A stretch of DNA of 47,308 bases from Bacteroidales bacterium (GTDB lineage: Bacteria > Bacteroidota > Bacteroidia > Bacteroidales > Marinilabiliaceae): assembly GCA_017539645.1 (NCBI GenBank), contig JAFYCM010000029.1, positions 1 to 47,308 of the forward strand, in the 5' to 3' direction. Below are positions 1 to 47,308 of this stretch, in pieces. Within the stretch, counting starts at the first letter, position 1, and each line of letters starts with the position of its first letter. The notes beneath the pieces were generated by a model. It ran no database searches. It was not told the DNA's origin and saw nothing but the letters and a program-made list of their open reading frames with translations. A program made the position numbers and the translations under genes.

Positions 1-384
1 GTAGAACCCGTAGGAAAGCCCATTGAAAAGCCAGCTCCAGCACCGAAACCTCAGCCGAAACCACAACCTCAGCCAAAAGTTGAAGTTAAACCAGAGCACA
101 AAACTCTACCCAAACCAGCAAAAGCAGTCAATTCCGCCGACCTGGTGAACTACGGAACGCCCGTCGATAATGTGATGAAGGCATTCAGCATTAGCGATAA
201 ATTCCAATATCAGAAGGAACTCTTCGGTGGTAAGGTGAACGACTTCAATGCTGTTATTGAGCTGATTAACAAGTCACAAACATTCGACGAAGCTTATAGC
301 AACGTTATAAATATGTATCACTTCGACGAAAACGATCCGACAGTTGAGGCATTTTTCAGAGCGGTGCACAGACGCTTCTTGTAA
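1..384 (+). CDS. C-terminal part of a conserved Bacteroidales protein (5' end outside window)
   Basis: The reading frame is open from base 1, so the start lies upstream; only 127 residues are visible. The first ~45 residues are a Pro/Lys-rich linker (repeated K-P-Q-P type units), which suggests a stretched segment between an N-terminal, perhaps membrane-anchored, part and a small C-terminal domain. That domain contains KFQYQKELFGG and ends FFRAVHRRFL. I remember similar short C-terminal domains in Bacteroidales proteins of unknown function, but cannot assign a role. It ends 50 bases before the promoter of the aromatic amino-acid operon, and no clear terminator separates them. Confidence 0.75.
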   Translation, partial: VEPVGKPIEKPAPAPKPQPKPQPQPKVEVKPEHKTLPKPAKAVNSADLVNYGTPVDNVMKAFSISDKFQYQKELFGGKVNDFNAVIELINKSQTFDEAYSNVINMYHFDENDPTVEAFFRAVHRRFL

Positions 385-433
385 AATTTTGAAATTTTCT
401 GTTGGAATCTTAACACCGTATATATAAAAAAAC

Positions 434-441
434 TACTTTTG
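434..441 (+). promoter_or_regulatory. Candidate -7 element for the aromatic amino-acid operon leader
   Basis: TACTTTTG fits the Bacteroidales -7 consensus TAnnTTTG exactly and lies 40 bases before the leader-peptide start codon. No convincing -33 TTTG is found at the usual distance, so this is a candidate from one element and from its position. Confidence 0.5.
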
Positions 442-481
442 CTACGTCGAAAAGACAAATGACAAAAGATATAGAAAGACA

Positions 482-562
482 ATGCTTACCGCACGATTTT
501 ATTTCGGCTTTTACTTTTACTTTTTTGGTTATCGCCAGAAGAGCGGTGGGTGTTGTGAATAA
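482..562 (+). CDS. Phe/Tyr-rich leader peptide (26 aa) of the attenuator
   Basis: An ATG at 482 opens a 26-codon frame ending with TAA at 560-562. Residues 6-17 read FYFGFYFYFFGY: six Phe and four Tyr in twelve positions, far above chance. The rest (MLTAR at the start, RQKSGGCCE at the end) is ordinary. This is the pattern of leader peptides whose translation speed reports charged tRNA levels; here it would report tRNA-Phe and tRNA-Tyr together. The genes that follow make exactly those two amino acids. Its first and last codons overlap the RNA segments that form the alternative hairpins described separately. Translation has not been shown; the call rests on composition, position and RNA structure. 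Confidence 0.85.
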   Translation: MLTARFYFGFYFYFFGYRQKSGGCCE

Positions 563-613
563 AAAAATTTATTATTGATAGCATGAGCCCACCAGAAAAC
601 GGTGGGCTTTTTT
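485..613 (+). promoter_or_regulatory. Transcription attenuator of the Phe/Tyr operon (segments 1-4)
   Basis: Four segments form mutually exclusive pairs. Segment 1 (485-492, CTTACCGC) pairs with segment 2 (543-550, GCGGTGGG) over 8 bp, two of them G-T. Segment 2 bases 545-550 (GGTGGG) also pair with segment 3 (588-593, CCCACC) as antiterminator. Segment 3 (586-593) pairs with segment 4 (601-608) as the terminator. GGTGGG occurs identically in segments 2 and 4, so they compete for segment 3. A ribosome stalled on the Phe/Tyr codons (497-532) would cover segment 1, free segment 2 and allow readthrough. A ribosome reaching the stop codon would cover segment 2 and let the terminator form. The sequence shows the pairings; the mechanism is inferred from classical attenuators. 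Confidence 0.85.
586..613 (+). terminator. Attenuator terminator hairpin
   Basis: AGCCCACC (586-593) and GGTGGGCT (601-608) form a perfect 8-bp GC-rich stem with a 7-base loop, followed directly by T608-613. It lies 20 bases upstream of pheA, after the leader-peptide stop codon, so it acts before the structural genes. Confidence 0.9.
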
Positions 614-632
614 ATTTGTAATAAGAACACAA

Positions 633-1502
633 ATGAAAGAGATAAAAAGAGTAGCCATACAAGGCATAGCAGGAGCGAACCACGAGATAGCTGCGCGCGA
701 ATTTTTCAACGACTACGATGTTGAAGTTGTGCCATGCTTGACGTTTCAAGACCTGTTTGATGCCGTAAAAGCCGACTCGCAACTCTATGGCATTGTAGCG
801 ATAGAAAACACGCTTGTAGGCACCATACAATCGAACTACACGCTACTCAAAGAATCGGGACTGACAGTTATTGGAGAATACAAACTACGTATCAAGCACA
901 ATTTGATGGCACTGCCAGGTGTAAAGATTGAAGAGCTAACCGAAGTTCATTCGCACCCAATGGCACTGCGCCAATGCGAAGCATTCTTCCGTAAATATCC
1001 ACACATACGCCTCGTAGAGAGCGACGACACCGCTCTTTCGGCCAAAGAATTGAGCGAAAAGCAGAATCGCACTATTGGAGCCATCGCCCCAAAATTGGCA
1101 GCAGAACTCTACGGATTGAAAATTCTCGAGCATGGCATTGAAACCAACAAAAAGAATTTCACCCGATTCCTGATTGTCAGTCAACATGGCAAGACGGAAA
1201 TAGACGAACTCTTTGCTCAAAACCGCATCAACCGCGCATCGATAGTGTTTTCACTTCCACAAGCACAAGAAGTTGGCAGTTTGTCAAAAGTGCTTACGGT
1301 GTTTGCTTTCTACGGCATCAACCTAACCAAAATTCAGTCGAATCCTATCGTCGGTCGCGAGTGGGAATATCTCTTCTACATCGACCTTTCGTTCAACAAC
1401 TACACGCGCTACATTCAGGCTGTAGATGCAGTTCGCCCATTGTGCGACAAACTGACAGTGCTCGGTGAATTTGAACTCGGTCGTCAAAGTCATAAAGAAT
1501 AA
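633..1502 (+). CDS. pheA: Prephenate dehydratase
   Basis: This 289-residue protein converts prephenate to phenylpyruvate, the committed step to phenylalanine. The catalytic domain (about residues 5-180) ends with the diagnostic TRF motif at residues 177-179, in KKNFTRFLIV. A C-terminal ACT domain (about 195-285) begins SIVFSLPQAQEVGSLSKVL and should bind Phe for feedback inhibition; its LTKIQSNP segment stands where many homologues have LTKIESRP. No chorismate mutase domain is attached; that activity sits on the DAHP synthase two genes on. The ATG start lies 20 bases after the attenuator terminator. It is the first structural gene of the operon and is likely controlled by Phe/Tyr-dependent attenuation. 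Confidence 0.95.
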   Translation: MKEIKRVAIQGIAGANHEIAAREFFNDYDVEVVPCLTFQDLFDAVKADSQLYGIVAIENTLVGTIQSNYTLLKESGLTVIGEYKLRIKHNLMALPGVKIEELTEVHSHPMALRQCEAFFRKYPHIRLVESDDTALSAKELSEKQNRTIGAIAPKLAAELYGLKILEHGIETNKKNFTRFLIVSQHGKTEIDELFAQNRINRASIVFSLPQAQEVGSLSKVLTVFAFYGINLTKIQSNPIVGREWEYLFYIDLSFNNYTRYIQAVDAVRPLCDKLTVLGEFELGRQSHKE

Positions 1503-1524
1503 GTAACTACAAAATATACATAAA

Positions 1525-2685
1525 GTGATAATAGCACCAGCAAAGCGAATAAGCAACGTAGAAGAATACTACTTCTCGCGCAACAACCGTCGTCTCGATG
1601 CCATGCGCAAGAGCGGCGTAGACGTAATAAATCTCGGCATCGGCAGCCCCGATCTTCCTCCAGCCGACGATATTATTGAGACATTAAGCACTGAAGCTCG
1701 CAAACCCAACGTCCATGGTTATCAAAGCTACACAGGCATACCAGAACTCCGTAAGGGCTACGCTGATTGGTATGCCAAGTGGTATGGCGTACAACTAAAC
1801 CCCGACAACGAAATTTTGCCTCTCATTGGTTCTAAAGAGGGCATCATGCATATAATGATGGCATTCATCAACGAAGGCGATGGTGTGCTTGTGCCCAACC
1901 CTGGCTATCCTACATATTCGTCGGTAGCTAAACTCGTTGGTGCTAAGACTATCACGTATAATCTATACGAAGAACTCGGGTGGCAACCGAACTTCGACGA
2001 GCTCGAAAAACTTGACCTCAGCGGTGTGAAAATGATGTGGGTGAATTACCCTAACATGCCAACTGGCGCGCCTGCTTCAATGGAACTATATAAGAAAATT
2101 ATCGATTTCGGTCGTCGACATAACATACTTATATGCAACGACAACCCATATAGCTTCATACTACACGAGAAGCCAATAAGTATACTATCGATAGAAGGAG
2201 CAAAAGACGTAGCAATAGAGCTCAACTCGATGAGCAAAGCGCACAACATGGCAGGTTGGCGTTTTGGTATGGCAGCATCGAATGCCGAAATTATTCAATG
2301 CATACTTAGAGTGAAGAGCAACATGGATAGTGGCGTTTTTCGTCCTATGCAAAGTGCAGCAGCCAAAGCCCTTGCGCTTGGCAAAGATTGGTTCGACGAA
2401 GTGAATCGCACCTATCGCGAACGTCAGACGTATGCATTCGATATTATGGATATGCTCGGATGCAAGGCCGATCGCAAGCAAGGCGGTTTGTTCGTTTGGG
2501 GTCGCATTCCCGACAATTGGAAATCGGCAGAAGCATTGTCGGACGAGATACTACACAAAACGGGCATATTCATTACGCCAGGCTTCATTTTCGGAAGTCA
2601 AGGCGAACGCTTCCTTCGCATATCGCTATGCTCGAAAGTAGAGACTCTAAAAGAGGCAATACGCCGATTGAAAGAGATGAAATAA
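1525..2685 (+). CDS. PLP-dependent class I/II aminotransferase of the aromatic operon
   Basis: A 386-residue fold-type I aminotransferase. Visible landmarks are NLGIGSPDLPP near the N-terminus, NYPNMPTGA and NDNPYS of the PLP pocket, and the Schiff-base lysine at about residue 238 in SMSKAHNMAGWRFG. The start is GTG at 1525, 22 bases after pheA; no better ATG precedes the conserved N-terminal residues. Its position between pheA and the DAHP synthase-chorismate mutase gene suggests it makes Phe and Tyr from phenylpyruvate and 4-hydroxyphenylpyruvate, or transaminates prephenate. The family also includes diaminopimelate and alanine aminotransferases, so substrate is inferred from context only. 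Confidence 0.85.
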   Translation: MIIAPAKRISNVEEYYFSRNNRRLDAMRKSGVDVINLGIGSPDLPPADDIIETLSTEARKPNVHGYQSYTGIPELRKGYADWYAKWYGVQLNPDNEILPLIGSKEGIMHIMMAFINEGDGVLVPNPGYPTYSSVAKLVGAKTITYNLYEELGWQPNFDELEKLDLSGVKMMWVNYPNMPTGAPASMELYKKIIDFGRRHNILICNDNPYSFILHEKPISILSIEGAKDVAIELNSMSKAHNMAGWRFGMAASNAEIIQCILRVKSNMDSGVFRPMQSAAAKALALGKDWFDEVNRTYRERQTYAFDIMDMLGCKADRKQGGLFVWGRIPDNWKSAEALSDEILHKTGIFITPGFIFGSQGERFLRISLCSKVETLKEAIRRLKEMK

Positions 2686-2722
2686 GCAACAACAAGAAAA
2701 AGAATAAAAAATCAAACTAAAT

Positions 2723-3820
2723 ATGGAAAATACATTAGATATAAAACCAATAACGCTAGAAGGCGTAAGTTTGAAACGCCCATTGGTGATAGCAGGACCA
2801 TGCAGCGCCGAAACAGAAGAACAGGTAATGAACACAGCACGTGAATTGGCAGCAAACGGCATCAAAATATTCCGTGCTGGCATTTGGAAGCCTCGCACAC
2901 GACCAGGCACATTCGAAGGCGTTGGCGTTACGGGTCTACCATGGCTTCAGAGAGTTAAGAAGGAGACTGGTATGTACACCGCCGTTGAGGTTGCCACCGC
3001 TCAGCAATGCTACGAAGCCATAAAATACGGCATCGACGTATTGTGGATTGGCGCGCGCACTACAGCAAACCCATTCGCAGTGCAAGAGATTGCCGACGCT
3101 CTTCGCGGCACTGACATTCCCGTGCTTGTGAAGAACCCCGTCAACCCCGACCTCGAATTGTGGATTGGCGCGTTCGAACGTCTCAATCAAGCTGGCGTTA
3201 AGCAACTTGCAGCTATTCACCGCGGTTTCTCGGTATACGAGAAGAGCCGTTTCCGCAACGACCCGCAATGGCAGATACCTATTGAGCTTCATCGCCGTTT
3301 GCCTCAGCTACCTATAATTAACGACCCGAGCCACATCACTGGCGACTCCAATTTGATTCAAGAGGTTGCACAAGAGGCAATGGACCTTAACTTTGATGGT
3401 CTCATTATTGAGAGCCACGAATGTCCAGCCCGCGCTTGGTCGGACGCAAAACAACAAGTTACACCACAACATTTACAACTTATTCTTAATGCACTCGTGA
3501 TACGCGACCATTCCATAGACAACAAGCCACGCACCGAACTTGAAGACTTGCGTATGCAAATAGACGAACTCGACCGCCAACTGCTCAGCTGCCTCGGCAA
3601 ACGTATGCAAGTGTCGGAGAAGATTGCCAAATACAAATTCGAGCATAGCATAACTATCTTGCAACAAGGCCGTTACGAGCAAATTCTCGAAAACCGTCGT
3701 ATGCAAGCTATGCAAAATGGCTTGAACCCCGATTTCGTAGTGAAAGTTTATGAAGACATCCACGAAGAGTCGGTAAACCGCCAGAACAACGTAATGAAAG
3801 AACTCGCTAAGAATAAATAA
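2723..3820 (+). CDS. aroF: Bifunctional DAHP synthase / chorismate mutase
   Basis: This 365-residue protein joins the entry step of the shikimate pathway (PEP plus erythrose 4-phosphate to DAHP) with the branch step chorismate to prephenate. Residues 1-260 are a type I-beta, KdsA-like DAHP synthase with GPCSAE at 25-30, FRAGIWKPRTRPGTFEG, and a late INDPSHITG motif. From about residue 270 an AroQ-type chorismate mutase helix bundle follows (EDLRMQIDELDRQLLSCLGKRM). Prephenate made here feeds both pheA and tyrA of the same operon. The order (synthase first, mutase last) is usual for Bacteroidota. The gene symbol is a family convention; aroG or aroA(Q) are equally used. Confidence 0.93.
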   Translation: MENTLDIKPITLEGVSLKRPLVIAGPCSAETEEQVMNTARELAANGIKIFRAGIWKPRTRPGTFEGVGVTGLPWLQRVKKETGMYTAVEVATAQQCYEAIKYGIDVLWIGARTTANPFAVQEIADALRGTDIPVLVKNPVNPDLELWIGAFERLNQAGVKQLAAIHRGFSVYEKSRFRNDPQWQIPIELHRRLPQLPIINDPSHITGDSNLIQEVAQEAMDLNFDGLIIESHECPARAWSDAKQQVTPQHLQLILNALVIRDHSIDNKPRTELEDLRMQIDELDRQLLSCLGKRMQVSEKIAKYKFEHSITILQQGRYEQILENRRMQAMQNGLNPDFVVKVYEDIHEESVNRQNNVMKELAKNK

Positions 3821-3823
3821 GTT

Positions 3824-4597
3824 ATGAGAATTTGCATTGTAGGAGCCGGCAAAATGGGCACGATACTCGCCGACTCGCTCTGCTTGCAACACGAAGTTGC
3901 TGTTTACGATCGCGACATTACGCGTTTGCAATACGTATTCAACACGCGCCGTCTGATGAAGCTCGACGAAATACGCGAGTTTGACCCTGAATTGCTCATC
4001 AACGCCGTGACGCTCAAGTACACCATAAGTACATTCAACGAAGTGCTGCCATACCTATCGCCAATGTGTATGGTCTCGGACATCGCATCGGTAAAGACGG
4101 GCTTGAAGGAGTTCTACGCATCATGCGGTCATCCGTATGTATCTACTCACCCGATGTTCGGTCCAACATTCGCCAACTTGCGCGAACTTCGCCAGAATCA
4201 CGCCATAATTATTGCCGAAGGCGACCACTTGGGCAAGGTATTCTTCAAGGATTTCTACCAGTCGCTCGGGCTTAATATTCACGAATATACATTCCAAGGT
4301 CACGACGAAACTATTGCCTATTCGCTATCGATTCCGTTCGTATCTACGATGGTTTTTGCTGCGTGCATGAAGCATCAGGACGCGCCTGGCACAACCTTCA
4401 AGAAGCAATACGACATTGCTAAAGGCGTGCTTTCGGAGGACGATTTCTTGCTCTCGGAGGTGCTGTTCAACCCATACACGCCAGCGCAAGTGGAAAACAT
4501 TGTGTCGCAGATGAATAAACTTCTCGACATAATAAAGAGAAAAGATTCTGCTGAGATGTGCGAATATTTAGCTAAACTTCGAGAAAATATTCGATAA
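3824..4597 (+). CDS. tyrA: Prephenate dehydrogenase
   Basis: A 257-residue NAD(P)-dependent dehydrogenase making 4-hydroxyphenylpyruvate, the tyrosine precursor. The N-terminus MRICIVGAGKMG carries the Rossmann GxGxxG at residues 7-12. STHPMFGPTFA is the conserved prephenate-binding region with its catalytic His, and IAYSLSIPFVS lies in the helical C-terminal domain. It is shorter than fused TyrA enzymes and has neither a chorismate mutase nor an ACT domain, so feedback control is not expected on this polypeptide. The gap to the preceding stop codon is only 3 bases, so tight co-expression with the DAHP synthase-mutase is likely. Confidence 0.92.
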   Translation: MRICIVGAGKMGTILADSLCLQHEVAVYDRDITRLQYVFNTRRLMKLDEIREFDPELLINAVTLKYTISTFNEVLPYLSPMCMVSDIASVKTGLKEFYASCGHPYVSTHPMFGPTFANLRELRQNHAIIIAEGDHLGKVFFKDFYQSLGLNIHEYTFQGHDETIAYSLSIPFVSTMVFAACMKHQDAPGTTFKKQYDIAKGVLSEDDFLLSEVLFNPYTPAQVENIVSQMNKLLDIIKRKDSAEMCEYLAKLRENIR

Positions 4598-4625
4598 GCA
4601 TAACTGCAAACTAATATTATAACTA

Positions 4626-5480
4626 ATGAAAAAGATTTTAGCAATTGCCGTTGTAGCCTCAGCATTAGTAGGTTGCAACAATCATCAGGCAGAAGTAACC
4701 GACTTACAACAAAAAGTTGATACACTTCAAAAAATAATCGATCAGAAAGATAAAAACTTTGCACTCATCGCCGGCACGATGTCCGAGTTGCAACAAAACC
4801 TCAACGTGATAAAGGAGAAAGAGGGATTGATTTCCACCAACCTCAACGAAAGCAACAAAAGCCAACTTCAAGACGACGTTGACGCTATCTACAAAGTGTT
4901 GCTCGACAATAAGCAAAAGGTGAAAAGCCTTGAAGCTCAGTTGCGCAAAGCTACTTCGAACAACAAAGAGCTTCAGCAACTCATCAGCGTACTCCAAGAG
5001 CAAATAGACCAGCAGAACAAGGAGATTGAGAAACTCACCACGATGCTCAAGGATAAAGACCTCGACATCAACGCGCTTACTGGCGCTGTGATTTCGCTCA
5101 CCTCTTCGGTCGATTCGCTTGCAACAGAGAAAGCAAAAGTAGACAAGAGCCTCGCTATCGCAACCAACGAGATTAACACCGTGTTCTATATCGTAGGTAC
5201 AAAGAGCTACCTCAGAGACAAGGGCGTTGTGGAGAAAGACGGCTTGTTCAAGAAGAAAATTCTCGCCGGCGATGTAGACAACCGCATTTTCAACGCAGTA
5301 AATAAAAACGAAGTCACCAAAATCGACCTCGGAGGACGCAGAGCTAAAGTTCTCTCGCAGCACAACGAATCGTCGTACGAGATTGTTGACAATGACGACA
5401 GGACTCAATCGTTAGTCATCAAAAACGCAGAAGCTTTCTGGCAGACGAGCAAATATCTCGTAGTGCAGATAAAAGACTAA
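4626..5480 (+). CDS. Coiled-coil lipoprotein of unknown function
   Basis: A 284-residue protein with a lipoprotein signal (MKKILAIAVVASALVGC; lipid-attached Cys at residue 17). From about residue 22 to 180 it is rich in heptad-like E/K/Q/L repeats and should form a long coiled coil (DLQQKVDTLQKIIDQKDKNF and similar). The last ~90 residues form a compact domain beginning FYIVGTKSYLRDKGVVEKDG. I recall similar coiled-coil lipoproteins in other Bacteroidales but no known function. It follows tyrA by 28 bases and precedes the operon terminator at 5506-5543, so it is probably transcribed with the aromatic genes. No link to aromatic metabolism can be read from it. Confidence 0.85.
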   Translation: MKKILAIAVVASALVGCNNHQAEVTDLQQKVDTLQKIIDQKDKNFALIAGTMSELQQNLNVIKEKEGLISTNLNESNKSQLQDDVDAIYKVLLDNKQKVKSLEAQLRKATSNNKELQQLISVLQEQIDQQNKEIEKLTTMLKDKDLDINALTGAVISLTSSVDSLATEKAKVDKSLAIATNEINTVFYIVGTKSYLRDKGVVEKDGLFKKKILAGDVDNRIFNAVNKNEVTKIDLGGRRAKVLSQHNESSYEIVDNDDRTQSLVIKNAEAFWQTSKYLVVQIKD

Positions 5481-5505
5481 AATTCAGTCACATATAAATA
5501 TGTAC

Positions 5506-5543
5506 AATCCGCTCTAAGGCTTATCCTTGGGGCGGATTTTTTT
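5506..5543 (+). terminator. Terminator of the aromatic amino-acid operon
   Basis: AATCCGC (5506-5512) pairs with GCGGATT (5532-5538), extended inside by an AAGG/CCTT helix, and runs into T537-543 of the 5500 block. It lies 25 bases after the lipoprotein stop codon. Confidence 0.88.
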
Positions 5544-5656
5544 ATATACATATTTACAAAGCGATTATCGACAGAATCTGGCGCTACACTACAAAACAGA
5601 TACCTTATAAGTCAGCTATATGTTGTAAATTCGCCAATGCATAAACCATTTTTTCG

Positions 5657-6997
5657 ATGAAAAAATCAGGAAGAGTTATCGTAGTTGACGACAATGCTGG
5701 CATTCGCGCCACGCTGAAGATATTATTACCCTTACGTTTTGCCGATATTGAAATTCTGTCATCGCCCAAGGAACTGCTGAGCAAGGTGTCTACGTTTGCA
5801 CCCGATGTGGTGCTGCTCGACATGAATTTTACGTCGGAGGTAAATACTGGCAACGAAGGACTCTTCTGGCTCTCGGAGCTCAAAGCTAAGTACCCCAAAC
5901 TGCAAGTGGTACTTTTCACTGCATACGCCGACATCTCGCTTGCCGTAGAAGGCATGAAGCGCGGCGCATTCGACTTTGTGGTGAAGCCGTGGGATAACGA
6001 CAAACTGCTCGATACGCTTGCCGCAGCTTGTGAGCGCACTCGCGAGCTTACAAACGACAATAGCAACGCTCCTTCTCAACCAAAAAATTCCGATATGTAC
6101 TGGGGTTCAAGCGATGCTATGCGCCAGATACGCGCCACGGTGGAGAAGATTGCTCCAACCGACGCCACGGTGCTCATCACGGGCGAGAATGGTACAGGTA
6201 AAGATGTGCTTGCACGCGAGATTCATCTTCGCAGCGAACGCCACAACAAGCCAATGGTTGCCGTTGATGCGGGTGCGATAACCGAAACGCTTTTCGAGAG
6301 CGAACTTTTCGGTCATGTGAAGGGTGCATTTACCGATGCGCACACCGACCATGTGGGCAAATTTGAGCAAGCCAATGGCAGCACACTCTTCCTCGACGAG
6401 ATTGGTAACATTCCGCTACATCTGCAAGCCAAGTTGCTACGAGTGCTGCAAAACCGCAGTGTGATGCGCGTGGGCGACTCTACGGCGCGTCCCATCGACA
6501 TACGTCTAATCTGCGCTACCAATATGAATTTAGAGCAGTTGGTGCGCGAAGGTAAGTTCCGCGAAGACCTCTACTACCGCATAAATACTATGCACATCGA
6601 GTTGCTGCCCTTGCGTGAACGCCGCGACGACATAGTGCCTCTTGCAGAACGTTTTGTGATAGAGTTTGCTAATAAATATCATCGTTCGGTGATTGGCATC
6701 GATGCTCAAGCCGCCACCGCCCTGCGCGGACACCGTTGGCGCGGCAACATACGCGAGTTGCAGAACTGCATCGAGAAGGCTGTCATTCTCTCAGAAGGTA
6801 GCACACTGACAGCCAACGACATACAACTCGAACAATCGTCCGATGCTATCGACAACCTCGACGGCCTCGACGCAGCCGAAGAGAAGATGGTGCGTAGTGC
6901 CGTGAGCCGTTGTAATGGCAACATCTCAGCTGCAGCTAAAATGCTTGGCATCAGCCGCCCTACGATGTATGCCAAGATGAAGAAGTATGGAATGTAG
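5657..6997 (+). CDS. NtrC-family sigma-54 dependent response regulator
   Basis: A 446-residue three-domain activator. The receiver (1-120) has acidic residues D11/D12, phospho-acceptor D55 in VVLLDMNF and K110 in FVVKPW. The AAA+ sigma-54 interaction domain (about 145-385) has Walker A GENGTGKD (176-183) and the sigma-54 contact loop GAFTDA at 223-228 (classical GAFTGA). TLFLDEIG covers Walker B. The C-terminal Fis-type helix-turn-helix is NGNISAAAKMLGISRPTMYAKMKKYGM-like and ends the protein. The cognate kinase is probably the gene at 8238, although an acyltransferase gene on the opposite strand separates them. A plausible target is tolC at 9309, whose upstream region carries a sigma-54-like site and a palindrome. 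Confidence 0.93.
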   Translation: MKKSGRVIVVDDNAGIRATLKILLPLRFADIEILSSPKELLSKVSTFAPDVVLLDMNFTSEVNTGNEGLFWLSELKAKYPKLQVVLFTAYADISLAVEGMKRGAFDFVVKPWDNDKLLDTLAAACERTRELTNDNSNAPSQPKNSDMYWGSSDAMRQIRATVEKIAPTDATVLITGENGTGKDVLAREIHLRSERHNKPMVAVDAGAITETLFESELFGHVKGAFTDAHTDHVGKFEQANGSTLFLDEIGNIPLHLQAKLLRVLQNRSVMRVGDSTARPIDIRLICATNMNLEQLVREGKFREDLYYRINTMHIELLPLRERRDDIVPLAERFVIEFANKYHRSVIGIDAQAATALRGHRWRGNIRELQNCIEKAVILSEGSTLTANDIQLEQSSDAIDNLDGLDAAEEKMVRSAVSRCNGNISAAAKMLGISRPTMYAKMKKYGM

Positions 6998-7015
6998 GTA
7001 GTTACGAGTTACTTA

Positions 7016-8101
7016 CTAAACGATTCTCTTACGCAGTAATGCGGTAATTGGTCGGAATATGTATTTATGTATTCCGATTTGCTTCAATACGTATGCCACT
7101 ACAATTGGTATAACTGCACTTAGCAACAAATTGAGTAACAAGTTTGGACAGAAAGTAGTTATGCCCAATTTGGGTAATATTGAACGAAATGCGCCAGTAA
7201 AAAAGCAATGCATTACATAAATTTCGAGACAATAGAGACCACACGTACGGAATACTATATTATCAAGCCATTTGTATCGCGCAAATACGCACCACAGCAA
7301 AGCAGTCATTCCCAAACCAGTTAATATTTGCAATGGCAATAAATGTATTTTAGTCTGTTCCTCAACGCCCCATACAACTATAGCAACAGCAACTAATGCC
7401 GAAGGCAAAACAACCGATAGCTTTATCTCTAATTTATGAACGATTAACAACACTCCTGCAAAGAAAAAAGGCAGATGAAATATAGTTCTGCACAATAACG
7501 ATTCGGGGACAAGCATCATTTGTGCTACAATTGACGCAATACACATTGCAATTAGCACGATCGTATGAGGCAACCTTCTCAGTATAAATCTTGTTACTGC
7601 ATAATAAATACAAAGCGAATACAAGTACCAATATGGACCGATAGGGTTTCGCCATAGCCACAAAATATCAGTGGCTTTTTGTTCGTTATTGACCGCCCCT
7701 GCGAATACTAATTTTACTAATACTAGCAAGCAACTAAACACAAAATAGACGGCAACGAAATTTCCAATACTCGTTATGATTTTTCTTTTGTTCGTCAAGC
7801 AATCAGATACTATGTACGCTTTACCAAAAAGATAGCCACTAACAAAAAAAAACACTGGCATATGAAACGAATAAACAACAATATACATCGCATTCATAAT
7901 GCCCAAACGGTCAGAAAAAATTTCTGCACTCATAAATCCATCAAGGATATGCCCAAGAACAACGCAGAGTATCAAAAAACCTTTCAAACTATCGATATAA
8001 GTTAGTCTTATGTTACTATTTGATACATTTTGAGATTGGGAGGAAGCAGAATTAATATCAACCGACTTATTGTCTACGCTTCCATTACTATCAATATTCA
8101 T
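7016..8101 (-). CDS. Membrane acyltransferase (acyltransferase-3 / O-acetylase family)
   Basis: A 361-residue multi-pass protein with about ten hydrophobic segments. It begins with a polar Ser/Asn-rich stretch of ~35 residues, then RLTYIDSLKGFLILCVVLGHILDGF, the typical start of acyltransferase-3 proteins, with the catalytic His in VLGH. Such enzymes transfer acetyl or other acyl groups to sugars of surface polysaccharides. The gene is visibly more AT-rich than its neighbours and lies antisense between a response regulator and a histidine kinase gene, 18 bases from the regulator's stop. This suggests a later insertion that split a two-component pair. The acceptor substrate cannot be told. Confidence 0.88.
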   Translation of the reverse strand: MNIDSNGSVDNKSVDINSASSQSQNVSNSNIRLTYIDSLKGFLILCVVLGHILDGFMSAEIFSDRLGIMNAMYIVVYSFHMPVFFFVSGYLFGKAYIVSDCLTNKRKIITSIGNFVAVYFVFSCLLVLVKLVFAGAVNNEQKATDILWLWRNPIGPYWYLYSLCIYYAVTRFILRRLPHTIVLIAMCIASIVAQMMLVPESLLCRTIFHLPFFFAGVLLIVHKLEIKLSVVLPSALVAVAIVVWGVEEQTKIHLLPLQILTGLGMTALLWCVFARYKWLDNIVFRTCGLYCLEIYVMHCFFTGAFRSILPKLGITTFCPNLLLNLLLSAVIPIVVAYVLKQIGIHKYIFRPITALLRKRIV

Positions 8102-8135
8102 CTATGGCAAAAATTTACATTTCAAGAGTTGCACA

Positions 8136-8143
8136 CAAATTTA
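8136..8143 (-). promoter_or_regulatory. Candidate -7 element for the acyltransferase gene
   Basis: On the minus strand this reads TAAATTTG, a match to TAnnTTTG, 35 bases upstream of the ATG. No clear -33 element is at the usual distance. Confidence 0.4.
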
Positions 8144-8237
8144 GTATTTTCGCAACACAAACGCATTGTGACATATCGAGCTAAATCAGAATCTGCGTCA
8201 TCTGTGTTGTCTGTGTGAATATGTACAAGACTGTATT

Positions 8238-9113
8238 ATGAAATTAGCCGTTTCCATACTTATATGCATCGTTGTTGCGATAGTTGCAGCCATCGTAGCA
8301 TCGTGGCTGACGCGCAGAAAGGACATCAAAAAGGTGGCCTACATGATGGACGCGCTCGAAGATGGCGAGATGAATTTCCGTTTTAGCGAGACTAACCAAT
8401 TCAACCGCACACTCAACCGTATACGCTACATATTCAAGAAGCAACGCCAGCAAAACGAGCAGGACTCGTGGGAGAAACTCATTCGTGTACTGACGCACGA
8501 GATAATGAACACCGTGTCGCCCATTGCCTCACTGAGCGATGCGCTGTCGAAGTCGGTTGACGACAATGGTCACTGCGAACTCGATGTGAAGGCTGGATTG
8601 GAGACGATAGCCAACTCGTCGAAAAACCTAATCAAATTTGTTGACGACTATCGCAAACTTGGCGGAGTAGCTCGCCCCATACGTAAAGCCATTGAACTAC
8701 AACCACTTATAGAAAAAATAATTTCACTAAACAGTGAATTTACCACATCGCACGGCACAGAATGTAGCTACTCGACTAAGGAGCACGACCTTATGATTTA
8801 CGCCGATGAAGGACAGATTTCGCAAATATTTATCAATCTGATAAAAAATGCGGTACAAGCGGGCGCTCATCACATCAGCATAACAGCCCAATTGCACCCC
8901 GACGATGAGGTTGTCATCCGCATAGCCAACGACGGCGCACCAATTCCACTGACAAGCAGAGAGCAGATTTTCGTACCATTCTTCACCACCAAATCCGACG
9001 GCAACGGCATTGGCTTGAGCATATCGCGCCAAATAATGCGCCTACACAACGGAAGCATCGAACTCTACAGCAGTAACGACGCAGAGACGGTGTTCGAAAT
9101 GGTGTTTAGGTAG
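8238..9113 (+). CDS. Small membrane-anchored sensor histidine kinase
   Basis: A 291-residue kinase with a single N-terminal membrane helix (about 3-24, followed by WLTRRKDIKK). There is no periplasmic sensor domain. The H-box RVLTHEIMNTVSPI puts the phospho-accepting His at residue 87. The ATPase domain shows the N-box FINLIKNAVQAG and G-box DGNGIGLSISRQIM. Signal input must therefore be cytoplasmic, within the membrane, or through a partner protein. The region between helix and H-box (EDGEMNFRFSETNQFNRTLNRIRYIFKKQ) looks like a short linker. It probably phosphorylates the NtrC-type regulator at 5657; the tolC gene follows after 195 bases. Confidence 0.9.
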   Translation: MKLAVSILICIVVAIVAAIVASWLTRRKDIKKVAYMMDALEDGEMNFRFSETNQFNRTLNRIRYIFKKQRQQNEQDSWEKLIRVLTHEIMNTVSPIASLSDALSKSVDDNGHCELDVKAGLETIANSSKNLIKFVDDYRKLGGVARPIRKAIELQPLIEKIISLNSEFTTSHGTECSYSTKEHDLMIYADEGQISQIFINLIKNAVQAGAHHISITAQLHPDDEVVIRIANDGAPIPLTSREQIFVPFFTTKSDGNGIGLSISRQIMRLHNGSIELYSSNDAETVFEMVFR

Positions 9114-9115
9114 TT

Positions 9116-9156
9116 ATGAATTGAAAATTGAAAATTGGAAGTTGAAAATTGAAAAT
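9116..9156 (+). repeat. Short TTGAAAA tandem repeat
   Basis: Immediately after the kinase stop codon, five imperfect copies of a 7-8 base TTGAAAA/ATTGAAAA unit run in tandem. It is non-coding and low in complexity. Short echoes (GGAAATTGAAAATTAG near 34480) occur elsewhere in the window at gene ends. Confidence 0.7.
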
Positions 9157-9162
9157 CACACT

Positions 9163-9204
9163 GTGTAAACCTCCAACTGTAAAGCATGTAAAGTTTTTTT
9201 ACAC
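9163..9204 (+). promoter_or_regulatory. Candidate enhancer (UAS): TGTAAA boxes with a 17-bp palindrome
   Basis: TGTAAA occurs at 9164-9169, 9178-9183 and 9187-9192, and its complement TTTACA at 9198-9203. The last two form the palindrome TGTAAA-N5-TTTACA (9187-9203). The cluster lies 57-97 bases upstream of the sigma-54-like site at 9260, the distance range at which NtrC-type activators bind. The AT-rich background weakens the case; assignment to the regulator at 5657 is inference. Confidence 0.45.
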
Positions 9205-9259
9205 TTCTATCAGCCACCACTTTTTACTTATCATCTACAACTCAACTACTTACGAATTT

Positions 9260-9275
9260 TGGCACGACAGATGTT
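9260..9275 (+). promoter_or_regulatory. Candidate sigma-54 promoter of tolC
   Basis: TGGCACG (9260-9266) matches the -24 half of the sigma-54 consensus perfectly. After four bases, ATGTT stands where TTGC(A/T) is expected: the key G is present, but GC is GT. The coding start follows about 30 bases on. The nearby NtrC-type regulator and kinase support it. Confidence 0.45.
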
Positions 9276-9308
9276 TCATCCGTAGCAAACGATTACAATT
9301 TTTACGTG

Positions 9309-10652
9309 ATGACACATTTTTATTACATATTCTTGATTATCTGCATGCTCCTTGCTGGGCAAAATGGCAAAGCGCAAACCACCGACAGCACTAAACTCAT
9401 GACGCTGCACGACTGCATGGTGTATGCACTCTCGAACTCTACGCGCATACGTATTCAGCATGCCGCCACGGGCGATGCACGCATTGCTCGCCGCGATGCC
9501 ATATTGACGGCTTTCACACCAACCATCGAGGCGCAGGCGTATGCATATTACAACTTCGGCCGCAGCATCGACCCGCAGACGAACACCTACTTCACTCAAA
9601 CGTCGTTTCATAATAATTACAACGTGAGCGCGGGTTTTACGCTCTTCAATGGATTCGAAGCGGTGAACAACCTCAAGATTTCACGCACGGGCTTGGCAAT
9701 ATCGCAGTCGAGAGAGAAACAGGCGGAAGCCGACATCTGTCTCGCTATTATGGAGGCATATTATAACACGGTATATTACAGTCAGTTGACAAATATTTAT
9801 GCTGAGCAAATAGCCAACGCCGAGAGTCAGTTGCGCCTCGGACAACGTCAAGAGGAACTCGGACAGAAGAGCCACGCCGTGGTGGTGCAGCTCGAAGCTG
9901 ACTTGTCCGACCGCCAATATGACCTTATAAACGTGCAAAATCAGTATCGCGACCAGCTAATGACGCTCTCCGACCTCATGTTTTGGCCCGTCGACGAGCC
10001 ACTACGCATCGACACGGTGCTGCCTACTTGGCAACTTGAAGTTGCCGACGACAGCCATGTTATTGACTACGCTATAGCGCACAACCCCGACATCAAGATT
10101 GCCGAGGGCACTCGCGACAATGCCAAGCGCGAACTCACCACCGCACGTTGGCAACTGCTGCCCACAGTGGGATTGTACGCAGGTTGGAGCACGAGTTATT
10201 ATACTTACGAAGGCGCTCAGACTGATGCGTTTAGAAATCAGATAAAAAACAATGGTGGTGAGTATGTAGAGATGTCGGTTTCGATACCTATCTACAACCG
10301 TTTGCAAAAGCATTCGAACATATCGCGCAAACGCAACGCCCTAACCAAGGCTTCGGCCGAACTTGAGCAGAAGCGCCGCGACGTGGAATCGGAGATCAGA
10401 CGAGCCATACAAGATTGCAACGGCACGGCAACGGCCTACTGCCAAGCACAACGCAAGGCTGAGGTGCAACGCGAAGCATACCAACTCAATGCTCGCAAAA
10501 TGGAGCAAGGTCTTATCTCGCCCATCGAGTTCCAAACGGTCAACAACAACTACCTCAAAGCCAAAGCCGACGAGATGAATAGCCTCTTCAAACTACTTAT
10601 AAAACAAAGCGTTGTAAAATATTATGGTGGCGTGGAGTATGTAGAACAGTAA
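9309..10652 (+). CDS. TolC-family outer membrane efflux/secretion channel
   Basis: A 447-residue TolC-like protein. A signal peptide (MTHFYYIFLIICMLLAGQNGKAQ) is followed by LMTLHDCMVYALSNSTRIRI, the usual first helix of the family. Two repeats of coiled-coil helices and barrel strands follow (SAGFTLFNGFEAVNNLKIS and SVSIPIYNRLQKHSNISRKRN). Length and pattern fit an OEP-type channel that partners with a periplasmic adaptor and an inner-membrane pump. No adaptor or ABC/RND pump gene follows; the next gene is unrelated, so its partners must lie elsewhere. I chose ATG 9309 over the GTG three bases earlier. Candidate sigma-54 control is described upstream. Confidence 0.9.
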   Translation: MTHFYYIFLIICMLLAGQNGKAQTTDSTKLMTLHDCMVYALSNSTRIRIQHAATGDARIARRDAILTAFTPTIEAQAYAYYNFGRSIDPQTNTYFTQTSFHNNYNVSAGFTLFNGFEAVNNLKISRTGLAISQSREKQAEADICLAIMEAYYNTVYYSQLTNIYAEQIANAESQLRLGQRQEELGQKSHAVVVQLEADLSDRQYDLINVQNQYRDQLMTLSDLMFWPVDEPLRIDTVLPTWQLEVADDSHVIDYAIAHNPDIKIAEGTRDNAKRELTTARWQLLPTVGLYAGWSTSYYTYEGAQTDAFRNQIKNNGGEYVEMSVSIPIYNRLQKHSNISRKRNALTKASAELEQKRRDVESEIRRAIQDCNGTATAYCQAQRKAEVQREAYQLNARKMEQGLISPIEFQTVNNNYLKAKADEMNSLFKLLIKQSVVKYYGGVEYVEQ

Positions 10653-10787
10653 GGCGAGGTAGCCCACTACCCCATCAAAATGGCGCTAGCCTTCTAACGC
10701 AAACCGCTTTTCCTCCATCTCAATACATATTTGCGCATTCTTACACACAAATTGCGCACCGCAGACGCGCAGGTCGTTATAATTATT

Positions 10788-10795
10788 TATATTCG
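10788..10795 (+). promoter_or_regulatory. Weak candidate -7 element for the nagB-PIG-L gene
   Basis: TATATTCG differs by one base from TAnnTTTG and lies 25 bases upstream of the ATG at 10821. No -33 element is evident. Confidence 0.3.
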
Positions 10796-10820
10796 TAGGA
10801 ATATAACAGAAGGAATTCTT

Positions 10821-12746
10821 ATGAGTAAGCAGTTTACTTTACCTTATGAAGGCGGATTGGCCGAAGAGACTCTCTCTGGCGGCATTCTGCATAATTACGA
10901 GAAAATTTGGACCGACATCTATCCCGAGGCTCGTCCTGCATCGGTGGCAGTGGCCGATTTGATTTCTGCCAGCATCAACAAATGCAAAGGGCGCCTTTTC
11001 CGCCTCGGACTGACAACAGGTGCTACGCCTGCTGCGCTTTACGAAGAGTTGGCGCGCAGATACGAAGCTGGAGAGCTATCATTTCGCAATGTGGAGGTAA
11101 TCTCCATCGACGAATATTATCCCGCATCGGGCGATGAAGCCCAAAGTCGCAACCACCGATTGCACGAAGCGCTACTCGACCGTGTGGACATCTTGCCCGA
11201 GAATGTACATATTCCCGACCCAACTGTTCCAAGCGACCGTATTTCAGAATATTGTTCAGAGTTTGACAAATTGGCTCGCGGACTCGACTTACTCGTCATA
11301 GGTATTGGCGAAGACGGACAAGTAGGTTTCAACGAATCGGGCAGCAACGAGACCACTCGCACACGCACCGTTCGTCTATCGTACAGCTCGCGCAAACGTC
11401 AATCGCGCAACTTCAACCACGATATTGCGGTAACTCCGCAAAGCGCCATAACTATGGGTATAGGCACAATGATGACCGCCGACCACATAATACTTATGGC
11501 GTGGGGCGAGGACAAAGCCAAAGCAGTGAAAGCTATTGCCGAGGGCGAAATCACAACAACTTGCCCAGCATCATTGCTGCAACGCCATCAGCACATTCGT
11601 TTCTTTGTAGACGACACCGCAGGCAGCCTACTTACGCGTGTAGTAGCTCCGTGGCTCGTTGGTCCGTGCAACTGGACGCCCAAACTTCGTCGTAAGGCTG
11701 TTGTTTGGCTATGTCAGACCGTAGGTAAGCCTATTCTAAAACTCACCGACCAAGATTACCTTGAAAACTCGCTCGGTGAACTGCTCGAAAAATATGGCTC
11801 GTTCGACAAAATAAATATCGAGGTATTCAACGATTTACAGCACACCATCACCGGGTGGCCGGGCGGCAAACCCAATGCCGACGACAGCACGCGCCCTGTA
11901 CCTGTAGCGCCATTCCCTAAGACGATACTTATATTCTCACCGCACCCCGATGACGATGTAATATCTATGGGTGGCACGTTCATACGTATGGTGTCGCAAG
12001 GGCACAACGTGCATGTGGCATACGAAACTTCGGGCGATGTGGCAGTTCACGACGATGTGGTTCTTCAGCAACTCGATGCTGCATACCAACTTGGACTTGC
12101 CGACCGTTTTGACGAGGTGAAGGCGCTCATCGACAGCAAAGTGCCCGGCGAACCTGAGCCTCGCGCACTTCTCAACCTCAAAGCTGCCATTCGTCGCAGT
12201 GAGGCTCGCGCAGCTGTTCGCTCGTTTGGCTTAGATGACAAGAAGAATGCTCACTTCCTCAATTTGCCATTCTACGAATCGGGCGGCATAAAGAAGAACC
12301 CGTGTACGCAGGTAGATATTGATATCATAAAGAAGTTAATACGCGAACTTAAGCCACAGATGATATTTATGGCCGGCGACCTTGCCGACCCGCATGGCAC
12401 ACACCGCGTATGCACCGAAGCAGCTCTTTTAGCCGTTGAACAGTTGAAAGCCGAAGGAGAAAAATGGCTCTCAGACACCCATATCTGGCTCTATCGCGGA
12501 GCATGGATGGAGTGGGAACTCGGCCGCGTAGATATGGCTGTACCTCTTAGCCCCGACGAGGTTGTGAAGAAACGCCACGCCATCTTCCGCCACCTCTCGC
12601 AGAAGGACATCGTGCCGTTCCCTGGCGAAGACCCACGCGAATTTTGGCAGCGCGCCGAAGAGCGTACTCAAAATACCGCTCAACTCTACGACAAGTTGGG
12701 TATGGCAGAATATCAAGCAATAGAAGTATTCCTAAAACTCTGTTAA
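10821..12746 (+). CDS. NagB-like / PIG-L deacetylase fusion protein
   Basis: A 641-residue protein joining two domains. Residues 30-275 are NagB-like (LGLTTGATPAALYEELARR, ISIDEYYP with D97, IGIGEDGQVGFNE). The His that acts in glucosamine-6-phosphate deaminase is replaced by Gln167, so deaminase activity is doubtful. Residues 365-640 are a PIG-L/LmbE deacetylase, with SPHPDDDV (H375-D379, for the usual HPDDE) and the second metal site PHGTH (H525, H528). The C-terminal half may deacetylate an N-acetylglucosamine compound. Such fusions are known in Bacteroides as NagB-like proteins. ATG 10821 is chosen because upstream frame sequence is non-conserved. An intact nagB follows after 2 bases. Confidence 0.9.
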   Translation: MSKQFTLPYEGGLAEETLSGGILHNYEKIWTDIYPEARPASVAVADLISASINKCKGRLFRLGLTTGATPAALYEELARRYEAGELSFRNVEVISIDEYYPASGDEAQSRNHRLHEALLDRVDILPENVHIPDPTVPSDRISEYCSEFDKLARGLDLLVIGIGEDGQVGFNESGSNETTRTRTVRLSYSSRKRQSRNFNHDIAVTPQSAITMGIGTMMTADHIILMAWGEDKAKAVKAIAEGEITTTCPASLLQRHQHIRFFVDDTAGSLLTRVVAPWLVGPCNWTPKLRRKAVVWLCQTVGKPILKLTDQDYLENSLGELLEKYGSFDKINIEVFNDLQHTITGWPGGKPNADDSTRPVPVAPFPKTILIFSPHPDDDVISMGGTFIRMVSQGHNVHVAYETSGDVAVHDDVVLQQLDAAYQLGLADRFDEVKALIDSKVPGEPEPRALLNLKAAIRRSEARAAVRSFGLDDKKNAHFLNLPFYESGGIKKNPCTQVDIDIIKKLIRELKPQMIFMAGDLADPHGTHRVCTEAALLAVEQLKAEGEKWLSDTHIWLYRGAWMEWELGRVDMAVPLSPDEVVKKRHAIFRHLSQKDIVPFPGEDPREFWQRAEERTQNTAQLYDKLGMAEYQAIEVFLKLC

Positions 12747-12748
12747 CT

Positions 12749-13543
12749 ATGAAACTTATTATTAGAAACAATGCAGCCGAAGGTTCGTTGTGGGCGGCTC
12801 ACCGCATAGCAAACGCCATTCGCGCTAAATCTACTATCACCGACAAACCTTTCGTGCTCGGTCTTTGCACAGGTTCTACGCCGATTGCTACTTACGCCGA
12901 ACTCATACGTCTGGTAAAAGTAGGCGAACTCTCATTTCGCAATGTAATTACATTCAATATGGATGAGTATGTAGGACTACCCGAAGATCACCCTGAGAGC
13001 TACCACTCGTTCATGCACCACAACCTTTTCGACCACATCGACATCAAACCTGAGAATATACATATTCTCGATGGCAATGCTCCAGACACCGTCATAGAGT
13101 GCGCTAAGTACGAACAAGCCATTGAGGATGCTGGCGGTTTCGACCTTTTCCTCGGCGGCGTAGGCGAAGATGGCCATATAGCTTTCAACGAGCCATTCTC
13201 ACCATTATGCTCGCGCACACGTGTAGTTACGCTCACGCAAGACACTCGCGAAGTCAACGCTCGCTTCTTTGGTGGCGATCCAAACGCTGTGCCTGCCCGT
13301 GCTCTAACAGTGGGTGTGGCTACCGTTTTGTCGGCACGCGAAGTTTTGATTCTTGCCTTCGGACCTCGCAAAGCACGCGCTCTCCGCGATGCCGTAGAAG
13401 GGCCAATGTCGCACTACTGCACACTTAGCGGTATGCAAAACCACGCTAACGGCACCATCGTTTGCGACGAAGCTGCTATAGGCGAATTGAAAGTGTCGAG
13501 CTACCGCTACTTCAAAGCAATAGAAGCAGCCGAAGAAGCATAA
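12749..13543 (+). CDS. nagB: Glucosamine-6-phosphate deaminase
   Basis: A 264-residue enzyme that converts glucosamine 6-phosphate to fructose 6-phosphate and ammonia. The catalytic residues fall at the same numbers as in E. coli NagB: D72 (FNMDEYVGLP), D141, H143 and E148 (GGVGEDGHIAFNEP). The phosphate-binding LCTGSTP is present. The start ATG lies 2 bases after the stop of the NagB-PIG-L fusion, so the two genes form one operon, and a terminator follows at 13573. The pairing of a complete deaminase with a His-less paralogue fused to a deacetylase suggests a joint amino-sugar route: deacetylate, then deaminate. Confidence 0.95.
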   Translation: MKLIIRNNAAEGSLWAAHRIANAIRAKSTITDKPFVLGLCTGSTPIATYAELIRLVKVGELSFRNVITFNMDEYVGLPEDHPESYHSFMHHNLFDHIDIKPENIHILDGNAPDTVIECAKYEQAIEDAGGFDLFLGGVGEDGHIAFNEPFSPLCSRTRVVTLTQDTREVNARFFGGDPNAVPARALTVGVATVLSAREVLILAFGPRKARALRDAVEGPMSHYCTLSGMQNHANGTIVCDEAAIGELKVSSYRYFKAIEAAEEA

Positions 13544-13572
13544 CGCAATCTTTACAAGAAGCATATTTCATA

Positions 13573-13598
13573 GGCTGCTCTTCGGGGCGGCCTTTTTT
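13573..13598 (+). terminator. Terminator of the nagB operon
   Basis: GGCTGCTC (13573-13580) and GGGCGGCC (13585-13592) form an 8-bp stem (two G-T pairs) closed by a TTCG tetraloop and followed by six T. Confidence 0.92.
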
Positions 13599-13657
13599 GT
13601 CGTACGTACGCCGCAATCAATCCGCTATTAGTAAAGCTTTTATATTCAGAAACCACA

Positions 13658-13665
13658 TAATTTTG
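13658..13665 (+). promoter_or_regulatory. Candidate -7 element for the membrane protein at 13719
   Basis: TAATTTTG matches TAnnTTTG and lies 53 bases upstream of the ATG; no -33 element was found. Confidence 0.35.
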
Positions 13666-13718
13666 CTTGGATTTGAATATCCATTAGACGCCTAACTCTG
13701 AAATTGGTATTAGAAAAA

Positions 13719-14453
13719 ATGATCGCTAATATTTTTCATAAGTTAACCATAAATAAAGACACCCGCGATAGTGTCAATATGATATGGAAACTGGTTTTGA
13801 TTGTTTCTGTTGTCTTATGTTATCACAAAAGACCATTGTTCATGTATGCATCATTTGAAGGCCAGATTGATGATGTGAAAATAACTCATCAAATAATTCA
13901 CGGGAAGCGACATCCTATCAAGCTAAATGACATCGTTATTACATATAATTATAATAACAAAGTGTATTTGGATGCTAAATTGTACAATGCCACTGAAATT
14001 CGAAAAGGTCAACATATAAAAGGTTGTTATTGGAAATTCTATTTTATAAGACCCACTGTGGAGTATGCTGAATTAGATGGCAAAATAATAAAACCGCATA
14101 CTTTAGGACAAGAGATATGGGGATGGGTAAACATCGTAATGGTGATATTGTGCATCGTATTAAAATTGCTATTGATCTCATATTCCTATGATGCAAAAAG
14201 ACAAGATAACAAAGTAGTTATTAGAAAACCTAAGGACGTTATACAAGATAAGTATATGCGTTGCTACGAAAATTATAATGTGTATTGTAACGGCGATACA
14301 TGTGTGATTGAAGTCTTGTTCGAAAATGGAAATTCAATGTATGGGGAATGTTACCAAATACAAGAATTCTCCAACAGAACTGATTATGCACAAATTGCAG
14401 ATGACATTCGAAGGAATCCTAAAAAATATATTGACAATAAAGTGGCGATGTAA
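13719..14453 (+). CDS. Unknown protein with two membrane helices
   Basis: A 244-residue protein I do not recognise. One hydrophobic helix lies near the N-terminus (about 20-45, MIWKLVLIVSVVLCYHKRPL) and a second at about 140-162 (WVNIVMVILCIVLKLLLISY). Between them is a ~90-residue domain beginning FEGQIDDVKITHQIIHGKRH, on the far side of the membrane. After the second helix comes a ~80-residue polar domain. The layout recalls DUF3592-type proteins and the protein encoded at 24314. The gene is AT-rich (roughly a third GC) compared with flanking housekeeping genes, which hints at acquisition. ATG 13719 is preferred over TTG 13704. Confidence 0.7.
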   Translation: MIANIFHKLTINKDTRDSVNMIWKLVLIVSVVLCYHKRPLFMYASFEGQIDDVKITHQIIHGKRHPIKLNDIVITYNYNNKVYLDAKLYNATEIRKGQHIKGCYWKFYFIRPTVEYAELDGKIIKPHTLGQEIWGWVNIVMVILCIVLKLLLISYSYDAKRQDNKVVIRKPKDVIQDKYMRCYENYNVYCNGDTCVIEVLFENGNSMYGECYQIQEFSNRTDYAQIADDIRRNPKKYIDNKVAM

Positions 14454-14570
14454 AACAATGTGTTCCTACGTTCGGCTTCCCGCCACCTCGCATCAAAAAA
14501 CAACGATCCAGCCATGAGCATAAATAAAAACAATGCGCGGATAGAGTTGTCTTTGGCTACCCAACAAAAC

Positions 14571-14609
14571 AAAAACGTCTCACAACCAAACGGTTATGAG
14601 ACGTTTTTT
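14571..14609 (-). terminator. Terminator downstream of tRNA-Leu (possibly bidirectional)
   Basis: AAAAACGTCTCA (14571-14582) and TGAGACGTTTTTT (14597-14609) make a long stem, extended inside by AACC/GGTT. A-run and T-run flank it on both sides, so it can also stop plus-strand transcripts from the gene ending at 14453. Confidence 0.88.
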
Positions 14610-14610
14610 G

Positions 14611-14695
14611 TACTCGAAGCGGGACTTGAACCCGCACGGCTGTTAAGGCCAAGGGATTTTAAGTCCCTCGTGTCTACCGATTCCACCATCCGAGC
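14611..14695 (-). tRNA. tRNA-Leu (anticodon TAA)
   Basis: On the minus strand an 85-base cloverleaf reads from GCTCGGATGGTGGAATCGG (acceptor and D arm). The anticodon stem-loop GGGACTTAAAATCCC carries TAA. A long class II variable arm (TTGGCCTTAACAGCCG) and the T arm GCGGGTTCAAGTCCCGC follow. CCA is not encoded. The first acceptor pair is G-T. A well-formed promoter and a terminator flank it. Confidence 0.95.
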
Positions 14696-14730
14696 ATCAG
14701 CTGGTGCTAAGGGCAGCGCCAAAAGCGGTG

Positions 14731-14760
14731 CAAAGATAGTGTTCGCAGCGGAAAAGCAAA
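14731..14760 (-). promoter_or_regulatory. Promoter of tRNA-Leu
   Basis: Reading the minus strand: TTTG (14760-14757), 18 bases, then TATCTTTG (14738-14731), 35 bases upstream of the tRNA 5' end. Both Bacteroidales elements are present. The -7 region continues CACC, giving the same 12-mer as upstream of pnp and tRNA-Pro. Confidence 0.75.
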
Positions 14761-14780
14761 CTATCTTTTGCTCTCTTTTC

Positions 14781-14788
14781 TATATTTG
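14781..14788 (+). promoter_or_regulatory. Candidate -7 element for the lipase-like gene
   Basis: TATATTTG matches TAnnTTTG exactly but lies only 15 bases before the ATG at 14804, which would give a nearly leaderless message. No -33 element is evident. Confidence 0.35.
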
Positions 14789-14803
14789 TGCAAATATTTT
14801 TCT

Positions 14804-15889
14804 ATGAAAAAACTTTTAGCTCTATACGCCATACTATTCTCTACCAATAATATTGACGCACAACTTATTAGAGGTTACAACGTCGACGAATACCGCGAAT
14901 GCGTGTGTATGGCATCGCATTTCAGCAAACAAATTCTCGATAGCATATATATGTCGCCAGAACCGACGCATAGTCAACGTATCTACGCATCGCCAGAAGT
15001 GGGCTTCGACAATATGTGGGAGCTTTGGCAAATGGATAATACTTACGTAATTAGCCTACGTAGCAGCCTACCTACGATGCTCAGCTGGATGGCAAATTTC
15101 CATGCTGCGATGCTTCCAGCGCAAGGCTCTGTTACCCTTGGAAAGAAGTTCAACTACGACTTCTCGGCCGATACGCTCGCTCACGTTCATGCTGGTTGGA
15201 CGGTCAGCACGTGCGTACTTATGGATGACATTCTTCCCAAAATTGATTCGCTTTACAAGTGCGGCGCTCGCGATTTTATAGTTACTGGTCATTCGCAAGG
15301 TGGAGGATTGGCATACTTAGTTACGGCGGCACTCATACGTATGCAGCAAAAAGGCACATTCCCAACCGATGTGCGTATAAAAACATATTGTTCGGCATCG
15401 CCCAAGCCCGGCGATTACGCTTTTGCAATGTGGTATGAGCACTATACGTATGGCTGGTCTATCAATGTGGTGAATGCCGACGACTGGGTACCCGAAGTTC
15501 CTTTGAGCGAACAGCTTACAAATGATTTCCGTCCTACGAATCCATTCGCTCACATGGACGAACTTTCGCAATATGTATCGGCTAAAGACAGATTGAAAGT
15601 GAAGTTTTTGCTCTCGCGTCTCAACAAACCAACGCGCCGCTCCGAGCGTGCACTGCGCCGGTATTTAGGCCGTGTAGTAGGCTCCATGTTGCGCGATTCT
15701 GTGCCGTCGTATGTAGTGCCAGAATTTTCGGTATGCGCCAATTATGCACGTTGCGGCAATTCATACATACTTATGACAAACGACGATTACCACAAACGTC
15801 ACCCGCAAAACGCAAAAGATCCGTTTGAGCATCACATGTTCAAATCGTATTATGAATTGACTTTCGAAGAGCAGAATTTGCCTAAGTAG
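14804..15889 (+). CDS. Secreted lipase-like (class 3) alpha/beta hydrolase
   Basis: A 361-residue exported hydrolase. It has a signal peptide (MKKLLALYAILFSTNNIDA-Q). The nucleophile elbow is TGHSQGGGLAYLV, with Ser164 in G-H-S-Q-G. NADDWVPEVP holds a likely catalytic Asp, and a His in the later part would complete the triad (HMDEL or the C-terminal HHMF). This is the fungal-type lipase class 3 pattern, acting on esters such as triacylglycerols; the substrate is not known. The ATG at 14804 begins a proper signal peptide, so longer upstream starts are rejected. It ends convergent to the SiaC-like gene. Confidence 0.82.
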   Translation: MKKLLALYAILFSTNNIDAQLIRGYNVDEYRECVCMASHFSKQILDSIYMSPEPTHSQRIYASPEVGFDNMWELWQMDNTYVISLRSSLPTMLSWMANFHAAMLPAQGSVTLGKKFNYDFSADTLAHVHAGWTVSTCVLMDDILPKIDSLYKCGARDFIVTGHSQGGGLAYLVTAALIRMQQKGTFPTDVRIKTYCSASPKPGDYAFAMWYEHYTYGWSINVVNADDWVPEVPLSEQLTNDFRPTNPFAHMDELSQYVSAKDRLKVKFLLSRLNKPTRRSERALRRYLGRVVGSMLRDSVPSYVVPEFSVCANYARCGNSYILMTNDDYHKRHPQNAKDPFEHHMFKSYYELTFEEQNLPK

Positions 15890-15919
15890 AATTAGAGATT
15901 TTTAGTTTACAAGGAAGCG

Positions 15920-15943
15920 CCCCACCCATTAGGTGTTGTGGGG
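15920..15943. terminator. Hairpin between convergent genes
   Basis: CCCCAC (15920-15925) and GTGGGG (15938-15943) form a 6-bp GC-rich stem between the lipase-like gene and the SiaC-like gene. There is no good T-run on either side, so termination is only possible. Confidence 0.4.
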
Positions 15944-15951
15944 TGAAATAA

Positions 15952-16329
15952 TTATATCACCTCCACAAGGTTTACAGGACATTTAATCATATCCTTATAA
16001 TCCGAACCTATTGAGTAGATCTCCTCGTCGTCTTCGTTATAATACCAATTCACGGTAATATCGCGACCTTTTTTCGACATCAAATCGAGACGATTGAATA
16101 TGGTCATCAAGCATTTCGACGAACAAGTATTGATGAAATCCACCTGAATATTCATTTGAATTCTGTTGGGATTCACCTCATCATACTCGTTGAGCCATTC
16201 CACCAACGGCCGATAGAATTCCACCGGATTGGCAGGAATGGAGCGGCCCGTAATATCTATGGTCCCTTTTATTGGGTCGGCACAGATGAAAGGAGTCTTG
16301 TTGGTCGCCTCGATAGTGAATGTGTTCAT
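15952..16329 (-). CDS. SiaC-like (DUF1987) regulatory phosphoprotein
   Basis: A 125-residue single-domain protein matching what I recall of DUF1987. Features are IEATNKTPFI near the start, ISGRS-type ITGRSIPANPVEFYRPLVEWL, and VDFINTCSSKCLMTIF. T68 in FINTCSSK lies where Pseudomonas SiaC carries its regulatory phosphothreonine, by my recollection. In that system SiaC is phosphorylated by SiaB, dephosphorylated by SiaA, and activates a diguanylate cyclase. Here no SiaA, SiaB or cyclase gene is adjacent, so the partner set is unknown. The ATG at 16329 gives a start just before the conserved N-terminus; the 12 extra codons upstream are not needed. Confidence 0.8.
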   Translation of the reverse strand: MNTFTIEATNKTPFICADPIKGTIDITGRSIPANPVEFYRPLVEWLNEYDEVNPNRIQMNIQVDFINTCSSKCLMTIFNRLDLMSKKGRDITVNWYYNEDDEEIYSIGSDYKDMIKCPVNLVEVI

Positions 16330-16390
16330 AATTTGTAGTGTTAGATAGTTTGCTAAGTTAGACAATTTGTTTTCTTGTGTTCCCCCTAAT

Positions 16391-16434
16391 CAAAAAAGAA
16401 AAAGAGATGCGACTTTTTTACAGTCGCACCTCTC
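16391..16434 (-). terminator. Terminator of glnN
   Basis: On the minus strand a 12-bp stem (16434-16423 with 16413-16402, two or three G-T pairs) is followed by a T-rich tract of about twelve bases, TTTTTC then T-run. It lies 56 bases after the glnN stop codon. Confidence 0.82.
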
Positions 16435-16489
16435 ATTGTGAAAAAACTATGCCAAAGGGCGTTAGTTGTTATAAATATTTAGATTTTTT

Positions 16490-18676
16490 TTATCGAGTAA
16501 ACAGTAATTCACGATATTTAGGCAATGGCCACATCTCGTTGTCTACTATAAGCTCAAGTTTATCAACGTGGTAGCGGATGTCATCCATAAGAGGACGAAC
16601 GTTCTCGTTGTAAGCGTATGCCTTCTCGCGAACATCCTCTATAGCGTTGGCAGTCTTACGAGCGTTAATCATGATTTGGGTCTTCTCGCGAATCTCCTTT
16701 ACGTGGTCGGAAATCTTGCGAATGAGTTCCTTCTCGTTTGCAGTGAGAGCCTCAGCTTCGTCGCCCATAATCTCTTTCATTCCTTTCACGTTCTTTATCA
16801 GTATATTCTGATACTCCATAGCTACAGGAATGATGTTGTTTATAACGAGGTCGCCAAGGGTACGCGATTCAATTTGAACCTTCTTCACGAATTTCTCCAT
16901 CTCAACTTCGTGGCGTGCTTCAAGCTCACGTTCAGTAAGTATGCCTTGTTTTACGAGCACCTCTTTAGCGTGGTCGCTGAGCATCTTATCGATAGACTCT
17001 GGCACGCTGGTGATGTTGGTCAAACCGCGGCGAGCAGCCTCTGCTTTCCATTCTTCTGAATAGCCGTTGCCATCGAAGTGGATTGGTGCGCACTCGATGA
17101 TGAGTTTACGAAGTTCTTGGAAGATAGCTTCGTCTTTCTTCACACCTTTATCTATGAGTGCGTCGACATCTTTTTTGAATTTTATGAGCTGAGCAGCTAC
17201 GGCAGCGTTAACTGCGGTCATTGCGCCAGCGCAGTTTGCCGATGAACCAACGGCACGGAACTCGAAGCGGTCGCCAGTGAATGCGAAAGGCGACGTACGG
17301 TTGCGGTCGGTGTTGTCGACGAGAATCTCTGGCAAACGGCCGATACCAAGTTTGAGCGCGGTCTTCTCTTCGGGCGACATCTTAGAGTCGCTAACTTTCT
17401 CAACAATGTTGTCGAGCATTGCCGAAACTTGCGTACCCAAGAATATTGACATGATTGCAGGAGGCGCTTCGTTTGCACCCAAACGGTGTGAGTTCGACGC
17501 GTTCAATATCATAGAGCGAAGCAAATCCTGACCGTGATATACAGCAACCATAGTATTTACAAGGAAGGTAAGGAACAGCACGTTGCCTTTCGGATTTTTG
17601 CCAGGAGCAAAGAGGTCGATGCCGGTGTTGGTACCGAGCGACCAGTTGTTGTGCTTGCCCGAGCCGTTGATGCCTGCAAAAGGTTTCTCGTGAAGCAAAA
17701 CTTCGAAGCCGTGGTGCTTAGCTATGCGCTTCATCACGTCCATAACGAGGAGGTTATGGTCGTTGGCAAGATTTGCCTCTTCGTAGATAGGTGCAAGCTC
17801 GAATTGGTTTGGAGCAACCTCGTTGTGGCGAGTCTTTACAGGAATACCAAGGCGTTGGCACTCAACCTCCAAGTCGCGCATGAAATATGCCACGCGTTCA
17901 GGAATTGAACCAAAGTAGTGGTCGTCGAGCTGCTGGTCTTTTGCTGCTGCGTGCCCCATAAGCGTACGACCAGTAATCATAAGGTCAGGGCGTGCCATAT
18001 AGAGGCCATCGTCAACGAGGAAATATTCTTGTTCCCAGCCTAAGTATGAATATACCTTAGTAATATTCTTATCGAAGTACTGGCAAACGTCAACTGCTGC
18101 TTTATCTACAGCGTGCAAAGCCTTCAAGAGTGGAGTCTTGTAGTCGAGAGCATCACCAGTATATGATATAAATATGGTAGGAATACAGAGTGTAGAGCCA
18201 ACTATGAATGCAGGCGACGAAACGTCCCATGCCGTATAGCCACGAGCCTCGAAGGTCTGACGAATACCACCACTTGGGAACGACGATGCGTCAGGTTCTT
18301 GCTGTGCGAGGTGTTTGCCGGCAAATTCCTCGATAACTTTTCCGTCAGGACCATAGTTGATGAAGCCATCGTGTTTCTCGGCAGTGCCATCGGTCAAAGG
18401 CTGAAACCAGTGTGTGAAGTGTACTGCACCGTGGTCGAGAGCCCAAGCTTTCATACCAGCAGCCACACCATCGGCAAGATTGCGGTCGATGAGTGCGCCA
18501 TTGGTGATGGCCTCTTTTACCTTTTTATAAACCGATGTCTGAAGATATTTCTTCATTGCCTCATCGTTGAAAACGAGTTCGCCATAAAATTCCGAAACTC
18601 GTTTTTCGGGGAACTTAATGTCGGGAACCTTTTTGTTTAGGAGGTTCGTTAGAGCATTGAATCTTAGTTGTGCCAT
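16490..18676 (-). CDS. glnN: Glutamine synthetase type III
   Basis: A 728-residue enzyme making glutamine from glutamate, ammonia and ATP. It forms large homododecamers and is the usual Bacteroidales type; family length is about 725-730. Diagnostic segments include FTHWFQPLTDGTAEKHDGF, NEVAPNQFELAPIYEEANLA, GSGKHNNWSLGTNTGIDLF and ASNSHRLGANEAPPAIMSIFLG. The C-terminal ~150 residues are helical (IRYHVDKLELIVDNEMWPLP near the end). The start MAQLRFNALTNLLNKK at 18676 is chosen; the 34 codons upstream lie in the leader. The leader is long and contains a strong hairpin, so nitrogen-dependent control there is possible. Confidence 0.97.
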   Translation of the reverse strand: MAQLRFNALTNLLNKKVPDIKFPEKRVSEFYGELVFNDEAMKKYLQTSVYKKVKEAITNGALIDRNLADGVAAGMKAWALDHGAVHFTHWFQPLTDGTAEKHDGFINYGPDGKVIEEFAGKHLAQQEPDASSFPSGGIRQTFEARGYTAWDVSSPAFIVGSTLCIPTIFISYTGDALDYKTPLLKALHAVDKAAVDVCQYFDKNITKVYSYLGWEQEYFLVDDGLYMARPDLMITGRTLMGHAAAKDQQLDDHYFGSIPERVAYFMRDLEVECQRLGIPVKTRHNEVAPNQFELAPIYEEANLANDHNLLVMDVMKRIAKHHGFEVLLHEKPFAGINGSGKHNNWSLGTNTGIDLFAPGKNPKGNVLFLTFLVNTMVAVYHGQDLLRSMILNASNSHRLGANEAPPAIMSIFLGTQVSAMLDNIVEKVSDSKMSPEEKTALKLGIGRLPEILVDNTDRNRTSPFAFTGDRFEFRAVGSSANCAGAMTAVNAAVAAQLIKFKKDVDALIDKGVKKDEAIFQELRKLIIECAPIHFDGNGYSEEWKAEAARRGLTNITSVPESIDKMLSDHAKEVLVKQGILTERELEARHEVEMEKFVKKVQIESRTLGDLVINNIIPVAMEYQNILIKNVKGMKEIMGDEAEALTANEKELIRKISDHVKEIREKTQIMINARKTANAIEDVREKAYAYNENVRPLMDDIRYHVDKLELIVDNEMWPLPKYRELLFTR

Positions 18677-18743
18677 AAATATTGAATTTTGGTTTATTCC
18701 TGTTTCTAAATGCGCGTCAAAAATAGTGCATTTTTCAAAACAC

Positions 18744-18761
18744 CCCCTCTTTTTAGAGGGG
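18744..18761 (-). promoter_or_regulatory. Hairpin in the glnN leader
   Basis: CCCCTCT (18744-18750), TTTT, AGAGGGG (18755-18761): a perfect 7-bp stem with a 4-base loop, 68 bases before the glnN start codon and downstream of the candidate promoter. No T-run of terminator quality follows on the minus strand. Confidence 0.55.
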
Positions 18762-18816
18762 TATTTACACAAAAACATAGTTTTTGACTTTCGCTACCCA
18801 TTTTTGACAACGGCAA

Positions 18817-18848
18817 CAAAAGTATAGTACATAATTATAATATACAAG
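18817..18848 (-). promoter_or_regulatory. Candidate glnN promoter
   Basis: On the minus strand TACTTTTG (18824-18817) fits the -7 consensus, with CTTG (18848-18845) 20 bases upstream as a partial -33. Transcription would begin near 18810, giving a leader of about 135 bases. The 18849-19017 stretch upstream is AT-rich and holds no gene; an imperfect inverted repeat AGCATAA/TTATGCT at 18855-18892 is all I see. Confidence 0.5.
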
Positions 18849-19021
18849 ACATTTAGCATAAATAATTACTATTTGATATTTATAATTATGCTTATTTGAT
18901 AAAATGAAAGCATAACAGGCGTAAATATGCAATAATTACGTTTCGAGTAAGAATACAAGTTTTTAGCCAAGAGTATAATTTCTAATTCTCTAAACGTGGA
19001 TTCACACATAATGCTATCGCT

Positions 19022-19073
19022 CTGCGCAAACATTTTGTTCGCACAGATTACACAGACAGCGTTGATTGATAAT
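19022..19073. repeat. Left copy of a diverged direct repeat
   Basis: Begins TGCGCAAACATTTTGTTCGC and ends GTTGATTGATAAT. It is repeated imperfectly at 19519-19560 with a ~10-base deletion. A related CTGTGT/TCTGTG-rich segment sits at 8185-8220. The two copies flank the tandem repeat array. Confidence 0.65.
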
Positions 19074-19163
19074 ATTTAGTAGGGTTGATTTCGTTCGAGC
19101 GGATTTGCAATCACAGAGCATTAGTTTGCGGATTTCAACTTCGCTTGAACCGCCAGAAATTTT

Positions 19164-19382
19164 CCTGCAACAGCTGCAGCATAGTTTCGCAGGTTGCGCA
19201 AGTCCCTTGCAACTGCTGCAGCATAGTTTCGCAAGTTGCGCAAGTCCCATGCAACTGTTGCAGCATTGTTTCGCAAGTTGCGAAAGTCCCATGCAACCGC
19301 TGCAGCATTGTTTCGCAAGTTGCGCAACCCTCATGCAACTGCTGCAGCATTGTTTCGCAAGTTGCGAAAGTCCCATGCAACT
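19164..19382. repeat. 42-bp tandem repeat array (5 copies plus a partial)
   Basis: Five head-to-tail units (19164-19204, 19205-19246, 19247-19288, 19289-19330, 19331-19372) and a 10-base remnant. A typical unit begins CCATGCAACTGCTGCAGCAT and ends TTTCGCAAGTTGCGAAAGTC. GCAACT near the start pairs with AGTTGC near the end, so each unit can fold into a hairpin. Units differ by 1-5 bases. As 42 is divisible by three and no stop occurs, several frames stay open on both strands with 14-residue periodicity; none has a convincing gene context. No unique spacers separate the units, so it is not a CRISPR array. Confidence 0.9.
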
Positions 19383-19440
19383 ACGGAAACGGATTTCGTA
19401 CATACATAAAAAAAGCACCTGAACAGTGCTTGTATATTGA

Positions 19441-19500
19441 AGAGACGGAGCGCCGCTTCTACGGGTATATTTTCATGTGGTTCCAGCATGCGCCGTCTCT
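19441..19500. repeat. Large inverted repeat
   Basis: AGAGACGG (19441-19448) is complementary to CCGTCTCT (19493-19500), with a 44-base interior and further possible pairing GCGCC/GGCGC-like near the arms. It lies between the tandem array and the right-hand direct repeat. Confidence 0.5.
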
Positions 19501-19518
19501 ACATGTAAAGTACACCTA

Positions 19519-19560
19519 TGCGCCAACATTTTGCGCGCACAGATAGCGCTGATTGATAAT
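19519..19560. repeat. Right copy of the diverged direct repeat
   Basis: Begins TGCGCCAACATTTTGCGCGC and ends GCTGATTGATAAT; aligns with 19022-19073 apart from a ~10-base gap. It reaches the stop codon of the acetyltransferase gene at 19560. Confidence 0.65.
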
Positions 19561-20672
19561 TATAGCTTTATAAATATCTTGAATCGCCACAGAAGCCATG
19601 CTATTACGGACATAACTGCGCAGAAGGACAATGCGTAGCAGAGCGATGCTAAGCATGGATATGAAATAGCGGACGAGATTGCACCCCAAACGGCATCGTA
19701 GATTCCTGCAAGTCCAAATATTGCAGGCAACATTTCGCTTATCACATACAATCCGAGGGCATTAAGTCCGAAAATTTGGAACAGTTTGCACCACTTGTCG
19801 TGTCCTTTTTCGTCGATGACTATTGTGAGCAGCACCAACAACGCCGTTGCCAAGCCGCAGGTAACAAACACATAACTCGGCGACCATACGCGCTTGTTGA
19901 TTGGTAGCCAAACGGACAAGAGACATGCAACGCCAATCATAACTGCTGAAACAATAAAGGCGAGCGTCACTGGGCGTTTCTTATCCTTTTTACCAAAAAG
20001 CAACATACCTACAAGCACACCAATAATAGTATGAGCAACAGAAGAGATAAGTCCTGGGATTCCTTCGGGGTCGATAGGCCCTTTGCGATAGAGATGTTCA
20101 GCTCCAAACACAGCTCTATCTATCGTGTTGGCAAAATTTTCGTCGGACGGCGCATAGCCATTATATGCCAAAAGCAAATAGCTATAGCCACCGAGCAGTG
20201 CAAGCGCAATGGCCCACAGATAGCGAGGTTTTACGTATAAGAATATTATTGATGCTATGCCATAGCTCAATGCAATACGCTGGAGAACGCTTGTGAGGCG
20301 AAGATTTGCCAACAAATTCTCTTGCCCCCTTAGCAGCATATCCCACGCGTGAAGCGCAATACCTATAATAAACAGCAGCGCCGTGCGATAGAGAATCTTT
20401 TTCAGCGTAGGTAGCGAACTCGCCGCACCCGACTCTATAGCAGCTTTGCGTTTCGAGAGCGATATATAAATACTTACGCCAACAATGAATAGAAAAAACG
20501 GGAACACGAGGTCGCACGGCGTGAGACCATTCCATGCGCTATGCTTGAGTGCTTCGAAATGCTCCTTGCCTGCGCCATTGTTCACCAAAATCATTCCGAA
20601 GACAGTAAGTCCGCGGAGCACGTCGAGCGAGACAAAGCGCTTCGACTTAGTAGTACTAACTTCCTTATTCAT
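19560..20672 (-). CDS. HGSNAT-like membrane acetyltransferase (heparan-alpha-glucosaminide N-acetyltransferase family)
   Basis: A 370-residue protein with about ten membrane helices. The N-terminus FVSLDVLRGLTVFGMILVNN and HSAWNGLTPCDLVFPFFLFIVGVSIY are typical of the COG4299/DUF5009 family, with the probable catalytic His in KHSAWNG. The human member acetylates terminal glucosamine of heparan sulfate using cytosolic acetyl-CoA. Its ATG overlaps the stop codon of the GH89 gene by four bases (ATGA), so they are translationally coupled. The GH89 enzyme removes terminal GlcNAc, the product this enzyme would make. Function is inferred by that analogy; other acetyl acceptors are possible. Confidence 0.85.
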   Translation of the reverse strand: MNKEVSTTKSKRFVSLDVLRGLTVFGMILVNNGAGKEHFEALKHSAWNGLTPCDLVFPFFLFIVGVSIYISLSKRKAAIESGAASSLPTLKKILYRTALLFIIGIALHAWDMLLRGQENLLANLRLTSVLQRIALSYGIASIIFLYVKPRYLWAIALALLGGYSYLLLAYNGYAPSDENFANTIDRAVFGAEHLYRKGPIDPEGIPGLISSVAHTIIGVLVGMLLFGKKDKKRPVTLAFIVSAVMIGVACLLSVWLPINKRVWSPSYVFVTCGLATALLVLLTIVIDEKGHDKWCKLFQIFGLNALGLYVISEMLPAIFGLAGIYDAVWGAISSAISYPCLASLCYALSFCAVMSVIAWLLWRFKIFIKL

Positions 20673-22915
20673 TGGAGTTGAGAGAGAATTCGTTTTGCTA
20701 TTTCTATAGGATCGCCGGCAGAATCGGCAGCATAAATATTATGGCTAAGCGTCCAAGGCTCTTCCATAGCATACCAATCGATATTCATAGCTGGGTTGTC
20801 ATCGGGTTTAGTGGAAGAATTGCCAGTAGGCATAACGGGAAGCTTGCCATCTATTTCGTCTTGGAGAACGCTCCAATATTTTACCCAACGCGGATAATAG
20901 TAATCCTTCAGCAGACCGTTCCACTCCTTGTGGGCGTAGTCGCGGAGTTTGCCAGTGTCGGCACAATAACGATTGCCCCACGTGGTGATTTGCACGCGAG
21001 CATTCCACTCGTAGAGATTCTTTTCCTCTTGAGTATTGCCACGAGACTTAGCCATCTCTATCCAGCGACCTACGCGAAACTCGCTGCGAGCCGACAAAAG
21101 TTCGTCTTGCAACAGCAATAGTCTAAGGAATTCTTTATAACCGGTCGTAAAATCTTTCTTGTTGAAGCAATTGAAATCTGCCACCGTATGACTATAAACA
21201 ATTCGTGCTCTGTCGGCAATAGCTTGGCGGCAGATGTCGATGAGGTCGTATTCAAAATTGTTATTTCCCTTGAAGTTGTCCGCAACGCTGAGCATGAGTC
21301 TTGCGGCTTCCATAGTAGAATTGGGATCGTAGTAATTACACATCTTGCTCCACGACGATGACTGAAACGACGTCAGCGAAGGTCGGCTACAGAAGATGCT
21401 TTCGTGTGGGCCTTGCTGGTTGTTGCCTTGCGGACAGTTGTAAATACCCTCCACAAGAATTGCCCATGCTTTTTGTATCGCGTCATTATCAGCGCCGTAG
21501 CGAGCTTTTACGTATGTAGAAATCCACTCCTCTTTGGTAATTTTCTCTGGGCGCCAGATGAGTTCGCTCATAAGTTCATACATCACAGGATTGGTCTCCG
21601 AGCCCTCCATGGTGAAGCCGATGCCTTTGATATGTGCTGCATGGCTGTCGGTTTTGGTGAGGTAGAAATTGTTCAGCAACTGATCCATGCGGCCATGCAT
21701 ACCGACGTTTGCGCCGAAATTTTCCAACATGCAGAAGAGCCACTCGTGGTCGCCATAGCCTTCGTCGCGTTTCCAAAGAGAAGGAATGCCCCACATAGGA
21801 CGACATTCGCTGAAGAGGTCGAGAATGAGCAAATCGCCAGGCTTCAATGCAGCCAACATCTCGGGGCGAGGGTTCTCGGTCCAACCTTGGATTACCCAAA
21901 CGGCATCTTTGTTCACGCGTTTCATAGCCTCCATAAGCACCTTGCCAGCCTTGCCAAAATCGAGGTCGGCGGGTAGATTCTTGGCTTCGTGGAACGGGTC
22001 CATAGAATAGTATTTAGCCTTGCCATACAAACGTGTTGTCTCTTCGTAGAAAAGGTCGGCAATCTTATTGAACATTGGGTCGTCGGGCATAAGCACTGCT
22101 GGGCGATCGAAGCCATTCCACTTGGCAATGCTGCTCTGCGCCGATTCGGCTGTAGATGAATTATTGTCGTCGGCATTGGCGGACGCTACGCGGTTACCAA
22201 TATCAAGTTTGCTTGGCACCATGCCGCTATATCCAGGGAGAACGGGCGACATGCCGTACTCTTTCATACGTTTGAGGATAGTTTTTTGCAACGCTTCCTG
22301 TTGAGCATACCACGAATCGGGGTTCGGACCGCCCCAACCTTCGAGGTTATTCATCTCCCACCAAGCCAAGAAAGCTGGTCCGGCAATGAAGCTATTTATA
22401 TCCTCCTTAGAATACCCAAGGCGCAATAACATATTACGCCACACACATTCGTGACCAACAGCAGCAAGCGGCATATTTACGCCATGAAGCGCCATCCAGT
22501 CGATTTCCTTCTCCCAGCGAGCCCAATCCCAGAACGCCATTGAGTAGCTGAATGTGCAATAGTTGAAATCGTAGCGCAGTGCGAGGTTTGTTTCGTGGCG
22601 TTCTTTTTTAGCTACAACTGGAAGTTTATTGGGCAATTTAGCCGACATACAGTTCCACGTCAAGTTGATGCCAGCGTAATACTTGAGATACCAATTGATG
22701 CCGGTAGCAATATTTACGTATGTATTACCGCGCACGACAACTTTGTCGCCTTTTTGGTCGAGTTCAAAAAAGTCTATATCGCTTTTCTGTAATTGTATTG
22801 CAAATTTCGATGATGCTCCTTTATCAATGCGTTCAAGCAATCCCGCTATAGGATTAGCAGCAAAACAAGATGTTATGCCCAACAGGGCAATGAGGATAAT
22901 AAGACTTCTCTTCAT
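20669..22915 (-). CDS. Alpha-N-acetylglucosaminidase (GH89, NAGLU-like)
   Basis: A 748-residue exported glycosidase, close in length to human NAGLU. The signal MKRSLIILIALLGITSCFAAN may be lipoprotein-type (Cys17) or cleaved after FA. The N-terminal domain and barrel are well conserved: LRYDFNYCTFSYSMAFWDW, MALHGVNMPLA, WWEMNNLEGWGGP. Likely catalytic acids are Glu310 (SMDPFHEAKN) and Glu437 (FTMEGSETNP), placed like E316 and E446 of the human enzyme by my alignment. It releases terminal alpha-linked GlcNAc, as in heparan sulfate or mucin O-glycans. Upstream in-frame codons before 22915 are untranslated leader. It is coupled to the acetyltransferase gene. Confidence 0.94.
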   Translation of the reverse strand: MKRSLIILIALLGITSCFAANPIAGLLERIDKGASSKFAIQLQKSDIDFFELDQKGDKVVVRGNTYVNIATGINWYLKYYAGINLTWNCMSAKLPNKLPVVAKKERHETNLALRYDFNYCTFSYSMAFWDWARWEKEIDWMALHGVNMPLAAVGHECVWRNMLLRLGYSKEDINSFIAGPAFLAWWEMNNLEGWGGPNPDSWYAQQEALQKTILKRMKEYGMSPVLPGYSGMVPSKLDIGNRVASANADDNNSSTAESAQSSIAKWNGFDRPAVLMPDDPMFNKIADLFYEETTRLYGKAKYYSMDPFHEAKNLPADLDFGKAGKVLMEAMKRVNKDAVWVIQGWTENPRPEMLAALKPGDLLILDLFSECRPMWGIPSLWKRDEGYGDHEWLFCMLENFGANVGMHGRMDQLLNNFYLTKTDSHAAHIKGIGFTMEGSETNPVMYELMSELIWRPEKITKEEWISTYVKARYGADNDAIQKAWAILVEGIYNCPQGNNQQGPHESIFCSRPSLTSFQSSSWSKMCNYYDPNSTMEAARLMLSVADNFKGNNNFEYDLIDICRQAIADRARIVYSHTVADFNCFNKKDFTTGYKEFLRLLLLQDELLSARSEFRVGRWIEMAKSRGNTQEEKNLYEWNARVQITTWGNRYCADTGKLRDYAHKEWNGLLKDYYYPRWVKYWSVLQDEIDGKLPVMPTGNSSTKPDDNPAMNIDWYAMEEPWTLSHNIYAADSAGDPIEIAKRILSQLQ

Positions 22916-22960
22916 TATGGTGAAATGAAATAATATTGAATAATAGACGCTAAAGGTAAA

Positions 22961-22968
22961 CAAAAATA
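22961..22968 (-). promoter_or_regulatory. Candidate -7 element for the GH89 operon
   Basis: Reads TATTTTTG on the minus strand, matching TAnnTTTG, 46 bases upstream of the ATG. No -33 at the expected distance. Confidence 0.45.
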
Positions 22969-23108
22969 GTTTTGGCAAACAGGCTAAGCGGCGAAATGGC
23001 AAAAGCAGACCGTTACCAAACGTATATATATGACTATGAGAAGAAATACATATTTTTATACCCCAAAGTTCTGTAGTGAACCGCTTATAATTATAAAAAG
23101 AGAAAACC

Positions 23109-24284
23109 ATGAAAAACATTATCCCTCTATTGCTTGCCTCCTTCTTTATGTTTGGGTGCTCAGACAAGAAAAACACAACGAATACCTCAAACATAAATAG
23201 TGATAGCACGAATGTGTCTCAACAAATTACTACCGACTCTGTGCAAGAAACATATATGGATAAGGAGTATAAACAACTAAAAGCAGAACACAACTCTAAG
23301 CTTAGCTATTGCAAATACGTAACGATTGGCGCAGATACCGTGTTTTTTACTAAAAACGTAGTTGGTCATGAACGCCTCGATAATTATATAATGCCTTATT
23401 CGTTCGCTCGCAGTTTTGCAAAGGACTATGTTTATCCATTATACTCAATTGCTATCGTTAGAGAGAAAGAAGACATTATTGCAATTACTGCATTTTGGCA
23501 AGGCGATTGTGAATGGTACGACTATTTGTTGGTATATAACAAAACGACAGGCAAACTATTATCAAAAACAGTTATAGCAAGCGATGGTTGTAGTGATTGC
23601 GACGTCAACATACAAATGTCGCTAAAAAATGATTCACTAATAGTTTATAAATCAATTGATTGTTCGCATGCAGAATTGGGATATAGTTATTTCGAATCAA
23701 AAAAGTGTTTTGTAGTAAATAGCAATGGAAGTGTGAAAGAAATAGTTTTGTTATCGGCGCCAGAAATGTTCAAAGATCAAACGGCATATTTTACTGACAA
23801 ACCAGCAGAACTTCGGTTGTTTGAATTAGTATATATGATGCCCGATAAATACATAGAAAAACACGGGACAAAGTGGCAGCAAGATGATAGAAAGAGCCTG
23901 TTGTATGACAATGTAAAATATGAAGGACACAGCCTTGTAAAAAGCCACCCACAAATGAAATCAATAGCCTATTCGAATTACAATCTTGAAACGACTATTG
24001 GTAGTAAGATGCTAAACTTCCATCTATATAAGGCTAATGATGGGCGCGAGTTTTTTGTAACATCTTCGGTTGATTCTACGAATTTGAGTAATCGCATCGA
24101 CTCATACCAATACGTAGATTCTTGCTTCGTTGAAAATAATAATTTTATACCGGCTTCACTTTTAGGCTCAAACACAGACAAGCACTTTTCGTTCGACGGT
24201 GATAAGTTAACAGCAACAAGTTCTTCAGCTACAACCACTTACATTTTCGACAAAGACAAAGGCTCAATGACAGAAATACGTTAG
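23109..24284 (+). CDS. Lipoprotein of unknown function
   Basis: A 391-residue protein with a lipoprotein signal (MKNIIPLLLASFFMFGC, lipid-attached Cys17) and a Ser/Thr/Asn-rich linker (about 18-48). The body contains a Cys-rich patch ASDGCSDCDVNIQMS with a further Cys at IDCSHAE. The rest looks beta-rich with alternating polar and hydrophobic residues. I do not recognise the family. The gene is AT-rich compared with the GH89 gene beside it and faces away from it. It ends 30 bases before the convergent small membrane protein gene. Confidence 0.75.
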   Translation: MKNIIPLLLASFFMFGCSDKKNTTNTSNINSDSTNVSQQITTDSVQETYMDKEYKQLKAEHNSKLSYCKYVTIGADTVFFTKNVVGHERLDNYIMPYSFARSFAKDYVYPLYSIAIVREKEDIIAITAFWQGDCEWYDYLLVYNKTTGKLLSKTVIASDGCSDCDVNIQMSLKNDSLIVYKSIDCSHAELGYSYFESKKCFVVNSNGSVKEIVLLSAPEMFKDQTAYFTDKPAELRLFELVYMMPDKYIEKHGTKWQQDDRKSLLYDNVKYEGHSLVKSHPQMKSIAYSNYNLETTIGSKMLNFHLYKANDGREFFVTSSVDSTNLSNRIDSYQYVDSCFVENNNFIPASLLGSNTDKHFSFDGDKLTATSSSATTTYIFDKDKGSMTEIR

Positions 24285-24313
24285 CAGCCGATTACATAAG
24301 CACAAAAAAAGCG

Positions 24314-24865
24314 CTACAAATCGCCATCTTTATTACCGAACACTAATATGCGGCGTTCATCTGAAGCAAAGGTTTGCAGATAGAAATAGCGCAACAACAC
24401 AAAGATGCAAAACAGCGCTATGGGTGCAAAGATGCAGAACGGGAACCAACCGACATCGTAATATGAAATCTCATGCGGATCGTGGTACGAATAACTGCCG
24501 TCTTCAAGTTCGATATGGCGAACTACATTATTTCCTTGCGAATAATAAACCTTTGCATACTTCCCTTCCAATTTCTTCTTCCAATACTCTTTTTGTCCTT
24601 TGAACGTATCCACACCTAAAGATGACGCGACATAAATTTTAGTGGAGTTTATTATAAAAAAATAATAATCAATATCATACTCACCACCTTTGACATGTTT
24701 TACATGCCTTATATCCTCTTCATATCTACTAATGATTCCCTCTATATAATTTATAGTTTCTTTATGCGGGAATTTGAGCCATGACATAATACCACATACT
24801 ACTCCTATCAATAAGCACAAACCCTTTGGAAAACGTGCAACTATTTTGTCAATAAACAACATCAT
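24314..24865 (-). CDS. Unknown protein with two membrane helices
   Basis: A 183-residue protein I do not recognise. A helix near the N-terminus (about 15-33, GLCLLIGVVCGIMSWL) is followed by a ~95-residue extracytoplasmic domain (YIEGIISRYEEDIRHVKHVKGG onwards). A second helix (GWFPFCIFAPIALFCIFVLL) and a short charged tail complete it. The arrangement, and the phrase (F/Y)xEG after the first helix, resemble the protein at 13719. ATG 24865 is chosen over an upstream TTG. The gene is AT-rich. It lies 66 bases past the pnp terminator stem in the same direction. Confidence 0.65.
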   Translation of the reverse strand: MMLFIDKIVARFPKGLCLLIGVVCGIMSWLKFPHKETINYIEGIISRYEEDIRHVKHVKGGEYDIDYYFFIINSTKIYVASSLGVDTFKGQKEYWKKKLEGKYAKVYYSQGNNVVRHIELEDGSYSYHDPHEISYYDVGWFPFCIFAPIALFCIFVLLRYFYLQTFASDERRILVFGNKDGDL

Positions 24866-24897
24866 CGCTATCTGCAATTTTTATGGCAAAATAAAGA

Positions 24898-24931
24898 AAG
24901 CCGCAATCAAAGAGCATTTTGACTGCGGCTT
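24898..24931 (-). terminator. Terminator of pnp
   Basis: A 14-base stem (24898-24911 with 24918-24931, one mismatch-type G-T) is followed on the minus strand by TTTCTTTATTTTG. It lies 24 bases after the pnp stop codon. Confidence 0.85.
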
Positions 24932-24954
24932 GTTGTTATTATTCAACTAAAAAA

Positions 24955-27222
24955 TTAGTCCATTGGCTGCTCATTGTTGTTGCGAGGAGCACGGTCGCCA
25001 TTACCACGACGCTCGCCGTTGTTAGGACGACGATTGTTGCGGTCGCCATGACGTTCGCGGCGCTCTCCTGCAGGACGTTCAGGGCGTTCTACGTAGCCTT
25101 CTGGTTTTGGAAGAAGTTCACGACGAGAAAGACGCATCTTGCCAGTCTTCTCATCTATTTCTTTGAGGATAACTTCAACTTCGTCGCCTTCGTTCACTAC
25201 TTCGTGAGGATCTTCGATGCGTTTCCAATCCATCTCCGAAACGTGGAGCAAACCATCTTTACCCGGAAGAATCTCTATGAATGCACCGAATGCAAGGATA
25301 GATTTCACTTTGCCTTTGTATACGGCACCAACTTCAGGAACTGCAATGATTTGTTTTATGCGAGCAACAGCAGCATCGATGCTTGCTTTGTTGGCAGCTG
25401 CAATGCTTGCAATGCCTTTGTTGTCGACCTCTTCGATAGATATGGTGGTGCCAGTGGTAGCTTGAATGTCTTGAATAATCTTACCGCCAGGGCCTATCAC
25501 AGCGCCAATCATATCTTTAGGAATGTCTATAGATACGATGCGAGGTGCGTGAGGCTTGTAGTCTTCGCGTGGAGCAGGCATGGTCTCTTCGATGATGTCG
25601 AGAATGTGCAAACGTCCGCGACGAGCTTGATCGAGTGCCTTTGCAAGAATTTCGTATGAAAGACCGTCAATCTTTATATCCATTTGGGTGGCGGTGATAC
25701 CATCGCGAGTACCGGTAACCTTGAAGTCCATATCGCCGAGGTGGTCCTCGTCGCCAAGAATATCAGAGAGCACGCAGTATTTATCACTGTTGGTATCGGT
25801 AATCAAACCCATAGCTATGCCGGCAACTGGTTTCTTGATCTTTACGCCAGCATCCATAAGTGCAAGAGTACCAGCACAAACGGTGGCCATTGAAGACGAA
25901 CCATTTGATTCGAGAATATCGCTAACTACACGTACGGTGTAAGGAATATCCTCAGGAATCATATTCTTGAGTGCACGCATTGCAAGGTTACCATGACCAA
26001 TCTCACGACGACCTACGCCCTTAGGAGCTTTAGGGTCGTTGGTTGCGAATGGAGGGAAGTTGTAGTGAAGTAGGAACTTCTCTGAACCTTGAACGGTAGC
26101 TTCGTCAACGAGTTTCTCGTCGAGCTTAGTACCGAGCGTAACGGTAGAGAGCGATTGAGTTTCACCACGAGTGAATATTGCAGATCCGTGAGGACCAGGT
26201 AGATAGCCAACTTCGCACCAGATTGGGCGAATCTCGTCCATTGCACGACCATCTAGACGCTTGGTTTCATCGAGCATTGCACGGCGAACTGCATCGCGCT
26301 GAACATCGTGATAATAACGTTTGATGAGAGCCTCTGGGATTTCGCCTTCGAAATCTTCAGGATAGTTTTCTGCTATAAACTCGTCGCAAACTGCGCTGAA
26401 TTGGCGTTCGCGTTCAGCTTTGTTAGCAATAGCCGAGCATGCCAATTTGTATGCTTTAGGATAGCATTGCTCTCTAACGCGAGCACGGAGCTCTTCGTCG
26501 TTGTCTTCGTGGCAATATTCGCGTTTTGCTTTACCAACGAGTTCTGCGAGTTCTTTCTGAGCAACACAGTGTTTTTTGATTTCGGCGTGAGCGAACTTGA
26601 GAGCCTCGAGCATAACATCTTCAGAAACCTCTTTCATTTCGCCTTCAATCATGTTGAGGTCGTCGTATGAGCCAGCCACCATAAGTTCGAGGTCGGCGCG
26701 CTCGAGTTCAGCAGGCGTCGGATTGATCTTGAACTGACCATCGATGCGAGCAACTTTCACCTCGGAGATAGGACCATGGAAAGGTATATCAGAAACTGCG
26801 ATAGCTGCCGAAGCTGCAAGACCTGCAAGGGCGTCTGGCATAACTTCAGGATCTGACGAGAAGAGAGTTATTGTTACGAAAGTATCTGCGTGATAATCGT
26901 CTGGGAATAGAGGACGAAGAGCGCGGTCGACTAAGCGAGCTATAAGAATTTCGTAGTCGGAAGCGCGACCTTCGCGGCGTGTGAAACCGCCAGGAAAACG
27001 TCCTGCTGAAGCGAATTTCTCTTTGTATTCTACTGTTAGCGGCATGAAGTCCGTATCGGGTTTTGCTTCAGTTGCGCTAGTCACTGTGGCAAGAAGGTAT
27101 GTGCCACCGCATTTTACCATTACAGAGCCATCGGCTTGTTTGGCTAATTTTCCTGTTTCAATTGTGATGGACCTTCCATCACCCAAGTCAATTACCTTTT
27201 CAATTGGTTGTGGTTTTACCAT
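24955..27222 (-). CDS. pnp: Polyribonucleotide nucleotidyltransferase (PNPase)
   Basis: A 755-residue 3'-5' phosphorolytic exoribonuclease of RNA decay. It has two RNase PH domains (about 10-230 and 325-560) with a helical domain between. The second carries the active-site segment [22 protein letters not shown] domain (about 565-625, [18 protein letters not shown]) and an S1 domain (about 635-705, [20 protein letters not shown]) follow. A ~45-residue Arg/Asn/Gly-rich tail ([20 protein letters not shown]) should add RNA binding; such tails are common on Bacteroidota RNA proteins. ATG 27222 gives [16 protein letters not shown], the usual N-terminus. It is monocistronic, with its own terminator. 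Confidence 0.97.
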
Positions 27223-27261
27223 GACTTTTCTTTTCTGTTAATATTCCTAAAAATTGCGGTG

Positions 27262-27269
27262 CAAAGATA
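27262..27269 (-). promoter_or_regulatory. Candidate -7 element of pnp
   Basis: Minus strand TATCTTTG, continuing CACC, identical over 12 bases to the tRNA-Leu and tRNA-Pro upstream sites; 40 bases before the ATG. No good -33 was found. Confidence 0.6.
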
Positions 27270-27379
27270 TAAGTTTTTACGTCGCTTTTATACGCTACAA
27301 TAGTTTCGTATGTATACTTATATGAAGTTTAGCAATATTTACACACTTCCTTCTTATACCTGTCTATATGCAATAAAAA

Positions 27380-27407
27380 CGCCCCATAATCTTTCGACTA
27401 TGGAGCG
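27380..27407 (-). terminator. Terminator of the Sel1-repeat gene
   Basis: CGCTCCATA and TATGGGGCG on the minus strand (27407-27399 with 27388-27380) form a 9-bp stem with one G-T pair, followed by TTTTTATTG. It lies 29 bases after the stop codon. Confidence 0.85.
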
Positions 27408-27435
27408 CAAATGCTTTCCTTATTATATGGATTAC

Positions 27436-28182
27436 TTATCTAAACAGAACGACGGTCAATCCTATAAGCGTAAGAATAGTAAATATGGAACTTATAGAGC
27501 CGACTATCCATAGTATAGCTTTCGCTTTTGACAGCGAATCGGCCTTTTGCAGATGTTGCTCGTACGATGGCATGAAGAACTTTAGCGCCGGAGCGATGAG
27601 AACTGCCATTATGATTGCACCTAAAAGGCTGAAGAAATTCAAGAAGATGGATACGCCAAACGCGCAAATGAATATTTTGAACCAAAGGTCCATCTTTTTG
27701 CGAGTTCCTATCGTTTTGTATCTCTCCTCTATTTTCATAACTATCTCGGCATCTGCGGCATCCTCGAACTCTGCATTATCTTTCCGCAGTTGACTGACAA
27801 TCTTGTATGCGCGTTCCAAGTCGGCACTTTCGTCCTCTTTGCCGTTAGCATAAATATCAGCCAATAGCACCGATGACTTAACGTCACCTTTTTTGACGTT
27901 TCGTCTCAGCACCTCTAAATATTTACTGCTATTCTTAGCCTCGTCACGATAGTAAGTCAACAGTTCATCTTTGGCCTTGGACGAGCCATTTGCCTCAGCT
28001 TTTTCGAAATAGCTAACCGATTTGGCTGTATTCTTCTTGCAGCCACGCCCATCTTTATAGCAATACGCAACAGATAGTTGAGCTTCAACATCACCGTTGC
28101 TCGCTGCTTCTAATAGGCGATTGAATTCTGCCTCTGCATTGGCAGACACCTCGTCGTTGATTTTGTTTTCCGTTTCTTTCAT
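27436..28182 (-). CDS. Sel1-like repeat protein with C-terminal membrane helices
   Basis: A 248-residue protein. Residues 20-140 carry Sel1-type helical repeats (AASNGDVEAQLSVAYCYKDG, then SYFEKAEANGSSKAKDELL), which usually bind proteins. Two or three hydrophobic helices follow (KIFICAFGVSIFLNFFSLLGAIIMAVLIAPAL-like at about 168-200, and ILWIVGSISSIFTILTLIGLTVVLF at the end). The repeats would face the cytoplasm, since no signal peptide precedes them. The partner and role are unknown. It is a single gene between its own terminator and a 408-base intergenic region. Confidence 0.8.
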   Translation of the reverse strand: MKETENKINDEVSANAEAEFNRLLEAASNGDVEAQLSVAYCYKDGRGCKKNTAKSVSYFEKAEANGSSKAKDELLTYYRDEAKNSSKYLEVLRRNVKKGDVKSSVLLADIYANGKEDESADLERAYKIVSQLRKDNAEFEDAADAEIVMKIEERYKTIGTRKKMDLWFKIFICAFGVSIFLNFFSLLGAIIMAVLIAPALKFFMPSYEQHLQKADSLSKAKAILWIVGSISSIFTILTLIGLTVVLFR

Positions 28183-28307
28183 GGTATTGTGGTTTTATGA
28201 TTTTCGTTACTCGGAAGTTGATGCGTTCTATTACAAAATAGTGTTACGAAGATAACGTTTTGTGTGACCTTTTGTTATAAAATCTCCCTTTGTCGAGTTT
28301 TTTACGT

Positions 28308-28315
28308 CAAAAATA
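28308..28315 (-). promoter_or_regulatory. Candidate -7 element for the Sel1-repeat gene
   Basis: Reads TATTTTTG on the minus strand, 126 bases upstream of the ATG at 28182; no -33 element, so weak. Confidence 0.3.
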
Positions 28316-28424
28316 GACCGGTTGAGTATCATTTTTATGCCGATTTAGGGTCGAAAACATTTCATCAGTGTTACAAATCTTTGTTTTTTCGTGTAATTAA
28401 CGGAAGTTGCACAGACGCATAACA

Positions 28425-28450
28425 TATTGATATTTACGCAAATATCAATA
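28425..28450. repeat. 11-bp-arm inverted repeat
   Basis: TATTGATATTT (28425-28435), ACGC, AAATATCAATA (28440-28450): a perfect inverted repeat in the 408-base gap between divergent genes. It could be a regulator site or an RNA hairpin; nothing decides between them. Confidence 0.5.
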
Positions 28451-28497
28451 ATGGCACACAGCAACAGAACAAAATACCATCTTTTTGTTACACAACA

Positions 28498-28531
28498 TTT
28501 GTATTTGTAAATAAAAATTAACTTACTTTTA
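28498..28531 (+). promoter_or_regulatory. Candidate promoter of the secreted protein gene
   Basis: TTTG at 28498-28501 (and again at 28504-28507) precedes TACTTTTA (28524-28531), one base off TAnnTTTG, by 22 or 16 bases. The ATG is 59 bases downstream. Confidence 0.35.
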
Positions 28532-28534
28532 CAA

Positions 28535-28549
28535 GTGTCAAATTGACAC
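28535..28549. promoter_or_regulatory. Palindromic operator candidate
   Basis: GTGTCAA-A-TTGACAC is a perfect 7-bp-arm palindrome directly after the candidate -7 element and about where transcription would start, 42 bases before the ATG at 28591. A repressor bound here would block initiation. No regulator gene is adjacent. Confidence 0.5.
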
Positions 28550-28590
28550 AAACAAATGCTTTTATGTATAACCATAAAATTCGAACAGTT

Positions 28591-29556
28591 ATGAAAAAAA
28601 GTTTACTTCTTTCAGCTGCGCTTCTTTTTAGCGCTGGCATCTTCGCAGACGACGTAGTATTGACGCCTACATCAGCAAATGTATGGAAGGAAGATTTTGG
28701 TACCATAGAGGTCAAAGATGGCGCCGTAGTAGTTAATTGTACTTCAGATGGCTGGAATGGCGGCGGCTTTACATTTGACGTTACTTCGGTAGAAGGCTAC
28801 AATCAACTTGTTATTGAATATTCAGCAGATGCAACATTCCAAGCATGGGCTCAGGGTGGTCCTGGCGATTCGGACTACAACAACATGACTCCAACCATTC
28901 AATTGCCATTCTGGAAAACTTCGCAAGCCTTTGATATTACGGGCGCAGGTCCTATAAAGCAAGTTTGCGTTCAGGCTATTGGACAGAAATTCGCAGCTAC
29001 CATTACTAAAGTATATCTACGCAATTTTGCACATGAATATGAAGAAGCTCAAGACATTATAGAGAAAGTTACCGGCGAAGGCTTCTCTCTCAGCGAATTC
29101 GGTGCTCAGTTGGATGATGCAGACTACATCGAACTCTTTGGTACTTGCAAAACTGAAGCTGCTGGCTGGGGCATCGGTGCAATTGGCGCAGGTAAGGAGA
29201 ATTACCTCAATATCAACGCAAGCTCTGCAACGGAATTCTCATTGAAGGTTACCGGCGCTGAATTGAAGACCTTGCAAGCATACGTACAGAATATCTCTAC
29301 CGATAACTATATATACTTTGCTTGGTGGGCAGACGCTAAGATTACTTCAGCAAAACTCTACAAAGTGAAAAGTGCAGAAGGTGGTCAAACGACCCCAACT
29401 CCAGTTGTAAATATCAACGTTGACACTGATGTTGTAAGCACAGTATACTATACCCTCACCGGCGCACAAGTTGATGAGCCACAGAAGGGTATCAACATTG
29501 TTAAGCAGACACTTACAGACGGCTCTACAAGAGTTGTGAAAGTGTTGGTGAAATAG
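28591..29556 (+). CDS. Secreted Bacteroidales protein of unknown function
   Basis: A 321-residue exported protein with signal peptide MKKSLLLSAALLFSAGIFA-D. Two beta-rich segments of similar style follow (about 25-165 and 175-270), each alternating short strands as in carbohydrate-binding or jelly-roll modules; one contains DGWNGGGFTFDVTSVEGYNQ. The C-terminus (VYYTLTGAQVDEPQKGINIVKQTLTDGS... then KVLVK) is the motif seen at the end of many Bacteroidales secreted proteins, where Y-x-L-x-G ... KGxxIV precedes a Lys/Val-rich strand. I treat it as a surface or secretion-related end, not proven. Ligand unknown. ATG 28591 starts the signal peptide; the frame opens further upstream but without one. 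Confidence 0.8.
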   Translation: MKKSLLLSAALLFSAGIFADDVVLTPTSANVWKEDFGTIEVKDGAVVVNCTSDGWNGGGFTFDVTSVEGYNQLVIEYSADATFQAWAQGGPGDSDYNNMTPTIQLPFWKTSQAFDITGAGPIKQVCVQAIGQKFAATITKVYLRNFAHEYEEAQDIIEKVTGEGFSLSEFGAQLDDADYIELFGTCKTEAAGWGIGAIGAGKENYLNINASSATEFSLKVTGAELKTLQAYVQNISTDNYIYFAWWADAKITSAKLYKVKSAEGGQTTPTPVVNINVDTDVVSTVYYTLTGAQVDEPQKGINIVKQTLTDGSTRVVKVLVK

Positions 29557-29580
29557 CTCTTTGTTAGTAATGTTTACCAT

Positions 29581-29620
29581 AGCCGGATGCTTCGTGATGA
29601 GGTATCCGGCTCTCTTTTTT
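29581..29620 (+). terminator. Terminator of the secreted protein gene
   Basis: AGCCGGAT (29581-29588) and ATCCGGCT (29604-29611) form a perfect 8-bp stem, followed by CTC and seven T. Confidence 0.9.
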
Positions 29621-29760
29621 TGCACCACTCGAGCTTACGTAATTGACAAGAAAAGCTCTTTCGTTCGATGTTTTTCGGTTTTTGTTTAGAAAAAAGTTAG
29701 TTTCGAGTACGTGTTTCAATGTACATAGGTGTCTTATGATTGTTTGTAGCTAAAAACGAT

Positions 29761-29934
29761 ATGGAATTTATATTTCAACTATTTGCTCAATTGTTCAACT
29801 CGCGCAGCGACGAAGAGATGGCTGCCGAGGAAAAATCTTTTGCCCAAGCGCAAGAGTTTGAAGAACAAACCGAATTGGAAGAGCTGCCCACAATTGAGGT
29901 AAGTAACATATTCGAAATGGTCAATTTTCACTAA
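29761..29934 (+). CDS. Small acidic protein (57 aa) in front of fecR
   Basis: ATG 29761 opens a 57-codon frame, MEFIFQLFAQLFNSRSDEEM onwards, with about fifteen Glu/Asp residues in the middle and no membrane helix or signal peptide. It ends 16 bases before the FecR-type gene and points the same way, in the place where an ECF sigma factor gene normally stands. It has no resemblance to sigma factor regions 2 or 4 and is far too short. Whether it is translated is uncertain; spacing and direction favour it. Confidence 0.5.
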   Translation: MEFIFQLFAQLFNSRSDEEMAAEEKSFAQAQEFEEQTELEELPTIEVSNIFEMVNFH

Positions 29935-29950
29935 ATAAGCATATTAACTG

Positions 29951-30907
29951 ATGAACAATTCCTCAGAAATAGAGAATCAGATAATACGCCGACTGACTGG
30001 TGATATGACCACAGCGGAGCAAGCAGAATTCGATGCTCTGATGCGCACCGATAGCAACTTGCAGCGCCAATTTGCCGATATGCAAGCCATCTGGAATCTG
30101 TCGGCGGAGGCAAAAGCTTTGCAGGAATTCGAGCAGAGCCGCAATGCTTCGTGGATTCAAATAAAAGATACTATAAATGCTAAGCACGTAGCTAAGAAGA
30201 GTTTTACAAAACGCTTCATGCGCGTAGCTGCAGTGCTTGTGCCGCTTATGGTGCTGGGTGTAACAGTGTGGATGACTGCATTCAACCGCACACACGAGTT
30301 CACTTACACCGCCATGAGCGTCGACACAATAACACTTCCCGACCAGACGGAGCTCATATTGAATGCGGGAACTACCATAGAGTATTTCGACCGCGCTGGC
30401 GAACGTCGTTTGCGCCTTGCTGGCATGGCGCATCTGCACGTAGCTCGCGACGAACAGCGCCCATTCATAGTGAAAGCTGGAGACACGAAAGTTCGTGTTT
30501 TGGGTACCGAATTCAACGTAGAGAATATCGATGGTCGTAATCGTGTAAAAGTTGATGTGGAGAGTGGTAGAGTGAGAGTAACTTCCCACGACAACAAAAT
30601 AGAACTTACGGCTAATCAGTCTGTTACCGTAGAGAATGGTAAGTTCTTAGGCACTGAAATTCCTGCAGATAACTCGTGGGTGAATGGCAGCCTCGTATTC
30701 GACAATGCTACGATTGGCGAGGTAGCCGACAAACTGATGAATTACTATCCAGAAATCTGTGATGTAAGAATCGGTGGAGCACCCGACACAACGCGCGTCA
30801 CTACAAAGTTTGTGCGTCAGCCGTTGAACGAAGTTATTGAGGAGCTAAATATTCATTTCAATCGAAAAATAACGTTAAGCGACGGCTATCTTGTAATATC
30901 TAACTAA
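29951..30907 (+). CDS. FecR-family anti-sigma / signal transducer
   Basis: A 318-residue single-pass inner membrane protein. The cytoplasmic N-terminal ~88 residues (IIRRLTGDMTTAEQAEFDAL) would bind an ECF sigma factor. A membrane helix covers about 91-111 (RVAAVLVPLMVLGVTVW). The periplasmic FecR domain follows (LPDQTELILNAGTTIEY, VKAGDTKVRVLGTEFNV), then a C-terminal STN-like segment (FDNATIGEVADKLMNYYPEI). It is followed after 39 bases by a TonB receptor with an N-terminal signalling domain, its expected partner. Unusually, no sigma factor gene lies upstream. Confidence 0.9.
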   Translation: MNNSSEIENQIIRRLTGDMTTAEQAEFDALMRTDSNLQRQFADMQAIWNLSAEAKALQEFEQSRNASWIQIKDTINAKHVAKKSFTKRFMRVAAVLVPLMVLGVTVWMTAFNRTHEFTYTAMSVDTITLPDQTELILNAGTTIEYFDRAGERRLRLAGMAHLHVARDEQRPFIVKAGDTKVRVLGTEFNVENIDGRNRVKVDVESGRVRVTSHDNKIELTANQSVTVENGKFLGTEIPADNSWVNGSLVFDNATIGEVADKLMNYYPEICDVRIGGAPDTTRVTTKFVRQPLNEVIEELNIHFNRKITLSDGYLVISN

Positions 30908-30946
30908 TTTCGCTGCGAAAGCGACAAGATAGAACAGATAGCAAGC

Positions 30947-33628
30947 ATGTACAAAATGCTTAACGATATTACATATGGTGATTTGTTTTTGAGGCGCGTG
31001 ATGCGTCTCTTTTTTTTGCTATTGCTTTCTCTTGTACCACGCGAGGCCGAGGCTCAGAATAATTTGCTCGACACTCAAATTGACCTCGGCGAACGCTACG
31101 AAGGCTCTTCCAAAACGTTGATTGACAAAGTAGGCGCTGCAACTGGCGTCACCATAAGTTATTCAAACAAAGTATACGTACACCAGCACGTTGCGCTGAG
31201 TTTTCGATCAGGCACATTGCGGGAATTCCTCGACGCCATCTTTTCGCGTTTTGCGGTAGAGTATATTATTAGAGATAAGAAGGTTATAGTGTCGGCAATG
31301 GCAACGCGCAATAGCCGTTTGAGTGGTTACTGCCGCGATGCTCTAACGGGCGAAGTGCTCATTGGCGCCAATGTATACGACACGCTACTTATGGCAGGTT
31401 GCGCCACCAATGGTTACGGATTTTTCAGCGTATCGTTGCCGCACGGACGAGCTACACTCCGCGCCTCGTTTGTAGGCTACACGCCAGAATTACGCGACGT
31501 CGACCTAAATAGCGACACAATTATCGACATTCGCTTGCACCCTTCAATATTGATGAAAGATATCAACGTTGTAAATAGCCACAGCGATGCCGACCGAGCT
31601 CAGATGGATTTTGTGGATATACCTATCGAACAGGTGAAAGCTATGCCGACACTACTTGGAGAGGCCGACATCATACGTACGTATCAGAAAACGCCTGGTG
31701 TGCAGAGCGGCGAAGAGGGCTTTGGCGGTTTGAGCGTTCGCGGTGGCGATGCCGATCAAAATATTTATCTCCTCGACGACGTGCCGCTCTATTCGGCTAC
31801 GCATCTTATGGGCATGTTCTCTGTATTCAACACCGAAGCGGTCAACTCGGCGCAGCTATACAAAGGCGCATTTCCAGCGCGCTACGGAGGGCGTATGTCG
31901 TCGGTATTCGATGTGAAGTTGCGCGAAGGCGATATGCAGAAGTTCGATGGATATGCCAACTTAGGTTTGCTTGCGTCGACAATAATGTTCGAAGGCCCGA
32001 TAGTGAAGGACAAGGTGTCGTTTATCACTTCGGCACGGCGTACATATTTCGATGTTTATTCGTCGCAAATGCAACGCAACAACGACAACCGCTACTCGTT
32101 CTTTTTCTACGACATTTCGGCAAAACTCAATTATCGCGTATCGCCACGTGACAGATTGTACGTAAGTTTCTTCGTAGGTAAAGACGAACTAAAAAACGAA
32201 TACAACTTTCAGAATCAGATTGTTACATATGGCGAAAAATCGTCTCGCACAGTAGCAAACAATGATGAGCAAAACGTCAATTGGAACAACTTGGTGGCGG
32301 CCATTCGATGGAATCATCTGTTTGGCAATTCGCTCTTTGCCAATGTCACAGCGGCGTATACACACTACCGATTCAACTACAATATCGAGAATTTCAAAAC
32401 GCTTTCTAATTCTATTTACGAGAATAATCAGAAATATTACAACGGAATCACCGACGTAGAAGCCAAGGCCGATTTCAACTGGTATCCAAACAAATTGCCT
32501 GGCATCATTCGTTTTGGCGTGAGTGGCATGAGCCATCTTTTCTTTCCAGGATTGACAATATCTACGTCGATTGTCGATGGCGAAGAACTTGCCAATTCAG
32601 CCCCCGACGAAGAAGAGACAGAGCAGGAGGCAACCGCCAAAAACCGCTTGAGCCGCTACGAGTTTCATTCGTATCTCGAAGATGATTTTCGCATAAACAA
32701 ATTCTCGTTCAACGTGGGCGTGCATCTCTCGATGTTGGCGCGCCAAAACCAGTCGCACTATCTGAGCGTAGAGCCGCGAGCTGCGTTGAGCTACGACATT
32801 TTACCGCAATGGCGCGTGCAACTCGGATACTCTCATGCATCGCAATTTGTGCAGCAACTACGTCTTATATCGGTAGCATCGCCGGCCGACATGTGGCTAC
32901 CCGTCTCATCGCAAAATCCGCCACCTCGCGCACGTCAATGGTCACTGCAGTCGACTATCGATTTGGGTTCATACTATTCATTCACAACTGAGCTATATTA
33001 TAAGGACTACATACGTAAGCAGACCTTCAAAACGATGCCCACAAGCTTAATTCTTTCCCAAAACGAGTGGGACGACATTTTCTGCTCTGGTTCAGGCGTT
33101 TCCAAGGGTTTGGAACTCTTCATGCATCGCAAAGCACAACGGCTAAGCGGCTGGATTGGCTATTCGTTTAGCCATAGTTATTGTTCTTATAATGAGATAA
33201 ATAACGGCAAACGCTTCGATGCCGACAACGATTGCCGTCATTCAGTATCTATTTACGGATGCTACAAAATCAGCGATCGTTTCGATGTTTCGGCCACATG
33301 GTCTTATCACAGTGGCGCGCCTGTCACTATTCCCGATAGCCGATATACCATCAAAGACGCCGACAACGACGAGTATACATTTTATATTGACGGCAAACGC
33401 AACGCATACCGCATGAGTGCGTCGCACTCGCTGAATATTGGAGCAAACTATAAGCGGCAATTCTCCAATACGCATCACACTTTGAGTTTCGGAGTATACA
33501 ATGTATATGGTCGCAAGAATCCGATGTTTACTTATTGGAAAGCCAACGAAAACGGCAGCTATAACCTCCGCGAGTTTAGCCTAATAGCATTCCCGTGGCC
33601 ATACGTAAAATATGCAATTCGTTTTTAG
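30947..33628 (+). CDS. TonB-dependent transducer/receptor with STN and carboxypeptidase-like domains
   Basis: An 893-residue outer membrane receptor. The signal peptide runs up to PREAEA-Q; either ATG 30947 or ATG 31001 (MRLFFLLLLSLVPREAEA) may be the start, the latter giving a neater signal. Next come an STN signalling domain (about 45-110), a carboxypeptidase-D-like beta domain (RLSGYCRDALTGEVLIGANV, about 123-205), a plug (TYQKTPGVQSGEEGFGGLSV, LLDDVPLY, about 225-350) and a 22-strand barrel ending YVKYAIRF. The STN domain should contact the FecR protein. With DUF4249 it forms a ligand-uptake and signalling operon; the ligand is unknown. Confidence 0.92.
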   Translation: MYKMLNDITYGDLFLRRVMRLFFLLLLSLVPREAEAQNNLLDTQIDLGERYEGSSKTLIDKVGAATGVTISYSNKVYVHQHVALSFRSGTLREFLDAIFSRFAVEYIIRDKKVIVSAMATRNSRLSGYCRDALTGEVLIGANVYDTLLMAGCATNGYGFFSVSLPHGRATLRASFVGYTPELRDVDLNSDTIIDIRLHPSILMKDINVVNSHSDADRAQMDFVDIPIEQVKAMPTLLGEADIIRTYQKTPGVQSGEEGFGGLSVRGGDADQNIYLLDDVPLYSATHLMGMFSVFNTEAVNSAQLYKGAFPARYGGRMSSVFDVKLREGDMQKFDGYANLGLLASTIMFEGPIVKDKVSFITSARRTYFDVYSSQMQRNNDNRYSFFFYDISAKLNYRVSPRDRLYVSFFVGKDELKNEYNFQNQIVTYGEKSSRTVANNDEQNVNWNNLVAAIRWNHLFGNSLFANVTAAYTHYRFNYNIENFKTLSNSIYENNQKYYNGITDVEAKADFNWYPNKLPGIIRFGVSGMSHLFFPGLTISTSIVDGEELANSAPDEEETEQEATAKNRLSRYEFHSYLEDDFRINKFSFNVGVHLSMLARQNQSHYLSVEPRAALSYDILPQWRVQLGYSHASQFVQQLRLISVASPADMWLPVSSQNPPPRARQWSLQSTIDLGSYYSFTTELYYKDYIRKQTFKTMPTSLILSQNEWDDIFCSGSGVSKGLELFMHRKAQRLSGWIGYSFSHSYCSYNEINNGKRFDADNDCRHSVSIYGCYKISDRFDVSATWSYHSGAPVTIPDSRYTIKDADNDEYTFYIDGKRNAYRMSASHSLNIGANYKRQFSNTHHTLSFGVYNVYGRKNPMFTYWKANENGSYNLREFSLIAFPWPYVKYAIRF

Positions 33629-33633
33629 TAGCC

Positions 33634-34491
33634 ATGTATAAGTCGTTATTTATAAACACAATAAGAATATTTACAGCTGCAATAGCGATGCTCGTGTCAA
33701 CGTCGTGCGAACGCGATTCGGTGATTGATGTCGAACAAGGCGTTGTTACTCCTGTTATGACTGCTTATTTCTACGAAGATAGCAGCGTGGTAGTGAATGC
33801 ATATTCGAGTGTAAGTTTCTATTCTTCAACTAATTATCAAGCACTCACGAATGCCATAGTAACTATTGACAAAAACAACAAATTCACACAAATGGTTGCT
33901 GCCGACAGCGGTGCTATAAGGATGACATTCAACGGATTGCGCATAAATACCGGCGACACAATCACCGTGAATGTCTCATGCGACGAGGGGAACCTTAGTG
34001 CAACCACTGTAATGCTACCCGCTGTAGATTTCACTGTCACTAACACACTGAACGACAGCGTTGTAGATTGCGTCGTACGTATTATGGATAGTAATATAGC
34101 CACCGACTATTTCCAACTAAAACTCTTTGCCGATGACGAATTGGTCGATTGTTATTACTACGATGACATTTTCGAGTCGGTTTTCGCCACGTCGGAGCAG
34201 CTGTTGGGATTGTTCACAGATAACGATTTCAATAGTCGCGTTCGCTACGTACGCTTCGCATTCAACTTGAAAGATGCACTGCGAGCAGATGGCACCAACG
34301 CCACACTGCGTCTACGCTTGTATCACCATACATACGACTACTATCAATATTTATTGAGCATTCAAGGTGCGTTTGCCAGCACTGTGCTGCCCGTGTTGGG
34401 ACAGACGAATTGCTACACCAACGTCACTGGCGGCTATGGCATAGTGTCTGGACTTAGTTTCTCTGAGAAGATACTGGAAATTGAAAATTAG
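33634..34491 (+). CDS. DUF4249-type surface lipoprotein
   Basis: A 285-residue lipoprotein (signal about 1-24; Cys25 in STSCERD) with a beta-rich body. TAYFYEDSSVVVNAYSS and INTGDTITVNVSCDEGNLSA fit DUF4249, whose genes nearly always follow a TonB receptor with an STN domain, as here after 5 bases. By analogy with SusD-type partners it may help capture the ligand on the cell surface, but no function is proven for the family. ATG 33634 is chosen because it begins the signal peptide; longer in-frame extensions overlap the receptor gene. It converges on the amidase-like gene with 32 bases between stop codons and no clear terminator. Confidence 0.85.
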   Translation: MYKSLFINTIRIFTAAIAMLVSTSCERDSVIDVEQGVVTPVMTAYFYEDSSVVVNAYSSVSFYSSTNYQALTNAIVTIDKNNKFTQMVAADSGAIRMTFNGLRINTGDTITVNVSCDEGNLSATTVMLPAVDFTVTNTLNDSVVDCVVRIMDSNIATDYFQLKLFADDELVDCYYYDDIFESVFATSEQLLGLFTDNDFNSRVRYVRFAFNLKDALRADGTNATLRLRLYHHTYDYYQYLLSIQGAFASTVLPVLGQTNCYTNVTGGYGIVSGLSFSEKILEIEN

Positions 34492-34523
34492 CCACCAAAG
34501 GCTTCCGCACAACAGTCACAACA

Positions 34524-37175
34524 TCATTCGCAACTCGCTGAATATCCGTGCGTAACGATATTCTTGAACTTAACTACCGACGACATTCCAGTGTCGGAAT
34601 ATCGGCTGATAGTTTGAGCGCCTTCTGCAGCATCAATGGCATCTGGCGAACGGTAGCGACCCAGAGTTAGCGTTGCGTGGTCGGTGCGTGGAATGATGCC
34701 AAGAACCTTTTCGACGAAATATTTTTGTTCTCTACTTTGCGCATCCGTGCCAACATAATCGCCATAAATAGAAATATTTACGCCGGCATAACTATACGTA
34801 GATATGCCATACATAAAGCCATTTGTATATATGCTGTGGCGCGCGGACTGGTCGCCATACCACGATGTGCGACTATAGCCCATATCTATAATTAGGCTAT
34901 CGATGGTAGCCGAAGCCGATGCAGAATCGACCATAACAAACTGACACACAGAACCATCGAAAAAATCTTTACTTATAGTAATGACATTACGTTTGCATGC
35001 AGCCAACGAATCGACGAAGCCAATACGATATGGCGAAAACGCCACTCCACGCGACACACCCTCAAGATCGGCAAAAGATGCACCCCAACCTGGGTCATCA
35101 TCATCGAGCCACTCTGAATCGGGGTCGAAATTATACTGCGCGCCTGAAGTGTAGGCATCTCCTACGTACGGCGAACCAGCGTACTGGTCGAGACATATTC
35201 CGCCCCAACCTTGCGTATTCACAGAGAAGGGCGTCGCGAGAGCGTTGCGTCCATCGACAACAAGCACAGGTTTGCCATCGTCGAAGAATGCGGCAGAGAG
35301 CGTTTCGGAAGGGAAAGAGCGCCCGCCATCGTTTATAGCTACTATATTATAGTCACGAATAGCGCCATCGGTGGGCTGCAAAATAGTTATGCACGTATCG
35401 CGAGTGGTAGTCAGCAATCGACGATTGACCATAACAGCATAACAGTTGGGCGCAGCCGTAGGTTCGAGGCTATCGACTGTGGCGGACCATTGCAAGCAGA
35501 CGCTGTCGGCAGCCACGCGCGTCATACCGAAATTGCTCGGTCGAAGCGGCGCAATGGGCACTTCTTCGCCATAATAGAAACGCAAAATGGCCTTGTAGAT
35601 TGAGCGCGAAATATCGTGGCGAAACTGCGGATGAAGCGCATAACGCATATCGTTGACATTTTGATGCGAGAGCATCTCTATGAGTACCGATGGCACCTCC
35701 GGACGACGCGACTCTGAATAACCTTTGTCGAGCACACCACGCACGCCCCACGTAGAATCCCACGAGGCGCGAATATCGGCAACCATCTGTTTCTCAATAA
35801 ACTGCGCCATATCGCGATTCACGCGACGCGACAAACCGTTGAGCAGATTTTTGTTTCCCGTTGTAGCTATGGTGAGCGTACCAACCGTTGAATCGCCTTG
35901 CACAATGCCAGCGTCAGTATGTATGGCGAGCGACAAATCTACATTCACACCTCGCGACTTCACAAGCGCATTCACCCACTCGCCGCGGCTGTTTATATCG
36001 TCGGTATAGTCGTTTGTTCCTTCACTAATATTGTAAATTTCTGGCGCGAAGCCATCTGTTTGCAGATAGTATCGCGCACACTCCATCCAACGTGGCATAC
36101 CGCTCAATTGTCCACCACGCATCACACTGCCTTTTCCGCCGCCAATGCGCACCGCGTCAGCCGAAACTTGACCTTTGCCGTAAATTTTCACGGTGCATCC
36201 GCCTCCATCGAATCGGTGCTTGCCAAGACGAACCCACATATTGCCGCCAATCTTCTGATTAACAACATAATGATGCGTGCCATCGGCATCGACAACTTGC
36301 ACCTTCACGGCGTTGGAGTTCTGAGCGTCGGCAGCATAGCATATATAGACTTCGGCATAACTATGCGGAACGTTAGTAAATACATATGAAATGGTGTCGT
36401 GCGCTTGCAAATTGTAGATACGCGCATTGCCACTGGCAAAAGGATTTTCTGCACCACGCAAAACCTCAAAAGGTTTGAAGCCAACAACAGTTTTCTGTGC
36501 CTTGCGACTTGCGTGAAATTTCCCGCTACCAGCATCGTCATCATCAACAATGAGGCAGAAGTCATTCATGTCGCGCTCGCGAGGCATAAGTACGTATGCG
36601 CCAGCATTTTCGAACATTGGCGCGAGAAATGGCAATACGTACGACGACGACAAAAGATCTTCGACCGTTGTAAACAGTCGCGCGCGCTGCCATTCCCATC
36701 TATCGAGTTTCTGTTCATAATAGCGTCCGTGGCTGGCCCAAACCGCAAGCGTAAAATTCGACATTGGTCCTACTTGCATGCCATCAACGCGCGTTACAAG
36801 TGGTTTCTCGCTCGAATGCGGCATCTTCCAACTATCTTTTGGCACGAGCGTCTCCATATCGGTATTATTTACGTAGAACGTAACATTACCATGCCTTATG
36901 TCCAAACGATGGCGGATAGAATCGGCAGCGTCAGAAAGAATCTTATTGGTTACGGGGAAAAGCGACGCGTGCTTGGTGAAACGAATACGTATGTCGTTAT
37001 CATCGACAACAGCCGACTTTATACTTATAGGCTCCTTGCTACTCCAATAATCACCAGTAAACCAACTTATTACCGTATCTACAGGCAATTTATCGAGCAC
37101 CGATTTGACTTGTGCTTGTACGCCGACAGACAAAAGGAGTAGCGGAAGAATCAAAAGACGAGCTATAGTTTCCAT
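34524..37175 (-). CDS. Amidase_3-like cell wall hydrolase with embedded golvesin domain
   Basis: An 883-residue exported protein (signal METIARLLILPLLLLSVGVQA-Q). The amidase_3-like fold appears split: VWASHGRYYE (H149, E153) and VLMPRERD (about 195-202) lie before, and LAIHTDAG (H419) and VLIEMLSHQN (E500) after, a golvesin C-terminal-like beta domain (about 268-350, YICYAADAQNSNAVKVQV). H149, E153, H419 and E500 are the likely zinc and catalytic residues. A fibronectin-III-like segment follows at about 555-640 and a further beta domain to the end. Homologues in Bacteroides are often labelled xanthan lyase or N-acetylmuramoyl-L-alanine amidase. Cleavage of peptidoglycan stems is likely. Confidence 0.82.
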   Translation of the reverse strand: METIARLLILPLLLLSVGVQAQVKSVLDKLPVDTVISWFTGDYWSSKEPISIKSAVVDDNDIRIRFTKHASLFPVTNKILSDAADSIRHRLDIRHGNVTFYVNNTDMETLVPKDSWKMPHSSEKPLVTRVDGMQVGPMSNFTLAVWASHGRYYEQKLDRWEWQRARLFTTVEDLLSSSYVLPFLAPMFENAGAYVLMPRERDMNDFCLIVDDDDAGSGKFHASRKAQKTVVGFKPFEVLRGAENPFASGNARIYNLQAHDTISYVFTNVPHSYAEVYICYAADAQNSNAVKVQVVDADGTHHYVVNQKIGGNMWVRLGKHRFDGGGCTVKIYGKGQVSADAVRIGGGKGSVMRGGQLSGMPRWMECARYYLQTDGFAPEIYNISEGTNDYTDDINSRGEWVNALVKSRGVNVDLSLAIHTDAGIVQGDSTVGTLTIATTGNKNLLNGLSRRVNRDMAQFIEKQMVADIRASWDSTWGVRGVLDKGYSESRRPEVPSVLIEMLSHQNVNDMRYALHPQFRHDISRSIYKAILRFYYGEEVPIAPLRPSNFGMTRVAADSVCLQWSATVDSLEPTAAPNCYAVMVNRRLLTTTRDTCITILQPTDGAIRDYNIVAINDGGRSFPSETLSAAFFDDGKPVLVVDGRNALATPFSVNTQGWGGICLDQYAGSPYVGDAYTSGAQYNFDPDSEWLDDDDPGWGASFADLEGVSRGVAFSPYRIGFVDSLAACKRNVITISKDFFDGSVCQFVMVDSASASATIDSLIIDMGYSRTSWYGDQSARHSIYTNGFMYGISTYSYAGVNISIYGDYVGTDAQSREQKYFVEKVLGIIPRTDHATLTLGRYRSPDAIDAAEGAQTISRYSDTGMSSVVKFKNIVTHGYSASCE

Positions 37176-37212
37176 ACCGATGTGCGCATTTGATGAAGAG
37201 AGCACAAAAATG

Positions 37213-37284
37213 TGACCCCGAGGAGATTCGAACTCCTATCAGCAGAACCGGAATCTGATATTCTATCCATTGAACTACGGGGCC
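37213..37284 (-). tRNA. tRNA-Arg (anticodon CCG)
   Basis: A 72-base minus-strand cloverleaf beginning GGCCCCGTAGTTCAATGG. The anticodon loop TTCCGGT gives CCG (decodes CGG), and the T arm is AGGAGTTCGAATCTCCT. CCA is not encoded. The last base of the anticodon stem is a T-C mismatch. It lies 55 bases downstream of tRNA-Pro. Confidence 0.95.
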
Positions 37285-37299
37285 AAAGCATAAAACAAA

Positions 37300-37333
37300 A
37301 AAGCGCCGACAATCTACGGATTATCAGCGCTTT
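37300..37333 (-). terminator. Hairpin between tRNA-Pro and tRNA-Arg
   Basis: AAAGCGC (37300-37306) and GCGCTTT (37327-37333) pair fully, with further partial pairing inside; on the minus strand T-run and TTTTATGC follow. It may terminate part of the tRNA-Pro transcripts or serve in processing. Confidence 0.65.
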
Positions 37334-37339
37334 ACGTAG

Positions 37340-37414
37340 TCGGGGTGACTGGATTCGAACCAGCGACCACACGCCCCCCAGACGTGTACTCTAACCGGAC
37401 TGAGCTACGCCCCG
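37340..37414 (-). tRNA. tRNA-Pro (anticodon GGG)
   Basis: A 75-base minus-strand cloverleaf beginning CGGGGCGTAGCTCAGTCCGG. The anticodon loop CTGGGGG gives GGG, and the T arm is CTGGTTCGAATCCAG. CCA is not encoded. One C-A mismatch is in the acceptor stem. Confidence 0.95.
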
Positions 37415-37446
37415 ATTATCGCGTTTAGCTTTGTTTTTCAACGGTG

Positions 37447-37454
37447 CAAAGATA
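37447..37454 (-). promoter_or_regulatory. Candidate -7 element of the tRNA-Pro/tRNA-Arg unit
   Basis: Minus strand TATCTTTG continuing CACC, 32 bases before the tRNA-Pro 5' end; identical to the tRNA-Leu and pnp sites. No -33 TTTG was found. Confidence 0.65.
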
Positions 37455-37563
37455 GCGTTTCCGCGCTTACATTGGCGTGCTTTGCCGAATATTTTTTTAG
37501 CGTTACGATAGGCGCGCACATGACACTATTATTCAGCATTTTACGACTCAAAAACTGCGAATA

Positions 37564-38238
37564 TCAGTTTTCATTCACGTCATCGGAATTGTATTTGAAG
37601 CCGAGACGTTTGCCAGTTTTGGGTTTCGAGGTGATTATCTGCGACGTCATGTATGCAAGGTTAATTATGCTGGTGGTTTCGTATGGCGGCACAAGAATAT
37701 CGAACTCGATGGCATATTTTAGCGCCGTCTCCACAATGCGACGAGCCATATCTGCGTCGAACTTATTCTCGCCAAAGTGCTTAGCTCCAAGGCGTTGGCG
37801 CTTACCTTCTACATAGAACGATTTATCCTTATTTATAAATATGCGAGCCACCATATAGCCTGGGTCTTCCTCGCGATTGAATTCGATAGAGTCCGAGATG
37901 AAGTTGTAAATGCTTATTATAGCCACATAGCCACGCTCCTTATCTTCAGCCACATACGGATTTTGCCAAACCTCATTTTCTCGATCGAATTGGAAGATAT
38001 TCGGGTGCAGCGAAAAGATGAGAGCGTCTTCGTCGGCTACTATTTTGAGTACGTTTTTGCTCAAGCGTTTAGCTTCTATGCGCGTAGAACTGTCGGCAAC
38101 CTTCTTGAAATCATCAACAATTGCATTCAGTTGCGTCTCTATAATATCAAAACACGATGCTGCAATCTCGCCAATCTCGCGTTTCAGATTACTTTTCAGC
38201 GACAATTGCGTTGCTATTTGTTTAGATCTGCGGTCCAT
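37564..38238 (-). CDS. Conserved protein of unknown function
   Basis: A 224-residue soluble-looking protein without signal peptide or membrane helix. The first ~70 residues are helical (LKSNLKREIGEIAASCFDIIETQLNAIV and on). The remainder alternates strands and helices (DPGYMVARIFINKDKSFYVEG, RRIVETALKYAIEFDILVPPYE). I recall similar uncharacterised proteins in Bacteroidales but no function. It is followed on the same strand, 84 bases upstream of its start, by the end of tilS, so it may be read from the tilS transcript. Confidence 0.78.
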   Translation of the reverse strand: MDRRSKQIATQLSLKSNLKREIGEIAASCFDIIETQLNAIVDDFKKVADSSTRIEAKRLSKNVLKIVADEDALIFSLHPNIFQFDRENEVWQNPYVAEDKERGYVAIISIYNFISDSIEFNREEDPGYMVARIFINKDKSFYVEGKRQRLGAKHFGENKFDADMARRIVETALKYAIEFDILVPPYETTSIINLAYMTSQIITSKPKTGKRLGFKYNSDDVNEN

Positions 38239-38322
38239 GACTTCTGGTGTTATAAGTTTTAGTGTGATAAGTTATATAATTTGGTGTTGCAACGTATTCA
38301 ACTCCGTTAGCATTTGGAGTTT

Positions 38323-39633
38323 CTAATTAGAAATTAGCTCAATTTGCAACACTTCCTTGCAGTCGGGTGTTATTTTGAAGCGGTCGTCGATGCGCTGACC
38401 TACAATCCAAATTATCTCGCCGCCTGCCTCCAGAATCCAAGCACTCTCTTTCTGCACTTGGTTCATTTTTCTATCTACGAAAAAGTCGCTGAGTTTTTTG
38501 AAACCCTTCATGCCAAGCGGACGAAACATGTCGCCATTGCGCCAATGACGCAGCGTGAGCGGAAAGTAAATCTTATCGGCATTGAAATGCGCTACGTTGG
38601 CATTTTTCGATAGCTGATAATCGTCAGTACGCTCGAACGAACTTATTTTCAGATGTATAGGCGTATACACTTCATCTTGATCCATCTCGATGTCGAACTC
38701 TTCGTTTTCGGTCTGCTCGTCGCGCGGCATAACCATCAAGTTGAAGCGGTCGACAATCACGCGATATTTCGACGAGAAGAGTATTCTGCCCCAACGTTTT
38801 TCGTCGACGCAACGCGCTATTTTATGTATGGCGTCGGGCGAGAAGCCTTTCGGGAAGAGCACTTCGAAGATGAATGGCTCCACCTCGGGCAACTTCTGGA
38901 GATTCTCCATAGAGATGAGCGTCTGGTCGTCGAGCTCAACCACGGCGCGCTTCATGAAGTCGGCGGCTTGCTGCTGAAAGAGTGTATAAATCTGGTTGAG
39001 ATGCGCCATATTATTACGCATCGTTCGCAGGAACGACGGGTTGATTGTCTTGAGCTGCGGAATGACGTGGTGGCGTATGCGGTTGCGTACGTATGCATCG
39101 CTCTGATTGGTACTGTCGGTGCAGAATTTCAGTCGATGGGCGCGGCAATAGAGTTCTATATCTTGTCGGGAATAGCGAAGCATCGGGCGCACTACCCTAC
39201 CTTGAACGGGTTTCATACCCGTAAGTCCTTTTATACCAGTACCTCGCACGAGGTTGAGCATGAAAGTCTCGGCAGCATCATCGGCATGATGGGCAACGGC
39301 TATGCATGGTATATCATATTTATCGAGCAACGAGTAGAACCACTGATAACGCAACTCGCGTGCTGCCATCTCTATAGAAATGGACTTTTGCTGTGCATAT
39401 TTACGCGTATCGAAATGCTCCACGTGGCAAGGCACACCAAGTTCATCGCAAAAACTGCGCACAAAAGCCTCGTCGGCATCCGATTCGGCACCGCGCAGAT
39501 GAAAGTTGCAATGCGCCGCTATACAATAGTAGCCTTGCCCTACGAGCATGTGCAGCATTGCCACACTATCGGCACCGCCACTCACAGCCACAAGCACGGG
39601 TTTATTTTTATCTATATACTTGTATTGCAGCAT
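38323..39633 (-). CDS. tilS: tRNA(Ile)-lysidine synthase
   Basis: A 436-residue PP-loop ATPase that turns C34 of the CAU-anticodon tRNA-Ile into lysidine, so that it reads AUA and not AUG. The PP-loop SGGADSV lies at residues 18-24, followed by HCNFHLRGAESDADEAFVRSF and AVAHHADDAAETFMLNLVRGTG, typical of the family. The C-terminal half (TilS substrate-binding and TilS_C, ending with PLTLRHWRNGDMFRPLGM and KLSDFFVDRKMN) is complete. ATG 39633 is chosen over the TTG five codons earlier. An essential housekeeping gene. Confidence 0.95.
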   Translation of the reverse strand: MLQYKYIDKNKPVLVAVSGGADSVAMLHMLVGQGYYCIAAHCNFHLRGAESDADEAFVRSFCDELGVPCHVEHFDTRKYAQQKSISIEMAARELRYQWFYSLLDKYDIPCIAVAHHADDAAETFMLNLVRGTGIKGLTGMKPVQGRVVRPMLRYSRQDIELYCRAHRLKFCTDSTNQSDAYVRNRIRHHVIPQLKTINPSFLRTMRNNMAHLNQIYTLFQQQAADFMKRAVVELDDQTLISMENLQKLPEVEPFIFEVLFPKGFSPDAIHKIARCVDEKRWGRILFSSKYRVIVDRFNLMVMPRDEQTENEEFDIEMDQDEVYTPIHLKISSFERTDDYQLSKNANVAHFNADKIYFPLTLRHWRNGDMFRPLGMKGFKKLSDFFVDRKMNQVQKESAWILEAGGEIIWIVGQRIDDRFKITPDCKEVLQIELISN

Positions 39634-39670
39634 TTTACGTAGATACAAATCATCATATCATCCTTTGCAG

Positions 39671-39686
39671 AGCGAAAAATTTCGCT
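39671..39686. promoter_or_regulatory. Short palindrome upstream of tilS
   Basis: AGCGAAA-AA-TTTCGCT is a perfect 7-bp-arm inverted repeat 38 bases upstream of the tilS start and outside any gene. It may be an operator or a leader hairpin; no evidence decides. Confidence 0.3.
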
Positions 39687-39750
39687 TGCGCAACATAAGT
39701 TCTCGGTTACGCCCAAGATGACAAAAACGTAGCGAGTTTGTACATAGAAA

Positions 39751-39782
39751 AAACGTCAACGCTCGTGTGAACGCTGACGTTT
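39751..39782 (-). terminator. Terminator of aspS
   Basis: AAACGTCAGCGTT and AGCGTTGACGTTT on the minus strand (39782-39770 with 39763-39751, one G-T) form a 12-13 bp stem with a short loop, then a run of T. Confidence 0.9.
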
Positions 39783-39795
39783 ATATAATTACATA

Positions 39796-41556
39796 TTATT
39801 CTTTTACTGGACGCACGTCTAAGTAGAGTTCGTCGAGCTGCTTTTGGTCGATTGCAGAAGGAGCATCGAGCATCACGTCGCGGCCTGAGTTGTTCTTCGG
39901 GAACGCAATACAGTCGCGGATGCTGTCGAGCTTAGCAAAGAGGCTGACAAAGCGGTCGAGACCATAAGCCAAACCACCGTGAGGAGGTGCGCCGAACTTG
40001 AATGCGTTCATCAAGAAACCAAACTGCTCTTGTGCCTTCTCGGGCGTGAAACCAAGAATCTTGAATACTTTGGCTTGAAGTTCAGAATCGTGTATACGTA
40101 TTGAGCCACCACCAACTTCAACGCCGTTGATAACCATATCGTATGCATTAGCACGAACCGAAGCTGGGTCGGTATCGAGGAGCGGAATATCCTCGGGTTT
40201 CGGGCTGGTGAATGGGTGGTGCATAGCCATAAGACGATTCTCCTCCTCGCTCCACTCGTACATAGGGAAGTCGACAACCCAGAGGCAAGCGAATTTGTCT
40301 TTATCGCGCAAACCAAGTTGCTGAGCCACCTCGAGACGGAGTTCGCAAAGCTGCTTGCGAGTCTTCATAGCGTCGTCGCCAGAGAGGATAAGTATGAGGT
40401 CGCCAGGTTCAGCGCCGAACGCAGCCTTCATCTTTTGCAGAACTTCCTGCGTGTAGAATTTATCTACGCTCGATTTCACGTTGCCATCGGCCTCCACGCG
40501 AGCGTAAACCATACCTTTAGCGCCAATCTGCGGACGCTTAACAAACTCGGTAAGTTGGTCGAGTTGTTTGCGAGTGTAGGTAGCAGCACCCTTAGCACAG
40601 ATACCGCCTATGTATGCAGCGCCATCGAACACGCTGAAGCCATAACCTTTGAGCACATCCATAAGTTCGACAAACTTCATATCGAAGCGCAAATCGGGCT
40701 TATCGGAGCCGTAATATTTCATAGCATCGTGCCACGTCATGCGAGGGAAAGCCTCTTTCATGTCTATGTTGAGAATGGTTTTGAAAAGGTGTTTAGCCAT
40801 TCCTTCGAACATATTTATGATGTCCTCTTGTTCAACGAAAGACATCTCGCAGTCGATTTGGGTGAACTCAGGCTGACGGTCGGCACGCAAATCCTCGTCG
40901 CGGAAGCACTTCACAATCTGGAAATAGCGATCGAAGCCAGCCACCATAAGCAATTGTTTGAGCGTTTGAGGACTCTGTGGCAAAGCATAGAACTGACCAG
41001 GATTCATACGGCTTGGAACAACGAAGTCGCGTGCACCTTCGGGCGTAGAACCAATAAGCACTGGTGTTTCTACCTCAAGAAAACCTTGTTTGTCGAGGTA
41101 TGAACGAACCTCAAATGCCATTTTATGACGGAGCTCAAGGTTTTTACGTACGCATGCACGGCGCAAATCGAGGTAGCGATATTTCATACGAAGGTCGTCG
41201 CCGCCATCGGTGTTGTCCTCGATGGTGAACGGAGGCGTAACGCTCTCGTTGAGCACATTGAGTTTCGACACGATTATTTCGATGTCGCCAGTAGGAAGGT
41301 TGGCGTTTTTATTCTCGCGCTCAGCCACTTTACCAGTGACTTGCACTACATATTCACGACCGAGGTGCGAAGCTCTTTCGCACAATTCGGGGTCGATACC
41401 ATCGTTGAAAGCAAGTTGAGTGATACCATAACGGTCGCGCAAATCGGCGAAAACCATGCCGCCCATCTTACGGGTGCGCTGAATCCATCCACTTAGGGTT
41501 ACTTCGGTGCCTGCGTTCTGCAAACGTAGTTCGCCGCATGTATGAGTTCTATACAT
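39796..41556 (-). CDS. aspS: Aspartyl-tRNA synthetase
   Basis: A 586-residue class II aminoacyl-tRNA synthetase of the bacterial type (with the GAD insertion). The N-terminal OB-fold binds the anticodon ([40 protein letters not shown]). Motif 2 is [18 protein letters not shown], and motif 3 is [10 protein letters not shown] near the C-terminus. GAD-domain sequence (about 290-400) is present (GVYIGGI-like [12 protein letters not shown]). The GAD-containing form is the usual bacterial type, about 580-600 residues. The ATG start 41556 leads directly into the conserved TCGELR segment. Its stop lies 14 bases before the terminator stem. Confidence 0.97.
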
Positions 41557-41585
41557 CTCTATTTATTGTTTTTTATATAGTTATT

Positions 41586-42422
41586 CTATTCTCTATTAGC
41601 AGTTTGCAACAGACTATTGTCGGCGTTGCGCAAATTTTTGAGCGTGACTTTCACGTTGCGAATTTGGCTCTTTATCTGCACCGTTTCGCGAAGCATAAGA
41701 GCTAAATAATATGTATCGCGAAGTGCCTGTTTATCAACGTCGTTCATTACATACGTACAAGGTGAGCCGCCACCAAACGTGAGCACTATGCGGCGTTCGT
41801 AGTTACGTGCAATGAACTCAGCCGCGCCGTTGTCTGAGCCATATTTATATTTTACCGTCTCCCACACCTGTCCGCCGTTCTCAAAACTATGGTTGAGTGC
41901 ATCGTTGCTGATGGTGTCGGTAGTTATGTAATCATCGCCAACGGCAACGCGGAGCATCGTGTGGTTGATATGCCGTTCACCAGTGTAACAACTTGCTATA
42001 TAGAACGTTCCGTTTCTATCTACGTATCCGCGCACAGTCGAGCGGTCGAGCGTGCGTGCTACGGTTTGCGTTTTATGTACATATATAGGTACTTCGGAGC
42101 GGTCGCCAACCTCAACAAAGTTCTGTTGCTGAGTTTTTATCTCATCTTCGCGCTTAAGTAGCAGACTATCAAGAAAATGAAGCGTGCGCTCCTGCTCACT
42201 GCGATATACGATATTCTCAAAATCGTGAGCCTCACGAGCGATGTCTTCATATTGCGGATAAGAATGTATGACGCTATCAAGCAGCACTTTAGCTTTATTA
42301 TACTGCTTATTCATATAAGCATCTACAGCCTCGTTGAACACCTCTTTTGCCGTCGTTTCGGTCGACTCGGAGCAGGCGTTCAGCATAATAGCCAAAGTCA
42401 AGAGGAAGAATTTAGATTTCAT
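41586..42422 (-). CDS. Lipoprotein with tetratricopeptide-like N-terminal region
   Basis: A 278-residue lipoprotein (signal MKSKFFLLTLAIMLNAC; Cys17). Residues 25-75 resemble one or two TPR units (FNEAVDAYMNKQYNKAKVLL). A coiled segment with many Glu/Gln residues follows. A beta-rich domain (VRGYVDRNGTFYIASCYTGE, FTFGGG-like VLTFGGGSPCTYVMND) fills the rest, and a short coiled tail ends it. I recall similar hypothetical proteins in Bacteroidales but no function. Its ATG overlaps the rlmN stop by four bases (ATGA), so it is translationally coupled to rlmN. aspS follows in the same direction after 29 bases. Confidence 0.82.
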   Translation of the reverse strand: MKSKFFLLTLAIMLNACSESTETTAKEVFNEAVDAYMNKQYNKAKVLLDSVIHSYPQYEDIAREAHDFENIVYRSEQERTLHFLDSLLLKREDEIKTQQQNFVEVGDRSEVPIYVHKTQTVARTLDRSTVRGYVDRNGTFYIASCYTGERHINHTMLRVAVGDDYITTDTISNDALNHSFENGGQVWETVKYKYGSDNGAAEFIARNYERRIVLTFGGGSPCTYVMNDVDKQALRDTYYLALMLRETVQIKSQIRNVKVTLKNLRNADNSLLQTANRE

Positions 42423-43459
42423 GGATGTTGATTGCTGTTGTCTATTTGTTTTTGTGTAGATAGCAAGCCGCAAGCTGCCTGAATATCCTGCCCACGCGAA
42501 CGCCTAATGGTAGCTACGAAGCCTCGGCGGTTGAGTAGGTCGCGGAAGCGTTCCATTGCTTGCTGCGAACTGCCTTTCAAGGTAGAATTTGGAAAACTGT
42601 TGAAGTGTATCAAGTTGACGCGGCAATTCATGCCAGCCAACAAGCGAGTTATCTCGTCTACGTGGCGCGGAGTGTCGTTCCAACCACTGAACATGGTATA
42701 TTCAAACGTAAGTCGGCGCTGACCAGTCCAATCGTAGCCGCGGAGTATTTCTACCGTTTTGGCTATTGGGAACGCCTTTTGCGCCGGCATCATCTCTTCG
42801 CGTTCGAGCGGATTAGCGTTGTGCATACTTACGGCAATATGTACGTCGGTGCTATCGAGCACGCGCTTCAGTTGCGATGTCACGCCGATGGTCGAAAGCG
42901 TTATGCGACGCGGACTCCAGCCGTAGCCCCAAGGCGCTGTAAGTATCTCTATGGCACGCATCACCTCATCGATATTGTCGAGCGGTTCGCCCATACCCAT
43001 AAACACCATATTGGTCATCTGTTCGCGCTCGTCGATTGACGCCAACTGATTGAGAATTTCGTTTGCAGTAAGATTTGCCTGAAAACCTTGCTTACCAGTC
43101 ATGCAGAACTGGCAATTCATTTTACAGCCCACTTGCGACGACACGCAGAGTGTATGTCGGTCTTCATCAGGTATATAGGCGGTCTCTATAAAACCTTTCG
43201 ATGCTGCAAATAAATATTTCTTAGTGCCATCAGCCGAGGTAGCAACTTCGAGCGGCTCACGGCGACCAACCTCATAGTTTTCGGCAAGTTTTGCGCGGTT
43301 ATTCTTAGCGAGGTTAGTCATCTCATCGATAGACGCAACGTTTTTTGCATAGAGCCAATCGGCCATCTGCTTGGCGGCAAAACGCGGCAGACCATTCTGC
43401 GCAGCCACATCTGTCAGTTGCGCGAGCGTAAGACCGAAAAGTGCTGATTTATTGCTCAT
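42419..43459 (-). CDS. rlmN: Dual-specificity 23S rRNA (A2503) / tRNA (A37) methyltransferase
   Basis: A 346-residue radical SAM enzyme that methylates C2 of A2503 in 23S rRNA and of A37 in some tRNAs. The [4Fe-4S] motif C-x3-C-x2-C is C112, C116, C119 (VGCKMNCQFCMTGKQG). The second catalytic cysteine, Cys330, lies in the C-terminal ACGLLSTQ. GMGEPLDNIDEV and RITLSTIGVTSQLKRV are family signatures. No Cfr-type features stand out, so rlmN is preferred over a resistance-type Cfr. Overlaps both neighbours by four bases (ATGA), the middle of a three-gene coupled operon. Confidence 0.95.
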   Translation of the reverse strand: MSNKSALFGLTLAQLTDVAAQNGLPRFAAKQMADWLYAKNVASIDEMTNLAKNNRAKLAENYEVGRREPLEVATSADGTKKYLFAASKGFIETAYIPDEDRHTLCVSSQVGCKMNCQFCMTGKQGFQANLTANEILNQLASIDEREQMTNMVFMGMGEPLDNIDEVMRAIEILTAPWGYGWSPRRITLSTIGVTSQLKRVLDSTDVHIAVSMHNANPLEREEMMPAQKAFPIAKTVEILRGYDWTGQRRLTFEYTMFSGWNDTPRHVDEITRLLAGMNCRVNLIHFNSFPNSTLKGSSQQAMERFRDLLNRRGFVATIRRSRGQDIQAACGLLSTQKQIDNSNQHP

Positions 43460-44310
43460 TGCAGTAATGTTATGCCGTCATTATCTATACTTATGACGCC
43501 CTGTTTGTAGAGCGTGCCGATAGTCATTTTGAATGCCTTTTTGCTACAACCGAAAGCGAATTTTATGGTTTCGGGGTCGGTTTTATCGCCCACACGCATA
43601 CGTCCGCCATTCTCTTGCAAACGGCGAATAATCACCTGCTTCAGGTCGCCAACTTTGTCGTAACCAAGCGGCGTGAGAGTGAGGTCGATTTTATCGTCGT
43701 CGCGCACTTTGAGTATGTATGCCTTGAGCTGCTGACCGATGCGCAGTTTCTGCCCAACTTCGGAGGCGTAAATCATACCAGTGTGCATATTATTAATTAT
43801 GGCGCGATAGCCAAGCGGAGTACGTTGTGCCACAAGCGCTTGCACGGCCGTACCTTTTTCGTATTTAGGTAAAAGATTGTCGAGAAAACTGCCGTAGCGT
43901 TCGGTAGCCACCATGCGTTTGCTTCGAGCATCGTAGTATATATATACAACGTAGCTCTTACCCTCCTCCATACGCGTAAGTTGCTCAGAATAAGGCACGA
44001 GCAAATCCTTAGCCAAGCCCCAATCGAGAAACGCGCCAAAACGCGAAACGGACTTCACGGCAAGGTAGGCAAACTCGCCAGCCATAGCGTAAGGCTTCTC
44101 GGTGGTAGCCACTGGGCGGTCTTCGGAATCGATATAGACAAAAGCATCAACGAGGTCGCCTTCGCGCACGCCATCGGACACGTAGCGTTTCGGCATAAGT
44201 ATGTCGCCAGCATCGCCGCCATCGAGATACACACCGAAATCTACCAATCGCATCACTTTCAACGTATTGACGCGACCAAACTCAATTTTCTGATTAGTAA
44301 GGTTTTTCAT
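43456..44310 (-). CDS. CvfB-like S1 RNA-binding protein
   Basis: A 284-residue protein with tandem S1-type OB folds (FGRVNTLKVMRLVDFGVYLDGG at the start, VKSVSRFGAFLDWGLAKDLLVP, and a third at about 145-205) and a C-terminal winged-helix domain (RLQENGGRMRVGDKTDPETI, ending VISIDNDGITLLQ). This is the CvfB/YitL architecture. In Firmicutes CvfB is an RNA-binding regulator of virulence genes; in Bacteroidales its role is unproven. ATG 44310 begins the first conserved segment, so the 24 upstream codons are rejected. Its stop overlaps the rlmN start by four bases. Confidence 0.88.
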   Translation of the reverse strand: MKNLTNQKIEFGRVNTLKVMRLVDFGVYLDGGDAGDILMPKRYVSDGVREGDLVDAFVYIDSEDRPVATTEKPYAMAGEFAYLAVKSVSRFGAFLDWGLAKDLLVPYSEQLTRMEEGKSYVVYIYYDARSKRMVATERYGSFLDNLLPKYEKGTAVQALVAQRTPLGYRAIINNMHTGMIYASEVGQKLRIGQQLKAYILKVRDDDKIDLTLTPLGYDKVGDLKQVIIRRLQENGGRMRVGDKTDPETIKFAFGCSKKAFKMTIGTLYKQGVISIDNDGITLLQ

Positions 44311-44321
44311 AATTAGAGCGA

Positions 44322-44329
44322 CAAATTTA
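44322..44329 (-). promoter_or_regulatory. Candidate -7 element for the cvfB-rlmN operon
   Basis: Reads TAAATTTG on the minus strand (perfect TAnnTTTG), but only 12 bases before the ATG, which would give a very short leader. Confidence 0.35.
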
Positions 44330-44484
44330 GCAATTCGGCACGCATTTATATAGACAAAACTTTTTTCAGACGTTTCTTGCACAATATTTATATATACGTA
44401 TGTATCAACATATTAGCAGTATACATACATAAGCGCGACAATATTTATACAATTATTAACACTCGTTTTACTGACATGTTAGTA

Positions 44485-44515
44485 TTGACACGCGCCAAAG
44501 TTTGCCGTTATTTTG
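44485..44515 (+). promoter_or_regulatory. Candidate promoter of the TonB receptor at 44552
   Basis: TTG (44485-44487) is followed 21 bases later by TATTTTG (44509-44515), one base short of TAnnTTTG, 37 bases upstream of the ATG. An inverted repeat, GTATGTAT (44398-44405) with ATACATAC (44421-44428), lies further upstream. Confidence 0.4.
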
Positions 44516-44551
44516 CAAGCCAGAAAAGAATGAATTAGAGAAAATCCACAA

Positions 44552-46819
44552 ATGAAATCTTTACCCCTCTTTCTTGCTGCGATGGCAGCAACGACGGCTA
44601 TCAACGGCGAAACGAAGATATTCAAAGACAGCCTGCAAGTGACTGTTGGCGAAGTAAAAATCTACGCATCGGCCAAAGACGACCACACGATGGGTGCATT
44701 CGCCGTGGCGCAATCGGAAATAAAACTTAGCGGCAACGCGTCGGAGCCTGCCACGCTCAACCAGATAACCGCCACTATTCCTAACCTCAATATGCCGGAT
44801 TATGGCTCAAGTCTCACTTCTGCAATATACATACGCGGCATCGGTTCGCGCATAAATACGCCAGCTGTCGGTCTATACGTCGACGACGTGCCCATTATCG
44901 ACAAGACTGGATTTTCGTTCAACTTCGTAGATGTAGCGAAAATTGGCGTGATGCGCGGCCCGCAAAGCACTGTCTATGGTCGCAATGCGATGGGCGGCGT
45001 GGTAAATATTCAGACGATGAACCCGTTTACCAACTCAGGCACTACGCTCCGTCTCGATGGCATAAAAGAGAGCAAAGATTTTTCCGCATACGTATCTCAT
45101 AGTCACAAGATTAACAGCACCGCTGCTTTCTCAGTTGCAGGTTTCTACAATACACGCGACGGTTTCTATCGCAACCAGAATCTGGGCAATAGCGTAGATG
45201 ATCGCAAAATGGGCGGAGGCCGCGTACGTACTATATTTATGCCTAAGGACAACTTGCTCGTAGACGTCTCTGCCAACTTTCAGCACACCAACGAGGGCGG
45301 CTATGCTTACGAATATCGCGGTGCAACAACCGACAAAGTAGCTGACCCAGTGGCTATTGGCGCTATAAGTTCTAACAAAAAACCTACATACTGGCGTTCG
45401 TTAGGCTTTGGCGGAATAAAAGCGCAATACGTTGGAAGTAAGAATATTATATCGTCCATCACAGGTTTCAACTTGATAAACGACAAGATGGACATCGACC
45501 AAGATTTCTTGCCTACCGACACGTTTGAGCTCTCGCAAGCACAACGTCAACGCACTGTGAGCGAGGAGATTATAATAAAATCATCGCGTGCGGGTCGTTG
45601 GCAATACACTAACGGACTATTTTTCTATTATCAATGGCTCAAGACGGCAAGCGAAGTACAATTCTTCGAAGGCGGCGTGCAGATGATAAACACATCGATG
45701 CAAGCTGCAATGGAGGCTGCCGGCTCGCCCGTACACGTTACGCTCACCGATGATGGAATGGATATTCCTGGCACATACAAAACGCCAGCGCTCGGCATAG
45801 CTCTCTACCACTGCTCTACTTTCGACATCAGCGATCGACTGACGGCGCAGGTTGGCGCACGCCTCGACTATGAACGCACGAAGATTGACTACAACACATG
45901 GTCGAGCGATGTGGAATACGTGATGGACTATTACGGACAAACTATACAAAATGCTTTGCCAGGCGCCGTGTACAAAGGCTCTACAGACAATAGCTACTTC
46001 AACTTTTTGCCTAAAATCTCGCTCACTTGGCACTCTCCCGCTGGCTATTCTATATACGCCAATGTAGCAAGCGGCTATCGCAGCGGCGGCTACAATGTGC
46101 AAATGTTTTCGGACATCGTCAGCGCCTCGTTTCGTCAGCATAATGCATCTATCACCGAAGAAGAGATCAACGACATAATTACGTATAAACCAGAGCATTG
46201 CATCAACTACGAGATTGGCAGCCACATTCGTCCGAACAGCCATTTAGCTATAGAAATTGCTGCATTCGTAGCCAACATCACCGACCAACAAGTTGCACAA
46301 TTTGTAGAGAGCGGTTTTGGGCGTCGCATTGTGAACGCGGGCAAAAGTCGTAGCATTGGCGCGGAGGTTTCATTTATGGCTAACGCGCTCGACAACAGGC
46401 TGATACTCGCGGCTAATTATGGCTTTACCGACGCACGTTTCACCGATTATATTACGTATGAAAATGGCGAAAACCTTTGCTACGACGACAATCGCGTACC
46501 TTTCATTCCGCAACATACCATTGGTTCAACTATCGATGGCGTAGTGGTTCGCAACAACGACCTCAACATAAATATTGGTCTATCGCTCAACGCATTAGGA
46601 GATATTTATTGGACAGAGGATAACCATTGTAAACAAGATACTTACGCGCAACTTGGTGCTCACGCTGATGTGAAATACAAATCGCTGAGCATAGGCATCT
46701 TTGGCCGCAACCTCAACGACGCCCAAGCCGATACGTTCTATTTTGAAAGTCTCAACCACAAATTTGCGCAATCGTGCAAGCCGCGCCACATAGGTATGAG
46801 CATTGGATATAAGTTTTAG
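44552..46819 (+). CDS. TonB-dependent receptor (plain plug-and-barrel type)
   Basis: A 755-residue outer membrane receptor. After a signal peptide (MKSLPLFLAAMAATTAINGE) comes a plug domain (about 40-155) with IYIRGIGSRINTPAVGLYVD and IGVMRGPQSTVYGRNAMGGV, then a barrel ending in IGMSIGYKF. It lacks the STN and carboxypeptidase-like domains of the receptor at 30947. The form is that of siderophore, vitamin or metal-complex receptors of proteobacterial style (the RGPQSTVYGRNAMGG plug is very close to those), with no SusD gene beside it. Substrate is unknown; no transport genes are adjacent. Confidence 0.93.
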   Translation: MKSLPLFLAAMAATTAINGETKIFKDSLQVTVGEVKIYASAKDDHTMGAFAVAQSEIKLSGNASEPATLNQITATIPNLNMPDYGSSLTSAIYIRGIGSRINTPAVGLYVDDVPIIDKTGFSFNFVDVAKIGVMRGPQSTVYGRNAMGGVVNIQTMNPFTNSGTTLRLDGIKESKDFSAYVSHSHKINSTAAFSVAGFYNTRDGFYRNQNLGNSVDDRKMGGGRVRTIFMPKDNLLVDVSANFQHTNEGGYAYEYRGATTDKVADPVAIGAISSNKKPTYWRSLGFGGIKAQYVGSKNIISSITGFNLINDKMDIDQDFLPTDTFELSQAQRQRTVSEEIIIKSSRAGRWQYTNGLFFYYQWLKTASEVQFFEGGVQMINTSMQAAMEAAGSPVHVTLTDDGMDIPGTYKTPALGIALYHCSTFDISDRLTAQVGARLDYERTKIDYNTWSSDVEYVMDYYGQTIQNALPGAVYKGSTDNSYFNFLPKISLTWHSPAGYSIYANVASGYRSGGYNVQMFSDIVSASFRQHNASITEEEINDIITYKPEHCINYEIGSHIRPNSHLAIEIAAFVANITDQQVAQFVESGFGRRIVNAGKSRSIGAEVSFMANALDNRLILAANYGFTDARFTDYITYENGENLCYDDNRVPFIPQHTIGSTIDGVVVRNNDLNINIGLSLNALGDIYWTEDNHCKQDTYAQLGAHADVKYKSLSIGIFGRNLNDAQADTFYFESLNHKFAQSCKPRHIGMSIGYKF

Positions 46820-46866
46820 GAATTGAGAATCAATCGCTAAACTTGTCTCTACGTCTATTTATAATC

Positions 46867-47217
46867 ATGAAGAACTTAGCATTAATATTATTAGCAATAA
46901 TATTTTCAATTCATGCTGTAGCTCAAGATTTTATTGTCGACAATCTGAAGTATAAGATAACCGACAACAAGAAGCATTACGTTTCTGTAGGTAGAGCAGA
47001 AGCCAAAAGCCAAGGCGACCTTACTATTCCTTCGATTGTAAAAAATAATGGCACTACCTACACAGTTACAAGCATTAGCGATTTTGCGTTCACTTATTGT
47101 GATGGTCTGCAATCTGTCTCCATTCCTAACACAGTTGTAAGTATTGGTAATTTTGCATTCAATTATAGTGATTTCAACAAATTCTGTATTATGTATTTCT
47201 GGCAAATCTATCACTAA
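46867..47217 (+). CDS. Short BspA-type leucine-rich repeat protein, probably truncated
   Basis: A 116-residue exported protein with signal peptide MKNLALILLAIIFSIHAVAQ, then LKYKITDNKKHYVSVGRAEA. One full BspA-like (LRR_5) repeat is seen (TVTSISDFAFTYCDGLQSVSIPNT) and the start of a second (VVSIGNFAFNY). It then leaves the repeat pattern (SDFNKFCIMYFWQIYH) and stops, whereas family members usually carry many repeats. A deletion or point change may have cut it, or it may be a short member. A strong stem-loop follows at 47246, which suggests that transcription ends here. Confidence 0.75.
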   Translation: MKNLALILLAIIFSIHAVAQDFIVDNLKYKITDNKKHYVSVGRAEAKSQGDLTIPSIVKNNGTTYTVTSISDFAFTYCDGLQSVSIPNTVVSIGNFAFNYSDFNKFCIMYFWQIYH

Positions 47218-47245
47218 TTATCTTTCAGCGACATGTTGTTGCTTC

Positions 47246-47286
47246 GCGTTCACTGAATCCTATCGGAATTCAGTGAACGCCTTTGT
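47246..47286 (+). terminator. Stem-loop after the BspA-type gene
   Basis: GCGTTCACTGAAT (47246-47258) and ATTCAGTGAACGC (47268-47280) form a perfect 13-bp stem with a 9-base loop; only CTTTGTG follows, so the T-run is weak. Confidence 0.7.
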
Positions 47287-47308
47287 GTGTCGTCAACTGA
47301 CGATATCA

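Follow-up and report, generated by a model that had tools for sequence, protein, structure and literature searches.

A predicted ribosome-mediated attenuator with a mixed Phe/Tyr leader peptide ahead of the pheA operon in Bacteroidales and their relatives

The window analyzed here, a 47,308-nt stretch of DNA from a Bacteroidales genome, carries near its beginning, on the forward strand, an operon whose content agrees with the initial annotation in that it serves the synthesis of both phenylalanine and tyrosine. The operon consists of pheA, encoding prephenate dehydratase (633..1502; PF00800, E 4.9e-56, with an ACT domain match under the cut-off), a class I/II aminotransferase (1525..2685; PF00155), a DAHP synthase fused to chorismate mutase (2723..3820; PF00793 and PF01817), and tyrA, encoding prephenate dehydrogenase (3824..4597; PF02153, 31.7 bits at a cut-off of 26.5). 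The protein encoded directly after tyrA, at 4626-5480, matches the NCBIfam model NF052320 (Cbp1 family) with 227.7 bits (cut-off 90). Upstream of pheA, a frame on the same strand stops at 384, followed by a putative promoter -7 element of the Bacteroidetes type, TAnnTTTG (TACTTTTG, 434..441, forward strand), and by a short frame that is the subject of this analysis.

This frame, a predicted leader peptide gene (482..562, forward strand), comprises 26 codons plus stop and encodes MLTARFYFGFYFYFFGYRQKSGGCCE; the reported packing of six Phe and four Tyr codons into twelve positions was confirmed by reading it, with ten of codons 6-17 (497..532), the control codons, specifying Phe or Tyr. No other frame of 8-71 codons on either strand of the window is as dense in Phe/Tyr, and among 11 genome-wide matches to six consecutive Phe/Tyr codons, the one in the window is the only one that is clearly a leader. 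A 39-codon frame starting at an out-of-frame ATG (459-578) overlaps the leader and runs across segment 2 (see below); among 13 close loci, the ATG at 459 is also found in the sibling locus L031, and some out-of-frame overlapping frame is present in nine, L031 included. Downstream of the control codons, the following segments were delineated on the forward strand, segments 3 and 4 by alignment and folding: segment 2, GGTGGG, the 5' arm of the antiterminator (545..550), beginning 12 nt past the last Tyr codon; segment 3, the 5' arm of the terminator (585..593), within which 588-593 form the 3' arm of the antiterminator; segment 4, the 3' arm of the terminator (601..609); and the T-run of the intrinsic terminator, read from the sequence (608..613). 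Segment 1 (485..492), a possible protector arm that is not conserved, pairs with 543-550. The complementarities listed in the initial annotation all exist, namely those of 485-492 with 543-550 (8 pairs, including two G-U), of 545-550 with 588-593, and of 586-593 with 601-608, followed by the T-run. The exact duplication of GGTGGG holds as well, the block standing at 545 and 601, with the qualification that the window contains two more copies (29324 and 35370). RNA folding of the window sequence yields -18.6 kcal/mol for the antiterminator (2:3) hairpin and -16.5 kcal/mol for the terminator (3:4).

To place these features in a comparative frame, a leader was defined as a short frame upstream of pheA in which 6 or more of 13 codons specify Phe/Tyr, and 271 distinct loci were used out of 301, 30 having been dropped as too short or duplicate. 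The loci came from the best 80 of 236 relatives in the named collection and from part of the pheA matches in samples of the order, the family, and the class, presumably Bacteroidia (126/295, 65/71, and 90/296 genomes with pheA, respectively), with upstream stretches taken for most, not all, pheA matches. Among the best 80 of 236, the closest locus belongs to a Bacteroidales MAG with a 99% identical PheA, and the other close ones are labelled Marinilabiliaceae. A leader was present in 240 of the 271 loci; among dinucleotide shuffles, the same criterion was reached in 57 of 813, and on the reverse strand in 39 of 271. At 7 or more Phe/Tyr, the counts were 229/271, 14/813, and 13/271, respectively. 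By group, leaders were found in 47/47 and 28/28 named loci, 104/113 order loci, 7/7 family loci, and 54/76 class loci, so that 22 of the 31 loci without a leader at the threshold are among the 76 class loci. The 240 leaders include L031; the window itself is outside this set and was tested separately. Picking the leader starts by Phe/Tyr content favours dense frames; in the tests of terminator and antiterminator, this rule serves only to set the place of the search. The order and number of Phe and Tyr codons and the remaining residues differ widely between leaders, and in each group of loci, Phe codons are more numerous than Tyr codons. Trp codons occur within the Phe/Tyr run of some leaders (for example, L302, L146, and L213), as if Trp supply were also read.

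The motif TAnnTTTG, which we take to be a promoter element at 434-441, is enriched upstream of the leaders: of 231 loci, 175 have it 15-75 nt ahead of the start of the leader, compared to 12 that have it in the adjoining 60 nt further upstream and 13 after shuffling. Leaders with a terminator start with ATG in 230 of 235 cases, under a search rule that favours ATG, and a Shine-Dalgarno-like 4-mer precedes 4 of the 235, a count made without a control.

Of the 240 leaders, 235 have a terminator (hairpin plus T-run, score of at least 20) after the control codons, compared to none of 240 when that stretch was shuffled; it ends at a median of 35 nt upstream of the pheA match. The antiterminator pairing is significant at p≤0.05 against mononucleotide shuffles in 203 of these 235 loci and fails this test in 32, the shuffle p values taking no account of phylogeny; for the window, tested with 2000 shuffles, p is 0.015. 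Segment 2 is represented by 123 different sequences among the 235 loci and pairs with the segment 3 of its own locus at a median score of 19.5 vs 13.0 with those of other loci. The own pairing is better than 95% of the pairings with other loci in only 108/235 because G-rich arms are common to many loci. Pairs of segments 2 and 3 are exemplified by GGTGGG/CCCACC in the window, CAGTGAGC/GCTCACTG in L037, and GGCAGGA/TCCTGCC in Parabacteroides; the leader of Parabacteroides distasonis is the one in L105.

An alignment of relatives, which the initial annotation had proposed for detecting conserved codons and compensatory changes in all three stems, was built from 31 leaders (30 relatives and the window); the Phe/Tyr codons, the terminator, and the antiterminator are kept, with covariation, and the 1:2 stem is not. 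In the terminator stem, 98.4% of the cells are paired and 45 are changed on both sides; for the antiterminator, the values are 93.5% and 6, and all six of its pairs form in 27 of the 31 leaders. None of 500 shuffles matched either stem in the percentage of paired cells, the number of cells changed on both sides, or the covariation score. When shifted by 1-3 columns, the stems were less than 60% paired. Two further measures, the number of pairs with a both-side change and the number of pair types, were unremarkable (41 and 480 of 500 shuffles, respectively, for 3:4; 59 and 278 for 2:3). The position of segment 2 relative to the leader is also maintained: in the 203 loci, its median start is 11 nt (quartiles 9-13) past the last Phe/Tyr codon, and its median extent is from -12 to -4 with respect to the stop codon of the leader, which in the window is at 560, with segment 2 at 545-550.

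Tyr codons are present in 236 of the 240 leader cores, and the four cores without Tyr precede pheA genes with no aminotransferase, DAHP synthase, or tyrA in the examined stretch downstream. We compared the cores with the gene content of the genomes, locating tyrA by PF02153 (a match in 66/76, 58/60, and 58/61 genomes) and DAHP synthase likewise by its matches, found in all 76 and 17 genomes checked, with only weak ones in G058, G278, and G282; a genome was considered linked when a DAHP synthase or tyrA hit lay within 9 kb of pheA on the contig. The 160 genomes with a leader then comprise 150 linked ones (including five first called unlinked and one initially without data, moved after the DAHP synthase search), six in which pheA is apart from both genes, and four unassigned (G278, G282, G058, and G260). 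Tyr-less cores occur in 4 of the 6 unlinked genomes vs none of the 150 linked ones, and the remaining two unlinked cores have one Tyr each, located before all Phe codons or all but the first. The six unlinked genomes carry four family labels (f29 twice, f19, f38 twice, and f99), a count uncorrected for phylogeny; in f19, the operon is still linked in two other genera (G132 and G229), whose leaders contain Tyr. A simpler rule, that the Tyr codons follow tyrA, was dropped: 23 of the 150 linked genomes have only DAHP synthase near pheA, with tyrA elsewhere or without a clear match, and keep their Tyr codons, and no clear leader was found close before tyrA in seven loci around tyrA genes apart from pheA (L335, L336, and L338-L342). 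The median Tyr share is 0.50 in these 23 genomes and 0.43 in the 127 with tyrA nearby. Because Tyr is kept where only DAHP synthase is near, the Tyr codons accompany DAHP synthase-chorismate mutase, tyrA, or both, rather than tyrA by itself. Genomes with the family label f157 (for example, loci L251, L302, L311, and L312) have pheA-DAHP synthase operons with Tyr-rich leaders and tyrA not nearby; most of them lack a strong tyrA match and may make Tyr by another route.

The genes detached from pheA have leaders of their own. In 5 of the 6 unlinked genomes, a Phe and Tyr leader with a terminator precedes the detached genes, as illustrated by MIKNISVFAYFYYYFYFSNK (L323), before aminotransferase-DAHP synthase-tyrA, and MNNTFGYYAFYYYFFYNN (L326), before tyrA and DAHP synthase. 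For G244, there was no tyrA match, and the short stretch examined before its DAHP synthase held no leader. Three more split genomes, outside the six, all have a Phe and Tyr leader before the detached operon. In two of these (G142, loci L017/L334, and G108, locus L195), that operon is aminotransferase-DAHP synthase-tyrA and no leader is visible at pheA, where the attenuator seems to have been lost; in the third (G284), the pheA leader has 5 Phe/Tyr in 13 codons, one of them Tyr, and is under the threshold. In total, ten leaders of detached operons were identified in eight genomes; a hairpin with a T-run is present in 10/10 (without a shuffle control), and the antiterminator reaches p≤0.05 in 8/10, both of those in G284 being above (0.11 and 0.49). 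In G099 and G284, two tandem Phe/Tyr leaders, each with a terminator-like hairpin, precede the detached aminotransferase-DAHP synthase (L330, at 3251 and 3385, in reversed orientation; L332, at 182 and 321) and possibly form a double attenuator. As far as sequence comparison can tell, the leaders of the split operons are probably the best support for the sensing of two amino acids.

Taken together, these observations make it highly probable that the pheA leader works by ribosome-mediated transcription attenuation, with charged tRNA-Phe and charged tRNA-Tyr sensed jointly. The claim of attenuation with dual sensing in the initial annotation is thus well supported by comparison, through the conserved and covarying parts and through Tyr codons that are missing only where neither DAHP synthase nor tyrA is near pheA; its four-segment form did not hold up. 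Of the complete 1:2, 2:3, and 3:4 set that had been described, the latter two pairings are conserved and covary, and the 1:2 stem was not borne out as a conserved feature in three tests. The first test across loci found it in 8/75; some segment-1 pairing reached p≤0.05 in 30 of 203 loci vs 10 expected; and in the 31 aligned leaders, 1:2 was 51.2% paired vs 51.8% in shuffled sequences, all 8 pairs forming only in the window and L031 (where p is 0.00) and the next best leader having 6/8. In several Parabacteroides, the best candidate for segment 1 shared positions with the promoter-like element. A classical four-segment attenuator, in which a functional protector (485-492/543-550) causes an untranslated leader to terminate, could claim the full pairing in the window and L031, its dominance in the full-length fold of the window RNA, and the excess of 30 loci over the 10 expected, but given the outcome of the three tests, we consider it improbable. 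In the window species, the 1:2 stem may act, in which case stalls on later codons would have a weaker effect. Since this stem is without comparative support and is full only in the window species and L031, the general design is apparently one of three segments.

Other readings fare worse. If the device sensed Phe only and the Tyr codons were incidental, the excess of Phe codons in every group, the first place of pheA in the operon, and the persistence of Tyr codons in the 23 linked leaders without tyrA nearby would be accommodated, but not the near-universal presence of Tyr, its absence only from leaders of pheA genes that have neither DAHP synthase nor tyrA nearby, or the Tyr-rich leaders before detached operons, and we regard such a device as quite unlikely. 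TnaC is an arrest peptide that senses a free amino acid, and the conserved position and Phe/Tyr content of the leader could be taken to indicate a peptide of this type, responding to free Phe or Tyr rather than to slow codons; the wide variation in the order and number of Phe/Tyr and in the other residues, together with a composition that goes with the genes of the operon, leaves this explanation very little room. That the hairpin only serves to end transcription of the upstream gene and has nothing to do with pheA is hardly credible: a same-strand frame does end at 384, but a promoter-like element and the leader lie in between, the hairpin ends close before pheA, and its 5' arm has an alternative pairing with segment 2.

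A bivalent, three-segment, ribosome-mediated attenuator is the most likely interpretation of these sequences, and it would operate as follows. RNA polymerase would transcribe the leader with a ribosome coming behind. When Phe-tRNA or Tyr-tRNA is scarce, the ribosome would stop on one of the ten control codons, all of which are upstream of segment 2, so that 545-550 would pair with 588-593, no terminator would form, and the operon would be transcribed. When both tRNAs are ample, the ribosome at the stop codon would cover segment 2, allowing the 3:4 terminator to form and transcription to end near 613. Which segments a ribosome covers is judged here from its usual footprint; combined with the spacing of segment 2, this footprint implies that a stall on a control codon would leave segment 2 free and that a ribosome at the stop codon would cover it. 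In the common design, no 1:2 protector stem would be needed. The sequences themselves show the leader, the terminator, the antiterminator, their spacing and covariation, and the agreement of the codons with the gene content of the operon; such a device would further entail translation of the leader, stalling, termination, a response to both amino acids, and coupling of transcription to translation.

A broader proposal, to which we give an even chance, is that a three-segment bivalent attenuator without a protector is class-wide and probably ancestral. Under this proposal, read-through would be the default for an untranslated leader, termination would be permitted by a ribosome at the stop codon, itself acting as the switch, no Shine-Dalgarno-like signal would be needed, and, where pheA was split from DAHP synthase and tyrA, the sensing of Phe and Tyr would have been divided between two daughter attenuators. 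If true, attenuation by tRNA sensing would be a widespread and probably old layer of aromatic amino acid control across a large bacterial class found in the gut and the environment. It would also constitute an argument for close transcription-translation coupling in that class; Bacteroidota are not in the list that a recent paper gives of phyla classed as showing runaway transcription (PMC13323073). The split operons amount to a natural experiment in which control codons can be followed against gene content, and the missing protector predicts read-through without translation, unlike the textbook trp/phe scheme.

Among known systems, the pheL-pheA attenuator of Enterobacteria is similar in its Phe-rich leader peptide and in having an antiterminator and terminator before pheA. 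The device described here differs from it in that Phe and Tyr codons are mixed, there is no conserved protector stem, the operon also has tyrA and DAHP synthase, and a Shine-Dalgarno-like 4-mer is found in only 4/235 leaders (again, without a control). The Rfam Phe_leader model (RF01859) matches the window weakly, at 29.7 bits (E 0.021), and, in 14 loci, gives a single match (L045, 45.0 bits), both under the gathering threshold of 55. The only other Rfam match in the leader is Trp_leader (20.0 bits, gathering threshold 41), with no match to a riboswitch or T-box family, and at the gathering threshold, the whole window yields three tRNAs only. The Bacteroid-trp motif (RF01692), which has a role in trp regulation, was not among the Rfam matches of the window or of the relatives' loci searched. 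This motif has been described as cis-regulatory in Bacteroidetes (PMC2864571).

A structured 5' element of pheA in Flavobacterium psychrophilum and other Flavobacteriaceae has been reported, along with clues to leader peptides before amino acid operons, for which attenuation was suggested (PMC9723704). The gene, pheA, is the same, and the section on this element gives no leader sequence, amino acid specificity, or segments; the element may be the same device in another group. The suggestion that a combined Phe/Tyr sensor in Bacteroidales is little described accordingly stands in part: no Phe/Tyr attenuator in Bacteroidales was found in the open-access literature searched, but this structured element was already on record for Flavobacteriaceae. 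Long 5' UTRs of Bacteroides thetaiotaomicron contain short frames that recall attenuation leader peptides (PMC7366714), and the words phenylalanine and pheA are absent from the main text of that report. In Acholeplasma, attenuation via Phe codons was proposed for uORFC-13-1 before aroF (PMC8632094), which belongs to another phylum and precedes another gene; the account of it given there includes at least one Phe codon and does not mention Tyr codons.

Multivalency as such has precedents in the ilvGMEDA and thr attenuators of E. coli, in which one leader has codons for more than one amino acid, and which resemble the present device in this respect and differ in the amino acids sensed and in the phylum. 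Attenuation has also reportedly been predicted in several phyla by Lopatovskaya in 2010. The kind of attenuator is known; its pairing of Phe with Tyr, the missing protector, its spread, and the division of control codons along with the operon appear to be new within the open-access literature searched.
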